A stretch of 64,000 bases of DNA from contig NZ_JABSNM010000015.1 of assembly GCF_013294065.1 (NCBI RefSeq), positions 27,277 to 91,276 of the forward strand, given 5' to 3'. Under the pieces are notes generated by a model. It saw nothing but the letters and a program-made list of their open reading frames with translations, did no database searches and had not been told where the DNA came from. The translations under genes and the position numbers were made by a program. This DNA comes from Sphaerotilus uruguayifluvii. Lineage in GTDB: Bacteria > Pseudomonadota > Gammaproteobacteria > Burkholderiales > Burkholderiaceae_C. Position 1 is the first letter of the stretch, and each line of letters starts with the position of its first letter. This document shows positions 1 to 64,000 of the stretch, in pieces.

Positions 1-1
1 C

Positions 2-2389
2 GTCGAGGCGCGACTGCAGATCATCGCGCTCACCGACCAGCGCATCGCGGGCCTGCGTCAGCGCAGTGATCGACTGCGAGCGCTCGTCCGCCAGCGCATT
101 GATCCGCGCCAGCTCGGCTTCCAGATCGGCGCGTGCCTGCTCGGTCTGCGCTGCCGTGGCGGTCACGCCGTCGAGGCGCGACTGCAGATCATCGCGCTCA
201 CCGACCAGCGCATCGCGGGCCTGCGTCAGCGCAGTGATCGACTGCGAGCGCTCGTCCGCCAGCGTGCTGGTCCGCGCCAGCTCGGCTTCCAGTGCAGCAC
301 GCGCCTGCTCGGTCTGCGCTGCCGTGGCGGTCATGCCGTCGAGACGCGACTGCACTTCGCCCAGCTCGTCGCTGTGCCGCTGGGATGCAAGCAGCGCGGC
401 GGCGGCCGCCGAAGCCGCCGCGGCCATCGCACCCTGGCGCTCGCCGGAGAGCGTTTCCTCGGTGGAGCTCAGGCGCGACTGCAGATCATCACGCTCACCG
501 ACCAGCGCATCGCGGGCCTGCGTCAGCGCGGTGATCGACTGCGAGCGCTCGTCCGCCAGCACGCTGATCCGCGCCAGCTCGGCTTCCAGTGCAGCACGCG
601 CCTGCTCGGTCTGCGCTGCCGTGGCGGTCATGCCGTCAAGGCGCGACTGCAGATCGTCGCGCTCTCCGACCAGCGCATCGCGGGCCTGCGTCAGCGCAGT
701 GATCGACTGCGAGCGCTCGTCCGCCAGCGCGTTGATCCGCGCCAGCTCGGCTTCCAGTGCAGCACGCGCCTGCTCGGTCTGCGCTGCCGTGGCGGTCATG
801 CCGTCGAGGCGCGACTGCACTTCGCCCAGCTCGTCGCTGTGCCGCTGGGATGCGAGCAGCGCGGCAGCAGCAGCCGAAGCCGCCGCGGCCATCGCGCCCT
901 GGCGCTCGCCGGAGAGCGTTTCCTCGGTGGAGCTCAGGCGCGACTGCAGATCGTCGCGCTCGCCGACCAGCGCGTCGCGGGCCTGCGTCAGCGCGGCGAT
1001 CGACTGCGAGCGCTCGTCCGCCAGCGCCTTGATCCGCGCCAGCTCGGCTTCCAGATCGGCGCGCGCCTGCTCGGTCTGCGCTGCCGTGGCGGTCATGCCG
1101 TCGAGACGCGACTGCACTTCGCCCAGCTCGTCGCTGTGCTGCTGCGACGCGAGCAGCGCGGCGGCAGCCGCCGAAGCCGCCGCGGCCATCGCTCCCTGGC
1201 GCTCGCCAGAGAGCGTTTCCTCGGTGGAGCTCAGGCGCGACTGCAGATCGTCGCGCTCACCGGCCAGCGCATCGCGGGCCTGCGTCAGCGCAGCGATCGA
1301 CTGCGAGCGCTCGTCCGCCAGCGCGCTGATCCGCGCCAGCTCGGCTTCCAGATCGGCGCGCGCCTGCTCGGTCTGCGCTGCCGTGGCAATACTGGCGTCG
1401 AGGCGCGACTGCAGATCGTCGCGCTCACCGACCAGCGCATCGCGGGCCTGCGTCAGCGCGGCGATCGACTGCGAGCGCTCGTCCGCCAGTGCGTTGATCC
1501 GCGCCAGCTCGGCTTCCAGTGCAGCACGCGCCTGCTCGGTCTGCGCTGCCGTGGCGGTCATGCCGTCGAGACGCGACTGCACTTCGCCCAGCTCGTCGCT
1601 GTGCCGCTGGGATGCAAGCAGCGCGGCGGCAGCCGCCGATGCCGCCGCGGCCATCGCACCCTGGCGCTCGCCGGAGAGCGTTTCCTCGGTGGAGCTCAGG
1701 CGCGACTGCAGATCGTCACGCTCACCGGCCAGCGCATCGCGTGCCTGCGTCAGCGCGGCGATCGACTGCGCACGCTCGTCCGCCAGTGCGCTGATCCGTG
1801 CCAGCTCGGCTTCCAGATCGGCGGCACGGGTCTGCAACGCCGCCCGGTCGGTCTCGAGCGCGCTGATCGATTCCCCTTGCCGGGTGTTGAGCGCCTGGGA
1901 CTCGGCCAGATCGCCGCGGGTCTGCAGCAAGGTGCCGTAGGCCTCGCGGGCCAGGGCGGCGTACTCGGCCCGCTCGGCCTCGCGCAGGCTGCCGAGCTCC
2001 TGGTGCTGCGCCTGCAGCGCGCGGTGCTCGTCGTCGAGCTGCGCGTGGCGGGCACCCAGCGCGGACAGCGTCGCCTGGTGCTCGTCGCGCATCTGGCGCG
2101 TCGTCGCCAGCTCGGCCTGCTCGCTCTCCAGCCGCGAGGCCAGCTGCGCCCGCTGGGCCGCGCTGTCCTCGGTCTCGGCGCGCAGCGCGTCGCGCTCGGC
2201 CTGCAGCGTCGCCAGCGAGGTCGACAGGGTGTCGGCACGGAGCTGCTCGTCGGCATGCCGGGCCTGCAGCTCCGCCATGCGCTGCTCGTGCGCGCGCTGC
2301 CGGCAGGGTTTCCACAGCGCAAGGCCCAGACCGACGCCGGCCAGGCAGGCCAGCAGGAGGTACAGCCACAGTTGGCTCAGCAGATACAT
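2..2389 (-). CDS. Membrane-anchored coiled-coil protein with tandem 56/99-residue modules (3' end beyond window)
   Basis: The minus-strand frame starting at ATG 2389 stays open to the left edge, so the C-terminus is missing. Residues 1-28 form one hydrophobic helix (MYLLSQLWLYLLLACLAGVG) ending in WKPCRQR, which suggests an inner-membrane anchor. The rest is Ala/Glu/Gln/Arg/Leu-rich with heptad character, so a long coiled coil is expected. From about residue 195 it consists of near-identical modules (LEAELARI..LADERSQSI..LTQARDAL..ERDDLQSRL). The spacing of a marker 9-mer is 168 or 297 bases, that is 56 or 99 residues; long modules carry an extra segment beginning SSTEETLSGERQ. An SD-like GGAG lies about 11 bases upstream. 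It follows an OmpA-type gene on the same strand, so a role in the cell envelope is inferred. I recognise no enzymatic domain. Confidence 0.75.
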   Translation of the reverse strand, partial: MYLLSQLWLYLLLACLAGVGLGLALWKPCRQRAHEQRMAELQARHADEQLRADTLSTSLATLQAERDALRAETEDSAAQRAQLASRLESEQAELATTRQMRDEHQATLSALGARHAQLDDEHRALQAQHQELGSLREAERAEYAALAREAYGTLLQTRGDLAESQALNTRQGESISALETDRAALQTRAADLEAELARISALADERAQSIAALTQARDALAGERDDLQSRLSSTEETLSGERQGAMAAAASAAAAALLASQRHSDELGEVQSRLDGMTATAAQTEQARAALEAELARINALADERSQSIAALTQARDALVGERDDLQSRLDASIATAAQTEQARADLEAELARISALADERSQSIAALTQARDALAGERDDLQSRLSSTEETLSGERQGAMAAAASAAAAALLASQQHSDELGEVQSRLDGMTATAAQTEQARADLEAELARIKALADERSQSIAALTQARDALVGERDDLQSRLSSTEETLSGERQGAMAAAASAAAAALLASQRHSDELGEVQSRLDGMTATAAQTEQARAALEAELARINALADERSQSITALTQARDALVGERDDLQSRLDGMTATAAQTEQARAALEAELARISVLADERSQSITALTQARDALVGERDDLQSRLSSTEETLSGERQGAMAAAASAAAAALLASQRHSDELGEVQSRLDGMTATAAQTEQARAALEAELARTSTLADERSQSITALTQARDALVGERDDLQSRLDGVTATAAQTEQARADLEAELARINALADERSQSITALTQARDALVGERDDLQSRLD
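11..1711. repeat. Tandem in-frame coding repeats, 168-bp and 297-bp units
   Basis: The 9-mer cgactgcag recurs at 11, 179, 476, 644, 941, 1238, 1406 and 1703. Successive spacings are 168, 297, 168, 297, 297, 168 and 297 bases, all multiples of three. Copies differ by only scattered substitutions, which indicates recent duplication or ongoing gene conversion. The 297-base units are the 168-base unit plus a 129-base insert (43 codons). Read in the coding (minus) direction the order is long, short, long, long, short, long, short. Confidence 0.9.
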
Positions 2390-2481
2390 GATGGCGGTCT
2401 CCGCTCAGACGAAGAAGGAGGGACGAAAGGAACGGCTTCAGGCCGCACGAGGACGGGCCGCAGCCCGCCCGGCAGCCCCGG

Positions 2482-3279
2482 TCACGGAGCCTTGTCGTGC
2501 GCCAGATGGAACTCAATGCGCCGGTTGCGCTCGTGGGCCTCGGGGCTGTCGCCCGGATCCAGCGGCCTCGTCTCGCCGAAGCCCTGCGCCTGCAGCCGCG
2601 AGCGCGGCACGCCCGAATGCACCAGCGCCTCGACCACCGTCTCGGCACGGCGCTGCGACAGCCGCTGGTTGAAGTCGGCGCCGCCCTGGGTGTCGGTGTG
2701 ACCCTCGATGCGGATGTGCGCCTGCGGGCAGCGCGTCGCGAGCTGGTGCAGTTCGCGCAGCACCGGCTCGCTGGCCGGATCGAGCTCGGCCGACGCGACG
2801 CGGAAGCGGATCTGCTGGCGCTCGACCACCCGGGCCATCGCGACCTGGCAGTCCTCGACGCTCAGCGGCGCCGAGGCACGGGCCGCGGGCGCGGCAGGCA
2901 GGTCGGCGGCAGCGGAGGCCCGCGGCGCCGGCACGGCCGGCAGTTCGATCGACGGCGCGGTCTGCGCATCCTCGATCCGCGCGAAGACGCCCGGCACGCC
3001 CATCATCGGCAGCAGCAGCGTGTTGGCTGCCGCACCGGCCGCCGCCCGCTGCGCCAGCGAAGGCGCCTCGCCCACCAGCCGGCCGACCTCGTCGTCGATC
3101 TTCAGCCGGGCCCAGGGAAAACCGGCCGCCTCGAGCAGCCGGGCCGCATCGGCCTCGGTGCGGGTGCGCACCTCGTCCGCCTTGGACTGGCCGGTGCCGA
3201 CCAGCGTCCAGGCCAGCAGGCCCAGCCCCGCCAGTCCGAGCAGCGTGCACAACGGACAGTTCAGCCATCGCCGGGTCAT
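2482..3279 (-). CDS. OmpA-family peptidoglycan-binding envelope protein
   Basis: The protein has 265 residues if started at ATG 3279 (MTRRWLNCPLC); an upstream in-frame ATG at 3333 would add 18 arginine-rich residues. A hydrophobic segment (about residues 9-28) anchors or exports it. A linker of about 115 residues rich in Ala and Pro follows. The C-terminal 110 residues are a classical OmpA/MotB peptidoglycan-associating domain: F-x-V-x-S-A-E-L near the start, RIEGHTDTQG, LSQRRAETV, GFGETRP and ERNRRIEFHL. It probably tethers the envelope to peptidoglycan. It lies 92 bases upstream of the coiled-coil gene on the same strand, so the two may be cotranscribed. The region upstream holds a 24-base palindrome. 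Confidence 0.8.
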   Translation of the reverse strand: MTRRWLNCPLCTLLGLAGLGLLAWTLVGTGQSKADEVRTRTEADAARLLEAAGFPWARLKIDDEVGRLVGEAPSLAQRAAAGAAANTLLLPMMGVPGVFARIEDAQTAPSIELPAVPAPRASAAADLPAAPAARASAPLSVEDCQVAMARVVERQQIRFRVASAELDPASEPVLRELHQLATRCPQAHIRIEGHTDTQGGADFNQRLSQRRAETVVEALVHSGVPRSRLQAQGFGETRPLDPGDSPEAHERNRRIEFHLAHDKAP

Positions 3280-3346
3280 CGCACGGATCCCTTCATGTCT
3301 GCAGGATGCTGCGTGCCGACCCCGGTGACTCACCGGCCGGGCCAGG

Positions 3347-3370
3347 CACTGATCACGACCGTGATCAGTG
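3347..3370. promoter_or_regulatory. 24-bp palindrome, candidate operator upstream of the OmpA-type gene
   Basis: Arms cactgatcacg and cgtgatcagtg are perfect 11-base inverted repeats separated by two bases. It sits about 70 bases upstream of ATG 3279 and just beyond the stop of pabBC, beside an AT-rich stretch (3371-3402) that is unusual in this genome and could hold the promoter. No T-run follows on the minus strand, so it reads more like an operator than a terminator. The regulator is unknown. Confidence 0.45.
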
Positions 3371-3396
3371 GTACTTTAGCGTTTATCGTGCAATAT

Positions 3397-5316
3397 TTAA
3401 CAGTCCGTCGGTATGGTCGACGGCTCGACCCCGGACCTGATCCGTCGCACGGGCACCACACCGCGCAGCGCGTTGCACAGCGCCAGCGCCTCGGCACGCG
3501 CGAGGTCGGCGGGGTGCAGCACCCGTTCCTGCAGCGCCCAGGCCGGATCGGCCATCAGCGCCGCGCGCATCACGCCGGGCAGCGCGCCGGCGGCCACCGG
3601 CGGCGTCCACCAGCGGCCGTCGAGGCGCAGCAGCAGCGTGCTGCGCGCGCCCTCGGTCAGCTCGCCGCGCGCATTGACGAAGGCGCGATCGAAGGCGCCC
3701 AGCGCCTCGGCCTCGCGGATCGCCGCGTCGTAGGTGGCGCGCAGCGAGGTCTTGTGCGCCAGCAGCGCCGCCTCGGCCGCCGGCAATGCCGGGCCGGGCG
3801 GCAGCAGGCCGAGCGGCCCGTCGGGCAGCGGCGCCAGCACGCCGTGGCGGATCTGCCAGCCGCCGTCGCGCGACAGGTCCAGCCGCAGCCGATGCACGAG
3901 CTCGCCCGCCAGCGAGCGGGCCTGCGCCAGCACCGCCGCCTGCAGCGCCTCCGGGTCGAAGGCGAAGCCCAGCGCCTGAGCGCTGGCGCCCAGCCGCGCC
4001 AGATGCGCCGCCAGGCGCAGCGGCTGGCCCGCCTCGACGCGGATCGTCTCGAACAGCGTGAAGCCCGGATCGGGCCGGGTGGCGAAGCGCGACTTCAGCC
4101 GCCACTCGGCCGCCTCGTCCTCGGCCACCGAATCGAGCACGATGCCGCCGCCCACGCCCAGCCGGACCGGGCGCAGGCCGGCCTCGGCAGGCGCTCCCAG
4201 CTCCAGCGTGCGGATCGCCACCGACAGCGCGAAGTCGCCCAGCCGCCGGTCGCTGCCCGGCGCGGGCGCCTCGACCCAGCCGATCGCGCCGGTGTAGAGC
4301 CCGCGCGGCGAGGATTCGAGCGACTCGATCAGCTGCATCGTGCGGTGCTTGGGCGCGCCGGTGATCGAGCCGCAGGGAAAGAGCGCGCGCAGCACCGCCG
4401 GCAGATCGACGCCGGGCGCCGGCTCGGCCTCGACGGTGGAGGTCATCTGGAAGACGGTGCGGTAGGGCTCGACCCGGAACAGCGCCGGCACCTTCACGCT
4501 GCCGGTGCGGGCGATGCGGCCGAGATCGTTGCGCAGCAGGTCCACGATCATCAGGTTCTCGGCGCGGTTCTTGATGTCGGCGGCCAGCCAGGCGGCGGCG
4601 GCGGCATCGGCCTGCGCATCGTCGGGGCGGCGCGCGGCGGTGCCCTTCATCGGCCGCGCCTCCAGCCGGCCCGCCTCGTGGCGCACGAAGAGCTCGGGCG
4701 AGCATGACAGCACCCAGCGATCGCCGGGCAGCGCCAGCAGCGCGCCGAAGGGCACCGGCTGCAGCGCACGCAGCCGCCGGTACAGCGCCAGCGGCGTGCC
4801 GACGGCCTGGCCGCGCAGGCGCAGCGTGTGGTTGACCTGGTAGGTCTCGCCGGCGCGGATCAGCGCGTGGATGCGCGCGATCGCGGCGGCATAGGTATCC
4901 GCATCGTCGTCGGGCTGCGGCGCCAGCACCGCGGCCGGCGCGGGCTCGGCGCGGCCCTCGGCCTCGGCCAGCCAGGCGGTCACGCCCTCGGCGTCGAGCC
5001 GCTGCAGCCGCGAGAACATCAGCAGCCGCAGCGCGCCCGGCGCCTGCTCGCTCCAGCCGCCGGGCGTGCCGGCGCCGGCCAGCCGCACGCCCCATTCGTA
5101 GTCGGCCAGCAGCAGCGCGTGCGCCCCGGCGGCGATCTGCGCCTGCGCACCGGCCCAGACCGCCTCGAGCGTGGCCGGATCGTCGCAGCGCCACTCGCCG
5201 AGCCAGCCGCTCAGCAGCCGGCTGCGCGCCGCGCCTGCGGGCGCATCAGCCTCGTCGAGCAGCGCGAAGACGGCGGAATGGTCGGAAGACGGGACAGGAT
5301 CGGCAGGCAGGAACAC
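3397..5316 (-). CDS. pabBC: Aminodeoxychorismate synthase component I fused to aminodeoxychorismate lyase
   Basis: This bifunctional enzyme of p-aminobenzoate (folate) synthesis has a PabB half and a PabC half. PabB converts chorismate to 4-amino-4-deoxychorismate with an amidotransferase partner; PabC releases pyruvate. The PabB half shows PMKGTAARR (with the lysine typical of PabB), ENLMIVDLLRNDLG and SITGAPKHRT. The PabC half starts around GFTLFETIRV and keeps HKTSLRATYD with the candidate PLP lysine, then FVNARGELTEG. I chose GTG 5316 because family similarity begins soon after it (SAVFALLDEADAP). A further in-frame GTG at 5391 would add 25 Cys/Arg-rich residues that look non-coding. It lies downstream of rne, beyond a terminator. 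Confidence 0.88.
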   Translation of the reverse strand: MFLPADPVPSSDHSAVFALLDEADAPAGAARSRLLSGWLGEWRCDDPATLEAVWAGAQAQIAAGAHALLLADYEWGVRLAGAGTPGGWSEQAPGALRLLMFSRLQRLDAEGVTAWLAEAEGRAEPAPAAVLAPQPDDDADTYAAAIARIHALIRAGETYQVNHTLRLRGQAVGTPLALYRRLRALQPVPFGALLALPGDRWVLSCSPELFVRHEAGRLEARPMKGTAARRPDDAQADAAAAAWLAADIKNRAENLMIVDLLRNDLGRIARTGSVKVPALFRVEPYRTVFQMTSTVEAEPAPGVDLPAVLRALFPCGSITGAPKHRTMQLIESLESSPRGLYTGAIGWVEAPAPGSDRRLGDFALSVAIRTLELGAPAEAGLRPVRLGVGGGIVLDSVAEDEAAEWRLKSRFATRPDPGFTLFETIRVEAGQPLRLAAHLARLGASAQALGFAFDPEALQAAVLAQARSLAGELVHRLRLDLSRDGGWQIRHGVLAPLPDGPLGLLPPGPALPAAEAALLAHKTSLRATYDAAIREAEALGAFDRAFVNARGELTEGARSTLLLRLDGRWWTPPVAAGALPGVMRAALMADPAWALQERVLHPADLARAEALALCNALRGVVPVRRIRSGVEPSTIPTDC

Positions 5317-5408
5317 GGTCGTGTACTGGAAACGGGACAGGCAACGGGACGGGCGGGCGCAGCGGCACAGGCACGCCACGGACTCACGCACGCATCATGC
5401 CCGGCCAA

Positions 5409-5441
5409 GAAAAACGCCGCCGGGCGCAAGCCGGGCGGCGT
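5409..5441 (-). terminator. Rho-independent terminator of rne
   Basis: On the minus strand acgccgcc pairs with ggcggcgt. After one mismatch a further three pairs form around a four-base loop, and the stem is followed directly by a run of five T. It lies 40 bases past the rne stop and separates rne from pabBC. Confidence 0.8.
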
Positions 5442-5481
5442 CAGGACGGAGACGTCCCCGAAGGGACGTCGGCTCGGCGGA

Positions 5482-8358
5482 TCAGCCGCGCGCCACTTCG
5501 GTCTCGAAGGGCAGCTGCAGCGAGGCCAGGTCGCGGCGGGTCTCGACCAGGATCAGCGGACCCTCGTCGACCAGCACAACCGGACGCGGCTCGCGCGGCA
5601 CATGGACCGGCTTCGGTTCGGCGGCGATCGCCTCCTGGACCACGCGGACCTTGTCCGGATCGGAGTTGATCCATTCCAGGCCGGCCTCGCGGGCCACCTC
5701 GGCCAGCGCATCGATCTGCAGCACATAAGGCTGCGGCGCGACCTCGACCGCCACCGGCGCGGCCGCCGGCGACACGACCTCGGCCACGGCCGGCGCCACC
5801 GGCTCGACCACCGGCGCGGCCTCGACCGGCGCCTCGGCGACCGCGGTCAGCGGTGCGGACTCGGCCACGACCGGCTCGAGCGCGGCGACAGGCGCCTCGG
5901 CCTGCGGCACCGCCGCGGCTTCGGCCGTCCCGGCGCCCTCGACGGCAGCGTCCGCGCCCTCGTCGCGGCGACCGCCACGACGGCGGCGACGGCGGCCGTC
6001 CTCGCGGGCGGCTCCGTCCTCGCGGGCCTCGTCGGCGACCGCCGGAGCGGCATCGACACCCGCAGCCTCGTCCGGGGCGGCGACGTTCAGGCCTTCGGCG
6101 CCCGTGTCCTCGCCGGCACCGGCCTCGAGCGGACGCTCGTCGCGGTCACGGCGATTGCGGCCACCGCGGCGGCGGCGGCGGTTCTCGCGGTCACCCGCGC
6201 CGGCCTCGTCGGACTCGAAGGCCTGCGGCTGGGTGTCGGCAAAGGCCGGCGCCTGCAGCGCAGCCTCGTCGGCCGGCACCGCGACCTCGGGCGCCGGGCG
6301 GCGCTCGCCACGCGGCGGACGGTCGCCGCGCGGCGGGCGATCGCCCTGGCGCTCGGCGCGCTCGCCGCGGTCGGCACGTTCACCGCGCTCGCCACGTTCG
6401 CCGCGTTCGCCATTGCGGCCACCGCGACGCTCGCCGTTGCGGCCGCCACGACGCTCGCCGCGTTCGCCACGGGCCTCGCCGGCCACCACAGCGGCCGGCT
6501 GCGCCGCCGTTTCCGCCGCCTCGGGCTGGGCGACGGCAGCCGCCGCCGGCTGGGCCGCGGCCGACACCGGCACCGGGGCCGGCGCGATGCCGAACAGGCG
6601 CTTCATCCAGCCGAAGAAGCCGGTGGCCGGTGCCGGCGCGGGCGCCGGCGGCACGACCGGAGCGGGTGCAGCGACCGGCGCGGCGACCACCGGAGCCGGT
6701 GCGACCGGGGCCTCGGCCACCGGCTCGGGCTTCGGTGCGGCGACAGGCGCGGGCTGGTCGGGCAGCACGCCCTTGATCACCGGCTCCTGCTTCGGCTTGG
6801 CCTGCTGCTTCTCGCGGCGGGTGAAACCGACCTCCTCCGGCGGCTCCTCGATCATCGAGTAGCTGGCCTTCAGGTTCTCCAGGCGCGCATCGTCATGGCG
6901 CAGGCGCTCGAGCTTGTAGTTCGGCGTGTCGAGGTGCTTGTTGGGCACCAGCAGCACGGTGACGCGCTGCTTGAGCTCGATCTTGGTGATCTCGGTGCGC
7001 TTCTCGTTGAGCAGGAAGCTGGCGACCTCGACCGGCACCTGGACGTGCACGGCGGCCGTGCCCTCCTTCATCGACTCCTCCTGGATGATGCGCAGCGTCT
7101 GCAGCGCGGAGGACTCGGTGTCGCGGATGTGGCCGGTGCCGTTGCAGCGCGGGCAGGTGATGTGGCTGCCTTCGCTCAGCGCCGGGCGCAGGCGCTGGCG
7201 GCTCATCTCCAGCAGGCCGAACTTCGAGATCGACGAGAACTGCACGCGGGCGCGGTCATGGCGCAGCGCGTCGCGCAGGCGCTGCTCGACCTCGCGGCGG
7301 TTCTTCGACTCCTCCATGTCGATGAAGTCGACCACCAGCAGGCCGCCCAGGTCGCGCAGGCGGGCCTGGCGGGCGATCTCGTCGGCGGCCTCGAGGTTGG
7401 TGCGGGTCGCGGTCTCCTCGATGTCGCCGCCGCGGGTGGCGCGCGCCGAGTTGACGTCGATCGACACCAGCGCCTCGGTGTGGTCGATCACGATCGCGCC
7501 GCCCGAGGGCAGGTGCACCGTGCGGCTGAAGGCCGTCTCGATCTGGTGCTCGATCTGGAAGCGGCTGAACAGCGGCGCGTCGTCGCGGTAGCGCTTCACG
7601 CGGCTGGCCGTCTCGGGCATGACGTGCAGCATGAACTGCCGCGCCTGCTCGTAGATGTCGTCGGTGTCGATCAGGATCTCGCCGATGTCGGCGGTGAAGT
7701 AGTCGCGGATCGCGCGGATCACCAGCGACGACTCCTGATAGATCAGGAAGGCGCCCCGCCCGCCCTTGGCCGCGTCGTCGATCGCGGTCCAGAGCTTGAG
7801 CATGTAGTTCAGGTCCCACTGCAGCTCGGCGGCGGAACGGCCGATGCCGGCGGTGCGGGCGATCAGCGACATGCCCTTCGGGTACTCGAGCTGCTCGAGG
7901 TTCTCCTTCAGCTCCTCGCGGTCCTCGCCCTCGATGCGACGGCTGACGCCGCCGCCGCGCGGGTTGTTGGGCATCAGCACGAGGTAGCGGCCGGCCAGGC
8001 TCACGAAGGTGGTCAGCGCCGCGCCCTTGTTGCCGCGCTCTTCCTTCTCGACCTGGACCAGCAGCTCCTGGCCTTCCTTGATCACGTCCTGGATGCGCGC
8101 CGAGCGGACCTCGACGCCGTCCTTGAAGTACTGGCGCGAGATTTCCTTGAACGGCAGGAAGCCGTGGCGGTCCTCGCCGTAGTCGACGAAGCAGGCCTCC
8201 AGCGAGGGCTCGACGCGGGTGACGACGGCCTTGTAGATGTTGCCCTTGCGCTGCTCGCGCCCTTCGATCTCGGTCTCGAAGTCGATCAGCTTCTGGCCGT
8301 CAACGATCGCCAGGCGCCGCTCTTCCGGCTGCGTGGCATTGATCAGCATGCGTTTCAC
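5482..8358 (-). CDS. rne: Ribonuclease E
   Basis: This is the essential endoribonuclease of mRNA decay and rRNA/tRNA processing and the scaffold of the degradosome (958 residues). It starts [21 protein letters not shown], as RNase E does. The S1 domain is in the first 130 residues ([13 protein letters not shown]). The DNase I-like core keeps the metal-binding aspartates in [13 protein letters not shown] and VVDFIDME. The zinc-link is CPRCNGTGH at about residue 405. From about residue 500 the protein is low-complexity: Ala/Pro-rich stretches around an Arg/Gly/Glu tract ([21 protein letters not shown]), expected to bind RNA. It ends with a hydrophobic motif ([12 protein letters not shown]) that may dock a partner. 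A very long leader precedes it. Confidence 0.97.
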
Positions 8359-9009
8359 GTTTTCTCCTCATGCTCGCTTCATCATCAAGAGACGCACGAG
8401 TCCGCGTGAAAGGAGCCGGGAAGGAATCGCCCTGGACTGCGCGGCAGGCACCGGTCTTGCGACGGGTGGATCAGCTGCGCGGCGTTGGCGCGTGCGTGGA
8501 CGGGAGGGATGCCGGGTCGGGTCGCAGCAGGCCGGCGCCGTGATGCCGGGCGGACCGGCAGGGCACGGGGCCGCCATCCGACGCGTCCGCGACAGCGGAC
8601 GGCTCCGGCCGCGGACGCTGCACGCCGGCGGTCGGGTCGGGAAACGGCAAGCGGCACTTCTGCTTCATGCGACGGCGGCGTCCGTTCGTCGGACGCAGGC
8701 GGCAGCGGCGACAGGCCGGACGGACGCGTCGTCATGCGAGAGTTCTGACGACCCGCGCCGGCCATCGCTGCTGCTGCCGGAAAAACCTTGTGTCGGGGCT
8801 CTTTCAGCGTGGTCTCTGGCGCCCGCCGCGCCGGCCCGCGCACTCACCTTGGGAATGCGCACCACCGACGAAACAGGCACTGCATCAGCGTTGCGTTCGT
8901 GCCGGGCATGCAGCATGCCGCGAGACGACCGCGACCACCTTGCGCCGGAGGCTGCTTCTCAGTGCCCGGTAAACTCAGGCAAATCAAACACTTACAGCGC
9001 CAACGTGGT
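8359..9009 (-). promoter_or_regulatory. Long 5' leader of rne (about 650 bases), no gene seen
   Basis: No convincing gene lies between rne (start 8358, minus) and rluC (plus). A consensus minus-strand -10 hexamer, tataat, at 9022-9017 predicts transcription starting near 9010, so rne mRNA would carry a leader of about 650 nucleotides. The leader is GC-rich with many possible stems. In enterobacteria a long rne leader mediates autoregulation by RNase E; a comparable role here is inference. Confidence 0.5.
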
Positions 9010-10102
9010 CCAACGCATTATAGGGGCAAAGCCCGGCCGGCCCGACTCTGGAAAAGACCCGGCAAAAGGCCCGGCCAGGGCGTCTTCTGGAACCGCCTCC
9101 AGCCCAGGCACCGCGACGGTGCGCCATCTCGTCGTCGACGAGGGCAGCGCCGGCCAGCGGCTCGACAACTTCCTGCTGCGCGAGCTCAAGGGCGCGCCGA
9201 AGACGCTCGTCTACCGGATCATCCGCAGCGGCGAGGTGCGCATCAACAAGGGCCGGGCGAGCGCGGAGTCGCGGCTGCAGGTGGGCGACCAGGTGCGGGT
9301 GCCGCCGCTGCGCCTGAGCGAGCCCGACGCGCAGGCCGCGGCGGCGGTGCCGGCGCGCGAGTTCCCGGTGCTGTTCGAGGACGATCACCTGCTGGTGGTC
9401 GACAAGCCGGCGGGCGTGGCGGTGCACGGCGGTTCGGGCGTGAGCTTCGGCGTCATCGAGCAGCTGCGCCGTGCGCGGCCCGAGGCGAAGTTCCTTGAAC
9501 TCGTGCACCGGCTCGACAAGGAGACCTCCGGCCTGCTGCTGATCGCCAAGAAGCGCAGCGCGCTGACCGCGCTGCAGGACCAGTTCCGCCAGCGCGAGAC
9601 CGGCAAGACCTACTCGGCGCTGGTCATCGGCGCCTGGCCGGCGGCGCGCAAGGTCGTCGACGTGGCGCTGCACAAGTACCTCGACGCCGCCGGCGAGCGC
9701 CGGGTGCGCGCGGTCGGCGCCGACCATGCCGACGGGCGGCGCTCGATTTCGCTGGTGCGCATCGTGAAGTCCTGGGCCGGCTACACGCTGCTGGACGTGA
9801 CGATCAAGACCGGGCGCACGCACCAGATCCGCGTGCACCTGCAGAACGAGGGCCACCCGATCGTCGGCGACGACAAGTACGGCGACTTCGCGCTGAACAA
9901 GGCGCTGGCGCGCGGCGAGGCGGTGCCGGGCCTGCGCTTCGAGCGCATGTTCCTGCACGCGCGCCGGCTCGCCTTCGACCACCCGGCCAGCGGCGAGCGC
10001 ATCGAGCTCGCCGCACCGCTGCCTCAGGACTGTGTCACGCTGCTGTCCCGGCTGCCGCCGCTGACCGCGGCCCCTTCCACCGACACCCCCGCCACGCCAT
10101 GA
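9005..10102 (+). CDS. rluC: 23S rRNA pseudouridine synthase RluC-type
   Basis: RluC-type enzymes isomerise uridines in 23S rRNA. An S4 RNA-binding domain lies near the N-terminus (GQRLDNFLLREL, YRIIRSGEVRINKGR). The RluA-family catalytic motif with its aspartate is HRLDKETSGLLL, followed by GRTHQIRVH. The start is uncertain. GTG 9005 is used because the rne -10 box lies here and upstream codons look non-coding; GTG 9119 lies just before the S4 domain. The stop overlaps the next ATG by four bases (ATGA), so translational coupling is likely. rluC divergent from rne is usual in Burkholderiales. Confidence 0.9.
   Translation: MVQRIIGAKPGRPDSGKDPAKGPARASSGTASSPGTATVRHLVVDEGSAGQRLDNFLLRELKGAPKTLVYRIIRSGEVRINKGRASAESRLQVGDQVRVPPLRLSEPDAQAAAAVPAREFPVLFEDDHLLVVDKPAGVAVHGGSGVSFGVIEQLRRARPEAKFLELVHRLDKETSGLLLIAKKRSALTALQDQFRQRETGKTYSALVIGAWPAARKVVDVALHKYLDAAGERRVRAVGADHADGRRSISLVRIVKSWAGYTLLDVTIKTGRTHQIRVHLQNEGHPIVGDDKYGDFALNKALARGEAVPGLRFERMFLHARRLAFDHPASGERIELAAPLPQDCVTLLSRLPPLTAAPSTDTPATP
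9017..9022 (-). promoter_or_regulatory. Consensus sigma-70 -10 box for rne
   Basis: The minus strand reads tataat exactly. No good -35 hexamer is seen 16-18 bases upstream (the best is near gtcggg). The box overlaps the first codons of rluC on the other strand, so the two divergent units share a compact control region. Confidence 0.5.
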
Positions 10103-10773
10103 GCTCCTCCACCCTGCGCCCCCGCCGCTATGACCTGATCGTCTTCGACTGGGACGGCACGCTGTTCGACTCGACCGCGCTGATCGTGCGTGCGATCCAG
10201 GCCGCCTGCCGCGACCTGGGCGCGCCGGTGCCCAGCGACGAGGCCGCCGCCCATGTGATCGGCCTGGGCCTGCATGACGCGCTGCAGCATGCGGTGCCGG
10301 GCCTGTCGCCCGAGCTCTATCCGGAGCTCGGCCGGCGCTATCGCCAGCACTATTTCGCCAGCCACGACCAGGTCACGCTGTTCGCGGGCGTGCCGGAGCT
10401 GCTGGCCAGCCTGCGCGAGCGCAACCACTGGCTGGCGGTGGCCACCGGCAAGAACCGCCACGGCCTGGACGAGGCGCTGCGCATCAGCGGCCTGGCCGAC
10501 CGCTTCGACGCCACCCGCACCGCCGACGAGACCCGCTCCAAGCCGCATCCGCAGATGCTGCAGGAGCTGATGCGCGAGTTCGGCACCGATCCGGAGCGCA
10601 CGCTGATGATCGGCGACACCACGCACGACCTGCAGCTCGCCGCCAACGCCGGCACCGACGCGGTGGCCGTGGCCTACGGCGCGCACCCGCCCGAGCAGCT
10701 CGGCGACCTGCGGCCGCTGACGATCGCGCATTCGGTGGCCGAGCTGCACGACTGGCTGGCCCGCCATGGCTGA
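10099..10773 (+). CDS. HAD-IA family phosphatase, phosphoglycolate-phosphatase-like
   Basis: This 224-residue soluble HAD hydrolase has all four motifs: FDWDGTLFDS (nucleophile and acid/base aspartates), VATGKNR, the KPHPQML lysine, and MIGDTTHDLQ. The cap between motifs I and II is helical, as in Gph-like enzymes. Its substrate cannot be read from sequence; phosphoglycolate or another small phosphate ester is plausible. It overlaps rluC by four bases and the next gene by eight, so it is part of a tight operon rluC-HAD-Rieske-sppA. Confidence 0.85.
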   Translation: MSSSTLRPRRYDLIVFDWDGTLFDSTALIVRAIQAACRDLGAPVPSDEAAAHVIGLGLHDALQHAVPGLSPELYPELGRRYRQHYFASHDQVTLFAGVPELLASLRERNHWLAVATGKNRHGLDEALRISGLADRFDATRTADETRSKPHPQMLQELMREFGTDPERTLMIGDTTHDLQLAANAGTDAVAVAYGAHPPEQLGDLRPLTIAHSVAELHDWLARHG

Positions 10774-11143
10774 GGCGCCCGCCCCGCTGCCGCTGTGCGC
10801 CTCCGACGCGCTGGTCGAGCGCGGCCTGGCGCATGTCTTCGATCTGCTGGAACACGGCCGGCCGGCGCGCGGCTTCGTGCTGCGCTTCGATGGCCGCGTG
10901 GTCGCCTACCTGAACCAGTGCGCGCATGTGCCGGCCGAGATGGACTGGCAGCCCGGCCATTTCCTCGATGACGAGCAGCGCTGGATCCTGTGCTCGATCC
11001 ATGGCGCGGCCTACGAGCCGGCCAGCGGCCTGTGCGTGGGCGGGCCGTGCCGGGGCCGCCGCCTCAGGCCCATCCGCGTCGAGGAGCGCGACGGGCAGGT
11101 GTATTGGTATCCTTCGGACACACTGAAGCCCGCCTGTCCATGA
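10766..11143 (+). CDS. Small Rieske [2Fe-2S] protein
   Basis: This 125-residue protein consists of one Rieske fold. The cluster ligands are visible as C52-x-H54 (QCAHV) and C76-x-x-H79 (LCSIHG). There is no signal peptide or membrane helix, so it is a cytosolic electron-transfer protein of the ferredoxin-subunit type. It overlaps the phosphatase before it and the peptidase after it (ATGA). Its redox partner is not evident from the neighbours. Confidence 0.85.
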   Translation: MAEAPAPLPLCASDALVERGLAHVFDLLEHGRPARGFVLRFDGRVVAYLNQCAHVPAEMDWQPGHFLDDEQRWILCSIHGAAYEPASGLCVGGPCRGRRLRPIRVEERDGQVYWYPSDTLKPACP

Positions 11144-12159
11144 CGCCCCCGAACGACGACGCCTCCGCCCCGTCCGACCCGACGGTCCCGAACCCCGACA
11201 GCACCGCCGCCGCGGCGCCACCGCCTCCGATCGGTCGCGGCAGCTTCGACCATGTGATGGAGCAGTTCGCGCGCGACTACCTGCGCGACCGCCGCAGCAG
11301 CCGGCGCTGGAACCTGTTCTTCCGCTTCGGCTGGCTGGCGCTGGGCGTGTTCGCCGCATGGAGCGTCTACCGCGACAACCACAGCAGCAGCACGCCGACC
11401 GGCCCGCACACCGCGCTGGTCGAGCTGCGCGGCGAGATCGCCGCCGAGGGCCAGGCCAGCGCCGAGGTGCTGCTGTCGGGCCTGAAGAGCGCCTTCGAGG
11501 ACGCCGGCGCGCAGGGCGTGATCCTGCGCATCAACTCGCCCGGCGGCAGCCCGGTGCAGTCGGGCATCGTCTTCGACGAGCTGCGCCGGCTGAAGGAGAA
11601 GCACCACAAGAAGGTCTACGCGGTCGTCGAGGAGAGTGCCGCCTCCGGCGCCTACTACATCGCCGCGGCCGCCGACGAGATCTACGTCGACAAGGCCTCG
11701 ATCGTCGGCTCGATCGGCGTGCTGATGGACGGCTTCGGCTTCGACAAGGTGATGCAGAAGGTCGGCGTCGAGCGCCGGCTGCTGACCGCCGGCGAGAACA
11801 AGGGCATGCTCGACCCCTACTCGCCGCTGAGCGAGAAGCAGCGCGGCTACGCGCAGGCCATGCTCGACCAGATCCACCGCCAGTTCATCGACAGCGTGCG
11901 CACCGGCCGCGGCAAGCGCCTGAAGGAGACGCCGGAGACCTTCTCGGGCCTGTTCTGGAACGGCGAGGAGGCGGTGAAGATGGGCCTGGCCGACGGCCTG
12001 GGCAACCTCGACTACGTGGCCCGAGAGGTCATCAAGGCCGAGGAAGTCATCGACTACACGCCCAAGGAGAACGTCGCCGAGCGGCTGGCCAAGCGCTTCG
12101 GCGCGGCCCTCGGCGAGGGCGCGGTGCGCGCCCTGGGCCGGCTGCCGGCGCTGCGCTGA
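11140..12159 (+). CDS. sppA: Signal peptide peptidase SppA-type S49 protease
   Basis: This inner-membrane serine protease degrades cleaved signal peptides. A polar N-terminus of about 60 residues is followed by one membrane helix (FFRFGWLALGVFAAWSVY), then the S49 domain. INSPGGSPVQSG forms the oxyanion region, ESAASGAYYIA carries the catalytic serine, and AGENKGMLDPYSP has the probable general-base lysine. At 339 residues it is the short single-domain type, unlike the double-length E. coli protein. The start ATG overlaps the Rieske stop by four bases. It ends one base from the convergent lysA stop. Confidence 0.9.
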   Translation: MTPPNDDASAPSDPTVPNPDSTAAAAPPPPIGRGSFDHVMEQFARDYLRDRRSSRRWNLFFRFGWLALGVFAAWSVYRDNHSSSTPTGPHTALVELRGEIAAEGQASAEVLLSGLKSAFEDAGAQGVILRINSPGGSPVQSGIVFDELRRLKEKHHKKVYAVVEESAASGAYYIAAAADEIYVDKASIVGSIGVLMDGFGFDKVMQKVGVERRLLTAGENKGMLDPYSPLSEKQRGYAQAMLDQIHRQFIDSVRTGRGKRLKETPETFSGLFWNGEEAVKMGLADGLGNLDYVAREVIKAEEVIDYTPKENVAERLAKRFGAALGEGAVRALGRLPALR

Positions 12160-12160
12160 C

Positions 12161-13399
12161 TCAGCAGTCTTCCAGCGCCAGCAGCTCGGCCACCGTCTGG
12201 CGGCGGCGGATCAGCCGGGCCCGGCCGGCGTCGACCAGCACCTCGGGGATCAGCGGGCGGCTGTTGTAGTTGCTCGACATCGACGCGCCGTAGGCGCCGC
12301 CGTTGTGGAACACCATCAGGTCGCCGACCTGCACCGCCGGCAGCTCGCGGGTCAGCACCACGCCGCCCTCGCCCTGCGTGAAGACGTCGCCCGACTCGCA
12401 CAGCGGGCCGGCGACGACGCAGGGCAGGCGGGGCGCGTCCGCCGGCGCGTCCAGCACGCTGATCGCGTGATGGCTGCCGTACATCGACGGCCGCATCAGG
12501 TCGTTGAAGCCGGCGTCCACCAGCACGAAGCGGTTCGCGCCCATCGCCTTGGTCGCGCGCACCTCGGCCAGCAGCAGGCCGGACTCGGCCACCAGGTAGC
12601 GGCCCGGCTCCAGCTCGAGGTGGACCGGGTGGCCCAGGTGCGCGGCGATGCGCTGGCGCGCCGCGTCCCACAGGCCGAAATAGTGCGCGGTGTCGATGCG
12701 CGGCTCGCCGTCGCGGTAGGGCACCGACAGGCCGCCGCCGGCCGAGATCGCCTCCAGGTCCGCACCGCTGCGGGTCACCAGATCGACCATCGCCTCGCAG
12801 ACCTGCTCGAGGTGGCCGTAGTCCACGCCCGAGCCGATGTGCATGTGCAGGCCCACCAGGCGCAGGCCGTGCGTGCGGATCGCCGCCAGCGCCAGCGGCA
12901 GGTCGGCATGCCAGATGCCGTGCTTGCTGTGCTCGCCGCCGGTGTTGGTCTTGTTGCTGTGGCCGTGGCCGAAGCCAGGGTTGATGCGCAGCCAGACCGG
13001 GTGGCCCGCGGCCACCGCGCCGAGCTGGTGCAGCATGTCGACCGAGCCGGCGTTGACCGGCACCCCCAGCTCCACCACCCGCGCCAGCGTCGCGCGGTCG
13101 AACAGGTCGGCGGTGAAGACGATCTCCGAGGGCTGGCCCGGCGTGCAGCCCGGCTGGAAGCCGGCGCGCAGCGCGCGCTCGATCTCGCCCAGCGAGACCG
13201 CGTCCACCTTCACGCCCTGCTCGCGCATCAGGCGCAGCACATGGGTGTTGGAATTGGCCTTCTGCGCGAAGCGCACGGTGTCGAAGGCGCGCAGATCGTC
13301 GATGCGGCGGCGGATCATCGCCGCGTCGTAGACCCACACCGGGGTGCCGTGGTCTTGGGCGATCTGGCGCAGCAGCGCCGGGGACAGGTCAGTGCTCAT
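12161..13399 (-). CDS. lysA: Diaminopimelate decarboxylase
   Basis: It catalyses the last step of lysine synthesis, meso-diaminopimelate to lysine plus CO2, using PLP. The fold III PLP lysine is in RFAQKANSN; HMHIGSG and the glycine loop GGGLSVPY bind phosphate. CESGDVF supplies the active-site cysteine contributed to the partner subunit, and YNSRP is near the C-terminus. I chose ATG 13399 (MSTDLSPALL) over an upstream ATG at 13465 because the added residues are not conserved in character. It is transcribed divergently from a LysR-type gene, the usual lysR-lysA arrangement. Confidence 0.93.
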   Translation of the reverse strand: MSTDLSPALLRQIAQDHGTPVWVYDAAMIRRRIDDLRAFDTVRFAQKANSNTHVLRLMREQGVKVDAVSLGEIERALRAGFQPGCTPGQPSEIVFTADLFDRATLARVVELGVPVNAGSVDMLHQLGAVAAGHPVWLRINPGFGHGHSNKTNTGGEHSKHGIWHADLPLALAAIRTHGLRLVGLHMHIGSGVDYGHLEQVCEAMVDLVTRSGADLEAISAGGGLSVPYRDGEPRIDTAHYFGLWDAARQRIAAHLGHPVHLELEPGRYLVAESGLLLAEVRATKAMGANRFVLVDAGFNDLMRPSMYGSHHAISVLDAPADAPRLPCVVAGPLCESGDVFTQGEGGVVLTRELPAVQVGDLMVFHNGGAYGASMSSNYNSRPLIPEVLVDAGRARLIRRRQTVAELLALEDC

Positions 13400-13536
13400 C
13401 GGAATCGCGCGCCAGGCGCGCAAGGGCATCGGGATGCGCGATGCTGAGGCGGCCGACCGATTCAATCCAGTGCTTTCTTGTCAGTCAGCCATTCATTTCG
13501 GATATGAGCCGGCCACGGCGCTATGCTGGATGGCAT

Positions 13537-14514
13537 ATGCCCGCACAGCTCAGCCACCGCCTGATCGAGGTCTTCGACGCAGTGATGCGCACCGGCCACC
13601 TGACGCGCGCGGCCGAGCGCCTGCACACCTCCCAGCCCACCGTCAGCCGCGACATCGCGCGGCTGGAGCAGGTGCTGGGCATGGAGCTGTTCGAGCGGGT
13701 GCGCGGGCGGCTGCGACCGACCGCACGCGCGCTGGCGCTGCACCAGGAGGTGGCGCGCTCCTTCATCGGCCTGGAGCGCATCGAGGCCAGCGCGCTGTCG
13801 CTGCGCGACTTCGCGGAAGGCCGGCTGGAGCTGGCCTGCCTGCCGGCGCTGGCCGAGGCGCTGCTGCCGGCGGCGACGCGGCACTTCCTGGCGCGGCAGC
13901 CGCAGGCCGGCCTGTCGGTGACGCCGCTGGAGTCGCCCTGGCTGGAGCAGGCGCTGTCCGACCAGCGCCATGACCTCGGCCTGGTCGAGCGCCGCGACGC
14001 GCCGGCGCAGACCACCGTGGAGCCGCTGCTGAGCGTCGACGAGGTCGTCGTGCTGCCGGCCGGCCACCGCCTGCTGGCGCACCGGCGCCTCGCGCCCGCC
14101 GACCTGGCCGGCGAGACCTTCATCAGCTTCGCGCCGACCGACCCCTACCGGCAGCAGGTCGACGCGATGTTCGCCGCCCAGGGCGTGCCGCGCCGCCTCG
14201 CGCTCGACACCGGCAGCGCCGCGGCGGTCTGCGCGCTGGTGCGCCAGGGGCTGGGCGTGGCGATCGTCAACCCCTTGAGCGCGCTCGACCGCGCCGGCCC
14301 CGACCTGCACCTGCGGCCGCTGACGCTGTCCATTCCCTTCCAGGTCGGCCTGGTGCGACCGGCGCTGCGCAGCGCGCATCCGCTGCTGGACGCCTGCCGC
14401 GAAGCGCTGCAGCAGGCCTGTGCGGAGCAGCTCGAACGGCTGGCAGCGCTGCACGCACTGGAGGAACACCCGCGCAAATCGCCGGGACAGGCGGCGCACC
14501 GCGCCGCAGAATGA
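13537..14514 (+). CDS. lysR: LysR-type regulator, probable activator of lysA
   Basis: It has 325 residues. The N-terminal winged helix-turn-helix (about residues 5-65) includes HLTRAAERLHTSQPTVSRDI. The C-terminal effector domain is of periplasmic-binding-protein type. It is divergent from lysA across a 137-base spacer, the classical genomic context for LysR sensing diaminopimelate/lysine; this assignment rests on context. The start ATG 13537 was chosen because the HTH follows within a few residues. A -10-like TATGCT (13522-13527) ends nine bases before this ATG, so the transcript may have almost no leader. Confidence 0.82.
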   Translation: MPAQLSHRLIEVFDAVMRTGHLTRAAERLHTSQPTVSRDIARLEQVLGMELFERVRGRLRPTARALALHQEVARSFIGLERIEASALSLRDFAEGRLELACLPALAEALLPAATRHFLARQPQAGLSVTPLESPWLEQALSDQRHDLGLVERRDAPAQTTVEPLLSVDEVVVLPAGHRLLAHRRLAPADLAGETFISFAPTDPYRQQVDAMFAAQGVPRRLALDTGSAAAVCALVRQGLGVAIVNPLSALDRAGPDLHLRPLTLSIPFQVGLVRPALRSAHPLLDACREALQQACAEQLERLAALHALEEHPRKSPGQAAHRAAE

Positions 14515-14547
14515 GCCCCCTTCCCTTCGACCCCTGCAGGAGACCCC

Positions 14548-15024
14548 ATGAAAGGCGACGCCAAGGTCATCGAATACCTCAACGCCCAGCTGCGCAACGA
14601 GCTGACCGCGATCAACCAGTACTTCCTGCATGCCCGCATGCTGAAGAACTGGGGCCTGGCCAGGATGGCCAAGCATGAGTATGAAGAGTCGATCGAGGAG
14701 ATGAAGCACGCCGACAAGCTGATCGAGCGCATCCTGATGCTCGAGGGCCTGCCGAACCTGCAGGATCTGGGCAAGCTCTACATCGGCGAGAACGCCGCCG
14801 AGGTGCTCGAGTGCGACCTGAAGATCGAGACGGGCTCGCACCCGCTGCTCAAGGAGGCCATCGCCCACTGCGAGAGCGTGCGCGACTATGTCTCGCGCGA
14901 CGTGCTGCTCGGGATTCTCGACGACACCGAGGAGCACATCGACCACATCGAGACCGAGCTGGGCCTGATCCAGCAGATGGGCCTGCAGAACTGGCTGCAG
15001 ACCCAGGCCGGCGGCGCCAGCTGA
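14548..15024 (+). CDS. bfr: Bacterioferritin
   Basis: This 158-residue four-helix iron-storage protein forms 24-mers that oxidise and store Fe. Ferroxidase ligands are in place at E18, E51 and H54, with others downstream (E94/E127/H130 region: [11 protein letters not shown]). M52 is the haem ligand, so this is a haem-type Bfr. An aggaga Shine-Dalgarno lies eight bases before ATG. It is followed by a stem-loop and then by bfd, its reductive-release partner. Confidence 0.95.
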
Positions 15025-15033
15025 GCGGGCCCG

Positions 15034-15063
15034 GCCATCCCCCCGGACTCCGTGGGGGATGGC
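15034..15063 (+). terminator. Stem-loop after bfr
   Basis: gccatccccc and gggggatggc form perfect ten-base arms around a ten-base loop, nine bases past the bfr stop. There is no T-run, so it could be a weak terminator or an mRNA 3'-end stabiliser. It leaves bfd to its own promoter. Confidence 0.55.
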
Positions 15064-15071
15064 ACGCATTG

Positions 15072-15090
15072 ATTGAGAAACGTTCTCATT
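15072..15090. promoter_or_regulatory. Candidate Fur box upstream of bfd
   Basis: attgagaaacgttctcatt contains perfect arms TGAGAA and TTCTCA around a three-base centre. It closely resembles the Fur operators found upstream of bfd in many proteobacteria. It ends 17 bases before the bfd ATG, where a repressor would cover the promoter or start. Iron-repressed expression of bfd is inferred. Confidence 0.65.
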
Positions 15091-15107
15091 GGCAGTAGCA
15101 TGCAGGC

Positions 15108-15341
15108 ATGATCATCTGCCTGTGCCAACGCGTCTCCGACCGCGACATCCGCGCCGCGGTCCAGTCCGGAACCCTGAGCTTCGACCTGCTGCAGGACGAG
15201 ACCGGCGTGTCGACCCGCTGCGGTCGCTGCCGGGACTGTGCGCGCCAGATCTTCGACGGCGCCCTGACCGAACAGGGCGCCAGATGCACCTCAACGGTGC
15301 ACGCAGCGATCAACTCACCAGCAGCCCTCGGCGCTCGATGA
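15108..15341 (+). CDS. bfd: Bacterioferritin-associated ferredoxin
   Basis: This small [2Fe-2S] protein of 77 residues passes electrons to bacterioferritin so that stored Fe(III) leaves as Fe(II). Cysteines C4, C6, C38 and C41 match the spacing of E. coli Bfd. The last 20 or so residues are a variable tail. Its 3' end overlaps the convergent ureG by 32 bases. The upstream Fur box fits induction under iron starvation. Confidence 0.9.
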
Positions 15342-15957
15342 AGTCGATGACCTCCGACAGGCCCTCGCGGGTCTTGAGGTTGGTCATCACGAAGGGCCTG
15401 GTCGGCCGCATGCGCACCGTGTCGGAGCGCATGATGTCCAGGTCAGCACCGACATGGGGCGCCAGGTCGGTCTTGTTGATCACGAACAGGTCGCTCTTCG
15501 TGATGCCCGGGCCGCCCTTGCGCGGGATCTTCTCGCCCGCGGCCACGTCGATCACGTAGATCGTCAGGTCCGAGAGTTCCGGACTGAAGGTCGCGGCCAG
15601 GTTGTCGCCGCCCGACTCGATGAACACGATGTCGGCGTCGGGAAACTTCTCCAGCATCCGATCGACCGCCTCGAGGTTGATCGAGGCGTCCTCGCGGATC
15701 GCGGTGTGCGGGCAGCCGCCCGTCTCGACGCCCATGATGCGCTCCGGATCCAGCGCGCCGGCCACCGTCAGCAGGCGCTGGTCTTCCTTCGTGTAGATGT
15801 CGTTGGTGACGACGACGAGGTCCCAGCGCTCGCGCATCGTCTTGCACAGCATCTCGACCAGCGTGGTCTTGCCGGAGCCGACCGGCCCGCCGACGCCGAC
15901 CCGCAGCGGCGGGAGCTTCTTGGTGCGACCGGGAATGGAATGGAGGGAGCTGCTCAT
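15310..15957 (-). CDS. ureG: Urease accessory GTPase UreG (solitary)
   Basis: UreG is the GTPase that drives nickel delivery to urease with UreD/E/F. The P-loop GGPVGSGKT is at residues 23-31, the nickel-site motif is [13 protein letters not shown], and the G4-like motif is NKTDL near the C-terminus. Length 215 is normal for the family. No ureABC, ureD, ureE or ureF lies next to it: bfd overlaps its end and a tRNA lies upstream. It is either split off from a urease operon elsewhere or serves another nickel protein. Confidence 0.93.
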
Positions 15958-16093
15958 GGTGGGGAGGCGATGAAGATCTTGGAAAGTCCGGAATCAGGTC
16001 GATCCGGCGGCCGCCGGACCGGCAGCCTCATGCAAGACATGGGCCCTGTCCGCCAGCCCGACCGGCCTCATGAAAAAAATTCTCCCGAAACAC

Positions 16094-16122
16094 TTGCGCG
16101 ACGTTCAAGTCCTCGTCATAAT
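16094..16122 (+). promoter_or_regulatory. Sigma-70 promoter of the tRNA gene
   Basis: The -35 TTGCGC (16094-16099) and -10 CATAAT (16117-16122) are separated by exactly 17 bases. Predicted transcription starts near 16129, five bases before the tRNA 5' end. Confidence 0.7.
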
Positions 16123-16133
16123 TCAAGTCTGTC

Positions 16134-16210
16134 GGCGCTTTAGCTCAGTCGGTTAGAGCGATGGAATCATAATCCACAGGTCCGCGGTTCGAGTCCGTGA
16201 AGCGCCACCA
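16134..16210 (+). tRNA. tRNA-Met, anticodon CAT (77 nt, CCA encoded)
   Basis: The cloverleaf is readable. Acceptor ggcgctt pairs with aagcgcc. The D arm is gctc...gagc, and the anticodon loop atcataa carries CAT. The T arm is around ggttcgagtcc, with discriminator A and a genomic CCA. The outermost anticodon-stem pair is an A-C mismatch. CAT also occurs in tRNA-Ile2 (lysidine-modified), but the body resembles elongator tRNA-Met of Burkholderiales. It is not an initiator: the acceptor starts with a G-C pair. Confidence 0.88.
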
Positions 16211-16216
16211 AACAAG

Positions 16217-16248
16217 AAGCCCCTGATGCGAAAGCATCAGGGGCTTTT
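16217..16248 (+). terminator. Rho-independent terminator after the tRNA
   Basis: aagcccctgatgc and gcatcaggggctt form a perfect 13-base stem around a GAAA tetraloop, followed by further T. It starts seven bases after the CCA end. Confidence 0.92.
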
Positions 16249-16316
16249 CATTTTCACACTCTGCCGAACAAAAAGCCGTACCGGGTATCTCTGTTGTCGG
16301 GATCGTCAGGCGCCCT

Positions 16317-16334
16317 GCCTGACTAGAGTCAGGC
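16317..16334. promoter_or_regulatory. Inverted repeat overlapping a -10-like box upstream of the chemoreceptor gene
   Basis: gcctgact and agtcaggc are perfect eight-base arms separated by two bases. The centre contains TAGAGT (16324-16329), similar to the -10-like hexamers seen elsewhere in this window. It lies 28 bases before ATG 16362, so it could be an operator on the promoter. Confidence 0.35.
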
Positions 16335-16361
16335 GTGTTCTTCCGACAGCCCTGTCCGTCC

Positions 16362-17789
16362 ATGCCCACGCTGCACCCGAATGACCGCCCGATGCTGATC
16401 GCGACCGCCGTCGTGATGGCCGGAGCCCTGATCTACGCCACGATCCATGACTCGCTGCCGCTGGTGCTGGGCATCGGCGGCGTGCTGATGGCGCTGGCCG
16501 TCGGCGCGGCGCTGGCTTCGCAGGGCCGGCTGGGCAGCCGCACGGCGCTGCCGGCGCTGGGCATGGCGATGGTCGCGCTGCTGATCCATGCGGCCCGCGG
16601 CCAGACCGAGGCGCACTTCGCCGTCTTCGCCTTCCTGGCCGTCACGATGGTCTATCGGCACTGGCTGCCGATCGTGGTCGGCGCCGCTGCCATCGCGGTG
16701 CATCACCTGAGCTTCAACTACATGCAGGAGTGGGGCTGGGGGCCGGTGTGCTTCACCGCGCCCGGCCTGGGCATCGTGATCGAGCATGCGCTGTTCGTCG
16801 TGGCCGAGGCGGGCATCCTGATCCTGCTGGCGCAGCGCGCGCGTGCCGACTTCCGCACCGCCGAGCGCCTGGTCGAGATCACCGAGATGCTGCTCGACCA
16901 GAGCGGCCACATCGATCTGGCGGTGGCGCACCGGGCCCCGGCCGGCGACCCCACGACCGCCCGGCTGATCGAGGCCCTGCAGCGCATCGAGCAGTCGATC
17001 CGCCAGGTGCGCAGCAGCGCGGTCCAGGTCGACTCGGCCTCGCGCGAGATCGCCAGCGGCAACACCGACCTGTCGGTGCGCACCGAGAAGACCGCCAGCC
17101 ACCTGCAGAACACCGCCAGCTCCATGGAACAGCTCACCGGCACGGTGCAGCACACCGCGACCGCCGCGCGCGAGGCCAGCACGCTGGCGCGCTCCGCCGC
17201 CGAGGTCGCCTCGCGCGGCGGTCAGGTGGTCACCGAGGTCGTCTCCACGATGCAGGAGATCGAGGCCAGCTCGCGCAAGATCGCCGACATCATCGGCGTC
17301 ATCAACGGCATCGCCTTCCAGACCAACATCCTGGCGCTGAATGCGGCGGTCGAGGCCGCGCGCGCCGGCGAGCAGGGCCGCGGCTTCGCGGTGGTCGCCG
17401 GCGAGGTGCGCAGCCTGGCGCAGCGCAGCGCCACCGCCGCCACCGAGATCCGCCAGCTCATCGGCAGCAGCGTCGACAAGGTCGGCGACGGCACCCGGCT
17501 GGTCAGCCAGGCCGGCCGCACGATGGACGAGATCGTCGCCAGCGTGCAGCGCGTCAGCCAGATGATCGAGCAGATCAGCGCCGCCGCCGACGAGCAGAGC
17601 AGCGGCATCGGCATGATGCACGGCGCGGTGCACGAGCTCGACGGCATGACGCAGCAGAACGCCGCGCTGGTCGAGGAAAGCGCGGCGGCCGCCACCAGCC
17701 TGAGCCAGGAGGCACGCCAGCTGCTCGACGCGGTCGAGGTCTTCCGCCTGGCCGACGAGGCGCGCTCAAGCCGGCTGATGCCGGCCTGA
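16362..17789 (+). CDS. Methyl-accepting chemotaxis protein with a histidine-rich multi-helix membrane sensor
   Basis: It has 475 residues. The N-terminal 165 or so residues form about five or six membrane helices without a periplasmic domain; they contain spaced histidines (IHAARG, EAHFAVF, YRHW, VHHLSFN, IEHALF). A short linker leads to the cytoplasmic signalling coiled coil, whose hairpin tip is [22 protein letters not shown], here split by the limits of quoting (about residues 310-330). No HAMP motif is obvious. It should form receptor arrays with CheW/CheA. The ligand is unknown; the buried histidines suggest a metal, haem or quinone-linked signal, but that is inference. The start at ATG 16362 was chosen over 16335 because the preceding residues are atypical. 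Confidence 0.88.
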
Positions 17790-17806
17790 GCGGCCCGCCG
17801 CTGCCG

Positions 17807-18490
17807 TCAGCGCCCGCTGCGGTAGGGCTCCTCGAAGTCGAGGAAGTCCTGCTCGGCCAGCGCGTCGGCCACCCAGGCCGCCACGCCGGGCGCCGCCCAC
17901 AGCCGCTCGATCCAGGCCGCCACCGGCGCGCTGACCGGCAGACCGTAGGTGAGGATGCGTCCGGCCACCGGCGCGAAATAGGCGTCGGGAATCGAGAAGG
18001 CGCCGAACAGGAAGGGACCGCCGCTCAGCGCCAGCGCCTGTTCCCACAGCGCGATCAGCCGGGCCAGGTCGGCGCGCACATCCGCCCGCTCGGCCATCAG
18101 CCGCGCGCCGACCTCCGGCAGACGAGCCTCGAGGCTCTGCGGGCAGTGCGAACGCAGCGCGCCGAAGCCCGAGTGCATCTCCGCACACATCGCGCGCGCC
18201 AGCGCCCGTCGGCGGGCATCGTGCGGCCACAGCGCCTTCTCCGGGTGGCGCTCGGCCAGGAATTCGGCGATCGCCAGCGTGTCCCAGACCGCCAGGCCGT
18301 CGTCATCGACCAGCACCGGCACCTTGCCGGTGGGCGAGACGCCCTGCAGCGCCGTCTTGAAGGCCGAGCCGGCGTCGAAGCTGTCGAAGCGCACCATCAC
18401 CTCCTCGAAGTCGATGCCGCACTGCCTCATCAGCACCCACGGGCGCATCGACCAGGACGAATAGTTCTTGTTGCCGATGTAGAGCTTCAT
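17807..18490 (-). CDS. Glutathione S-transferase family protein
   Basis: It has 227 residues. The N-terminal thioredoxin-like GST domain begins MKLYIGNKNYSSWSMRP with a serine-rich active loop, followed by GKVPVLVDD and the cis-proline region. The C-terminal half is all-helical. It resembles YfcF-like bacterial GSTs; the substrate is unknown. ATG 18490 was chosen because an ideal ggaggtgatg Shine-Dalgarno sits just upstream; ATG 18493 is adjacent but too close to it. It is convergent with the chemoreceptor gene (17-base gap). Confidence 0.83.
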   Translation of the reverse strand: MKLYIGNKNYSSWSMRPWVLMRQCGIDFEEVMVRFDSFDAGSAFKTALQGVSPTGKVPVLVDDDGLAVWDTLAIAEFLAERHPEKALWPHDARRRALARAMCAEMHSGFGALRSHCPQSLEARLPEVGARLMAERADVRADLARLIALWEQALALSGGPFLFGAFSIPDAYFAPVAGRILTYGLPVSAPVAAWIERLWAAPGVAAWVADALAEQDFLDFEEPYRSGR

Positions 18491-18634
18491 CATCACCTCC
18501 AGGTCCGGGGCGTCCGGGAAGGACGCGTGCCTGCATCCTAGTCGGGAGCGCCGGCGGCATGCATGAGGAAGCCGCATCGTCGCGATGCATGCCGGACATC
18601 CGTGCCGCCACCTCCGGGCAGGCCGCGCGGCCGG

Positions 18635-19627
18635 TCAGTCGGGCAGCACCTCGGCCTCGGGATCGGCGATGTCGCCGACGGCGCGGCGCGTCAGCGCCGC
18701 CTGCGCCAGCACCCAGTCGCAGAAGGCCTGGACCTCCGGCCGGCGCACGGCTCGCGCGCCTCCCAGCGGCACCAGCCAGTAGCACGGCGAGGCCCACAGT
18801 CGCCCCTGCACGCCGAAGGGCTCGACCAGATCGCCGCGCTCGACGACATCGTGGACCATCGCCAGCCGCGCCAGCGCCACGCCCTGGCCCGCCAGCGCCG
18901 CCTGCACCTGCTGGTGCGTGTAGTTGACGCTGATCCAGCGCCGCGGCGCGAGCTGCCCCAGGCCCTGCGCGGCCAGCCACACCGGCCAGCAGGTCGCCAG
19001 CGAGCCCGGCAGGCCGTCGTCCATCTCCAGCAGCGTGTGGTCGGTCAGGTCGGCGGGCCGGCGCAGCGGCGGCGCGCTGCCGCGTTCGATCGCGTCGGCC
19101 AGGCGCGCGCCGATCACCGGCGTCAGCAGCTCGCCGAACAGCCGGACCGCGCCGTCGGGCGCCTTGCTGGCATCGCAGTGGCGCAGCGCGACATCGAGCT
19201 CGGCATCATCGGTCTCGATCATCCGGTCGGTCGCGGCGATGCGGATGTCGGCCAGCGGGTGATCGCGCTCGAAGTCGGGCAGGCGCGGCATCAGCCACAG
19301 CGAGGCGAAGGACGGGAAGGTGGTGACGCTGACCATCGCGCGGCTGCGGCTCAGGCGGATCTGGCGCACGCTGGCATCGATGCGCGCCAGCGCCGGCTCG
19401 ACCGCGCGCAGCAGCGTCTGGCCCGCGCCGGTCAGCTCGACGCGGCGGGTCGCGCGCAGGAACAGCGGCGCGCCCAGCTCCTCCTCCAGGCCCTTGATCT
19501 GGCGGCTGATCGCCGGCTGCGTCAGGTTCAGCTCCTCGGCCGCGGCGCTGAAGCTCAGCAGGCGCGCCACCGCCTCGAAGGTGCGCAGGCAGTCGAGCGG
19601 CAGCGGGCGGCGGGGCAGTCGATTCAT
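18635..19627 (-). CDS. LysR-type regulator, GcvA-like
   Basis: It has 330 residues. The HTH is at about residues 25-50 (SFSAAAEELNLTQPAISRQI), with the GcvA-subgroup pattern RPLPLDCLRTFEAVARLLSF before it. The C-terminal substrate-binding domain shows SVTTFPSFASLWLMPRL and a ...LP.GSLATCW region. It is transcribed divergently from a DUF2917 gene across 121 bases, a common pair in Burkholderiales. The DUF2917 gene is its likely target, but the signal is unknown. Confidence 0.85.
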   Translation of the reverse strand: MNRLPRRPLPLDCLRTFEAVARLLSFSAAAEELNLTQPAISRQIKGLEEELGAPLFLRATRRVELTGAGQTLLRAVEPALARIDASVRQIRLSRSRAMVSVTTFPSFASLWLMPRLPDFERDHPLADIRIAATDRMIETDDAELDVALRHCDASKAPDGAVRLFGELLTPVIGARLADAIERGSAPPLRRPADLTDHTLLEMDDGLPGSLATCWPVWLAAQGLGQLAPRRWISVNYTHQQVQAALAGQGVALARLAMVHDVVERGDLVEPFGVQGRLWASPCYWLVPLGGARAVRRPEVQAFCDWVLAQAALTRRAVGDIADPEAEVLPD

Positions 19628-19748
19628 GACGCCATGTTATCAATCGATGCCTTCGATTTCATCCCGCGACCCGCCTCGAGACCGGACACTGTCGCCACTG
19701 TCAACCCGAGAAGGTCCCGATGCGGGACCGGCCGCCTGGGAGAACGAG

Positions 19749-20114
19749 ATGGAAATCGAGCATGTCGCCGCCGCCTGCCGGGCCCGCGTCAGCCGCGACG
19801 GCTGGCTGGCCGTGGCCGACGCCCCGGTGTGGATCACCCGCGATGGCGATCCGCACGACCATGTGCTGCAGCCCGGCGACCTGCTGCCGCTGCACGAGGG
19901 CGACCGGCTGGTCATCGAGCCGTGGCAGGCCGACCGGGCCGCCCGGCTGACCTTCGTCAGCAGCCGCGCCGAGGCCCCGCTCGACCCGCTGCAGGCGCTG
20001 GCGGTGCTGGCCGAGCTGCTGGCCGCCGGCCTCGAGCAGGCCGCCCGCGCGGCACGCAAGATGGCCGACCGGGTCCGGCCTTATCCGGTGATGCGTCACG
20101 GACGGGCTCCCTAG
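19749..20114 (+). CDS. DUF2917 domain protein
   Basis: It has 121 residues. A small beta-rich domain is seen (GWLAVADAPVWITRDGDPHD, LQPGDLLPL, DRLVIEPW), matching the cupin-like DUF2917 family that accompanies GcvA-type regulators. The C-terminus is helical and Ala-rich. No signal peptide. Biochemical role unknown. The start at ATG 19749 (gagATGGAA) follows a weak purine-rich stretch. Confidence 0.7.
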   Translation: MEIEHVAAACRARVSRDGWLAVADAPVWITRDGDPHDHVLQPGDLLPLHEGDRLVIEPWQADRAARLTFVSSRAEAPLDPLQALAVLAELLAAGLEQAARAARKMADRVRPYPVMRHGRAP

Positions 20115-20117
20115 ACT
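20112..20117 (+). promoter_or_regulatory. -10-like TAGACT upstream of the OGT-like gene
   Basis: The hexamer tagact lies 42 bases before ATG 20160. The same hexamer stands before several other gene starts here (23709, 27817, 54600). No -35 element is clear. Confidence 0.35.
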
Positions 20118-20159
20118 CGGGCGCACCCTCCACCCCGCGCCGCCCGCGCGGCCCGGCCC

Positions 20160-22586
20160 ATGGATGCTCTCGGTCCCCTGCCCGCGCTGCTGCCCGTCCG
20201 CCGCACGCCGTCGTCGGACGCTTCGCCCGACGAACGCCACCCTCCCGGCTCGATGCCTGAGCCCCCCGTCCGGCGCCATCTGCCGCAGCAGGCGCTGCTC
20301 GACGCGCTGGACGCCCGCGACACGCCGCCCGGCCGTGCGCCCGGCCCTTCGGCCGCGCCCGCCCGACCGGTCGACGCACTGCCGGTGCCGGCCGCCGTGC
20401 TGCTGCAGTCCCGCCCGGATCCGGCGCTGCCGACCTACGGCCGGCCTCAGCGGCCGGGCGCGCGTGCGCCGGGCGCGCCGCCCGAACCCCGTTCAGGCAC
20501 CGGCTCCGGCCCGCGCCCGGACGACCCTGCACCCGGCGAGGCGCCGCCTTCGGCCCCGATGCCCTGGAGCGATCCGGGCGAACCGACGCTCCGCCCCGCC
20601 CCGCAGGCCCTGCTGGCCGACCGGCTGGCACGGCTGATCGTGCAGGACGCGCCCGCCCGCCTGCCACGGCGCCCCGAGCCGGCACCGCCGGACACCCCGC
20701 CCCCGATCCCGCACGCGCCGGCAGCGGCCGCGCTGCCGCTGCCGGCCGGGCTCGGCCGCATGCTCGCCCGCCTGGAACATGCGTTCGGCCATGCCCATGC
20801 CGCGCTGCAGCAGGCCCGGCAGGCACTCGTCCGCGATCCGCAGCACCGCGAGGCGGCGGTCGAGCTGGCCGGCTGGCTGACCGAGGCCGGCCATCCGGGC
20901 GAGGCGCTCGCCCTGCTCGACGCGACGGATCCGTCACCCGCGCCCCGGGCGCCACGCTGGCACCTGGCCCGGGCCGCCGCCTGGCAGCGCCTGCAGCGGC
21001 CGCAGGAAGCCGCTCGCGAGGCCTCGGCCGCGCTGGCGCTGGCCGGCGCCGACCCGTCGTCCCGCCACGAGGCGCTGCACCAGCTCGGCCAGGCCCTGGC
21101 CCGCCAGGGCGAGCACCTCGAGGCAGCCTGGTGCCACCGCACGCGACGCGACGAGAACCCGCGCGACGCCGGGGCCGCGCTGGCCGCGGCCGCCTCGGCC
21201 GCCGCAGAGGCCGACTGGCCGGCGCTGGCCCAGGACCAGGCGCGGCTGGAGCAGGCGCTGGCCCAGCCGCTGCCGCTGCAGCCGGACCTGCGCACGCTGC
21301 CCGATCCGGCGCTGCTGGCGGCCTTCACCGACGACCCGGCCCGGCTGCGCCAGGCCGCCGAGCAGGCGGTGCGCGCCCGGCTCGGCCAGCACGTCGAACG
21401 GGCGCGCGCGCGTCGACGCGCCGCCCGGCCGGCCGGAGCACGGCTGCGCCTGGGCGTGCTGATCGGCACCCCGCCGGAACGCGAGGCGCCGCCCTGGCCG
21501 ATCGTCGAGATGCTGCTCGCGCTCGATCCGGCCCGCTTCGAGCTCTTTGCCTATGTCGACCGCCCCGACACCGGCGAGGCCCCGCTGCAGCGCCTGCGCG
21601 AGCGCGCCGGGCGCTGGCACGACTGTCTCGAGCAGGACGAGCAGGAGCTGGCGCTGACGATCGGCGCCGACGCGCTCGACCTGCTGGCGGTGCTCGACGC
21701 CCGAGCCGACGCCCGCCGGCTGCCGACGCTGGCCCGCCATCCCGCGCCGCTGCAGATCGCCTGGGCCGACGGCGCCGGCAGCACCGGCGCCGCCTTCATC
21801 GACTACCTCGTCGGCGATCCGGAGCGCACGCCGCTGGACCGCGCGGCCGACCATGTCGAGGCGATCGCGCAGATGCCGCGGCGCCATCGCCCGTCGGCCC
21901 CGCCCTCGCCGCCCCCGGTCCCGCCCGACGAGCCGATCGTGCCGCCGGGCCGTGCCGACTGCGGCCTGCCCGAGCGGGCGATGGTCTATGCCTGCTTCGC
22001 GCGGCCTGGCGCGATCCTGCCCGAGCAGTTCGCCGCCTGGTGCCGCATCCTGGCCGACACCGACGGCGCGGTGCTGTGGCTGCGCGGCGCCGCCCCGGCG
22101 GTGCGCCGGCGGCTGCAGGACGCGGCCGCCTCGCGCGGCATCGACCCGCGCCGCCTGGTCTTCGCGCCCGAGCTCGACGCCGCGCGCCATGCCGCGCGGC
22201 TGCCGCTGGCCGATCTGGTGCTCGACACCTTTCCCGACAGCGGCGAGCGCCGCTGCCTCGAGGCGCTGCAGCGCGGCGTGCCGGTGCTGACCCGGCGCGG
22301 GCGCAGCACCGGCTCGCGCCGGGCGGCCGCGCTGCTGCAGGCCGTCGGCCTGCCCGAGCTGGTCTGCGACGGGCCGGAGCGGCTGCACATCGAGGCGGTG
22401 CGGCTCGGCCGCGATGCCGCCCGGCGTGCGGCGCTGCGCGAGCAGCTGCACCAGCGCCTGCAGGCCGATCCGCTGCACGACCCCGCCGGCCTGGCGCGCG
22501 ACTTCGCCGCGCTGGTGCGCCGGATGATCGACCGGCTCGACGCCGGTCTGCCCCCGATGCCGCTGGCCGCGCTGCCAGCCCCCTGA
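20160..22586 (+). CDS. TPR plus O-GlcNAc-transferase-like (GT41) protein with degenerate active site
   Basis: It has 808 residues. The first 190 or so are a Pro/Ala-rich disordered region. TPR-like helices follow (about 195-420). From about 420 there is a GT41-like C-terminal region: RLRLGVLIGTPPE, FELFAYVD, PLQIAWADGAGSTGAAFIDYLVGD, VYACFARPGAILPEQFAAW, LVLDTFPDSGERRCLEALQ and RGVPVLTRRG. The family's invariant lysine (NxxKxxP; K842 in human OGT) is replaced here (ARPGAILP), and the nucleotide-binding GHTT is SGERR. The histidine expected after the first strand also appears lost. It could be a catalytically dead relative or use another donor. The next genes encode a GT2 enzyme and another transferase-like protein, suggesting a glycan or protein-glycosylation cluster. 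Confidence 0.75.
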   Translation: MDALGPLPALLPVRRTPSSDASPDERHPPGSMPEPPVRRHLPQQALLDALDARDTPPGRAPGPSAAPARPVDALPVPAAVLLQSRPDPALPTYGRPQRPGARAPGAPPEPRSGTGSGPRPDDPAPGEAPPSAPMPWSDPGEPTLRPAPQALLADRLARLIVQDAPARLPRRPEPAPPDTPPPIPHAPAAAALPLPAGLGRMLARLEHAFGHAHAALQQARQALVRDPQHREAAVELAGWLTEAGHPGEALALLDATDPSPAPRAPRWHLARAAAWQRLQRPQEAAREASAALALAGADPSSRHEALHQLGQALARQGEHLEAAWCHRTRRDENPRDAGAALAAAASAAAEADWPALAQDQARLEQALAQPLPLQPDLRTLPDPALLAAFTDDPARLRQAAEQAVRARLGQHVERARARRRAARPAGARLRLGVLIGTPPEREAPPWPIVEMLLALDPARFELFAYVDRPDTGEAPLQRLRERAGRWHDCLEQDEQELALTIGADALDLLAVLDARADARRLPTLARHPAPLQIAWADGAGSTGAAFIDYLVGDPERTPLDRAADHVEAIAQMPRRHRPSAPPSPPPVPPDEPIVPPGRADCGLPERAMVYACFARPGAILPEQFAAWCRILADTDGAVLWLRGAAPAVRRRLQDAAASRGIDPRRLVFAPELDAARHAARLPLADLVLDTFPDSGERRCLEALQRGVPVLTRRGRSTGSRRAAALLQAVGLPELVCDGPERLHIEAVRLGRDAARRAALREQLHQRLQADPLHDPAGLARDFAALVRRMIDRLDAGLPPMPLAALPAP

Positions 22587-22602
22587 ACCGACCGGACCCG
22601 CC

Positions 22603-23679
22603 ATGCGACCGAAACCCGCCCGCCTCTACCGCATCGCCCTGGTGATGATCGTCCGCGACGAGGCCGCCGGCCTGAAGCGCACGCTCGACAGCGTGCGCCG
22701 CCACGTCGACCGGATGGTCGTGCTCGACACCGGCTCGAGCGACCGCACCCGCGAGATCGCCCGCGCCGCCGGCGCCCGGGTCGCCGACTTCGCCTGGTGC
22801 GACGACTTCGCCGCGGCGCGCAACGCCGCGCTCGACCTGGCCGGCGCCGACTGGCATCTGGTGCTCGACGGCGACGAGTGGCTCGACGACGGCGCGCCGG
22901 TGCTGGCGGCGCTGCGCACCTGCAAGCCCGACTTCGTCGGCGCGCTGCGCATCGACAGCCGCCATGCGCTCGAGGGCGGCGAGCCCGGCGGCGAGGCTCT
23001 CGCCTCGAGCTGGATCAGCCGGCTGCTGCCCGGCACGGTGCGCTACCGCGGCCGGGTCCACGAGCAGCCGCAGCACGCCCTGCCGGTGCGCCGGCTGCCG
23101 GTGACGATCGGCCACAGCGGCTACCTGCCCGAGGCGCTGGCGCGCAAGGCCGACCGCAACGCGCGGCTGCTGCAGCGCGAGATCGCCGACCGGCCCGACG
23201 ACGCCTACCTCTGGTACCAGCTCGGCAAGGACCATGACGTGCACGGCCGTGCGGCCGCCGCGCTCGACTGCTTCGCGCGCGCCGAGGCGCTGCAGCCCTG
23301 CGGCCCGGAGGCGCCGGGCTGGACCCACGACCTCAGCGTGCGCCGGCTGCACGCGCTGAAATGCGCCGGCCGCCATGCCGAGGGCATCGAGCAGGCCTCG
23401 GCGCAGATGGCGCTGTGGGCCGACTCGCCCGACTTCTTCTTCGCGCTCGGCGACCTGATGCTCGACTGGGCCGCACGCGAGCCGCGCCGCGCCGGCGAGC
23501 TGCTGCCGATGATCGAGGGCGCCTGGACGCGCTGCCTGGAGATCGGCGAGCGCCCGGAGCTCGACGGCGCGGTGCACGGCCGCGGCGGCGAGCTGGCCCG
23601 GCACAACCTGGAGCTGCTGCACTCGCTGCGCGTCGAGCTCTCGCGCCCCGAGGAATTAGCCCCGTCTTGTCCGGGCTGA
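22603..23679 (+). CDS. Family 2 glycosyltransferase with C-terminal TPR-like region
   Basis: It has 358 residues. The GT-A fold is clear: LVMIVRDEAAGLKRTLDSV, then LDTGSSDRTREIA, WCDDFAAARNAAL and the DxD-type LDGDEWLDD. VHEQPQHALP resembles the HE.. acceptor region of WaaE/KdtX-type transferases. After about residue 190 come TPR-like helices (YLWYQLGKDHDVHGRAAAAL). It is a cytosolic sugar transferase; donor and acceptor are unknown. It starts 16 bases after the OGT-like gene, so cotranscription is likely. Confidence 0.85.
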   Translation: MRPKPARLYRIALVMIVRDEAAGLKRTLDSVRRHVDRMVVLDTGSSDRTREIARAAGARVADFAWCDDFAAARNAALDLAGADWHLVLDGDEWLDDGAPVLAALRTCKPDFVGALRIDSRHALEGGEPGGEALASSWISRLLPGTVRYRGRVHEQPQHALPVRRLPVTIGHSGYLPEALARKADRNARLLQREIADRPDDAYLWYQLGKDHDVHGRAAAALDCFARAEALQPCGPEAPGWTHDLSVRRLHALKCAGRHAEGIEQASAQMALWADSPDFFFALGDLMLDWAAREPRRAGELLPMIEGAWTRCLEIGERPELDGAVHGRGGELARHNLELLHSLRVELSRPEELAPSCPG

Positions 23680-23780
23680 TCGGGCGGATGGCGCGGGCCC
23701 GGGCTGCCTAGACTGGCCGGGAAATGAAACTTTCCCGGCGCTGCGCCCCCCGGCCGCGCCGCCAGCCCCGCCCTCCGACC

Positions 23781-25292
23781 ATGACCCTGCCGGACATCCA
23801 CCTCTGCATCGTCCAGCCCGCCGGCCACGAGCAGGCGCTCGGCCTGCTCGACCCGGCACGCTACTTCCGCTACCACTTCCGGCGCCTGGGCGCACGGGTC
23901 AGCCTGTCGAAGAACCGGCTGCGCCATGACGCGGTCAACTTCGTCTTCGGCGCGCACCTGGGCTTCGACGCGGCGCAGTGCGAGCGCCATCCCTGCGTGC
24001 TGGTGAACCTGGTGCAGTTCGGCGCCGACGGCCAGGCGCCCTCGCCGGACTATCTGGCGCTGCTGGAGCGCGCGGCGGTGGTCGACGGCGACCCGACCAG
24101 CCTGCCGGCCTATGCCGCGCAGCCCGACCGGGTGCCGCTGGTGCCCTTCGTGCACGCGCCCTACCTGGCCGACGAGTTCGGCGAGATGCCGATGCCGATC
24201 GACGGCCGGCCGATCGAGCTGCTGCACCTGGGCGAGTTCAGCGCCGCCGCGCAGGCCTTCGTCGCCCGCATCGAGGACTGCGGCGTGCCGGTCAGCCTGC
24301 TCGACCAGCCGCTGTACGGCGTCGAACGCGACGCCTTCATCCGCCAGGCGCGCGCGGTGCTGCTGTGCGACGCACACGGCAGCGGCCATGTCGATCCGGT
24401 GCTGCTGGCGCACTGCCTGAGCCTGGGCACGCCGGTCGTGCTGCAGCGCACCGACGCGACGCGCGTTCCCGGCTACATCGAGCAGGCCGTCAGCTGGGTC
24501 GACGAGACCACGCTGGGCGAGTTCTTCTCGCGCGAGTTCGGCACCCCCGGCTGGATCGAGCGCACCCGCCAGCAGCATGCGCACTTCGAGCAGCTCGACC
24601 CGGCGCAGGCGATGGCCGACATCCTGGTGCACGCCTGCGGCGTCGGCCTGGCGCATCTGCACCGGCGCGACCCGCGGCCGTGGCGGCCGAGCCGGCTGCA
24701 CCTGGGCGCCGGCACCGGCTACCGCAGCGGCTGGCTCAACATCGATGCCTGCGCGCGCAGCGAGCCCGATCTGGTGCTCGATCCGGCGCAGCCGCTGACG
24801 CTGCCGCTGTCGACCGTCTCGACGCTGTGCGGCCCGCTGCGCCTGGAGGCCGGCCAGTGCGACGAGATCCTGCTGCCGGCGGCGCTGGCCCGCGGCGCCG
24901 ACCTGCCCACGCTGCTGACCAACTGCCTGGCGCTGCTGCGCGAGGACGGCGTGCTGCTGATCGAGCATGACGCCGGCGCCCGCGCCGACATCTGGAGCGC
25001 CTGCGCCGACCGCTTCTGGCAGCTCGGCTGGTTCGAGCACCGTCTGGAGATCCTGTCCGACGCGGACGAGGCGCCGCCGGGCCTGCTGCGCCTGCGCAAG
25101 GTCGCCACCACGCCGCGCGAGCGCACGCTGGCCCGGCGCATGACCAGCGACTGCCACCTGCCCGAGGACGCGGTGCCGCCGCAGGAGCAGCTGCTGCCGG
25201 CCGGCACCTCGGTGCCGCTGCAGGCGCTGGTCGGCGCAGCCGCCGGCCCCGGCATCGACCGCGAGCTCGCCGAGGTGCTCGACGCGGCCTGA
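23781..25292 (+). CDS. Glycosyltransferase-like / methyltransferase-like two-domain protein of unknown function
   Basis: It has 503 residues from ATG 23781 (MTLPDIHLCIVQPAG). The N-terminal 290 or so residues read like a glycosyltransferase-B fold (HPCVLVNLVQFG, ELLHLGEFS, AVLLCDAHGSGHVDPVLLAHCLSLGTPVVL). The C-terminal part begins LHLGAGTGYRSGWLNIDA, resembling the GxGxxxxxGWxNxD start of sugar-linked methyltransferases, then LLREDGVLLIEHD. Later methyltransferase features are weak, so it may not be active. ATG 23724 is an alternative; its 19 extra residues are Arg/Pro-rich and a TAGACT box ends nine bases before it. It belongs with the two transferase genes upstream. Confidence 0.65.
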   Translation: MTLPDIHLCIVQPAGHEQALGLLDPARYFRYHFRRLGARVSLSKNRLRHDAVNFVFGAHLGFDAAQCERHPCVLVNLVQFGADGQAPSPDYLALLERAAVVDGDPTSLPAYAAQPDRVPLVPFVHAPYLADEFGEMPMPIDGRPIELLHLGEFSAAAQAFVARIEDCGVPVSLLDQPLYGVERDAFIRQARAVLLCDAHGSGHVDPVLLAHCLSLGTPVVLQRTDATRVPGYIEQAVSWVDETTLGEFFSREFGTPGWIERTRQQHAHFEQLDPAQAMADILVHACGVGLAHLHRRDPRPWRPSRLHLGAGTGYRSGWLNIDACARSEPDLVLDPAQPLTLPLSTVSTLCGPLRLEAGQCDEILLPAALARGADLPTLLTNCLALLREDGVLLIEHDAGARADIWSACADRFWQLGWFEHRLEILSDADEAPPGLLRLRKVATTPRERTLARRMTSDCHLPEDAVPPQEQLLPAGTSVPLQALVGAAAGPGIDRELAEVLDAA

Positions 25293-25398
25293 ACCGGCCG
25301 CGCGAACCCGCCCGCCACGCCACACGGATGTCGCAGAATGGGCATCCCTGAGGCTGATCCGTCGCCCCGGCCCGCCGCCGGGGCGCTCCTGTTTCCCG

Positions 25399-26268
25399 AT
25401 GAATCCTGTGACCCTGGAATGGCTGCTGTCGCCGGGCGCGCTTGCGCTGTTCGGCCTGTGCATCGGCAGCTTCCTGAACGTGGTGGCGCACCGGCTGCCG
25501 ATCATGATGGAGCGCCAGTGGCGCCGCGAGAGCGCCGAGATCCTCGGCGTCGATGCGGTGCCGGCGCCCGGCGACGACGGCCGCCCGCTCGGCCTGGCGC
25601 GCCCGCGCTCGCGCTGTCCGGCCTGCGGCCATGTGCTGCGCTGGCACGAGAACCTTCCGCTGCTGGGCTGGCTGCGCCTGGGCGGGCGCTGCTCGGCCTG
25701 CCGCGCGCCGATCTCGCCGCGCTATCCGCTGGTCGAGCTGGGCTGCGCGCTGCTGTTCGCCGCCATCGGCCTGCGCTTCGGCGCCGAGCCGCAGACCGTG
25801 CTGTGGTGCGGCTTCGCCGCGACGCTGCTGGCGGCCTCGCTGATCGACTGGGACACCACGCTGCTGCCCGACAGCATGACGCAGCCGCTGGCCTGGGCCG
25901 GCCTGCTCGGCGCGCTGCTGGGCTGGCTGCCGCTGTCGCCCGGGCAGGCACTGTGGGGCGCCATCGGCGGCTACATGAGCCTGTGGAGCATCTCGCAGCT
26001 GTTCCGGCTGGTGACCGGCAAGGAAGGCATGGGCGCGGGCGACTTCAAGCTGCTGGCGGCGCTGGGCGCCTGGCTGGGGCCGGCGATGCTGCTGCCGATC
26101 GTGCTGGGCGCCTCGGTGATCGGCGCGATCGTCGGCATCGCCATGAAGATGGCCGCGACGCTGCGCGAGGGCCGCTACGTGCCCTTCGGCCCCTTCCTGG
26201 CCGGCGGCGGCCTGGCGGTCATGCTCGCCGGCAGCGAGCGGGTGCTGCGCTGGATGGGCTGGGCATGA
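25399..26268 (+). CDS. pilD: Type IV prepilin peptidase / N-methyltransferase
   Basis: This inner-membrane aspartic protease cleaves type IV prepilin (and type II pseudopilin) leaders and methylates the new N-terminus. It has 289 residues with about eight membrane helices. The cytoplasmic loop has the zinc cysteine pairs CPACG and CSAC. Catalytic aspartates are in SLIDWDTTLLPD and GMGAGDFKLLAALG. FGLCIGSFLNVVAHRLP is the standard N-terminus. It overlaps coaE by four bases. The pilD-coaE-zapD-yacG order is typical of beta- and gammaproteobacteria. Confidence 0.95.
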   Translation: MNPVTLEWLLSPGALALFGLCIGSFLNVVAHRLPIMMERQWRRESAEILGVDAVPAPGDDGRPLGLARPRSRCPACGHVLRWHENLPLLGWLRLGGRCSACRAPISPRYPLVELGCALLFAAIGLRFGAEPQTVLWCGFAATLLAASLIDWDTTLLPDSMTQPLAWAGLLGALLGWLPLSPGQALWGAIGGYMSLWSISQLFRLVTGKEGMGAGDFKLLAALGAWLGPAMLLPIVLGASVIGAIVGIAMKMAATLREGRYVPFGPFLAGGGLAVMLAGSERVLRWMGWA

Positions 26269-26870
26269 GCATGGACACGCGGCGCATCGGCCTGACCGGC
26301 GGCATCGGCAGCGGCAAGAGCACCGTCGCCGCCCTGCTGCGCGCGCTGGGCGCGCACATCGTCGACACCGACGCGATCGCGCACCGGCTGACCGCGCCGG
26401 GCGGCCGGGCGATCGCGGCCATCGCCGCCGCCTTCGGGCCGGAGTTCATCGATGCCCGGGGCGCGATGGACCGTGCCCGCATGCGCGAGCGCGTCTTCGC
26501 CGACCCGGCCGAGCGCCAGCGGCTCGAGGCCATCCTGCACCCGCTGATCGCCGAGGACACCGAGGCCGAGGCCGCCGCCGCGCCGCCCGGCGCGCCGGTG
26601 GTCTTCGACGTGCCGCTGCTGGTCGAGTCGGGCCGGCGCTGGCGCGAGCGGGTCGACCGCATCCTGGTCGTCGACTGCACGCCCGCCACGCAGATCGCGC
26701 GGGTGGTCGCCCGCAGCGGCTGGACGCCCGAGGCGGTCGAGCGCGTCATCGCGCAGCAGGCCACGCGCGAGCAGCGCCGTGCGGTCGCCGATGCGGTGAT
26801 CCTCAACGACGGACTCGACCGCGACCAGCTCGCCCGCGCGGTCGAACATGTCTGGAAAAGCTGGCTGTGA
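26265..26870 (+). CDS. coaE: Dephospho-CoA kinase
   Basis: It phosphorylates the 3'-hydroxyl of dephospho-CoA, the last step of coenzyme A synthesis. The P-loop is LTGGIGSGKST. DTDAIAHRLTAPGG binds the substrate, and FDVPLLVESG and VARSGW follow. Length 201 is normal. Translation is probably coupled to pilD by the ATGA overlap. Confidence 0.95.
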   Translation: MSMDTRRIGLTGGIGSGKSTVAALLRALGAHIVDTDAIAHRLTAPGGRAIAAIAAAFGPEFIDARGAMDRARMRERVFADPAERQRLEAILHPLIAEDTEAEAAAAPPGAPVVFDVPLLVESGRRWRERVDRILVVDCTPATQIARVVARSGWTPEAVERVIAQQATREQRRAVADAVILNDGLDRDQLARAVEHVWKSWL

Positions 26871-26919
26871 AACAATCGAAACCATTCGTCCGGCCGACCG
26901 GATCGGGGAGAACTGGGCC

Positions 26920-27675
26920 TTGATCTACTACGAATATCCCTTCAACGAGAGCGTGCGCACGATGCTGCGGCTCGAGCGCCTCTTCACCCGCCTGGCCCTG
27001 CTGGTGCCGCGCGAGACCGCGACCGACCACCACTACGCGCTGGCGACGCTGTTCGAGATCATGGACGTGACCTCGCGCACCGACTTCAAGGCCGAGCTGC
27101 TGCAGGAGCTCGCCCGCCAGCGCCAGATCTTCGAGGGCTACCGCGGCAATCCGTCGATCTCGGAGGCGGCGCTGAACCTGGCGGTCGACCGCATCGTCGG
27201 CTCGCACGACCGGCTGGCCGCGACCGCCGGCCGCCCGGAGCAGGCGCTGGCCGGCAACGAGTGGCTGATGGCGGTGCGCAGCCGCATCCACATTCCCGGC
27301 GGCACCTGCGAGTTCGATCTGCCCGGCTACTTCGCCTGGCAGCAGGAGCCGACGCAGAAGCGCCGCGGCGATCTGCTGCGCTGGGTCGGCGTGCTCGACC
27401 CGCTCGCCGAGGCGCTCGAGGTCAACCTCGGCCTGCTGCGCGAGTCCGGCATCAAGCAGATGGCGCCCTTCCGCAACGGCCTGTTCCAGCTCAACCTCGG
27501 CGGCAGCCGGCCGCTGCAGCTCGCGCGCCTGGAGATCGACCCGGGCTCGCAGCTGGTGCCCGAGATCAGCGGCAACCGGGTGCTGCTGGCGATCCGGCTG
27601 ACCCGCGCCGACGCCGAGGGCCGGCTGCGGGCGATGAACGACAGCCTGCAGCTGCCGCTGACGCTGTGCGCCTGA
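26920..27675 (+). CDS. zapD: Cell division protein ZapD
   Basis: ZapD binds FtsZ and bundles its filaments at the Z-ring. It has 251 residues and is mostly helical in the first half (YYEYPFNESVRTMLRLERLF). The family typically starts M-I-x-YEYPFNE, which matches a TTG start at 26920 preceded by ggggag; the in-frame ATG at 26848 lies inside coaE and gives extra residues that do not fit. A TTG start implies modest translation. Confidence 0.9.
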   Translation: MIYYEYPFNESVRTMLRLERLFTRLALLVPRETATDHHYALATLFEIMDVTSRTDFKAELLQELARQRQIFEGYRGNPSISEAALNLAVDRIVGSHDRLAATAGRPEQALAGNEWLMAVRSRIHIPGGTCEFDLPGYFAWQQEPTQKRRGDLLRWVGVLDPLAEALEVNLGLLRESGIKQMAPFRNGLFQLNLGGSRPLQLARLEIDPGSQLVPEISGNRVLLAIRLTRADAEGRLRAMNDSLQLPLTLCA

Positions 27676-27710
27676 GGTCCGCCTGAGCTGCACCTGAATC
27701 CTGAGACAAG

Positions 27711-27812
27711 CCCACCCTCCCGTCATGCCCGCGAAGGCGGGCACCCACGCAGGAGCAGGTCGATTCTGTGGCCGGCGTGGGTCCTCGCCTTCGCGAGGAT
27801 GACGACGGTGGG
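27711..27812. repeat. REP/MITE-like imperfect palindromic element
   Basis: Arms 27711-27750 and 27775-27812 are inverted repeats of about 40 bases with about 80 percent agreement. Each contains its own hairpin with the loop gaag/cttc, and the stems differ in both strands so that pairing is kept (cgc..gcg in both). The text cgtcatgcccgcgaagg is characteristic of dispersed palindromes seen in many proteobacterial genomes. It fills the zapD-yacG gap. Confidence 0.7.
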
Positions 27813-27816
27813 AGAC

Positions 27817-27822
27817 TAGACT
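27817..27822 (+). promoter_or_regulatory. -10-like TAGACT directly before yacG
   Basis: tagact ends eight bases before the ATG of yacG. Transcription starting seven or eight bases downstream would begin at the start codon, giving a leaderless mRNA. No Shine-Dalgarno is visible between. Confidence 0.4.
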
Positions 27823-27830
27823 CGCGGGCG

Positions 27831-28049
27831 ATGACGACGACTTCTTCCTCCGCCCCCGCCGCGCCGGCCTCGCCGCGCCAGGTGCCCTGCCCGGCCTGCG
27901 GCACGCCCGCGCCCTTCGCGAAGGACCTGAACCCGTACCGGCCCTTCTGCAGCCTGCGCTGCCGCGAACATGACCTGGGCGCCTGGGCCAGCGGCGACTA
28001 CCGCGTCGGCGCGGTCGAGCCGCCCGACGACTTCGACGCCGGCGTCTGA
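27831..28049 (+). CDS. yacG: DNA gyrase inhibitor YacG
   Basis: This 72-residue zinc protein binds GyrB and blocks DNA binding by gyrase. The two zinc pairs are CPACG and CSLRCREHDLG, with the conserved tail region WASGDYRVG. An Ala/Ser-rich stretch of 17 residues precedes the zinc ribbon. It follows zapD after the palindromic repeat and may have its own near-leaderless promoter. Confidence 0.9.
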   Translation: MTTTSSSAPAAPASPRQVPCPACGTPAPFAKDLNPYRPFCSLRCREHDLGAWASGDYRVGAVEPPDDFDAGV

Positions 28050-28076
28050 CGACGGCGCCGGGCGCGGCCGGGCGGT

Positions 28077-28565
28077 TCAGCCCGCCGGCGTCTCGCGGTG
28101 CGTCGGCCCGGCGTGGCCGCGCTCCTCGGCGAACCAGCGCAGCACCGGGATCGTGCCCGGCAGCACCGGCTCCACCTCGACCGGCAGCGTCTGCCAGGCC
28201 ATGGCCTGCGCCTCGCGCATCTCGAACTCGCCCGTCCAGTCGAAGACCTTGCAGAAGTTCAGCCGCACCCGCGCGTGCGGATAGTCCATCACCAGCTCGC
28301 GCCACGGGTGGACCGCGCCGATGGTGATGCCGATCTCCTCGATCAGCTCGCGGCGCAGCGCCTGCTCGACCGTCTCGCCGGGCTCGAGCTTGCCGCCGGG
28401 GAACTCCCAGAAGCCGGCGTAGACCTTGCCCGCCGGGCGCGAGGTCAGCAGGAAACGGCCCTCGCGGCCGTCGGCGTCGCGCTCGACCAGCACGCCCACC
28501 GCGACCTCGACCGGCACCCGCTCGGGCAGGTTCTCCGCACCGGCGACGACGATCGGCTCAGACAT
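28077..28565 (-). CDS. NUDIX hydrolase, MutT-like
   Basis: It has 162 residues from ATG 28565. The Nudix box GGKLEPGETVEQALRREL continues IEEIGI and is complete. FWEFPGGKLE is typical of MutT, the 8-oxo-dGTP sanitiser, and the protein probably hydrolyses oxidised nucleotides. Its start overlaps the end of the DUF815 ATPase gene by eight bases. The same pair is common in Burkholderiales. Confidence 0.88.
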   Translation of the reverse strand: MSEPIVVAGAENLPERVPVEVAVGVLVERDADGREGRFLLTSRPAGKVYAGFWEFPGGKLEPGETVEQALRRELIEEIGITIGAVHPWRELVMDYPHARVRLNFCKVFDWTGEFEMREAQAMAWQTLPVEVEPVLPGTIPVLRWFAEERGHAGPTHRETPAG

Positions 28566-29484
28566 GGTCCAGCCCCTGCGGGCCGTCGCCCTGGATCGGC
28601 GCGGGCGCGGCGGCCGGCGCCTCGGCCCGGCCGGCAAAGTCGCGGGCGAACTGCCAGGCCACCCGGCCCGAGCGCGAGCCGCGCTCCAGCGCCCAGACCA
28701 GCGCGGGCTGGCGCGCCGCCTCGATCGTGGCCTCGTCGATGCCGAAATGGCGCAGCCACTGGCCGACGATGGCCAGGTACTCGCGCTGGCTGAACGGATA
28801 GAAGCTGATCCACAGCCCGAAGCGCTCGGACAGCGAGATCTTCTCCTCGATCGCCTCGCCGGGATGCAGCTCGCCGTTGTCGTCGTGGCGCGCGCCCAGG
28901 TTGTCCTTCATCTGCTCGGGCAGCAGGTGGCGGCGGTTGCTGGTGGCGCAGATCAGCACATTGTCGGAGGCCTGCGCGATGGTGCCGTCCAGGATGGACT
29001 TCAGCGCCTTGTAGCCCGACTCGCCCTCGTCGAAGCTGAGGTCGTCGCAGTAGATGATGAAGCGCTCGGGCCGCTCGCCCACCAGGGCCACCAGGTCGGG
29101 CAGATCGGTCAGGTCGTCCTTGTCGACCTCGATCAGGCGCAGGCCGCGGTCGGCGAACTCGTTCAGGCAGGCCTTGATCAGCGAGCTCTTGCCCGTGCCG
29201 CGCGCGCCGGTCAGCAGCACATTGTTGGCCGGGCGGCCGGCGACGAACTGCGCGGTGTTGCGCACCAGGCGCTCCTTCTGGCCGTCGACCTCCTTCAGGT
29301 CGGCCAGACGCAGCGGCGCGACATGGCGCACCGGCTCGAGCACGCCGCCGCCCGTGCCGCGTCGACGGTAGCGGAAGGCGATCGAGGCCGACCAGTCGGG
29401 CGCGGCCGGCGGCTGCGGCAGCACCGCCTCGAGCCGGGCCAGCAGCGCCTCGGCGCGGGCGATCAGGGTGGAGAAGTCGCTCAT
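28558..29484 (-). CDS. DUF815 family AAA-type ATPase
   Basis: It has 308 residues. Walker A is LLTGARGTGKSS, with Walker-B-like FIIYCDDLSF and sensor region LICATSNRRHLLPE. This matches the DUF815 ATPase family, whose cellular role is not established. No membrane segment. It is followed by the MutT-like gene with overlap and preceded by slmA, 13 bases away. Confidence 0.85.
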   Translation of the reverse strand: MSDFSTLIARAEALLARLEAVLPQPPAAPDWSASIAFRYRRRGTGGGVLEPVRHVAPLRLADLKEVDGQKERLVRNTAQFVAGRPANNVLLTGARGTGKSSLIKACLNEFADRGLRLIEVDKDDLTDLPDLVALVGERPERFIIYCDDLSFDEGESGYKALKSILDGTIAQASDNVLICATSNRRHLLPEQMKDNLGARHDDNGELHPGEAIEEKISLSERFGLWISFYPFSQREYLAIVGQWLRHFGIDEATIEAARQPALVWALERGSRSGRVAWQFARDFAGRAEAPAAAPAPIQGDGPQGLDHV

Positions 29485-29497
29485 CGTTCGGCAGGGC

Positions 29498-30160
29498 TCA
29501 GTGGATCATCATCTGCAGCGCCAGATCGATCTGCTCGACCGGGCTGCGGCGGAAATCGGTGCGGGCGAAGCGCTGCAGCCGCCCGATGCAGAAGCTGGTC
29601 AGCGCCGAGGCCTGCGCGGCCGCCTCGACGGTCGGCTCGACCGAGCCGCGCGCGTCGGCCGCACGGCGCATCAGCTGGCGCAGCTGCGACTCGATGCGGT
29701 CGAAGAACTGGTTCATGCGCTGCGTCAGCCGCGGGTCCTCGAGCACCAGCGCGTCGCCCACCATCACCCGGGTCATGCCGGGATTGCGCTCGGCGAACTG
29801 CAGCAGCACGACCACGCTGCGCGCGGCCTGCACGCGGGGATCGTCCTCGCGCTCGCAGATCTGGTTGACCAGTCCGAAGATGCTGCTCTCGACGAACTCG
29901 ATCAGGCCCTCGAACATCTGCGCCTTGCTGGCGAAGTGGCGGTAGAGCGCGGCCTCGCTGACCTCGAGCCGCGCGGCCAGCGCGGCGGTGGTGATGCGCT
30001 CGGCGCCCGGGCGCTCGAGCATCTGCGCCAGCGTGCGCAGGATCTGCAGGCGGCGCTCGCCTGGCTTGGGCCGGCGGCGGGGCGCCGGCTCGGCGACCGC
30101 AGCGACGGCGGTCTCGGGGTCAGGCGCGCAGGCGGCCGGGGCGTCGGAGGTATCGGGCAT
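29498..30160 (-). CDS. slmA: Nucleoid occlusion factor SlmA, TetR family
   Basis: SlmA binds specific chromosomal sites and blocks FtsZ rings over the nucleoid. It has 220 residues. The TetR-type HTH is at about residues 55-80 (ITTAALAARLEVSEAALYRHF), followed by ASKAQMFEGLIEFVES. The first 35 residues are an Ala/Pro/Arg-rich extension. Its position next to argB and a pyrimidine nucleotidase is the usual betaproteobacterial arrangement. Confidence 0.88.
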   Translation of the reverse strand: MPDTSDAPAACAPDPETAVAAVAEPAPRRRPKPGERRLQILRTLAQMLERPGAERITTAALAARLEVSEAALYRHFASKAQMFEGLIEFVESSIFGLVNQICEREDDPRVQAARSVVVLLQFAERNPGMTRVMVGDALVLEDPRLTQRMNQFFDRIESQLRQLMRRAADARGSVEPTVEAAAQASALTSFCIGRLQRFARTDFRRSPVEQIDLALQMMIH

Positions 30161-30220
30161 CGGGAACGGGGCAGCAGGCTCGCTGAAACAGGGCGACAGG
30201 GCGCCGGTTCCCGGCCCTCT

Positions 30221-30928
30221 TCACCATGCGGAGCGGGCCAGCGCCTGAAGGCTGCGGATTCTGGCACACACGTAGGCCGGCCGCCGGCAGCGGCGCGGAC
30301 GCGCCGGCAGCCCGGCCGACACCGGTGCGGACGGGGCGGCGGCGCGCATCCAGCGCTGCATCCACACCGTCTTCATGCCCACCCGGCACGCCGACTTCTG
30401 GTGCGCCAGCGTGTCCTCGACCAGGATGCAGCGCGAGGGCGGCACCTTCAGCGTCACCGCGATGCGGCGCAGCATGCGCGCGTCGGGCTTGGGCCGCAGG
30501 TCGCCGAACATCGTCATGCGCTCGATCGGGATCACGCCGTGGAAGAGCCGCGTCATGCCGAGCGCCGCCAGCACCCGCTCGGCGTAGGCGCGCGGCGCGT
30601 TGGTCAGGATGAAGCGCCGGCCCGGCAGGCGCTCGAGCGCCGCCAGGTCGTGCGCGCTGGCGCGCAGCCGGTGCTCCAGGCCGGGCAGCCGGTGCGTGTC
30701 GTGCAGGAAATGCGCGGCGCGCACGCCGTGGTGGCGCATCAGCCCCAGCAGCGTCGCGCCGTAGCGGTCCCAGTAGTGGCGGCGCAGCGCCTCGGCCTCG
30801 GGGCGGGCCAGCGCCAGCTCGCGCTCGATGTAGACGGTCATCGCCTCGGCGATCGGCCCGAAGGCCGCGCCGCTGGCGTCATGCAGCGTGTCGTCGAGGT
30901 CGAAGAGCCAGACCGGCGCGCGCTTCAT
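30221..30928 (-). CDS. Pyrimidine 5'-nucleotidase, HAD family
   Basis: It has 235 residues. Motif I is WLFDLDDTLHDAS; motif II is FILTNAPRAYAERVL; motif III is KPDARML; motif IV is CILVEDTLAHQKSA. These are diagnostic of SDT1-type pyrimidine nucleotidases that dephosphorylate UMP/CMP. The last 35 residues are Arg/Ala/Pro-rich and poorly typical, so the true protein may be shorter in related species. It starts 14 bases after argB ends on the same strand. Confidence 0.85.
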   Translation of the reverse strand: MKRAPVWLFDLDDTLHDASGAAFGPIAEAMTVYIERELALARPEAEALRRHYWDRYGATLLGLMRHHGVRAAHFLHDTHRLPGLEHRLRASAHDLAALERLPGRRFILTNAPRAYAERVLAALGMTRLFHGVIPIERMTMFGDLRPKPDARMLRRIAVTLKVPPSRCILVEDTLAHQKSACRVGMKTVWMQRWMRAAAPSAPVSAGLPARPRRCRRPAYVCARIRSLQALARSAW

Positions 30929-30942
30929 CGCAGCCGTCCCGC

Positions 30943-31845
30943 TCAGTGCGAGCGGATCATCGTGCCGAAGGCCTGATCGGTCAGGATCTCCAGCAGCAGC
31001 ACGTGCGGCACGCGGCCGTCGATGATGTGCACCGCGTTGACGCCGCACTTGGCCGCGTCGATCGCGCCAGCGATCTTGGGCAGCATGCCGCCCGAGATCG
31101 TGCCGTCCTCGACCAGCTCGTCGATGCGGCGCGAGGTCAGCTCGGTCAGCAGCTCGCCCTGCTTGTCGAGCACGCCCTTGATGTTGGTCAGCATCATCAG
31201 CTTCTCGGCCTTGAGGATCTCGGCCAGCTTGGACGCCACCAGGTCGGCGTTGATGTTGTAGCTCTCGTTGTCCTTGCCGAATCCGATCGGACTGACCACC
31301 GGAATGAACTGGTCGTCCTGCAGCGCCTTGACGATGCTGGGGTCGATCGACTCGATCTCGCCGACCTGGCCGACGTCGTGCTCGATGCTGGGGTCGTTCA
31401 GGTCGAGCAGCTTGAGCTTGCGGGCGCGGATCATCGCGCCGTCGCGGCCGGTCAGGCCCACCGCCTTGCCGCCGGCGGCGTTGATCAGGCCGACGATGTC
31501 CTGCTGCACCTCGCCGGCCAGCACCCATTCGACGACGTCCATCGTCTCGGCATCGGTCACGCGCATGCCCTGGATGAACTGGCCCTTCTTGCCGATCTTG
31601 GTCAGCGCCGCGTCGATCTGCGGGCCGCCGCCGTGCACGACGATCGGGTTGATGCCCACGAGCTTGAGCAGCACCACGTCCTCGGCGAAGGCCTGCTGCA
31701 GCGCCGGGTCGGTCATCGCGTTGCCGCCGTACTTGATGACCATGGTCTTGCCATGGAACTTGCGGATGTAGGGCAGCGCCTGGGCGAGGATCTCGGCCTT
31801 GTCGCGGGCAGCGATGTGCGACAGGTCGACGGGCGTGTGGCTCAT
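30943..31845 (-). CDS. argB: Acetylglutamate kinase
   Basis: It phosphorylates N-acetylglutamate, the second step of arginine synthesis. It has 300 residues. [10 protein letters not shown] holds the phosphate-binding lysine; [10 protein letters not shown] and [11 protein letters not shown] follow, and [13 protein letters not shown] is the nucleotide region. ATG 31845 (MSHTPVDLS) is preceded by ggaga; in-frame codons further upstream look non-coding. Confidence 0.95.
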
Positions 31846-32026
31846 GGGGTCTCCGGAGATCAGGGATAAGGGATCAGGACAACGGGCAGCCGCCGATTCT
31901 AGGAGCCCGCCCCAGTGCGCGGTATCCCGCTGCCGCAACCCGCCTGTCGCGCGCACACTCGGGCTTCAGGACCGTGCCCGCCCCGGCACGGACTTTTCAC
32001 GATCACGCCGCACGCCTCACACCGCC

Positions 32027-33112
32027 ATGTCCGACCCGTCCGACAACCTCATGAGCCTGATGGGCTTCGAGTTCGTCGAGTTCGCCGCGCCGGTCGCCGG
32101 CGTGCTGGAGCCGCTGTTCGAGCGCCTCGGCTTCACGCTCGTGGCCCGCCACCGCTCGAAGGACGTCGTCCTGTACCGCCAGGGCGGCATCAACTTCATC
32201 GTCAACCGCGAGCCCAAGAGCCTGGCCGCCTACTTCGCCGCCGAGCACGGCCCGAGCGCCTGCGGGCTGGCCTTCCGCGTCCGGGACTCGCACCGCGCCT
32301 ACGCCCGCGCGCTGGAACTCGGCGCGCAGCCGCTCGACATCCCGACCGGCCCGATGGAGCTGCGCCTGCCGGCGATCAAGGGCATCGGCGGCGCGCCGCT
32401 GTACCTGATCGACCGCTTCGAGGACGGCCGCTCGATCTACGACATCGACTTCGAGTTCCTCGACGGCGTCGAGCGCCGCCCGCCGGGCCACGGCCTGCAC
32501 ACCATCGACCACCTGACGCACAACGTCTACCGCGGCCGCATGGCCTACTGGGCCGGCTTCTACGAGCGGCTGTTCGGCTTCCGCGAGATCCGCTACTTCG
32601 ACATCCAGGGCGAGTACACCGGCCTGGCCTCGAAGGCGATGACCGCGCCCGACGGCCTGATCCGCATCCCGCTCAACGAGGAGGCGCGCCAGGGCGGCGG
32701 CCAGATCGAGGAGTTCCTGATGCAGTTCAACGGCGAGGGCATCCAGCACGTCGCGCTGCGCTGAGACGACCTGATCGCGGCGGTCGATGCGCTGCAGCTC
32801 GCCGGCGTGCCGCTGCTGACGGCGCCCAACGACATCTACTACGCGATGCTCGACGAGCGCCTGCCCGGCCACGGCGAGCCGGTCGAGGCGCTGCGCACGC
32901 GCGGCATCCTGCTCGACGGCTCGACCGCCGGCGGCGAGCCGCGCCTGCTGCTGCAGATCTTCAGCCAGCCGCTGCTCGGCCCGGTCTTCTTCGAGTTCAT
33001 CCAGCGCAAGCGCGACGAGGGCTTCGGCGAGGGCAACTTCAAGGCGCTGTTCGAGTCGATGAAGCGCGATCAGGTGCGGCGCGGCGCCGTCGGTGGTGCG
33101 CCCGGGCGGTGA
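32027..33112 (+). pseudogene. hpd: 4-hydroxyphenylpyruvate dioxygenase interrupted by one in-frame TGA
   Basis: Intact, this would be a 361-codon Fe(II) dioxygenase converting 4-hydroxyphenylpyruvate to homogentisate in tyrosine breakdown. Residues 1-245 are normal, with iron ligands in [10 protein letters not shown] and GIQHVALR. Codon 246 (32762-32764) is TGA. Reading on in the same frame gives a perfect continuation: [22 protein letters not shown], and the third iron ligand, glutamate in [11 protein letters not shown]. The truncated product would lack that ligand and should be inactive. No frameshift is needed to restore it, so this is a single nonsense change, a sequencing error or readthrough. 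It is divergent from argB. Confidence 0.85.
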
Positions 33113-33203
33113 ATCCCTCTTGTTCGTGCCGCTCGTTCGTGAAAAAGTCCACCCAAACAGCCACCGGAATTGATGCCGGACAAGTCTGTTCCCGGGAGGA
33201 CTC

Positions 33204-34193
33204 ATGCGCTACCGCCTCGTCGACGACGCCGACCTGCCCCGCTGCCTTGACCTGTTCGATCGCAACGGCCGCTGCCTCGTCTCGGCGCCGGTGCGCGAGC
33301 ACCTGCCGCGGCTGTGGGCCGACTGGCTGGCGCAGGACCAGCGCTTCCCGAAGCCGTTCGCGCTCTGGGAAGACCTGCGCGGGCCGCACGGGCCGCGCCT
33401 GGAGGCCATCGGCCTGAGCCGCTTCGTGCACGACGAGGTGCACGACCTGCTGCTGCGCGAGCCGCAACCCTACCTGCTCGACCGGCTCTGCCGCCTGGCG
33501 CTCGACGGCCACCGGCCCTTCCTCGACCAGCGCGAGGTCGCGCGCGCCAACGCCGGCGCCGGCCTGAGCCTGGTGATGCCGCTGTACCTGCAGCGCGAGC
33601 ACGACCTGGGCCACCCGGACAGCCTGCGGCTGCGCCCCATCGGGCCGGCGGCGTGGTACTTCTGCCACGCCGGCTACAACGTGCGGCGCATCCACGGCGA
33701 GGTGTACGGCCGCCCGGCCGCCGACTACATGGCCGCCGGGGGGTTCCGCACCGTGCAGGCCTTCGCCGCGCCGGCCGGCACCCCGTCCGACAGCGAGCCG
33801 CACCAGCACGTCATCGACCGCGGCGACCTGCCGCCGGGCGCGATCAACGCCATGTCGCTGTGGGTCATGCACCCGCAGCCGCCGGCGCTCGGTCTGTCGC
33901 CGTCGCTGCAGACGGTGGCAACCTACGCGCTGCAGGGCGACACCGACCGCGCCATCGCCGCACGGCTGGGCATCTCGGCCGACGCGGTCAAGCAGGCCTG
34001 GCGCGCCATCCTGCGCACCGTGTCAGCCCACATGCCCGAGCTGTGCACCGACACCAGCGGCGCCACCGCGCCCGACGCCCCCCCGGTGCGCGGCGCCGAG
34101 CACCGGCGCACCGTCGTCGAGTACCTGCGCCAGCACATGGAGGAGCTGCGCCCCTGGACGCCGGCCGACGCGCCGCCCCGGCGGCGGCGCTGA
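33204..34193 (+). CDS. Unrecognised regulator with LuxR-type C-terminal HTH
   Basis: It has 329 residues, with a gggaggactc ribosome-binding site. The first 210 residues have no domain I recognise; they contain motifs such as RFVHDEVHDLLL, PYLLDRLCRLAL and MAAGGFRTVQAFAAP. Around residues 230-275 there is a GerE/LuxR-like HTH (LSPSLQTVATYALQGDTDRAIAARLGIS, then VKQAWRAIL). A basic tail closes it. It precedes three small genes on the same strand and may regulate them. Sensory input unknown. Confidence 0.6.
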   Translation: MRYRLVDDADLPRCLDLFDRNGRCLVSAPVREHLPRLWADWLAQDQRFPKPFALWEDLRGPHGPRLEAIGLSRFVHDEVHDLLLREPQPYLLDRLCRLALDGHRPFLDQREVARANAGAGLSLVMPLYLQREHDLGHPDSLRLRPIGPAAWYFCHAGYNVRRIHGEVYGRPAADYMAAGGFRTVQAFAAPAGTPSDSEPHQHVIDRGDLPPGAINAMSLWVMHPQPPALGLSPSLQTVATYALQGDTDRAIAARLGISADAVKQAWRAILRTVSAHMPELCTDTSGATAPDAPPVRGAEHRRTVVEYLRQHMEELRPWTPADAPPRRRR

Positions 34194-34322
34194 CGCCAGC
34201 GGCGGCGGGCGCCAGCGCCTCCCATTTTTGGGGACTTTTGCACGCATTCCCGACATGGACAATTGGTCTTGTCCGAGGCCCCGGGACCGCGCCCTTCCTC
34301 CGCCCCTCCCCAGGAGAACCCC

Positions 34323-34829
34323 ATGTCCAGGACTCGCCGCGCCCTGTGCGCCCTGGCGGGGCTCGTCGCCGGCCTCGCGCTGGCGCCGACCGCCACCACG
34401 GCCGCCACCATCGACGCCCGCATCTGCTACGGCGCCCACTACACCCACGTCGAGGTGCTGCAGCCGGCGCCGAACCACACCATCATCTCGGCCAGCGCCT
34501 ACGGCACCGGCTACGTCACGCGCGACGAGGCCTCGCCGCTGAAGGGCGCCTACGGCACCTGCGTGCTGTTCAACGAGGTCATCGACGGCAAGCCCAACGG
34601 CGAGCTGCGCTGCGTGCGCACCGACGCCGACGGCGACAAGTTCCTCGTCACCGGCAAGGTCAAGGCCTACGACGCCCGCGGCGGCATGACCGGCGCGTAC
34701 ACGGTCACCGGCCTGACCGGCAAGTGGGTCGGTGCCAGCGGCGGCGGCAACTTCGTCGAAGGCCCCGGCTCGGGCAAGGACAACCAGCACTACTTCGTCT
34801 GCTTCGACGGCGAAGTGCGCATGCGCTGA
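34323..34829 (+). CDS. Secreted protein of unknown function
   Basis: It has 168 residues. There is a clear Sec signal peptide (MSRTRRALCALAGLVAGLAL, cleavage probably after TAA near residue 28). The mature part is Gly/Thr-rich and beta-like, with cysteines (ICYGAHY, YGTCVLF, LRCVR, YFVCFDG) that may form two disulphides. It starts after a good aggaga site. I do not recognise the family. It heads a run of three small genes, 22 and 24 bases apart. Confidence 0.7.
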   Translation: MSRTRRALCALAGLVAGLALAPTATTAATIDARICYGAHYTHVEVLQPAPNHTIISASAYGTGYVTRDEASPLKGAYGTCVLFNEVIDGKPNGELRCVRTDADGDKFLVTGKVKAYDARGGMTGAYTVTGLTGKWVGASGGGNFVEGPGSGKDNQHYFVCFDGEVRMR

Positions 34830-34850
34830 CCCACCCCCAGGAGACCGCCC

Positions 34851-35279
34851 ATGGACACCCCCGACCCGGTCGCGCTGGCGCGCGCCTACTTCGACGCCTG
34901 GAACCGCCACGACATCGACGCCGCCGTCGCCACCTTCGCGCCCGAGGGCACCTACCGCGACCCGACCACGCCGGGGCCGCTCGACCGCGCGCAGATCCCC
35001 GGCTACATGGCGGCGCTGTTCGACGGTTTCGCCGATTTCAGCCTCGCTTACCGGGGACCGTTCCCGGTCAGACCGAACGAGGTGCATGTGCCGTGGGTGC
35101 TGACGGCCACCCACACCGGCACGTTCGCTGGACTGCCCCCGACGCAGCGCCAGATCACGCTCGAAGGCATCGACCTGATGGAGAGCGACCCGCAGGGGCT
35201 GCTGCGCGTGGTCGGCCTGTTCGACTCGGCGACGCTGCTGCGCGGACTCGGCCTGAATCTGGTGCCGCAACCGACCTGA
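34851..35279 (+). CDS. NTF2/SnoaL-like polyketide-cyclase-fold protein
   Basis: It has 142 residues. ARAYFDAWNRHDIDAAVATFA and GTYRDPTTPGPLDR are typical of SnoaL-like ester cyclase/isomerase folds, with LEGIDLMES near the end of the barrel. These small cone-shaped domains bind hydrophobic ligands; the reaction cannot be read here. It is followed after 24 bases by a monooxygenase-like gene. Confidence 0.8.
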   Translation: MDTPDPVALARAYFDAWNRHDIDAAVATFAPEGTYRDPTTPGPLDRAQIPGYMAALFDGFADFSLAYRGPFPVRPNEVHVPWVLTATHTGTFAGLPPTQRQITLEGIDLMESDPQGLLRVVGLFDSATLLRGLGLNLVPQPT

Positions 35280-35302
35280 GCAGACAGAGAAAGGAGCCCG
35301 CC

Positions 35303-35599
35303 ATGTACACCCGCATGATCACCGTGCCGGTCGCGAAGGACCAGATCGACGAGGTCGTCCGCATCTGGCGCGACGAGGCCATCCCGGCGGCGCGGCTGCA
35401 GCCCGGCTTCGTCGAGGCCCGGCTGCTGATCGACCGCCAGACCGCCCGGGGCGTCTCGATGCTGACCTGGCAGAGTGCCGCGCACGCCAACGCCACCGGC
35501 CCGGGCAGCGAGTACCTGCAGCAGGTGTTCGCCCGCTTCGCGGCGTACTTCACCGGACCGCCGCTGGTGGAGCATCTGGAGGTGGCCGCCCAGGGATGA
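35303..35599 (+). CDS. Antibiotic-biosynthesis-monooxygenase (ABM) domain protein
   Basis: It has 98 residues with the dimeric alpha+beta barrel signature: MYTRMITVPVAKDQIDEVVR, LQPGFVEARLLIDRQ, then LTWQSAAHANAT. Such domains act on quinones, haem or polyketides, or are non-enzymatic. An aaggag site lies before ATG. With its two neighbours it may form a small operon for an unknown aromatic or polyketide-like compound. Confidence 0.75.
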   Translation: MYTRMITVPVAKDQIDEVVRIWRDEAIPAARLQPGFVEARLLIDRQTARGVSMLTWQSAAHANATGPGSEYLQQVFARFAAYFTGPPLVEHLEVAAQG

Positions 35600-35632
35600 G
35601 CGTCCTGCCGCGGCGGCGGCGCGACCCGCCCC

Positions 35633-35638
35633 TATACT
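35633..35638 (+). promoter_or_regulatory. -10 box TATACT before the copper cluster
   Basis: tatact ends seven bases before ATG 35646, so transcription would start at about the start codon (leaderless). No CueR-type or CopR-type operator was recognised upstream. Confidence 0.4.
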
Positions 35639-35645
35639 GCGGGTC

Positions 35646-36002
35646 ATGGTCCGCCCCTCCCGCCCCTGGCTGCACTGGCTGCTCTGGCTGGTGATCGCGC
35701 TGCTGCCGCTGCGCGGCTGGGCGATGGCGCAGATGGCGGTGGCCGAACTGGCCCCGGTGCTCGCCCAGGGCGAAGCCGACCAGGCCCCCCATGCCTGCCA
35801 CGAGACGGCGGCCTCGCCGCAGGCCGACACCGCCCTCCACGCCGGCTGCACGCTGTGCGAGGTCTGCCATGCCGGCCTGGCGCCGGCGGTCACCCTGACG
35901 CTGCCGCTGCCCGAGCTGCCGCACGCCCCGCCCGCCGCGACCGAGCCGACGGGGCCGCCCGAGGCGCCGCCGTCGGCGCTGTTCCGCCCTCCCCGCCGCT
36001 GA
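35646..36002 (+). CDS. Small membrane/periplasmic protein with Cys/His motif, first gene of the copper cluster
   Basis: It has 118 residues. One hydrophobic segment (WLHWLLWLVIALLPLRGWAM) is followed by an exported part with HACHETA and HAGCTLCEVCHAG, then a Pro-rich tail. It resembles the short DUF2946-type proteins found in copper/metal clusters; the cysteines and histidines could bind metal. It stands first before a TolC-like protein, a copper oxidase, a cupredoxin and a CusF-like protein. Confidence 0.6.
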   Translation: MVRPSRPWLHWLLWLVIALLPLRGWAMAQMAVAELAPVLAQGEADQAPHACHETAASPQADTALHAGCTLCEVCHAGLAPAVTLTLPLPELPHAPPAATEPTGPPEAPPSALFRPPRR

Positions 36003-36096
36003 TCTCCCGAGCCGTCGCTTCCGCCGGTCGCGGCGTGTGCCTGCACGCGCGCGCCGGCTCCGGATGTCCGCATCCGTCCCGACCCGAGAGATCGTC

Positions 36097-36384
36097 ATGT
36101 TCCCTGTCCTGTCCGTGTCCGCCGCGGGTGCGCTGCTCGCGCTCGCGTCGGCGTGGCCGCCGGCCTTCGCAGCCGCGCCGGCCGACCCCGACACCCCCGT
36201 GCGCCCGCTGGTCCACCGCTCGACGCTGGCCGCGCGGGCCGCATCCGCGCCGGCCGAGACCGCCCCCGGCGACTGGCGCGCCGCCAACGAGCGCGTGCGC
36301 GCCGTCGGCGGCTGGCGCACCTACCTGAGGGAAGCGAATGCGCCCGAGCCGGCGGCCTCCGGCGCCAGCGGAGGTACGCGATGA
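36097..36384 (+). CDS. Small exported protein of the copper cluster
   Basis: It has 95 residues. A signal peptide (MFPVLSVSAAGALLALASAW, cleavage near AFAAA) leads to a mature part of about 70 residues with DWRAANERVRAVGGWRTYLRE. It lacks Cys and Met-rich motifs. The family is unknown to me. Its stop overlaps the TolC-like start by four bases, so it belongs to that operon. Confidence 0.6.
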   Translation: MFPVLSVSAAGALLALASAWPPAFAAAPADPDTPVRPLVHRSTLAARAASAPAETAPGDWRAANERVRAVGGWRTYLREANAPEPAASGASGGTR

Positions 36385-37793
36385 AGCGCCCGCATCGGAT
36401 CGCACCGGCCCTGCTGGCCGCCGCCGCGCTGGCCGGCTGCGCCACCTCCTCGCCGGATGCGGCGATCGCGCCGGTGCAGCGGCAGCTGCGCAGCGTGGCC
36501 AGCGCCGACGTGGCGCGCTGGCCCGACGCGCAGGCGCCCGCCGCCGAGACACGCGCGCGCATCGACGCGCTGCTGGGCGCGCCGCTGTCGCAGGACGGCG
36601 CCGTCGAGCTGGCGCTGCTCCACCACCGCGGCGTGCAGGCCGACCTCGCCGACCTGGGCCTGACGCAGGCCGAGCTCGCCCAGGTCACCCGCCTGCCCAA
36701 CCCGGGCCTGTCCTACAAGCGCACCACCAGCGGCGACGAGATCGAGCGCGAGGTCGGGCTGCACATCGGCCTGGGCCGGCTGCTGCTGATGCCGCTGGCG
36801 CGCACGATGGCCGAGCAGCAGCTCGCTCGCCAGCAGGTGCAGACGACGATCACGCTCGTCGGGCGCATCGCCGACGTGCGCCGCGCCTGGGTCGAGGCGG
36901 TCGCTGCCGAGGAAAGCCTGACCTATCTGCGCCAGGTCCACGAAGCCGCCGAGGCCGGCGCCGAGCTGGCGCGGCGCATGGCGCAGGCCGGCAACTTCAA
37001 CCGCCTGACGCTGGCGCGCGAGCAGTCCTTCGAGGCCGACGCGCTGCTGAACCTGGCCCGCGGCGAGCGCGCCCGCGACGCCGCGCGCGAGCGCCTGGTG
37101 CGCGCGCTCGGCCTGTGGGGCGATCAAGCCGAGCGGCTTGCCCTGCCCGAGCGGCTGCCCGACCTGCCCGTGCAGCCGACCGATCAGACCGACATCGAGG
37201 CCCGCGCGCTGGCGCAGCGCCTGGACGTGCAGGCCGCACGCACCGCCACCGAGCAGACCGCGCGCAGCCTGGGCCTGGTGCGCGTGACCCGCTTCGTCGA
37301 CGCGATCGACCTGGGCCTGACCCGCTCGAAGACCAGCGACGGCCAGCGCAGCCGCGCCTGGGAGGTCGGGCTGGAGCTGCCGCTCTTCGACTGGGGCGAC
37401 GCCCGGGTCGCGCGGGCCGAGGCGATCTACACCGCCAGCGTGCACCGCACCGCCGAGATCGCGATCGACGCCCGCTCCGAGGCCCGCTCGGCCTGGCGCC
37501 ACTGGCGCCACACCTGGGACATCGCGCGCCATGCGCAGACCGTGCTGGTGCCGCTGCGCCAGCGCATCAGCGAGGAGAACCTGCTGCGCTACAACGGCAT
37601 GCTGATCGGGGTGTTCGAGCTGCTGGCCGACGCGCGTGACCAGGTCGGCGCCGTGCGCACCGCGATCGACGCCCGGCGCGAGTTCTGGCTCGCCGACGCC
37701 GACCTGCAGCAGGCCCTGCTCGGCCGCCCCCGGCTCGATGCCGGCAGCAGCCCGGCCGCCGCCTCCACCGCCGCCGATGCCGGCGGCCACTGA
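36381..37793 (+). CDS. TolC-like outer-membrane efflux lipoprotein
   Basis: It has 470 residues with a lipoprotein signal (LLAAAALAGC, lipobox Cys at residue 20). The mature part is the helical outer-membrane-factor fold, with ELALLHHRGVQADLADLGLTQAELAQ and a repeated second half (SEARSAWRHWRHTWDIA). This is the outer-membrane channel of tripartite efflux. No RND pump or membrane-fusion gene is in the cluster, which is unusual. Copper or another metal is the likely cargo, from context. Confidence 0.82.
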   Translation: MKRPHRIAPALLAAAALAGCATSSPDAAIAPVQRQLRSVASADVARWPDAQAPAAETRARIDALLGAPLSQDGAVELALLHHRGVQADLADLGLTQAELAQVTRLPNPGLSYKRTTSGDEIEREVGLHIGLGRLLLMPLARTMAEQQLARQQVQTTITLVGRIADVRRAWVEAVAAEESLTYLRQVHEAAEAGAELARRMAQAGNFNRLTLAREQSFEADALLNLARGERARDAARERLVRALGLWGDQAERLALPERLPDLPVQPTDQTDIEARALAQRLDVQAARTATEQTARSLGLVRVTRFVDAIDLGLTRSKTSDGQRSRAWEVGLELPLFDWGDARVARAEAIYTASVHRTAEIAIDARSEARSAWRHWRHTWDIARHAQTVLVPLRQRISEENLLRYNGMLIGVFELLADARDQVGAVRTAIDARREFWLADADLQQALLGRPRLDAGSSPAAASTAADAGGH

Positions 37794-37822
37794 GCGCACC
37801 CACCCGACACGGATCCTCCGCC

Positions 37823-39199
37823 ATGATTTCCCGACGTTCCCTCTTCTCTGCCGGGGCCGCGGTCGCTGCCGCCTCGGTCAGCCGCGTGGCGATGGCCGCG
37901 CTGCCCGAGCCGGTCCTGCAGACCTCGGCCGCCACCGCGCCGCCGCTGCAGCCCGCGACCGGCCGCCCCTACCGCCCGGTCGTGACGCTCAACGGCTGGA
38001 GCCTGCCCTGGCGCATGAACAACGGCGTCAAGGAGTTCCACCTGGTGGCCGAGCCGGTGGTGCGCGAGATGTCGCCCGGCTTCAACGCCAACCTCTGGGG
38101 CTACAACGGCCAGTCGCCCGGCCCGACGATCGAGGTGGTCGAGGGCGACCGCGTGCGCATCTTCGTCACCAACCGCCTGCCCGAGCACCACGCAGTGCAC
38201 TGGCACGGCCAGCGCCTGCCCAACGGCATGGACGGCGTCTCGGGCCTGACCCAGCCCTCGATCCCGCCGGGCAAGACCTTCGTCTACGAGTTCGAGGCCC
38301 GCCGCCCCGGCACCTTCATGTACCACCCGCACGCCGACGAGATGGTGCAGATGGCGATGGGCATGTACGGGATGTGGATCACGCACCCGAAGGCGAAGCA
38401 CCCGCTGATCGCCGACGTCGACCGCGACTTCTGCTTCCTGCTGAACGCCTTCGACATCGAGCCCGGCAGCGCCACGCCCAAGGTGATGACCATGCTCGAC
38501 TTCAACCTCTGGGCCTGGAACAGCCGCGTCTTCCCCGGCATCGACACGCTGAACGTGCGCCAGGGCGACCGGGTGCGCATCCGCGTCGGCAACCTGACGA
38601 TGACGAACCACCCGATCCACCTGCACGGCCACGAGTTCGAGGTCACCGGCACCGACGGCGGGCCGGTGCCGAAGTCGGCGCGCTGGCCCGAGGTGACGAC
38701 CGACGTGGCGGTCGGCCAGATGCGCCAGGTGGAGTTCATCGCCAGCGAGGAAGGCGACTGGGCCTTCCACTGCCACAAGAGCCACCACACGATGAACGCG
38801 ATGGGCCACAACGTGCCGACGATGATCGGCGTCGACCACAGCGGCCTGGCGCGCAAGATCACCAAGCTGATCCCCGGCTACATGGCCATGGGCGAGCGCG
38901 GCATGGCCGACATGGGCGAGATGGAGATGCCGCTGCCCGACAACACCGCGCCGATGATGACCGGCCAGGGGCCGTTCGGCGGCGTCGAGATGGGCGGCAT
39001 GTTCAGCATCCTCAAGGTCCGCCGCGACCAGAAGCCCGGCGACTACCAGGACCCCGGCTGGTTCCGCCACCCGGCCGGCACGATCGCGCACGAATGGACC
39101 GGCGCCCCGCTGGCCGAGCCGACGCGCGCGCCCGCGCCGGCCGGCGACGCCACGATGAACGTCCGCAAGCCCGAAGGAGGCCACCATGGACATCACTGA
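37823..39199 (+). CDS. Tat-exported multicopper oxidase, CopA-like
   Basis: It has 458 residues. The twin-arginine signal is SRRSLFSAGAAVAAAS. Copper-site motifs are present: HWHG and FMYHPHADE, then HPIHLHGHEFEV near the middle and FHCHKSHHTMNA. The C-terminal third is Met-rich (MGERGMADMGEMEMP) and ends HHGHH, both likely extra copper ligands. It probably oxidises Cu(I) in the periplasm. It is shorter than the 600-residue CopA, so it is the compact class. The end overlaps the cupredoxin gene by 14 bases. Confidence 0.88.
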   Translation: MISRRSLFSAGAAVAAASVSRVAMAALPEPVLQTSAATAPPLQPATGRPYRPVVTLNGWSLPWRMNNGVKEFHLVAEPVVREMSPGFNANLWGYNGQSPGPTIEVVEGDRVRIFVTNRLPEHHAVHWHGQRLPNGMDGVSGLTQPSIPPGKTFVYEFEARRPGTFMYHPHADEMVQMAMGMYGMWITHPKAKHPLIADVDRDFCFLLNAFDIEPGSATPKVMTMLDFNLWAWNSRVFPGIDTLNVRQGDRVRIRVGNLTMTNHPIHLHGHEFEVTGTDGGPVPKSARWPEVTTDVAVGQMRQVEFIASEEGDWAFHCHKSHHTMNAMGHNVPTMIGVDHSGLARKITKLIPGYMAMGERGMADMGEMEMPLPDNTAPMMTGQGPFGGVEMGGMFSILKVRRDQKPGDYQDPGWFRHPAGTIAHEWTGAPLAEPTRAPAPAGDATMNVRKPEGGHHGHH

Positions 39200-39698
39200 T
39201 CGACGCGCCGCCTGGATCCTGGCGGGCGCCCTGCTGGGCCTGGCCCCGGCCCTGCCCGCCGTCGCCCACGGCGACCCGGCGCATGCCGCAGCGGGGCCGG
39301 TGCGCAAGGAGCAGAAGGACTGGGGCATCGCCGCCGAAGGCCGCCAGGCCCGGCGCACGATCACCGTCTCGATGGGCGACGACATGCGCTTCCGGCCCGA
39401 CCGGATCGAGGTGCGCGAGGGCGAGACGGTGCGGCTGCGCATCCGCAACACCGGCCGCGCGATGCACGAGTTCGTGCTGGGCACGCCCGGGGAGCTGGCC
39501 GCGCACGCCGAGCTGATGAAGAAGTTCCCCGACATGCAGCACGACGAGCCCTACATGGCGCATGTGCCGCCGGGCCGCACCGGCGAGATCGTCTGGACCT
39601 TCAACCGCGCGGGCGACTTCCGCTTCGCCTGCCTGATCGCCGGGCATTTCGACGCCGGCATGGTGGGCGACCTGCACGTCATCCCCACGGCCCGCTGA
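39186..39698 (+). CDS. Periplasmic cupredoxin (blue-copper-like) protein
   Basis: It has 170 residues. A signal peptide (AAWILAGALLGLAPALPAVA) precedes a cupredoxin domain. The first ligand histidine is in NTGRAMHEFVLG; the Cys/His/Met set is FACLIAGHFDAGM near the C-terminus, in plastocyanin order. It likely carries copper or electrons in the periplasm with the oxidase encoded just upstream. An aaggagg site inside the oxidase gene precedes ATG. Confidence 0.87.
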   Translation: MDITDRRAAWILAGALLGLAPALPAVAHGDPAHAAAGPVRKEQKDWGIAAEGRQARRTITVSMGDDMRFRPDRIEVREGETVRLRIRNTGRAMHEFVLGTPGELAAHAELMKKFPDMQHDEPYMAHVPPGRTGEIVWTFNRAGDFRFACLIAGHFDAGMVGDLHVIPTAR

Positions 39699-39728
39699 CC
39701 CGTTCCATCCCTGCAAGGAGAGTCTCAC

Positions 39729-40019
39729 ATGAACCGCTGGATCGCTTCCGTCACCCTCGCCGCCTCGGCCCTGCTGGCCGCCGCGCCCGCGCTGGCGCAG
39801 AGCACCGACGCCGAGGTGATGAAGATCGACAGGCCGCAGCAGAAGCTCACGCTCAAGCACGGCGAGATCAGGAACCTCGACATGCCCCCGATGACGATGG
39901 TCTTCCGCGTCCAGGACCCCGCCATGCTCGACGCCGTGAAGGTCGGCGACAAGGTGAAGTTCGACGCCGACAAGGTGGGCGGGCAGTACACGGTGACGAA
40001 GCTGGCGCCGGTGCGCTGA
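39729..40019 (+). CDS. CusF-like periplasmic copper-binding protein
   Basis: It has 96 residues. The signal peptide ends at ALAQ. The mature small beta-barrel contains KHGEIRNLDMPPMTMVFRVQ. The methionines match the CusF copper site; the tryptophan that stacks on Cu(I) in CusF is not in the same place. It is the last gene of the copper cluster; caaggag precedes ATG. Confidence 0.85.
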   Translation: MNRWIASVTLAASALLAAAPALAQSTDAEVMKIDRPQQKLTLKHGEIRNLDMPPMTMVFRVQDPAMLDAVKVGDKVKFDADKVGGQYTVTKLAPVR

Positions 40020-40048
40020 ACACCGGATCCCGGGCTTCTGCCGCCCCC

Positions 40049-40089
40049 AAAAAAAGACGCCTCCGGCCCGCAGGACGCCGGAGGCGTTT
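40049..40089. terminator. Bidirectional terminator between the copper cluster and actP
   Basis: acgcctccggc and gccggaggcgt are perfect 11-base arms around a nine-base loop. On the minus strand the stem is followed, after one base pair change, by a run of seven T. On the plus strand only three T follow. It thus serves actP strongly and the copper cluster weakly. Confidence 0.85.
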
Positions 40090-40164
40090 GAAGGCGTCCT
40101 CGGTCAAGGGACGCTGGAGACTGTGGTCACACAGTACAGAAAACGGTCATCCGCACGCGGGTGA

Positions 40165-41856
40165 TCAGTGGTTCGAGGCCGAGGCGGCGCCGTAGCCGGT
40201 CTGGGCACGCACGAACTGGTCGTCGAAGGCGGCGATCTCCTTCTTGGCGGCCACGCTCTGGTCGAGCTTGGACACGATGAAGCAGACCAGGAAGGCCACC
40301 GGCATCGAGAACAGCGCCGGCTGCTCGTACGGGAACAGCGGAGCCGGATTGCCCAGCACCGTCACCCACACCGACTTCGACAGCACGACCAGCGTGACCG
40401 CCAGCGCCAGGCCGAGGTAGCCGCCGGCCAGCGCGCCGCGGGTGGTCAGGCCCTTCCAGTACATCGACAGGATCAGCACGGGGAAGTTGCTCGACGCGGC
40501 GATGCCGAAGGCCAGACCGACCATGAAGGCGACGTTCTGCTTCTCGAACGCGATGCCCAGCACCACGGCGACCACACCCAGCGCGATCGTCGCGAAGCGC
40601 GAGACGCGCATCTCGTCGGCTTCGGTGGCCTGACCCTTCTTGATGACGCGGGCGTACAGGTCATGCGAGATCGACGAGGCACCGGCCAGCGCCAGGCCCG
40701 ACACCACCGCCAGGATGGTCGCGAAGGCCACCGCCGCCAGGAAGCCCAGCAGCAGGTTGCCGCCGACCGCCTTGGCCAGGTGCATCGCCACCATGTTGCC
40801 GCCGCCGACCAGCTTGCCGCCGATCTTGCCGCCTTCGAAGAACTCGGGGTTCTGGCCGACGATCAGGATCGCCGCCAGGCCCATCAGGAAGATGACGTTG
40901 AAGAAGTAGGCGATGAAGCCCGAGGCGTACAGCACCGACTTGCGCGCTTCCTTGGCGTTGGTCACGGTGAAGAAGCGCATCAGGATGTGCGGCAGGCCGG
41001 CCGTGCCGAACATCAGGCCCAGCGCCAGCGACACCGCGGTGACCGGGTCCGGAATCAGCTTGCCCGGCTTCATCATGCCCCAGCCGGCCTTGTGCACGGC
41101 GGTGGCCTTCTCGACGACGGTGGTGTAGCTGAAGCCGAACTGGCTCATCGCCAGCAGCATCACCAGCGTGCCGCCGGCCAGCAGCATGCAGGCCTTGATG
41201 ATCTGCACCCAGGTGGTCGCGAGCATGCCGCCCTTGATCACGTAGACCATCATCAGCGCGCCGACGACGACGACCGCGACGTTGTAGTCCAGGCCGAACA
41301 GCAGCTTGATCAGCTGGCCCGCGCCCACCATCTGCGCGATCAGGTAGAAGCACACCACGGTCAGCGAGCCGATCGCCGCCATCGTGCGCACCTTGCCCTG
41401 GTCGAGGCGGTAGGAGGTGATGTCCGCGAAGGTGAAGCGGCCCAGGTTGCGCAGGCGCTCGGCCATCAGGAACAGGATGATCGGCCAGCCGGCGAAGAAG
41501 CACAGCGCGTAGATGTAGCCGTCCAGGCCCGAGCCGTAGACCAGCGCGGTCAGGCCCAGCAGCGTCGCGGCCGACATGTAGTCGCCGGCGATGGCCAGGC
41601 CGTTCTGGAAGCCGGTGATGCCGCCGCCGGCGGTGTAGAAGTCCGCCGCCGACTTGGTGCGGCTCGACGCCCAGTAGGTCACGCCCATCGTGAAGCCCAC
41701 GAAGACGACGAACATGCCGATGGCGTGCAGGTTCAGCGGCTGCTTCTCGGTCGCGCCGATCGGGTCGCCGGCGGCCATCACCGCGCCCGACACCAGCAGG
41801 CCCAGCAGGAGCGCGCCCAGGCGCTTCAGGGAAGAGAGATTGGAGCGGTCCGTCAC
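40165..41856 (-). CDS. actP: Cation/acetate symporter ActP
   Basis: It has 563 residues with 13 or so membrane helices of the sodium:solute symporter family. A leader-like N-terminus ([19 protein letters not shown]) is followed by [27 protein letters not shown], quoted in part, and [14 protein letters not shown]. It takes up acetate and other short monocarboxylates. The GTG start at 41856 overlaps the stop of the DUF485 gene (GTGA), the usual yjcH-actP coupling. Confidence 0.93.
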
Positions 41857-42179
41857 TTGCTGCCTCCGCGGGTGGATTCCTCGATCAGTTCGCGCGTCAG
41901 GTCGTCGAACTCGCCGTTGGCGCGACGCACGTAGACCGCGGTCAGCGCCCAGAACAGCGCGAACAGCGACAGGATCGCCACCGGGCCGAACGTGATCACC
42001 GAAGCCTCGCCGCCGAGGCGCTCGGCCATCAGCGCCGGATTGAAGGCGACGAGCAGGATGAAGCCGTAGAACAGGCCGAGCACGACGATCGACAGCAGCC
42101 AGGCGAAGCTGCTGCGCCGTCGGACCAGTTCCTCGAACTTGGGATTGCGCTGGATGCGCTGGTAGACATCGGAAGACAT
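41853..42179 (-). CDS. DUF485 membrane protein, YjcH-like
   Basis: It has 108 residues and two membrane helices ([20 protein letters not shown] and [20 protein letters not shown]). It is the conserved partner encoded just before ActP. It probably assists or modulates the permease. A possible -10 box TATCAT (minus strand, 42252-42247) lies about 70 bases upstream of the start. Confidence 0.9.
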
Positions 42180-42358
42180 GGGCAGGGCCGACCGCGTCCG
42201 TTGCCGGGCGGTGTCCGAAGGGTTGGGATGAGGGGGATCGCGGCGGATGATAGGTGGCGGGGCTGCAAGGATTCGTCACAATCCCGGCAACGCCACACAT
42301 CAAGGGAAAACACCTATCACACCAGCATCTGCCGCCAAGATCGCCGATTCCACCGCGA

Positions 42359-42402
42359 TGTCAGCCCTTCGTCAGAAATGCGTCAGATCCACGTCAGATC
42401 CG
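42359..42402. promoter_or_regulatory. Four 11-bp-phased direct repeats, Pho-box-like array
   Basis: The core GTCAG preceded by T or C begins at 42359, 42370, 42381 and 42392, exactly 11 bases apart. Three copies share cgtcaga. An 11-base period of GTCA-type direct repeats is how PhoB/OmpR-family regulators bind. It lies about 180 bases upstream of the DUF485-actP start and 34 bases from the stop of the upstream M32 peptidase gene. The regulator is not known. Confidence 0.55.
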
Positions 42403-42436
42403 CGCCCGCCCGCCGGATACCCCGGCGAGCACCCGG

Positions 42437-43951
42437 TCAGCGCCCCAGGTAGCGCCGCTCCAGATGGACGCGGAAATGCGCCGGGTTCAGCGTCTCGCCG
42501 CTGGCACGCCGGGTGAGATCGGGCGTCGTCCAGCGCGCGCCCTGGCGCCAGACGTGGTCGTGCAGCCAGTCGAAGACCGGCGCGAGGTCGCCGGCGGCGA
42601 TGCGCGCGTCCAGGTCGGGCGTCTGGCGGCGCATCGTCGCGAACCACTGCGCCGCGTACATCGCGCCCAGCGTGTAGCAGGGAAAGTAGCCGAACAGGCC
42701 GGCCGGCCAGTGCACGTCCTGCATCGGACCGTCGCGGAAGTCGCCGCGGGTGTCGCGGCCCAGCCAGAGCATCATCTGCTCGTCCCACAGCGCCGGGATG
42801 TCGTCGATGTCGATCGCGCCCTCGATCAGCGCGCGCTCGATCTCGAAGCGCAGGATGACGTGCGCCGGATAGGTCACCTCGTCGGCATCGACGCGGATCA
42901 GGCCGGGCTCGACGCGCGTGACCAGGCGCGCCAGGTTCTCCTCGGTGAAGGCCGGCTGCGCGCCGAAGTGCTCGACCAGCAGCGGCACCAGCTGCGCGAC
43001 GAAGCCGGGGTGCGCCCCGAGCTGCATCTCGAAGGACAGGCTCTGGCTCTCGTGCAGGCCGTAGGAGCGCGCGCGCGCCAGCGGCTGCCCCAGCCACTCG
43101 CGCGGCAGGTTCTGCTCGTAGCGGGCGTGTCCGGTCTCGTGGACCGTGCCCATCAGGCTCTGCATCAGGTCGTCGAGGCGGTAGCGGGTGGTCAGGCGCA
43201 CGTCCTCGGGCACGCCGCCGGAGAAGGGATGCGTGCTCTCGTCGAGCCGGCCGCCCTCGAAGTCGAAGTCGAGCCGGCGCATCACCGCCAGGCTCAGCGC
43301 CTTCTGCTGCGCCAGCGGAAAAGGCCCGATCGGCCGGATCACCGGCGGCTCGGCCTGCTGGCGCTCGCGCACCTCGCGGATCAGCCCGGGCAGCCAGGCG
43401 CGCAGATCGCCGAAGACGCGCTCGACCTCGGCGCCGGTCATGCCCGGCTCGTAGCGGTCGAGCAGCGCGTCGTAGGGCGCGAGACCGGTGGCCTCGGCCA
43501 GATGCCGCGCCTCCTCGCGGGCGACCTGCACCACCGGACGCAGGTTCTCGACGAAGCCGGCCCAGTCGTTGGCCGGACGCTGCGTGCGCCAGGCGTGCTC
43601 GCAGCGTGCGGTGGCCAGCGCGCGGCGCTCGACCAGCGCGGAGGGCAGCGCGTTGGCGGCGAGCCAGTCGCGGCGCATCTCGCGCAGGTTGGCGCGCTGG
43701 TCGTCCGAGAGCGGCTCGTCCTCGGCGCGCGCCAGCAGATCGCGCAGCGCCGGGTCGGTGCGCTGGGCGTGCATCAGCGTCTCGAGCTCGGCCATCGCGG
43801 CCGCGCGGGCCTCGTTGCCTTTGGGCGGCATGTTGGCAGCCTGGTCCCAGCCGGCGATGGCACCGAGGTGCTCGAGGCGGTGCAGGCGCTGGAAGCGGGA
43901 TTCGAGATCGGCGTAGGCCGGCGCGTCGGCGCCATGGATGGAGCGGCTCAT
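42437..43951 (-). CDS. M32 family metallocarboxypeptidase
   Basis: It has 504 residues and is all-helical, like thermostable carboxypeptidase 1. The zinc motif is HETGHARYEQ (HExxH), followed by SYGLHESQSLSFE carrying the third ligand glutamate region. It removes C-terminal residues from peptides in the cytosol. ATG 43951 was chosen because aggggaa lies nine bases before it; ATG 43978 would add nine residues. Confidence 0.9.
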   Translation of the reverse strand: MSRSIHGADAPAYADLESRFQRLHRLEHLGAIAGWDQAANMPPKGNEARAAAMAELETLMHAQRTDPALRDLLARAEDEPLSDDQRANLREMRRDWLAANALPSALVERRALATARCEHAWRTQRPANDWAGFVENLRPVVQVAREEARHLAEATGLAPYDALLDRYEPGMTGAEVERVFGDLRAWLPGLIREVRERQQAEPPVIRPIGPFPLAQQKALSLAVMRRLDFDFEGGRLDESTHPFSGGVPEDVRLTTRYRLDDLMQSLMGTVHETGHARYEQNLPREWLGQPLARARSYGLHESQSLSFEMQLGAHPGFVAQLVPLLVEHFGAQPAFTEENLARLVTRVEPGLIRVDADEVTYPAHVILRFEIERALIEGAIDIDDIPALWDEQMMLWLGRDTRGDFRDGPMQDVHWPAGLFGYFPCYTLGAMYAAQWFATMRRQTPDLDARIAAGDLAPVFDWLHDHVWRQGARWTTPDLTRRASGETLNPAHFRVHLERRYLGR

Positions 43952-44015
43952 CAGTCGGTTCCCCTGCAAAAGGGTCATGGTATCCGAGCGATCCCGGGCG
44001 GATGGCCGCCGCCTC

Positions 44016-46003
44016 TCAGGCCTCGGCGGCCGGCAGATCGATGGTGAACACCGCGCCGCGGGCGGCGCCCTGCCCCTCGGGCCGGTTGGCGGCGCGCAGC
44101 TCGCCGCCGTAGCGCTCGAGCAGGCCGCGGCTGATCCACAGGCCCAGGCCGTTGCCGTCGCGCCGGGTGGTGAAGAAGGGCTGGAACAGCGTCGCGCGCA
44201 CCGCCTCGCTCAGGCCGGGGCCGGAGTCGCTCACCTCCAGCAGCACCCGGCCGGCCTCGTGGCGCACCGCGATGTCCAGCTCGCGCGCCGGTCCGGCCTC
44301 GCCCTGCTCCTGCATCGCCTGGGTGGCGTTGACGATCAGGTTGATCAGCACCTGCTGCAGCTCCTGGCGGTTGATCATGACCGGCGGGGTCGCGCCGGGC
44401 GGCGCCCGCAGCACCAGCCGCACCTGCGCCCGCTCGAGCAGATGGCGCACCAGCACCAGGCTGGCCTGCAGCACCTCGGCCGGATCGAGCGCCTCGGCAT
44501 AGCCGGCGTACTCGTTCGGCCGGGCCTGCTGCAGCAGCTGCGCGACGATCAGGCGCATGCGCTCGACCTGGCCGTCGATCAGCCGGATCTCGTCGCGGGC
44601 AGGCGCGGCGGCCTCGCCCAGCGTCATCTGCAGCAGGTCGAGATTGCCCTGGATCACCGCGATCGGATTGTTGATCTCGTGCGCGATGCTGGCCGCGAGC
44701 TGGCCGATCGTGGCCAGGCGCTCGCTGCGCACCAGCTGCTGCTGCGCGGCCTGCAGCGCCGCGGTGCGCTCGGCCACCTTGGCGTCGAGTTCCTCGCCCC
44801 AGCGCTGCAGCGCGCGGGTCTTGTCGTCGACCGTGTCGAGCAGATGGTCGAGCGTGGCGCCGAGCCGGTCGATCTCGCCGTCGGCCTGCAGCGGCCCGAC
44901 CCGCGCCGCCTGGCCGGACTCGACCCGCTGCATCGTCTCGGTCATGCGCTCCAGGGGCCGGAAGATGCGCGCGGCCGAGCGCAGCGACCACCAGGCCGCC
45001 AGCAGCATCACCACGAAGAACAGCAGCCCGATGCCGGCCAGCACCGCGTACTTCACCACCACGAAGGGCCGCTCGAGAAAGCCGACATACAGCATGCCGA
45101 CCCGCCGGCCGCTGGCATCGGCCAGCGGCAGATAGCCCGAGACATACCAGTCCTTGACGACGAAGGCGCGCCCCAGCCAGGTCTCGCCGCGCCCGAGCAC
45201 CGCCTCGCGCACCGCCGCCGACACCCGGGTGCCGACCGCACGCTCGGCCTGCGGGTCGCCGAAGAGCCGCACATTGGTGCTGATGCGCACATCGTCGAGG
45301 AAGAGCGTCGCGGTGCCCTGGCTGCCGAAGGCCAGCGCGCCGTCCGGATAGACGATCCGGTTGATGTGGTCGATGACGCCCAGATTGCGGTTGAGCAGCA
45401 CGCCGCCCTGCAGCCAGCCGATCGTGGCACCGGCGGCGTTCTCGATGCGCGCCTGCGCGATCAGCACCAGGCCGCGCGATTCGGTGACCCGGTCGCTCGG
45501 GACCGCACCGTCGGAGTCGACCAGGCGGATGTGCGCCCGCTCGGCCAGGCCCGGTGCCAGCGCCTCGAGCTGCGCCGCCTCCATCACCGCCACCACCGCC
45601 TCGGCAGCGGCGGCGCCCGAGGCGGCACCGGCCGCGGCCTCGGGGGCCTGCGGCGGCAGCATGCGCAGGAAATCGAGCCGGTGCCGGACCCGCTCGCGCG
45701 CCAGCAGCGCGGCCAGCGCCGTCTCGCGCCCGGCCGGCGGCGCCAGCGCCAGCGTGCGCACCAGCTGATGCGAGCTGGCCACCGCCTGCGTGCCGCTGCC
45801 GACCTCCGCCTGCACCCGGTCGAAATAGCCCTGCGCGACCGCCAGGTCGGCGCGCACCCGGCCCGAGAGCAGCAGGTCGATGGCCTGGTTGCCCCACAGC
45901 AGCAGGATCAGCCCGAGCAGCGGCAGCACGCCCAGCAGCGGCACCAGCGTCAGCGCCAGCAGCCGGGTGCGGATCGAGCCGGCGCCGGCCGCGCGCACGG
46001 TCG

Positions 46004-46007
<4 letters not shown>
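44016..46007 (-). CDS. Membrane sensor histidine kinase
   Basis: It has 663 residues. There are two membrane helices (LLALTLVPLLGVLPLLGLILLL near the N-terminus and VLAGIGLLFFVVMLLAAWW at about 320-340). They flank a periplasmic sensor of about 275 residues with a cache-like end (DWYVSGYLPLADASGR). A HAMP region follows. The H-box is LAASIAHEINNPIAVIQGN and the ATPase N box is LINLIVNATQAMQEQ, then SDSGPGLS and GNGLGLW. The GTG start at 46007 overlaps the regulator's stop (GTGA) and has gagg upstream; ATG 46025 is possible. Its signal may concern formate or respiration, judging by neighbours. Confidence 0.9.
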
Positions 46008-47425
<1,418 letters not shown>

Positions 47426-47484
47426 GGGGCAGACAGCGGGCAGCGCGTGGGCCGCCGCACTGTAGCGCAGGCCCGCGCCCCGGA

Positions 47485-48411
47485 TCAGCCGGCAACGACC
47501 CGCACCGGCGTGCGCTGCGGCTCCGGCTCGGAGTCGAAGCGGTCGAAGCCGGTGTAGCAGAGGAAGTGGCGGTTGGCGGCGCGGCCGAACAGCGTCATGC
47601 CCAGGCGGGTGGCCAGGTCGTGGCCCATCTGGGTCACGCCGTTGCGCGAGACGATGATCGGCACGCCCATGTGCGCCGACTTCATCACCATCTCGCTGGT
47701 CAGCCGGCCGGTGGTGTAGAAGACCTTGTCGCCGCCGTCGATGCCGTGCAGCGCCATCCAGCCCGAGATGGTGTCGATCGCGTTGTGGCGGCCGACGTCC
47801 TCGACGAACATCAGCCGCTCGCGCCCGTCGGCCGAGAACAGCGCGCAGCCGTGCACCGAGCCGGCGCGGCGGTGGATGCTGTCGGTCTGGCGCATCGTCT
47901 CGAGCATCGCCACCAGCGCGCCCTGGCGCAGGCGCGCCTGCTCGGGCGCCGGCAGCCGGATGCCGTCGACCTGCGCCATCAGGTCGCCGAAGACGGTGCC
48001 CTGGCCGCAGCCGGTGGTGACCACCCGGCGGCCGGTACGCGCGTCCAGGTCGGCGATGCCGGCGCGGGTGCGCACCGCCGCCGCGCCGACCTCCCAGTCG
48101 ACGGTGATCGACTCGATCTCGTCGGGCGAGGCGATCAGGCGCTGGTTGCACAGCCAGCCCAGCACCAGCAGCTCCGGCATCGCGCCCAGCGTCATCAGCG
48201 TGACCAGCTCGCGACGGTCGACGAAGACGGTCAGCGCCTGCTCGGCCGGAATCGCGATCGTGCGGCGCACGCCGTGTTCGTCCATCACCTCGATCTCGCG
48301 CAGCAGCGGCAGTCGCGCGTCGGTCATGCGCGGCGCGACCGGAACCGGGGGCGAGGAAACGGCCGGCAGCCCCCCGGCGGGATCAGGCAGCGCGTGCGGC
48401 AGGGCGGGCAT
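47485..48411 (-). CDS. fdhD: Formate dehydrogenase sulfurtransferase FdhD
   Basis: FdhD passes sulfur from IscS to the molybdenum cofactor, which activates formate dehydrogenase. It has 308 residues. VVTTGCGQGTVFGDL replaces the CxxC loop of E. coli FdhD (C121/C124): only the first cysteine is present. GRLTSEMVMKSAHMG, FVEDVGRHNAIDT and ARPTR-equivalent regions are otherwise typical. ATG 48411 is used; ATG 48327 (MTDARLPLLRE) is a shorter alternative. It follows the dehydrogenase subunit genes on the same strand. Confidence 0.93.
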   Translation of the reverse strand: MPALPHALPDPAGGLPAVSSPPVPVAPRMTDARLPLLREIEVMDEHGVRRTIAIPAEQALTVFVDRRELVTLMTLGAMPELLVLGWLCNQRLIASPDEIESITVDWEVGAAAVRTRAGIADLDARTGRRVVTTGCGQGTVFGDLMAQVDGIRLPAPEQARLRQGALVAMLETMRQTDSIHRRAGSVHGCALFSADGRERLMFVEDVGRHNAIDTISGWMALHGIDGGDKVFYTTGRLTSEMVMKSAHMGVPIIVSRNGVTQMGHDLATRLGMTLFGRAANRHFLCYTGFDRFDSEPEPQRTPVRVVAG

Positions 48412-48444
48412 GGCAGCGGACTCCGGACGGCGAACGACGCGGGG

Positions 48445-48834
48445 TCAGGGCTTGCTGGCCGCGGCGGCCGGAACAGCCGGAGCGGCCACCACCGCCACCG
48501 GCACGGCCGGCGCCGAGGTGGCTGCCGCCGGCGCGGGCACGAAGGCGCCCGGATCGGTGCAGGGCGGCGTCTCGGTGGCCGGGCGGACTTCCTTGCCGGC
48601 GCTCTTGGCGCGGGCGCGGTAGTCCGCGGCGACCTTGTCCATCGCCAGGCAGAGCTTGTAGGCGGCGACCTTGTCGCCGTGCGCGCTGCGGGCCTTGGTC
48701 TCCTCGGCCTTGGCCTTGGCTTCGTCGGACAGCGGCGGCAGCTTGGCCAGGACCGGCGCGGCCAGCACCGAGAGCATCAGCGGCAGGGCGGCCCGGGCCG
48801 CCAGGGAAACCGCGAAGGAAGGGATGCGCTTCAT
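48445..48834 (-). CDS. Small exported protein at the end of the fdh operon
   Basis: It has 129 residues. The signal peptide (MKRIPSFAVSLAARAALPLM, cleavage after VLA) is followed by a Lys/Ala-rich helical stretch with two cysteines (KLCLAMDK and TPPCTDP) and an Ala/Pro-rich tail. I know no family for it. Its ATG overlaps the gamma-subunit stop by four bases, so it is expressed with the dehydrogenase and may be a periplasmic helper. Confidence 0.65.
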   Translation of the reverse strand: MKRIPSFAVSLAARAALPLMLSVLAAPVLAKLPPLSDEAKAKAEETKARSAHGDKVAAYKLCLAMDKVAADYRARAKSAGKEVRPATETPPCTDPGAFVPAPAAATSAPAVPVAVVAAPAVPAAAASKP

Positions 48835-49970
48835 GCGGAGGAACTCGTCTGGGGTGAGCGGGAGGCGGCGGAGCTGGCGACCGGCTTCGAGCGCACGGCC
48901 GGGATCCTGCCCGCCTTGATGTCGTCGTACCAGAGCTCGTGGTGCTCGCGCGCCCAGCCCTCGTCGACGTAGCCGGTCTTCATCGCGGCATAGGCGCCCT
49001 TCATGCCGATGGTGCCCATGTAGATGTGGCCGAGCAGGATGGCCATCATCACGATCGCGGCGACCGCGTGGACCATGTTGGCGACCTGCATCTCGCCGCG
49101 CAGCTCGCCCCAGCCGGGCAGCAGCCGGTCGAGCACCAGCCCGGAGGCCACGACGATCACGCCGGGCACCGTCACGCCCCACCAGAACATGCCCTTCTCG
49201 CCGGCGTTGAAGCGGTGCGAAGGCACCTCCTGGTCGCCGAACATGCCGCCGGCCTTCGACAGCCAGACGAAGTCGGCGCGGTTGGCGATGTTGTCGCGCA
49301 CGAAGACCAGGATCACCACCAGCAGCGAGACCGCGAACAGCGGGCCGGCGAAGTTGTGCACGTTCTTCAGCACGAAGGTCAGCAGCCCGAACAGCGTGTG
49401 CCCGACGAGCGGCAGCAGGAAGAACTTGCCGAAGGCCATCACGAGGCCCGACAGCGCCAGCGCGACGAAGGCCGCGGCATTGACCCAGTGCGCCGCGCGC
49501 TCCAGCGGGGTGAAGCGCTCGATCATGCGGCCGGTGTCGGGCTGGTGGCCGCCCAGCGCGCCCTTGCGCCAGTAGAACAGGCCGATGGCCAGGCCGACGA
49601 TCAGCAGCAGCGAGCCGCCGTAGGGCAGGATCCACTGGTTGCGCACCTGGCGCCAGGCCTCGCCGGCGGTGGTCAGGCGCGAGCCGGGGTACTGCACCTG
49701 CGACTGGATCAGCACGCCCTTCTCGGCGCCGGGCAGCGAGCTGTAGCCGGCCTGCTGGCCGGAGTCGCGCACGCCGCGCCAGAACGGCGCGTTGTTGCCG
49801 GGCTGGGCGCGGGCACGCTCGGCCTGGGTGTCGTCCGGGCGCGGCGCGGGAACGGCATCGGCCGCGGCCGATGCCGCAGCGGCGGGTGCAGCCGGCTCGG
49901 CGGCCAGCGCGGCCGGCTGCGCCAGCAGCGCCGCGGCCGCCAGCAGCAGGGAGGAAATCAGGCGGGACAT
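48831..49970 (-). CDS. Formate dehydrogenase gamma subunit, cytochrome b
   Basis: It has 379 residues. A Sec signal (MSRLISSLLLAAAALLAQPA) and a soluble extension of about 115 residues precede the membrane domain. Four or so helices follow, with haem histidines likely in ERAAHWVNAAAF, KNVHNFAGPLF, ANMVHAVAAIV and ILLGHIYMG. It passes electrons from the beta subunit to quinone. The N-terminal extension is longer than in E. coli FdnI. It ends with a basic Ser-rich tail. Confidence 0.9.
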   Translation of the reverse strand: MSRLISSLLLAAAALLAQPAALAAEPAAPAAAASAAADAVPAPRPDDTQAERARAQPGNNAPFWRGVRDSGQQAGYSSLPGAEKGVLIQSQVQYPGSRLTTAGEAWRQVRNQWILPYGGSLLLIVGLAIGLFYWRKGALGGHQPDTGRMIERFTPLERAAHWVNAAAFVALALSGLVMAFGKFFLLPLVGHTLFGLLTFVLKNVHNFAGPLFAVSLLVVILVFVRDNIANRADFVWLSKAGGMFGDQEVPSHRFNAGEKGMFWWGVTVPGVIVVASGLVLDRLLPGWGELRGEMQVANMVHAVAAIVMMAILLGHIYMGTIGMKGAYAAMKTGYVDEGWAREHHELWYDDIKAGRIPAVRSKPVASSAASRSPQTSSSA

Positions 49971-49995
49971 GGCGGGGCTCCTCGCGGCGTCGGCC

Positions 49996-50355
49996 TCAGG
50001 GCTGGCTGGCGGCCGAGGCGGCGGGCGCCGCCGCCACCGGTGCGGCCGCCAGTGCCGGCAGCGACGCATTGCCGGCGGCGCCAGGCCCGGACACGCCGGT
50101 GCGGGCGTACTCGTTCTGGCGCTGGCCGCGCTGGCGGATCTGCTCCTGCCACGCGGCCTGGTCGCCCCCCTGCCAGCCGCTGGCGCCGAAGCCGCCCGGC
50201 TTGCCGCTCCAGGGCTCGGCGTCCGGCCCCTTGGCATGCAGTTCCTGGCGGCGCTCGCTGCAGCCACCCAGCATCAGGCCGCAGCCCAGGCCCAGGCCGG
50301 CCAGCAGCACCGCGCCCAGCGCGCGGCGCGCCGCGGGATGGCGACGCGCGCTCAC
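49996..50355 (-). CDS. Lipoprotein encoded between fdh beta and gamma
   Basis: It has 119 residues from GTG 50355, which overlaps the beta-subunit stop (GTGA). The lipobox is GLMLGGC (Cys near residue 30). The mature part is polar (GKPGGFGASGWQGGDQAAWQ, RQNEYARTG) with an Ala/Pro tail. It is not part of the standard alpha-beta-gamma enzyme; placement suggests an accessory envelope role. No known family recognised. Confidence 0.7.
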   Translation of the reverse strand: MSARRHPAARRALGAVLLAGLGLGCGLMLGGCSERRQELHAKGPDAEPWSGKPGGFGASGWQGGDQAAWQEQIRQRGQRQNEYARTGVSGPGAAGNASLPALAAAPVAAAPAASAASQP

Positions 50356-50957
50356 GACTTCACCTCCGCCTTGGGCTGGCCGTAGGCGGTGCCCCAGCCC
50401 CAGACCTCGCTGCCCTTGCCGCGCTGGATCACGCGGGTGCGGAAGATGTCGGCCACCACGTCGCCGTCGCCGCCCAGCAGCGCCTTGGTCGAGCACATCT
50501 CGGCGCAGGCGGGCAGCTTGCCCTCGCTCAGGCGGTTGCGGCCGTACTTCTCGTTCTCGGCGGCCGAGCCGTTCTCCTCGGGGCCGCCGGCGCAGAAGGT
50601 GCACTTGTCCATCTTGCCGCGCAGGCCGAAGGTGCCGTTGCTCGGGAACTGCGGCGCGCCGAACGGGCAGGCGTAGCTGCAGTAGCCGCAGCCGATGCAG
50701 ACGTCCTTGTCGTGCAGCACCACGCCTTCCTCGGTGCGGTAGAAGCAGTCGACCGGGCAGACCGCCATGCACGGCGCGTCCGAGCAGTGCATGCAGGCCA
50801 CCGAGATCGACTTCTCGCCGGGCAGGCCGTCGTTGAGGGTGACGACGCGGCGACGGTTCACGCCCCAGGGCACGTCATGCTCGGCCTTGCAGGCGGTGAC
50901 GCAGCCGTTGCACTCGATGCAGCGCTCCGAGTCGCAGATGAATTTCATTCGGGCCAT
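50352..50957 (-). CDS. Formate dehydrogenase beta subunit (4Fe-4S ferredoxin type)
   Basis: It has 201 residues with four sets of [4Fe-4S] cysteines: CIECNGCVTACKAEH, CMHCSDAPCMAVCP, CIGCGYCSYACP, and CTFCAGG...CAEMCSTKA. It relays electrons from alpha to the cytochrome b. Unlike E. coli FdnH/FdoH it ends without a long C-terminal membrane helix. Nine bases separate it from the alpha-subunit stop. Confidence 0.93.
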   Translation of the reverse strand: MARMKFICDSERCIECNGCVTACKAEHDVPWGVNRRRVVTLNDGLPGEKSISVACMHCSDAPCMAVCPVDCFYRTEEGVVLHDKDVCIGCGYCSYACPFGAPQFPSNGTFGLRGKMDKCTFCAGGPEENGSAAENEKYGRNRLSEGKLPACAEMCSTKALLGGDGDVVADIFRTRVIQRGKGSEVWGWGTAYGQPKAEVKS

Positions 50958-50966
50958 GGGTGCTCC

Positions 50967-53900
50967 TCAGGCTGCCTTCTCGATCTGGCAGACCGTCGTC
51001 TTGGTTTCCTGCATCATCGTCACGCTGTCGTAGCCGTAGGTGGTGGCGGTGTTGATCGCCTCGCCGCGCACCACCGGCATCGCGCCCTCGGGGTAGTACG
51101 GCGCCATGTCGATGCCGCCCCAGCGGCCCGAGAAGTGGAAAGGCATCCAGACGGTGCCCGCATCCACCCGCTCCGTCACCAGCGCCTTGACGCGCAGGCC
51201 CTTGAAGTCCGGCACCGCGGCCATCGGCGGCGTCTTCACCCAGACCCAGTCGCCGTTGCGGATGCCGCGGTCGTTGGCCGCCTTCGGGTTGATCTCGACG
51301 AACATCTCCTGCTGCAGCTCGGCCAGCCAGGGGTTGGAGCGCGTCTCCTCGCCGCCGCCCTCGTACTCGACCAGGCGACCGCTGGACATGATCAGCGGGA
51401 AGCTCTTGCCCACGTCGCGGTTCTTCTCCTGCACCGACCTGTAGAGCGTGGGCAGGCGCCAGAAGGCCTTCTTGTCGTCGTGCGTCGGGTACTTGTCGAT
51501 CAGGTCCGGACGGGTCGAGAACAGCGGCTCGCGGTGCTGCGGAATCGGATCGGGGAAGTTCCAGACCACCGCGCGCGCCCGGGCATTGCCGAAGGGGTGG
51601 CAGCCGTGCACCTTCATCGCGACGCGGATGATGCCGCCCGACGGATCGGTCTTCCAGTTCTTGCCTTCGGCCGCGGCCTTCTCGGTCTCGGTCAGGTCAT
51701 CCCACCAGCCGAGCTTCTTCAGCAGCAGGTGGTCGAACTCGGGATAGCCGGTGGTGAGGTCCGCGCCCAGCGAATGCGAGCCGTCGCCGGCGAGCAGCGA
51801 CTGGCCGTCGCGCTCGACGCCGAAGTTGGCGCGGAAGTTGCCGCCGCCGTCCATGACGTGCCGGCTGGTGTCGTAGAGGTTGGGCGAACCGGGGTGCTTC
51901 ATCTCCGGCGTGCCGAAGCACGGCCAGGGCAGGCCGAAGTAGTCGCCGTCCAGCGAGTAGCCGCTTTCCTTGTCGATGCCGCCCTTGGCCTTGAGCGTGC
52001 GCACGTCGAAGACATGCATGTTGCGCATGTGCGCCTTCAGCCGCTCCGGGCTGTGGCCGGTGTAGCCGATGGTCCAGACCGAGCGGTTGATCTCGCGCAG
52101 GATGGACTCGGTCTCGGGCTCGAGCATGCCGCCCTTGCCCGGCACCATCTTGTAGTTCTGCACCAGCTCCTTGCCGAAGCCGAGCTTGTCGGCGAGCTGC
52201 ACCATGATCATGTGATCGGTGCGCGACTCCCACAGCGGCTCGATGACCTTCTCGCGCCACTGCACCGAGCGGTTCGACGCGGTGCACGAGCCCGAGGTCT
52301 CGAACTGCGTGCACGCCGGCAGCAGATAGACCGCGCGGTTCGGGTTCAGGTCGTCCTTGTTCATCGGCGGCATCGCCGCCATCGCCGCGGTGGCGCTCGG
52401 GAAGGGATCGATCACGACCAGCAGGTCGAGCCTGTCCATCGCCTTCTTCATCTCGAGACCGCGGGTCTGCGAGTTCGGCGCATGGCCCCAGAAGATCAGG
52501 CCGCGCAGATTGCTGTCCTGATCGATCAGCTCGTTCTTCTCGAGCACGCCGTCGATCCAGCGCGAGACCGTCATGCCGGACTTGGTCATCATGCCCGGCG
52601 CGTACTGCTTCTTGATCCACTCGAGGTCGACGCCCCAGACCTTGGCGAAGTGCTTCCACGCGCCCTCGGCCAGGCCGTAGTAGCCCGGCAGCGAGTCCGG
52701 GTTGGGACCGACGTCGGTGGCGCCCTGCACGTTGTCGTGGCCGCGGAAGATGTTGGTGCCGCCGCCCGACTTGCCGACGTTGCCCAGCGCCAGCTGCAGC
52801 AGGCACGACGCGCGCACGATCGCGTTGCCGATGGTGTGCTGCGTCTGGCCCATGCACCAGACGATGGTGCCGGGGCGGTTGTCGGCCAGGATCTTCGCGA
52901 CCTTGTAGCAGGTGGCCTCGTCGACGCCGCAGGCCTCCTGCACCTTGTCCGGCGTCCACTTCGTCAGACACTCCTCGCGGACCTTGTCCATGCCCCAGAC
53001 GCGGTCCTCGATGTACTTCCTGTCTTCCCAGCCGTTCTTGAAGATGTGGTGCATCACCCCGAACAGGAAGGGAATGTCCGAGCCCGAGCGGATGCGCACG
53101 TACTCGTCCGCCTTGGCCGCGGTGCGGGTGAAGCGCGGGTCGACCACGATCATCTTGCAGCCGCGCTCCTTGGCGTGGAGCATGTGCAGCATCGACACCG
53201 GGTGCGCTTCCGCCGCGTTCGACCCGATGTAGATCGCCGCCCGGGCGTTCTGCATGTCGTTGTACGAGTTCGTCATCGCGCCGTAGCCCCAGGTGTTGGC
53301 GACGCCGGCGACGGTGGTCGAGTGGCAGATGCGGGCCTGGTGGTCGGTGTTGTTCGAGCCCCAGAAGCTGATCCACTTGCGCAGCAGGTAGGCCTGCTCG
53401 TTGTTGTGCTTGCTCGAGCCCACGACGAACAGCGAGTCCGGGCCGCTCTGCTTCTTCAGCTCGAGCATGCGCGCGCTGATCTCGCCGAGTGCCTGGTCCC
53501 AGGAGATGCGCTGGTACTTGCCGTCGACCAGCTTCATCGGGTACTTGAGGCGGTATTCGCCGTGGCCGTGCTCGCGCAGCGCCGCGCCCTTGGCGCAGTG
53601 CGCGCCCATGTTGATCGGCGAGTCGAACACCGGCTCCTGGCGCACCCAGACGCCGTTCTCGACCACCGCGTCGACCGCGCAGCCCACCGAGCAGTGGCCG
53701 CAGACGGTGCGCCTGACCTCGACCTTGCCGGTGCCGGTCAGCGTGGCGGCGCGCGCGCCTTCGGCCGCGTCGGCGCGCCTGACCAGCGTCAGCTGCGAGG
53801 CGGCCAGACCGGCGCCCACGCCCAGGCCGGAGCGGCGCAGGAAGCTGCGGCGGTCCAGCGTCGGGATCGAGCGCTGCAGGCCGCGCGCCAGGCTGGAGAC

Positions 53901-53978
53901 GAGGGTGGAGGCCGCAGGGGCGGCACTCCGGCCGGCATGCGGGGTGGCGTTCGGCGCCGGGCGACGGGTCAGCAGCAT
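50967..53978 (-). CDS. Formate dehydrogenase alpha subunit, Tat-exported, cysteine type
   Basis: It oxidises formate to CO2 at a bis-MGD Mo (or W) site. It has 1003 residues from ATG 53978, preceded by ggaga. The Tat motif is DRRSFLRRSGLGVGAG. The N-terminal [4Fe-4S] cysteines are CGHCSVGC and GAHCAKG. The active-site loop ARICHSTTVAG has Cys where selenoprotein FDHs have Sec, and no UGA is present. The conserved His follows. GSNAAEAHPVS and the MGD regions (GWEDRKYIEDRV, SGRWGGID) are normal. It should face the periplasm with the beta subunit. Confidence 0.95.
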   Translation of the reverse strand: MLLTRRPAPNATPHAGRSAAPAASTLVSSLARGLQRSIPTLDRRSFLRRSGLGVGAGLAASQLTLVRRADAAEGARAATLTGTGKVEVRRTVCGHCSVGCAVDAVVENGVWVRQEPVFDSPINMGAHCAKGAALREHGHGEYRLKYPMKLVDGKYQRISWDQALGEISARMLELKKQSGPDSLFVVGSSKHNNEQAYLLRKWISFWGSNNTDHQARICHSTTVAGVANTWGYGAMTNSYNDMQNARAAIYIGSNAAEAHPVSMLHMLHAKERGCKMIVVDPRFTRTAAKADEYVRIRSGSDIPFLFGVMHHIFKNGWEDRKYIEDRVWGMDKVREECLTKWTPDKVQEACGVDEATCYKVAKILADNRPGTIVWCMGQTQHTIGNAIVRASCLLQLALGNVGKSGGGTNIFRGHDNVQGATDVGPNPDSLPGYYGLAEGAWKHFAKVWGVDLEWIKKQYAPGMMTKSGMTVSRWIDGVLEKNELIDQDSNLRGLIFWGHAPNSQTRGLEMKKAMDRLDLLVVIDPFPSATAAMAAMPPMNKDDLNPNRAVYLLPACTQFETSGSCTASNRSVQWREKVIEPLWESRTDHMIMVQLADKLGFGKELVQNYKMVPGKGGMLEPETESILREINRSVWTIGYTGHSPERLKAHMRNMHVFDVRTLKAKGGIDKESGYSLDGDYFGLPWPCFGTPEMKHPGSPNLYDTSRHVMDGGGNFRANFGVERDGQSLLAGDGSHSLGADLTTGYPEFDHLLLKKLGWWDDLTETEKAAAEGKNWKTDPSGGIIRVAMKVHGCHPFGNARARAVVWNFPDPIPQHREPLFSTRPDLIDKYPTHDDKKAFWRLPTLYRSVQEKNRDVGKSFPLIMSSGRLVEYEGGGEETRSNPWLAELQQEMFVEINPKAANDRGIRNGDWVWVKTPPMAAVPDFKGLRVKALVTERVDAGTVWMPFHFSGRWGGIDMAPYYPEGAMPVVRGEAINTATTYGYDSVTMMQETKTTVCQIEKAA

Positions 53979-53997
53979 GGGAATCGGTCTCCGGGGC

Positions 53998-54210
53998 TCA
54001 GACGCGGGCGGTCCGGTAGTAGCGCTGCACATGCTCCGACAGCTGGTAGCCGCCGCCGCTCGGGGGCGCCGGCTCGGCAGGTGCGGCCGGCGCGGCCACC
54101 GGGCGGGACGTGCCCGGCAGCACGGCCGCCACGGCGGCCAGCGCGCCAGCGGTGCCGGCAGCGGCGAAGACTCGGCGGCGGGTCGGCGCGGGGCGGTCGG
54201 AAGTGCTCAT
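53998..54210 (-). CDS. Small twin-arginine protein of the formate dehydrogenase region
   Basis: It has 70 residues. The Tat-type leader TRRRVFAAAGTAGALAAVAA precedes a short tail GGYQLSEHVQRYYRTARV. This matches the family of short formate-dehydrogenase-region TAT targets encoded just before fdh alpha. Its role is unproven; assisting export or assembly is assumed. It ends 19 bases before the alpha-subunit start. Confidence 0.85.
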   Translation of the reverse strand: MSTSDRPAPTRRRVFAAAGTAGALAAVAAVLPGTSRPVAAPAAPAEPAPPSGGGYQLSEHVQRYYRTARV

Positions 54211-54379
54211 CACGGAACTCCGGACAGGTCGGATGGAGAGGAAGGAGGGAGTCAGGCAGGCGGAAACCGGCGCGACCCGAGGGTCGGCCCGGCCTGCGAG
54301 CGGGAGATTGAACCGTATTGGGCTGAGCCTATGCAAGCGCGGCAATAAGGGTTGTCACGCACCTCGTCCCAGGGGAATC

Positions 54380-54416
54380 GCGACAGATTGTCGCGGCCGT
54401 CGCGACAATCTGTCGC
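54380..54416. promoter_or_regulatory. Nested palindrome, two inverted GCGACA-N3-TGTCGC dyads
   Basis: Arms gcgacagattgtcgcg and cgcgacaatctgtcgc are perfect 16-base inverted repeats separated by gccgt. Each arm is itself a dyad, GCGACA-N3-TGTCGC. The pattern resembles the GCGRC...GNCGC sites described for RegA/PrrA/RegR-type redox response regulators. It lies 170-206 bases before the minus-strand operon start and about 214-250 bases before the plus-strand start. Confidence 0.6.
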
Positions 54417-54599
54417 TGGAGTTTCACGGCCGGGCGTGCGGCTCTGGGACCGGCCCCGGAAAACCGGCTGCGCAGAATGTCGCCCGACGGCGGGCAATTC
54501 GTCGCGGAGCCGCTCCGGCAGGGTTCGAAAAACGTCGCGGCCCGCTGTCGCCGAATCGATACAAACCCTTGATCGGCGGCAGGACCGGGTGCCCGGCGC

Positions 54600-54605
54600 T
54601 AGACT
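54600..54605 (+). promoter_or_regulatory. -10-like TAGACT before the DUF3305 gene
   Basis: tagact lies 24 bases before ATG 54630. Lacking a clear -35, it would need activator help, perhaps from the palindrome upstream. Confidence 0.4.
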
Positions 54606-54629
54606 GCCCGCCTTTGCCGACCCGCCGCC

Positions 54630-55163
54630 ATGAACCAGCCCACCGACGACAGCCTGACCGCGCCGACCGAGATCCGGGTCGCGGTGGTGATCGAGCGCCA
54701 TGCGCGCCCGAGCGCCTGGGAGGAATGGAGATTCTCGCTGGCCGAGGTGCTGATCGACGAGGGCCAGTGGGGAAACCAGCCCCGCTGCCTGCGCGACGAC
54801 GGCCAGCGCGCGAGTTTCCTGTACCCGGGTTTCCCGGTGCGCCTGCACCGCGACGAGGGCGAGGGTTATTACCTGAACCTGAGTTCGGGCGCGCCGGTCT
54901 GGTTCGTGATGTGGCGCATCGATGACGAGAATGCGTCGCAGGCGGCGCCGGAAACCGTCACGCTGTCCTACAACGAGGCCGGGCGGCTGCTCGACGCGCA
55001 GGAGCGGGTCGACAACCTGCCGCTGCCCGAGACCGTGCGCGCCTGGCTGCAGGCCTGGACCGACGCCAACTACCGGCCCGAGCCGAAGAAGCGCCGCCGG
55101 CCGGCCTCCTTCGTCGATCCGTCGCGGCGCGGTCCGCGCGACGACGCGCCGGAGTGCGCATGA
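54630..55163 (+). CDS. DUF3305 domain protein
   Basis: It has 177 residues. RVAVVIERHARPSAWEEWRFSLAEV is typical of DUF3305, with WFVMWRIDDE and TLSYNEAGRLLDAQERVDN after it. The C-terminus is basic. This family is found only in formate dehydrogenase maturation loci next to DUF3306. It is cytosolic; function unknown. Its stop overlaps the next ATG (ATGA). Confidence 0.88.
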   Translation: MNQPTDDSLTAPTEIRVAVVIERHARPSAWEEWRFSLAEVLIDEGQWGNQPRCLRDDGQRASFLYPGFPVRLHRDEGEGYYLNLSSGAPVWFVMWRIDDENASQAAPETVTLSYNEAGRLLDAQERVDNLPLPETVRAWLQAWTDANYRPEPKKRRRPASFVDPSRRGPRDDAPECA

Positions 55164-55795
55164 GCACCGGCGACGGCTTCTTCTCGCGCTGGTCGCAGCG
55201 CAAGGCGCAGGTGCGCCAGGGCGAGACGCCGCCCGAGCCGGTCCACGCGGTCGTGCCTGTGCCGGCACCTGCGCAGCCGCCCGCGCCGACGACCGCCGCG
55301 CCCGTCCCGGCCCCGGCCGAGCCCGCGCTGCCGCCGCCGACGCTCGACGAGGTCGCGCGCCTGCCCGACGGCGCGGAGGTCGCGCGCTTCGTCGCCCGCG
55401 GCGTCGATCCGTCGGTGAAGAACGCCGCGCTGAAGAAGCTCTTCGCCGATCCGCACTTCAACGTCATGGACGGCCTGGACATCTACATCGACGACTACGG
55501 CCGGCCCGACCCGCTGCCGGCGGCGATGCTGCGCCAGATGGCGCAGTCGCGCTTCCTGGGCCTGTTCGACGACGAGACCCGGCCGGACGAAGCCCGGCCC
55601 GCCGCGTCCCCTTCCTTGCCACCCGCCCCTCTTGCCGACGCCACGCCCGGCGCCCTGCCCGATGAAGACCCTGATCTGCGACTGCAACCGAACGATGCCG
55701 CTGGACACGGCGGCGATCGCCCGCGCGCTGGCGACGACGCCGGGCGCCCGCTCCGAGGGCCTGGAGACGACGCACAGCCTGCTGTGCCGGCGTGA
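55160..55795 (+). CDS. DUF3306 domain protein
   Basis: It has 211 residues. FFSRWSQRKAQVRQG at the start and FVARGVDPSVKNAALKKLFADPHFN, quoted in part, then GLDIYIDDYGRPDPLP are typical of DUF3306. An Ala/Pro-rich linker lies between. Its C-terminal 45 codons overlap the next gene in another frame (134 bases). The tail PDEDPDLRLQPNDAAG resembles that of homologues, so the overlap may be real. Function unknown; partner of DUF3305. Confidence 0.82.
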   Translation: MSTGDGFFSRWSQRKAQVRQGETPPEPVHAVVPVPAPAQPPAPTTAAPVPAPAEPALPPPTLDEVARLPDGAEVARFVARGVDPSVKNAALKKLFADPHFNVMDGLDIYIDDYGRPDPLPAAMLRQMAQSRFLGLFDDETRPDEARPAASPSLPPAPLADATPGALPDEDPDLRLQPNDAAGHGGDRPRAGDDAGRPLRGPGDDAQPAVPA

Positions 55796-57887
55796 GGCGC
55801 CGGCCTTCCAGCGCGCGGCCAAGGCGGTCGGCCCGGGCGACCGGCTGATCGTCGCCTGCACGCAGGAGGCCCGGCTGTTCACCGAGCTGAACGACGCCAC
55901 CGCCGGCGCCACGCCGGTGGCCGAGCGGCCGATCCGCTTCGTCAATCTGCGCGAGACCGGCGGCTGGTCGCGCGACGCGAAGGCGGCCACGCCGAAGATG
56001 GCGGCGCTGATCGCGGCGGCGCAATTGCCCGATCCGGCGCCGGTGCCGGGCGTGGGCTACCGCTCGGCCGGGCGCTGCCTGGTGGTGGGCGATGCCGACG
56101 GCGCGCAGCGCGCCGGCGCGCTGCTGGCCGACCGGCTCGAGGTCACGCTGCTGATCGACGGCGCGGCGGGCACGGGCATGGGCTCCGGCGCGCTGGCGCA
56201 GCGCCGCGACCTGCCGCTGTTCGCCGGCCGACTCACCCGGGTGACCGGCTGGCTCGGTGCCTTCGAGGTGCAGTGGTCGTCCGTCAACCCGATCGACCTC
56301 GACCTCTGCACCCGCTGCAACGCCTGCCTGGACGCCTGCCCCGAGGGCGCGATCGACTTCAGCTACCAGATCGACCTGTCGCGCTGCGGCGGCCACCGCG
56401 ACTGCGTGCGCGTCTGCGACGCGGCGGCAGCGATCGACTTCGAGCGCGCGCCGCTGCGCACCGACGAGCGCTTCGACCTGATCCTCGACCTGCGCGCCAC
56501 GCCCGCCTTCAGCCAGCACCAGCCGCCGCAGGGCTACTTCCATGTGCCGCCGGGCGACCGGCAGGCCACCGCACTGGGCGAGACGGTGCTGAAGCTGCGC
56601 GAGCTGGTGGGCGAGTTCGACAAGCCGAAGTTCTTCCGCTACGAGCAGCGCCTGTGCGCGCACAGCCGCAACGAGCAAATCGGCTGCAGCGCCTGCATCG
56701 ACGTGTGCTCGACCCGCGCGATCCGCAGCGATGCCTCGCGCAAGGGCAAGGCCAGGACCGAGGCAGCCGGCGGCATCGTCGTCGAGCCGCATCTGTGCGC
56801 CGGCTGCGGCGCCTGCACCACCGTCTGCCCGAGCGGCGCGCTGTCCTTCGCCTATCCGGGTCCGGTCGACCAGGGCCGGCGGCTGCAGCGCCTGCTGGCG
56901 ACCTACGCCCGGGCCGGCGGCCGCGACGCGATGCTGCTCTTCCACAGCGAAGGCGCGGGCGCGGCGCTGATCGACGAGCTGGGCCGCGCCGCGCGGGTCG
57001 ACCGCGATATCCACGGCGTGCCGGCGCGGGTGATGCCGCTGGCGCTGTGGCACACCGCCAGCGTCGGCATCGACCTGTGGCTGGCCGCGATCGCGCAGGG
57101 CGCCAGCCAGGTCCGCGTGCTGCTGACCGCCGAGGAGGCGCCCGAATACCGCGACGCGCTGGCCGCGCAGATGGCGCAGGCGCAGGCCATCCTGCACGGC
57201 CTGGGCTACGCCGGCGAGCACTTCGGCCTGATCGAGGCGCGCGACGCCCGCGACCTGGCGGCGCTGGACGCGGCGCTGCGGGTGGCGCCGGCGCAGGGCG
57301 TCGCGCAGCCGACGGCGGTCGTCGCGCAGGCCGACAAGCGCGCCACGCTCGACGTGATGCTCGACCACCTGCTCGCCCAGGCGCCGCGCCGCGCCGAGCG
57401 CGCGGCGGCGCAGGCCGAGCCGATCGCGCTGCCGGCGGCGGGCAGCGCCTTCGGCGCGGTGGTGGTCGATGCCGACAGGTGCACGCTGTGCCTGAGCTGC
57501 GTCGGCGCCTGCCCGGAGAACGCGCTGGGCGACAACCCCGAGAAGCCGCAGCTGCGCTTCACCGAGCGCGCCTGCGTGCAGTGCGGCCTGTGCGCCACCA
57601 CCTGCCCGGAGCAGGCGATCACGCTCGCGCCGCGCCTGTGGCTGGCCGACGAGGGCCGCGCGCGGCGCCAGCCCCGCGTCCTGCACGAGGCCCAGCCCTA
57701 CCGCTGCATCCGCTGCAGCAAGCCCTTCGGCACGCTGAAGGCCATCGAGACGATGATCGGCAAGCTCGCCGGCCACCCCGCCTTCCAGGGCGCCGGCGCC
57801 GAGCGGCTGAAGATGTGCGGCGACTGCCGCGTCATCGACCTGCACAGCCGGACCGACGAGGTCCGCATCACCGACCTGCCCCGCTGA
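55662..57887 (+). CDS. Large multi-[4Fe-4S] ferredoxin-like protein of the formate locus
   Basis: It has 741 residues. An N-terminal domain of about 200 residues (LICDCNRTMPLD, VACTQEARLF) is followed by repeated ferredoxin motifs: CTRCNACLDACP, CGGHRDCVRVC, CSACIDVCSTRA, CAGCGACTTVCP, and near the end CTLCLSCVGACP and CVQCGLCATTCP. A last CIRCSKPFGTLK and CGDCRVIDL may bind metal. It has no transmembrane helices. It likely supplies electrons for dehydrogenase maturation or links it to other carriers. The next gene, a TorD-like chaperone, starts five bases later. Confidence 0.88.
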   Translation: MKTLICDCNRTMPLDTAAIARALATTPGARSEGLETTHSLLCRREAPAFQRAAKAVGPGDRLIVACTQEARLFTELNDATAGATPVAERPIRFVNLRETGGWSRDAKAATPKMAALIAAAQLPDPAPVPGVGYRSAGRCLVVGDADGAQRAGALLADRLEVTLLIDGAAGTGMGSGALAQRRDLPLFAGRLTRVTGWLGAFEVQWSSVNPIDLDLCTRCNACLDACPEGAIDFSYQIDLSRCGGHRDCVRVCDAAAAIDFERAPLRTDERFDLILDLRATPAFSQHQPPQGYFHVPPGDRQATALGETVLKLRELVGEFDKPKFFRYEQRLCAHSRNEQIGCSACIDVCSTRAIRSDASRKGKARTEAAGGIVVEPHLCAGCGACTTVCPSGALSFAYPGPVDQGRRLQRLLATYARAGGRDAMLLFHSEGAGAALIDELGRAARVDRDIHGVPARVMPLALWHTASVGIDLWLAAIAQGASQVRVLLTAEEAPEYRDALAAQMAQAQAILHGLGYAGEHFGLIEARDARDLAALDAALRVAPAQGVAQPTAVVAQADKRATLDVMLDHLLAQAPRRAERAAAQAEPIALPAAGSAFGAVVVDADRCTLCLSCVGACPENALGDNPEKPQLRFTERACVQCGLCATTCPEQAITLAPRLWLADEGRARRQPRVLHEAQPYRCIRCSKPFGTLKAIETMIGKLAGHPAFQGAGAERLKMCGDCRVIDLHSRTDEVRITDLPR

Positions 57888-57891
57888 CCCC

Positions 57892-58527
57892 ATGAAACCG
57901 CACGAGATCCGCGCGCTGAGCTTCGCCAGCGCCGACGACGCCGAGGAGCTGGCCCGCGCCGAGCTGTACGGCCTGCTGGCCCGGCTGTGGTTCGCGCCGC
58001 CGGATGCGGCGCTGCTGCAGCAGTTCCGCGTCGCCGTCACCGAGGCGCCCGAGGCGGGCGGCTTCCTGGAAGCGCCGTGGCAGGCGCTGGTGGCCGCGAT
58101 GCGCGCGACCACGCCGCAGGCCGCCGCCGCCGAGTTCGACGCGCTGTTCGGCGGCGTCGGCAAGCCGGAGGTGTTCGTCTACGGCTCCTTCTACCTCGCA
58201 GGCTTCCTCAACGAGAAGCCGCTGGCGGCGCTGCGCGGCGACCTGGCCGCGCTCGGCCTGGCCCGCGACGAGACACGCGGCGAGACCGAGGACCACATCG
58301 CCGGCGTCTTCGAGGTGATGCGCTTCCTGATCGCCGGCGACGACATCGCGGTGTGCAATCTCGAGCAGCAGCGCCGCTTCTTCCGCGCCCATGTGCAGAC
58401 CTGGGTCGAGCGCCTGTGCGACGCGGTCGAGGCCCATCCGCAGGCGCTGCTGTGGCGCCCGATCGGCGCGATGACCCGCGCCTTCGTGCAGGTCGAGGCC
58501 CAGGGCTTCGACCTGCTGGAACTGTGA
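57892..58527 (+). CDS. TorD-family molybdoenzyme chaperone
   Basis: It has 211 residues and is all-helical. [20 protein letters not shown] begins the fold, [17 protein letters not shown] is the family motif, and [17 protein letters not shown] follows. Such chaperones bind the Tat leader of the catalytic subunit and help cofactor loading before export. Its client is probably the Tat-dependent formate dehydrogenase alpha encoded divergently. Confidence 0.9.
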
Positions 58528-58541
58528 AGGGAGCCGGCACG

Positions 58542-59129
58542 ATGATCGATCCGCAGGACATCACCGGCCTGATCCTGGCCGGCGGGCGCGGCAGCCGCAT
58601 GGGCGGCGTCGACAAGGGGCTGCAGAACTACCAGGGCCTGCCGCTGGCGCTGCACGCCTTGATGCGGCTTCAGCCGCAGGTCGGCAGCGTGATGGTCAAT
58701 GCCAACCGCAACCTGGGCGCCTACGAGTCCTTCGGCGTGCCGGTCTGGCCGGATGCCGACAGCGACTTTCCCGGCCCGCTGGCCGGCTTCCTGGCCGGGC
58801 TGGAGCGCTGCGAGACGCCCTACCTGATGACGGTGCCGTGCGACTCGCCGCGCTTCCCGCTCGACCTGGTGGCGCGGCTGGCCGAGGCGATGCACGCGCA
58901 GCAGGCCGATCTGGCGATGGCGGTGACCCGCGAGGCCGACGGGCGCGAGCAGCCGCATCCGGTCTTCTGCCTGATGCGTGCCTCGCTGATCGACAGCCTG
59001 GTGGCCTTCATGGCCGGCGGGCAGCGCCGCATCGACCGCTGGACCGGCCAGCACCGCGGCGTGAACGTGCTGTTCGAGGACGACAGCGCCTTCTTCAACG
59101 CCAACACGCCCGAGGACCTCAGGGCGTGA
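58542..59129 (+). CDS. mobA: Molybdenum cofactor guanylyltransferase MobA
   Basis: It adds GMP to molybdopterin to make the MGD cofactor used by formate dehydrogenase. It has 195 residues. The nucleotide loop is [27 protein letters not shown] carries the metal-binding aspartate; FNANTPEDL is near the end. A ggagccgg site lies upstream. It closes the maturation operon and overlaps the convergent yqaA-like gene by 11 bases. Confidence 0.94.
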
Positions 59130-59604
59130 ACTGCCCCGGGAAGACCCACAGCAGCGCCGCCGTCATCACCAGATAGCGTCCGAACTTGCCGATCGCCATG
59201 TAGACGACGCAGGGCCAGAAGGGCAGGCGCAGCCAGCCGGCGACCGCGCACAGCGGATCGCCCACCACCGGCAGCCAGCTCAGCAGGCAGGCCGGCGGCC
59301 CGAAGCGGCGCAGCAGCGCCAGCGCCCGGTTCTCGGCCGCGGCCTGGTGCGTGACCTGCTCCCAGGCCTTCTCGGCGCCGAAGCCCATCCACCAGGAAAT
59401 GGCGCCGCCGATCGTGTTGCCGACGGTGGCCACGCCCACCGCGGGCCAGAACAGCGCCGGATCGAGCTTGACCAGTCCGAACACCGCCGGCTCCGAGCCC
59501 AGCGGCAGCAGCGTGGCCGAGATCAGCGAGACGATGAAGACGGTGCTCAGCCCGAACTTCGGCAGGGCCAGTGCGGCCAGCAGGGATTCGATCCAGACAT
59601 CCAT
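59119..59604 (-). CDS. YqaA-like inner-membrane protein (VTT/DedA-related)
   Basis: It has 161 residues with about four hydrophobic segments. [20 protein letters not shown] and [18 protein letters not shown] are typical of Yqa[21 protein letters not shown] follows. It belongs to the superfamily of DedA-type lipid transporters, but its own role is unknown. Confidence 0.85.
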
Positions 59605-59655
59605 GGCGCGATTCTGCGCGAGACGGACCGCCCGGGGACCGGGTCGCGGCGCCGC

Positions 59656-59661
59656 TATACT
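59656..59661 (+). promoter_or_regulatory. -10 box TATACT of the dusB-fis operon
   Basis: tatact lies 106 bases before the dusB ATG. No -35 match is clear. A GC-rich leader of about 100 bases follows. Confidence 0.4.
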
Positions 59662-59767
59662 CTGCCTCCTTTTTCAGCAGTTCCCGGCTTCGCCCGATCC
59701 CGACGACCTGCCGCGACGCGATGCACGCCCGTGCCGCGCGCGGTGACGACCCCTCTGCCCTGCCCCG

Positions 59768-60805
59768 ATGCGCATCGGTCCCCACGAGTTGCCCAACCGC
59801 CTGTTCGTCGCGCCGATGGCCGGCGTGACCGACCGGCCTTTCCGCCAGCTGTGCAAGCGGCTCGGCGCAGGCCATGCCGTCAGCGAGATGGTGACCTCGC
59901 GCGCCGACCTGCGCGACAGCCTGAAGACCTCGCGCCGGCTGAACCACGACGGCGAGTCCGCGCCGATCGCGGTGCAGATCGCCGGCACCGACGCCGAGAT
60001 GATGGCCGAGGCCGCCCGCTACAACATCGAGCGCGGCGCGCAGATCATCGACATCAACATGGGCTGCCCGGCCAAGAAGGTCTGCAACAAGTGGGCCGGC
60101 TCGGCGCTGATGCAGGACGAGACGCTGGCGCTGGACATCGTCGCGGCGGTGGTCGAGGCCAGCGCGCCGCACGGCGTGCCGGTGACCTTGAAGATGCGCA
60201 CCGGCTGGTGCCGGCAGGCGCGCAACGCGGTGGCGATCGCGCGCGGTGCCGAGGCGCGCGGCGTCGCGATGGTCACGGTGCACGGCCGCACCCGCGAGCA
60301 GGGCTACAGCGGCCAGGCCGAATACGAGACGATCGCCGCGGTGAAGGCGGCGCTGTCGATTCCGGTGTGCGCCAACGGCGACATCGACGGCCCGGAGAAG
60401 GCCCGCGACGTGCTGGCGGCCACCGGCGCCGACGCGATCATGATCGGCCGCGCCGCGCAGGGCAGGCCCTGGATCTTCCAGGAGATCGCGCATTTCCTGG
60501 CCACCGGCGAGCGTGCCGCGCCGCCCGAGACGCTGCAGGTGCGCGAGTGGCTGCTCGAGCACCTCGAGGACCACTACGGTCTCTACGGCGAACTGGCCGG
60601 CGTGCGCACCGCGCGCAAGCACATCGGCTGGGCGGTGCATGCCCTGCCGGGCGGCGAGGACTTCCGCCGCCGCATGAACCGGATCGAGACCACCGCCGAG
60701 CAGTCGCGCGCGGTGCATGACTTCCTGGGCGAGCTCGCCGACGCGCATCCGCGCTGGCCCGAAGCCGCCCCGACCGCAGACCCCGTCGACGCCCTGGCGG
60801 CATGA
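59768..60805 (+). CDS. dusB: tRNA-dihydrouridine synthase B
   Basis: This FMN enzyme reduces uridines in the tRNA D-loop. It has 345 residues. [19 protein letters not shown] is the family N-terminus; [18 protein letters not shown] holds the active-site cysteine; [12 protein letters not shown] and [13 protein letters not shown] bind FMN. The C-terminal helical RNA-binding domain is present. The dusB-fis pair is standard, and the overlap with fis is four bases. Confidence 0.95.
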
Positions 60806-61143
60806 ACCCCATGAACGACATGAGCATCAGCGCCCTGACCTCCCTGACGGCCGCCCTGGCGGTCGATGCGGCCGACGCCGTGGCGGCGGAGCCGCCCGCC
60901 GCGACGCCGGCCGGCAGCCCGATCGACCAGTCGATCCGCGCCACGCTCGAGACCTACTTCGACGACCTCGACGGCACCACGCCGCACGGCCTCTACGACA
61001 TGGTCATCAAGGCCGTCGAGCGCCCGCTGCTCGACGTCGTGATGGCGCGCGCCGACGGCAACCAGAGCCGCGCCGCCGAGTGGCTCGGCATCAACCGCAA
61101 CACGCTGCGCCGCAAGCTGGTCGAGCACCGGCTGATCGACTGA
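60802..61143 (+). CDS. fis: DNA-binding protein Fis
   Basis: This nucleoid-associated protein bends DNA and controls growth-related genes. It has 113 residues. [15 protein letters not shown] and [17 protein letters not shown] form the dimer core, and the HTH is [20 protein letters not shown]. The first 40 residues are an Ala-rich extension; internal ATGs at codons 4 and 7 are alternative starts. Confidence 0.95.
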
Positions 61144-61196
61144 TCCGCCCGGCCCCCACCGCTCCTCCCCGATTCCCCACCGATCGTCATCCCACC

Positions 61197-62771
61197 ATGA
61201 CCACCGCCCTCCTTTCCGTCTCCGACAAGACCGGCATCGTCGAATTCGCCCAGGCGCTGCACGCGCGCGGCATCCGCCTGCTCTCCACCGGCGGCACCGC
61301 CAAGCTGCTGGCCCAGAACGGCCTGCCGGTCACCGAAGTGAGCGAGATCACCGGCTTCCCCGAGATGCTCGACGGCCGCGTGAAGACGCTGCACCCGCGC
61401 GTGCACGGCGGCCTGCTGGCCCGCCGCGACGTCCCCGAGCACATGGCCGCGCTGAAGGAGCACGGCATCGACACGATCGACCTGCTGATCATCAACCTCT
61501 ACCCCTTCGCGCAGGCCACGGCCAAGGCCGACTGCACGCTGGAAGACGCCATCGAGAACATCGACATCGGCGGCCCGGCGATGCTGCGCGCGGCGGCCAA
61601 GAACTGGCAGGACGTGGCGGTGGTCATCGATCCGAGCGACTACGCCCAGGTGCTGGCCGAGCTGGACGGCGAAGGCCTGACCCGCAAGACCAAGTTCGGC
61701 TTCGCGAAGAAGGTGTTCTCGCACACCGCCGCCTACGACGGCATGATCAGCAACTACCTGACCTCGCTGGAAGCCGGCGCGGAAGAGAAGACCGCCGACG
61801 TGCCCGCCCGCGAGGAGTACCCGAGCGTCTTCAACCTGCAGCTGCACAAGGTGCAGGGCATGCGCTACGGCGAGAACCCGCACCAGTCGGCGGCGTTCTA
61901 CAAGGAAGCGAAGGTCGCTGACGGCCTGCTGGCCGGCTGGACGCAGATCCAGGGCAAGGAGCTGTCCTTCAACAACATCGCCGACGCCGACGCTGCCTGG
62001 GAATGCGTCAAGGCCTTCGACGTGCCGGCCTGCGTGATCGTCAAGCACGCCAACCCCTGCGGCGTGGCCGTGGGCGCGACGCTGCTGGAAGCCTACGAGA
62101 AGGCGCTGAAGACCGACCCGACCTCGGCCTTCGGCGGCATCATCGCCTTCAACCGCCCGCTCGACGCCGACGTGGTCGAGAAGATCAACGCCAACAAGCA
62201 CTTCGTCGAAGTGGCGATCGCGCCGGTCATCACCCCGGCCGCCCGCGCCGCCTACGCCAGCAAGGTCAACGTGCGCCTGCTGGAAGTGCCGGTGAGCCAG
62301 GCCGTGAACGCGCTCGACTTCAAGCGCGTCGGCGGCGGCATGCTGCTGCAGTCGGCCGACAACGTCGACATCGTCGGCGAGATCAAGGTCGTGACGAAGC
62401 TGGCTCCGACCGAGCAGCAGATGCAGGACCTGCTGTTCGCGTGGAAGGTCGGCCGCTTCGTCAAGAGCAACGCGATCGTCTTCTGCAAGGACGGCATGAC
62501 CTACGGCGTCGGCGCCGGCCAGATGAGCCGGCTGGACTCGGCCCGCATCGCCTCGATCAAGGCGAAGGCGGCCGGCCTGAGCCTGGACGGCACGGCCGTA
62601 GCCAGCGACGCCTTCTTCCCGTTCCGTGACGGTCTGGACGTGGTCGTCGACGCCGGCGCCACCTGCGTGATCCATCCGGGCGGCTCGATGCGCGACCAGG
62701 AAGTCATCGACGCCGCGAACGAGCGCGGCATCGCGATGGTCTTCACCGGCACCCGCCACTTCCGCCACTGA
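61197..62771 (+). CDS. purH: Bifunctional AICAR formyltransferase / IMP cyclohydrolase
   Basis: It performs the last two steps of IMP synthesis. It has 524 residues. The N-terminal cyclohydrolase domain is [18 protein letters not shown]...STGGTAK with [13 protein letters not shown]. The transformylase domain has [25 protein letters not shown] (catalytic Lys-His) and [13 protein letters not shown]. It lies 53 bases after fis. Codon use with frequent GAA is slightly richer in A than its neighbours, as expected for a highly expressed gene. Confidence 0.97.
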
Positions 62772-62788
62772 GCCCGGCGAGCCCGTCC

Positions 62789-63262
62789 ATGAGCGCCCCG
62801 ATCACGATCCGCCCGGCCGGACTGGCCGATCTCGACGCGGTCGCCGCGCTCTTCGACGCCTACCGCCAGTTCTACGCGCAGGCGCCCGACCGGGCGCGCG
62901 CCACCGCGTTCATCCAGGCGCGCATGCAGGCGGGCGAATCGGTCATCCTGCTGGCCGAGCGCGTGCCGCCGGCCGGCCCGGCCGAGCCGGTCGGCTTCTG
63001 CCAGCTCTACCCGACGTTCTGCTCGGTCGAGGCGGCGCCGATCTTCGTGCTCTACGACCTGTTCGTCGCGCCCGAGGCACGCCGCGGCGGGCTGGGCGCG
63101 GCGCTGCTGCGCGCGGCCGAGGCCCGGGCGCGCCAGGACGGCCGCAAGCGCATGGACCTGACCACCGCGCACGACAACCACGCCGCCCAGCGCCTGTACG
63201 AGTCGCTCGGCTGGGTGCACGACACCGTCTTCCGCACCTACACCCGCCACGTCGCGGGCTGA
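62789..63262 (+). CDS. GNAT family N-acetyltransferase
   Basis: It has 157 residues. [21 protein letters not shown] opens the fold; [19 protein letters not shown] is the acetyl-CoA-binding motif [17 protein letters not shown] is motif B. The substrate is not evident. It is inserted between purH and ruvC with short gaps, so probably cotranscribed. Confidence 0.88.
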
Positions 63263-63282
63263 GTCCGGACACGGCCGCCGCC

Positions 63283-63837
63283 ATGCGCATCCTCGGCATC
63301 GACCCCGGCCTGCAGATCACCGGCTTCGGCCTGATCGACGTCGACGGGCCGCAGCTGAGCTATGTCGCCAGCGGCACCATCCGCACCGCCGAGGCGCCGC
63401 GCGGCGACCTGCCCGCGCGCATCCGGCTGATCTTCGACGGCGTGCGCGAGGTCGTCTCGACCTACCAGCCCGACGCGGCCGCGCTCGAGATCGTCTTCGT
63501 CAACGTCAACCCGCAGAGCACGCTGCTGCTCGGGCAGGCGCGCGGTGCGGCGCTGGCCGCGCTGGTGGCGGGCAGCCCGCCGCTGCCGGTGGGCGAATAC
63601 ACCGCAGTGCAGATGAAGCAGGCCGTCACCGGCCACGGCGGCGCCGCCAAGGCGCAGATCCAGGCGATGGTGCAGCACCTGCTCAAGCTGCCAGGCCAGC
63701 CCGGCAAGGACGCCGCCGACGCGCTGGGCCTCGCCATTACCCACGCCCACGCCAGCCGCAGCTTCGCGGCGCTGGCCCAGGCCACACCGCTGGCACGCCG
63801 GCAGCACGCACTGTACCGGGGCGGGCGGAGCTACTGA
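63283..63837 (+). CDS. ruvC: Holliday junction resolvase RuvC
   Basis: It cuts Holliday junctions symmetrically with RuvAB. It has 184 residues. The acidic active site is visible: D7 in [10 protein letters not shown], Glu in [11 protein letters not shown], and the Asp pair in [32 protein letters not shown] is the family motif. No ruvA or ruvB follows in this window. Confidence 0.96.
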
Positions 63838-63936
63838 CGCGCGGGCGCGCGGCGATGCCCGCCACCCCGTATTTCCCCTCCCCGTTGCAAACAACCGACA
63901 CCACGGCCCGCGGAACGCCCTTAACGTGCCGCCGCC

Positions 63937-64000
63937 ATGAACCCGCCCACCCTGCACGACATCTCGCCGCTGGTCAGCGCGGCGGCGCCGATCTTTCCCG
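63937..64000 (+). CDS. kynB: Probable kynurenine formamidase, first 21 codons only
   Basis: The frame from ATG 63937 is open to the window edge. The visible residues MNPPTLHDISPLVSAAAPIF-P match the KynB N-terminus (LWDISPPVS.ATPVFPGD), which hydrolyses N-formylkynurenine in tryptophan breakdown. Only 21 residues can be judged, so the call is provisional. Confidence 0.5.
   Translation, partial: MNPPTLHDISPLVSAAAPIFP

Follow-up and report, generated by a model that had tools for sequence, protein, structure and literature searches.

Sequence comparison at the edge of the window, a 64,000-nucleotide stretch of Sphaerotilus uruguayifluvii DNA (contig C15:27277-91276; the genome assembly totals 4.89 Mb over 48 contigs), reveals a pair of genes encoding an OmpA-domain protein and a long repetitive protein that we term the rod. 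The rod protein is ordered as a membrane helix, a coiled coil and a helix-hairpin-helix (HhH)-like C-terminal domain, and its conserved ends enclose lineage-specific repeats with coiled-coil periodicity. We consider it probable that the rod is an inner-membrane-anchored, cytoplasm-facing coiled-coil spacer with an HhH-like tip, which would form a two-gene module with the OmpA-domain protein and tether a cytoplasmic target; the membrane topology, the association of the two proteins and the tethering are the inferred parts of this model.

Repeat organization of the rod gene

The rod gene starts at an ATG on the minus strand, and the open-frame list keeps its frame open to base 2, where it runs into a run of 98 N (C15:27179-27276) immediately preceding the window. 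The original prediction had located a modular coiled-coil protein at 2..1800; this interval holds the array, and the gene itself extends to 2389 and off the window. The reading frame is unchanged past the gap, which gives 1370 codons from ATG to stop with the gap counted in.

Features of the rod locus (window coordinates)
Feature	Position	Strand	Remarks
OmpA-domain gene	2482..3333	minus	directly upstream of rod gene; likely ATG 3279 (MTRRWLNC...)
OmpA domain PF00691	2521..2805	minus	E 2.1e-23
Rod gene, N-terminal 796 codons	2..2389	minus	start ATG at 2389; leaves window start into scaffold gap
Membrane helix, residues 7-26	2312..2371	minus	no K/R before, KPCRQR after
Non-repeated segment, predicted helical, residues 27-201	1787..2311	minus	AF2 and translation
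Unit 1, long (99 aa)	1490..1786	minus	marker copies, translation
43-codon Ala-rich block, unit 1	1568..1696	minus	further copies at 1103-1231, 806-934, 341-469
Unit 2, short (56 aa)	1322..1489	minus	marker copies, translation
Unit 3, long	1025..1321	minus	marker copies, translation
Unit 4, long	728..1024	minus	marker copies, translation
Unit 5, short	560..727	minus	marker copies, translation
Unit 6, long	263..559	minus	marker copies, translation
Unit 7, short	95..262	minus	marker copies, translation
Unit 8, first 31 codons	2..94	minus	interrupted by scaffold gap before window base 1

The repeat search located eight marker copies at 6, 174, 471, 639, 936, 1233, 1401 and 1698, spaced in forward order by 168, 297, 168, 297, 297, 168 and 297 bp, and TRF returned periods of 168, 297 and 465 bp (scores 600-2019). 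Read in the gene direction (minus), the units follow each other as long-short-long-long-short-long-short. The seven other marker copies are 90-96% identical to the reference copy, and the pairwise DNA identity of cores 1-11 amounts to 90-100%, whereas cores 12 and 13 share 70-81% with the other cores and with each other. Translation shows that the units are in frame and that the long unit is the short unit with a 43-codon block inserted after ...LQSRL. The number and spacing of the copies, their order, their near identity and the insert were thus as the original prediction had described them. Direct repeats TGCAGTCGCGYCT flank the Ala-rich block in all six long units read, so that recombination removing the block would leave a short unit.

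Over the whole gene the markers are spaced by 99, 56, 99, 99, 56, 99, 56, [87 across the gap], 56, 99, 99 and 56 codons: past the gap lie units of 56, 99 and 99 aa and a degenerate unit of 56 aa, followed by a last degenerate core, which brings the cores to 13 with the gap length inexact. Since the spacing over the gap (87 codons, 261 bp) matches neither 168 nor 297 bp, the length of the 98-N run is inexact and the total number of units is not fixed by the assembly. Diagnostic variants common to units 2-3-4 and 9-10-11 (DASI tails in 2 and 9, SQQH in 3 and 10) suggest that these two sets are related by block duplication. Between units, the Nei-Gojobori dN/dS (ratio of means) was lowest in the Ala block, at 0.05 over 15 pairs; the core gave 0.14 over 55 pairs of cores 1-11, and the tail 0.52 over 45 pairs. 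With gene conversion among the copies, these values are rough.

The predicted coiled coil was borne out by a hydrophobic period of 3.53 in the window part of the rod (power 6.62 versus a shuffle 95% level of 1.07). The strongest period is 3.53-3.57 in all five congeneric rods, each above its shuffle 95% level with the set ILVMFYW, and the rods of G123 and G127 fall short of that level when alanine is counted as hydrophobic; the shuffles numbered 100 per rod, used a coarser period grid than the real data and did not preserve repeats. AF2, run on residues 1-356 with five sequences, likewise modeled helices at 3-168 and 174-355 (mean pLDDT 81, pTM 0.26). Heptad fits of unit lengths other than 56 (8 x 7) were discarded, as nearly any length of about 100 fits a period of 3.5-3.6, and sub-threshold coiled-coil matches (ATG16, SMC, Rad50) were discounted as products of composition.

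Downstream of the rod gene and outside the window, a 205-codon frame on the minus strand (L003:9761-10378) has a hydrophobic stretch at its N-terminal end and contains the motif ALAREAY, similar to one found in the non-repeated segment of the rod; tblastn found no match to this frame in the four orthologous loci.

Membrane helix, predicted topology and C-terminal domain

The N-terminal membrane anchor and the OmpA-type neighbour, both part of the original prediction, are present, and the pattern MYLLSQLWL.L.LACLAG at the helix is common to the four orthologues of the rod. No lysine or arginine precedes the membrane helix in any of 20 proteins, our own gene included; G290, which has a different build, was left out of this set, and the start methionine was assigned by eye for G005, G045 and two paralogues, whereas for the alphaproteobacterial rows the first one in the frame was used. 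The 15 residues past the assigned end of the helix contain 60 such residues over the 20 proteins (2-5 each), a stretch that was counted from the first charged residue and hence favours charges; in several alphaproteobacterial rows it also holds up to seven acidic residues, and the signal is weaker there. By the positive-inside rule, this pattern predicts a rod in the cytoplasm and not across the envelope, and the protein is probably oriented N-out/C-in. The OmpA-domain protein has an N-terminal hydrophobic helix (by eye) with the opposite charge pattern (MTRRWLNC..., by eye), and the part that follows the helix would be periplasmic.

The C-terminal stretch of the rod holds a conserved domain, DDLKIIDGIGPVNEAWL...RVYRENWVAQA, which gives a significant match across the NuoE/protein-O C-terminal domain family, reaching E 1e-26 with the protein-O domain and also matching the complex I NuoE-type domain. 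Homologues are found on ribosomal and phasin proteins as well as on complex I. An HhH hairpin carries the motif G-h-G-P between two helices. The corresponding motif is GIGP in our rod, GIGP or GVGP in 14 of the 16 rows and GVKT or GVAT in G005 and G045. In the family profile search no curated HhH model matched the C-terminus of our rod, and relatives gave HhH matches below the cut-off (PF11798, E 0.097; PF00633, E 0.083; PF14520, E 0.094). The HhH elements of NusA AR2 and of the RadA-Rad51 N-terminus belong to different proteins with different ligands, and a common fold would not imply a common function.

NuoE is not known to have a membrane helix or a rod. Complex I NuoE-type subunits (PDB 9wqv_a; NCBIfam NF009040) bear a C-terminal extension homologous to the C-terminal domain of the rod protein, from which they differ in being enzyme subunits. 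Closer in build is protein-O of the Dinoroseobacter shibae RC-LH1 (PDB 8YY9), which shares with the rod protein its C-terminal domain as well as an N-terminal membrane part and a long flexible linker; unlike the rod, it is a 239-aa protein with two membrane helices at its N-terminus and a gene located between nuoE and nuoF, and the sections of PMC12079452 drawn on here describe no repeat rod. A disulfide between its residues 10 and 59 connects the two membrane helices on the cytoplasmic side (PMC12079452), which agrees with a cytoplasmic C-terminal domain. The function of protein-O is called unknown and that of its domain obscure (PMC12079452, section 2.3). Two proteins of about 920 codons, encoded in L156 and L160 (genomes G852 and G850) and by eye resembling ABC-transporter ATPases, also carry this HhH domain at their end.

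The gene pair in the genus and in distant bacteria

A C-terminal match at E<=1e-8 was obtained in five of 13 genomes of the genus, all five with a long rod, and in each of these loci the OmpA gene adjoins the rod gene. The gene rne lies close by in all five and pabBC in four (missing in G123); six of the neighbour queries are apparently antisense frames, of use as synteny markers only. As anticipated, rod length differs between species, the orthologues measuring 991 aa (G058), 925 aa (G126), 868 aa (G123) and 791 aa (G127). Unit borders conserved among relatives are not supported: three of the four orthologues have other tandem periods (423 bp with 96% match in G058, 354 bp with 99% in G126, 351 bp with 91% in G127), and G123 has just a 21-bp array and no strong repeat. 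At 1e-10, blastn aligns our gene with the four orthologues at its ends only, over the first 68-159 nt in three and over 253-402 nt near the 3' end in all four. When composition correction is omitted, blastp aligns the rods along their full length (27-33% identity between ours and the others), a match that we take to reflect heptad and alanine composition, with true homology at the ends. An Ala motif, contained in the 43-aa block of our rod, occurs in all five congeneric rods, with pattern counts of six in ours, two in G058, three in G123, eight in G126 (three of them overlapping look-alikes) and two in G127. The congeneric rods may have one common ancestor.

Three shorter HhH paralogues of the genus showed no OmpA match within the 9-10 kb around each. 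In five further loci of the genus (L074-L078), an OmpA gene lies together with a short, coiled-coil-like gene, starting MFLLAQLW-type where seen, between two frames that we take to be parE and parC, and the short coil of G120 matches the G058 rod at E 4e-9. Several neighbouring frames in L079 (G120:C1:2521000-2531000) terminate in a VPEPETYAMLLAG-type motif accompanied by basic residues, presumably a PEP-CTERM sorting signal.

Family searches matched the N-terminal part in 2 of 120 genomes and the C-terminal profile in 5 of 299, our own included in both, and a 16-sequence profile matched 47 of the 369 genomes sampled from the class and 67 of the 299 sampled from the phylum. In G005 and G045, from other genera, the OmpA gene is followed by a membrane helix, Pro-rich repeats (VDLxPVxxRLxxLExAVxxI-type, period 3.38) and the HhH domain. 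G290 (L091:2784-4433), the third C-terminal match from another genus, carries a propeller match (PF17164), then by eye a membrane helix with RGWRR after it, then HhH; its 4.8-kb contig gave no OmpA match. Each of the ten alphaproteobacterial contig matches, some of them close kin, is a TM-spacer-HhH protein 230-326 aa long whose gene lies immediately downstream of an OmpA gene. L035 (Hyphomonadaceae bacterium UKL13-1) and its kin thus resemble the rod locus in the OmpA gene pair, the MFLLSQ-type helix and the C-terminal domain, but differ in their short spacer, which has no tandem repeats by eye. A plasmid search matched two rhizobial records; the one examined has no annotation in the matching stretch.

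Among 38 of the best 58 loci, those with >=350 nt upstream, OmpA adjoins 8 of the 19 whose protein has an N-terminal helix and 0 of the 19 that lack one; counting L100, which is outside the distance limit, the first figure becomes 9 of 19. Three of the 20 loci left out for having <350 nt upstream (L109, L142, L145) have an OmpA match at or overlapping the frame start; in L095 the match lies 508 nt upstream of a frame containing unknown bases, and in L113 it lies downstream of the frame. At any position, OmpA matches accompany 14 of the best 58 loci. All three f53 genomes have frames of 988-1032 codons with a period of 3.51 and OmpA upstream; these are the only three of eight regions examined with OmpA upstream, and L156-L160 gave no OmpA match, L157 and L158 encoding long TM-coil-HhH proteins. 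Long rods beside OmpA are therefore found in at least two distant families, and the OmpA neighbour is absent from some genes encoding TM-spacer-HhH proteins. Spacers range from 43 aa (L103) to >1200 aa.

Alternative explanations and putative function

The original prediction envisaged an envelope-spanning rod, anchored by the membrane helix and crossing the periplasm to the outer membrane with a reach set by copy number. The N-terminal helix and the OmpA-domain neighbour would suit such a protein, yet we consider it highly improbable: all 20 proteins tested show the opposite charge pattern, complex I, ribosomal and phasin proteins carry the C-terminal domain too, and the order of propeller, helix, RGWRR and HhH in G290 likewise speaks against it. 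So does length, for at a helical rise of 0.1485 nm per residue the extended congeneric rods would measure about 102-188 nm (from crude spacer lengths), and the periplasm is far narrower. It is also improbable, if slightly less so, that unit order and number were produced by assembly across the repeats. The 98-N gap inside the array, the spacing across it that matches no unit and the 48 contigs point that way; against it stand single-base differences among copies, a frame open on both sides of the gap, and the long rods without N in G058 and G123, assemblies of three and two contigs.

Neutral repeat expansion, by which a merely soluble and extended spacer drifts in length through slippage or recombination, is a substantial possibility. 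Repeats that differ between congeners at the DNA level, the wide range of spacer lengths and the Pro-rich repeats in the spacer's place in G005 and G045 are what it predicts, and the low dN/dS in core and Ala block, the Ala motif kept in five of five congeners and the occurrence of long rods in two or more separate families argue against it. On whether length is tuned or drifting it is the strongest rival, a contender we take seriously, and both tuning and drift fit the data. We find it rather unlikely that the long coiled coils form a cytoskeleton-like scaffold by lateral assembly beneath the membrane, with the HhH end recruiting clients, for which crescentin and TipN offer a comparison: the very long predicted helices, the Ala-rich patches and the purifying selection are compatible with this, but no Pfam or NCBIfam scaffold family scored above the cut-off in the pieces scanned.

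In the membrane-anchored, cytoplasm-facing arrangement that we favour, the OmpA-domain protein would face the periplasm and should bind peptidoglycan, and the rod protein would present its HhH-like tip in the cytoplasm, away from the membrane. Together they would hold a cytoplasmic target (nucleic acid, ribosome or protein complex) off a wall-anchored membrane site. The spacer probably lengthens and shortens when its long, near-identical repeats recombine in frame, so that species would differ in spacer sequence and length and yet retain the ends. A bolder and speculative version, to which we give little credence, is a wall-to-nucleoid (or wall-to-ribosome) linker with OmpA on peptidoglycan, paired membrane helices and the HhH tip on the nucleoid or some other large structure of the cytoplasm, whose standoff of ~10 to >180 nm would be set by repeat number through recombination and retuned in each lineage. 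The parts of the module are known already; in searches of the open-licence PMC literature we found no description of an OmpA and TM-spacer-HhH pair with a hypervariable spacer.

A widespread cytoplasmic-type domain, the function of which is obscure according to the portion of PMC12079452 cited above, repeatedly caps a membrane-anchored spacer encoded beside an OmpA gene, and this context gives the HhH-like domain a testable setting. The two ends of the rod, often with an OmpA-domain (wall-binding) neighbour, recur in distant bacteria, and the rod between them varies in sequence and length. We read the locus as a two-gene module whose spacer is hypervariable and which may act as a tether between wall and cytoplasm, and its spacers form a natural length series, from 43 to more than 1200 aa, for asking whether reach matters.
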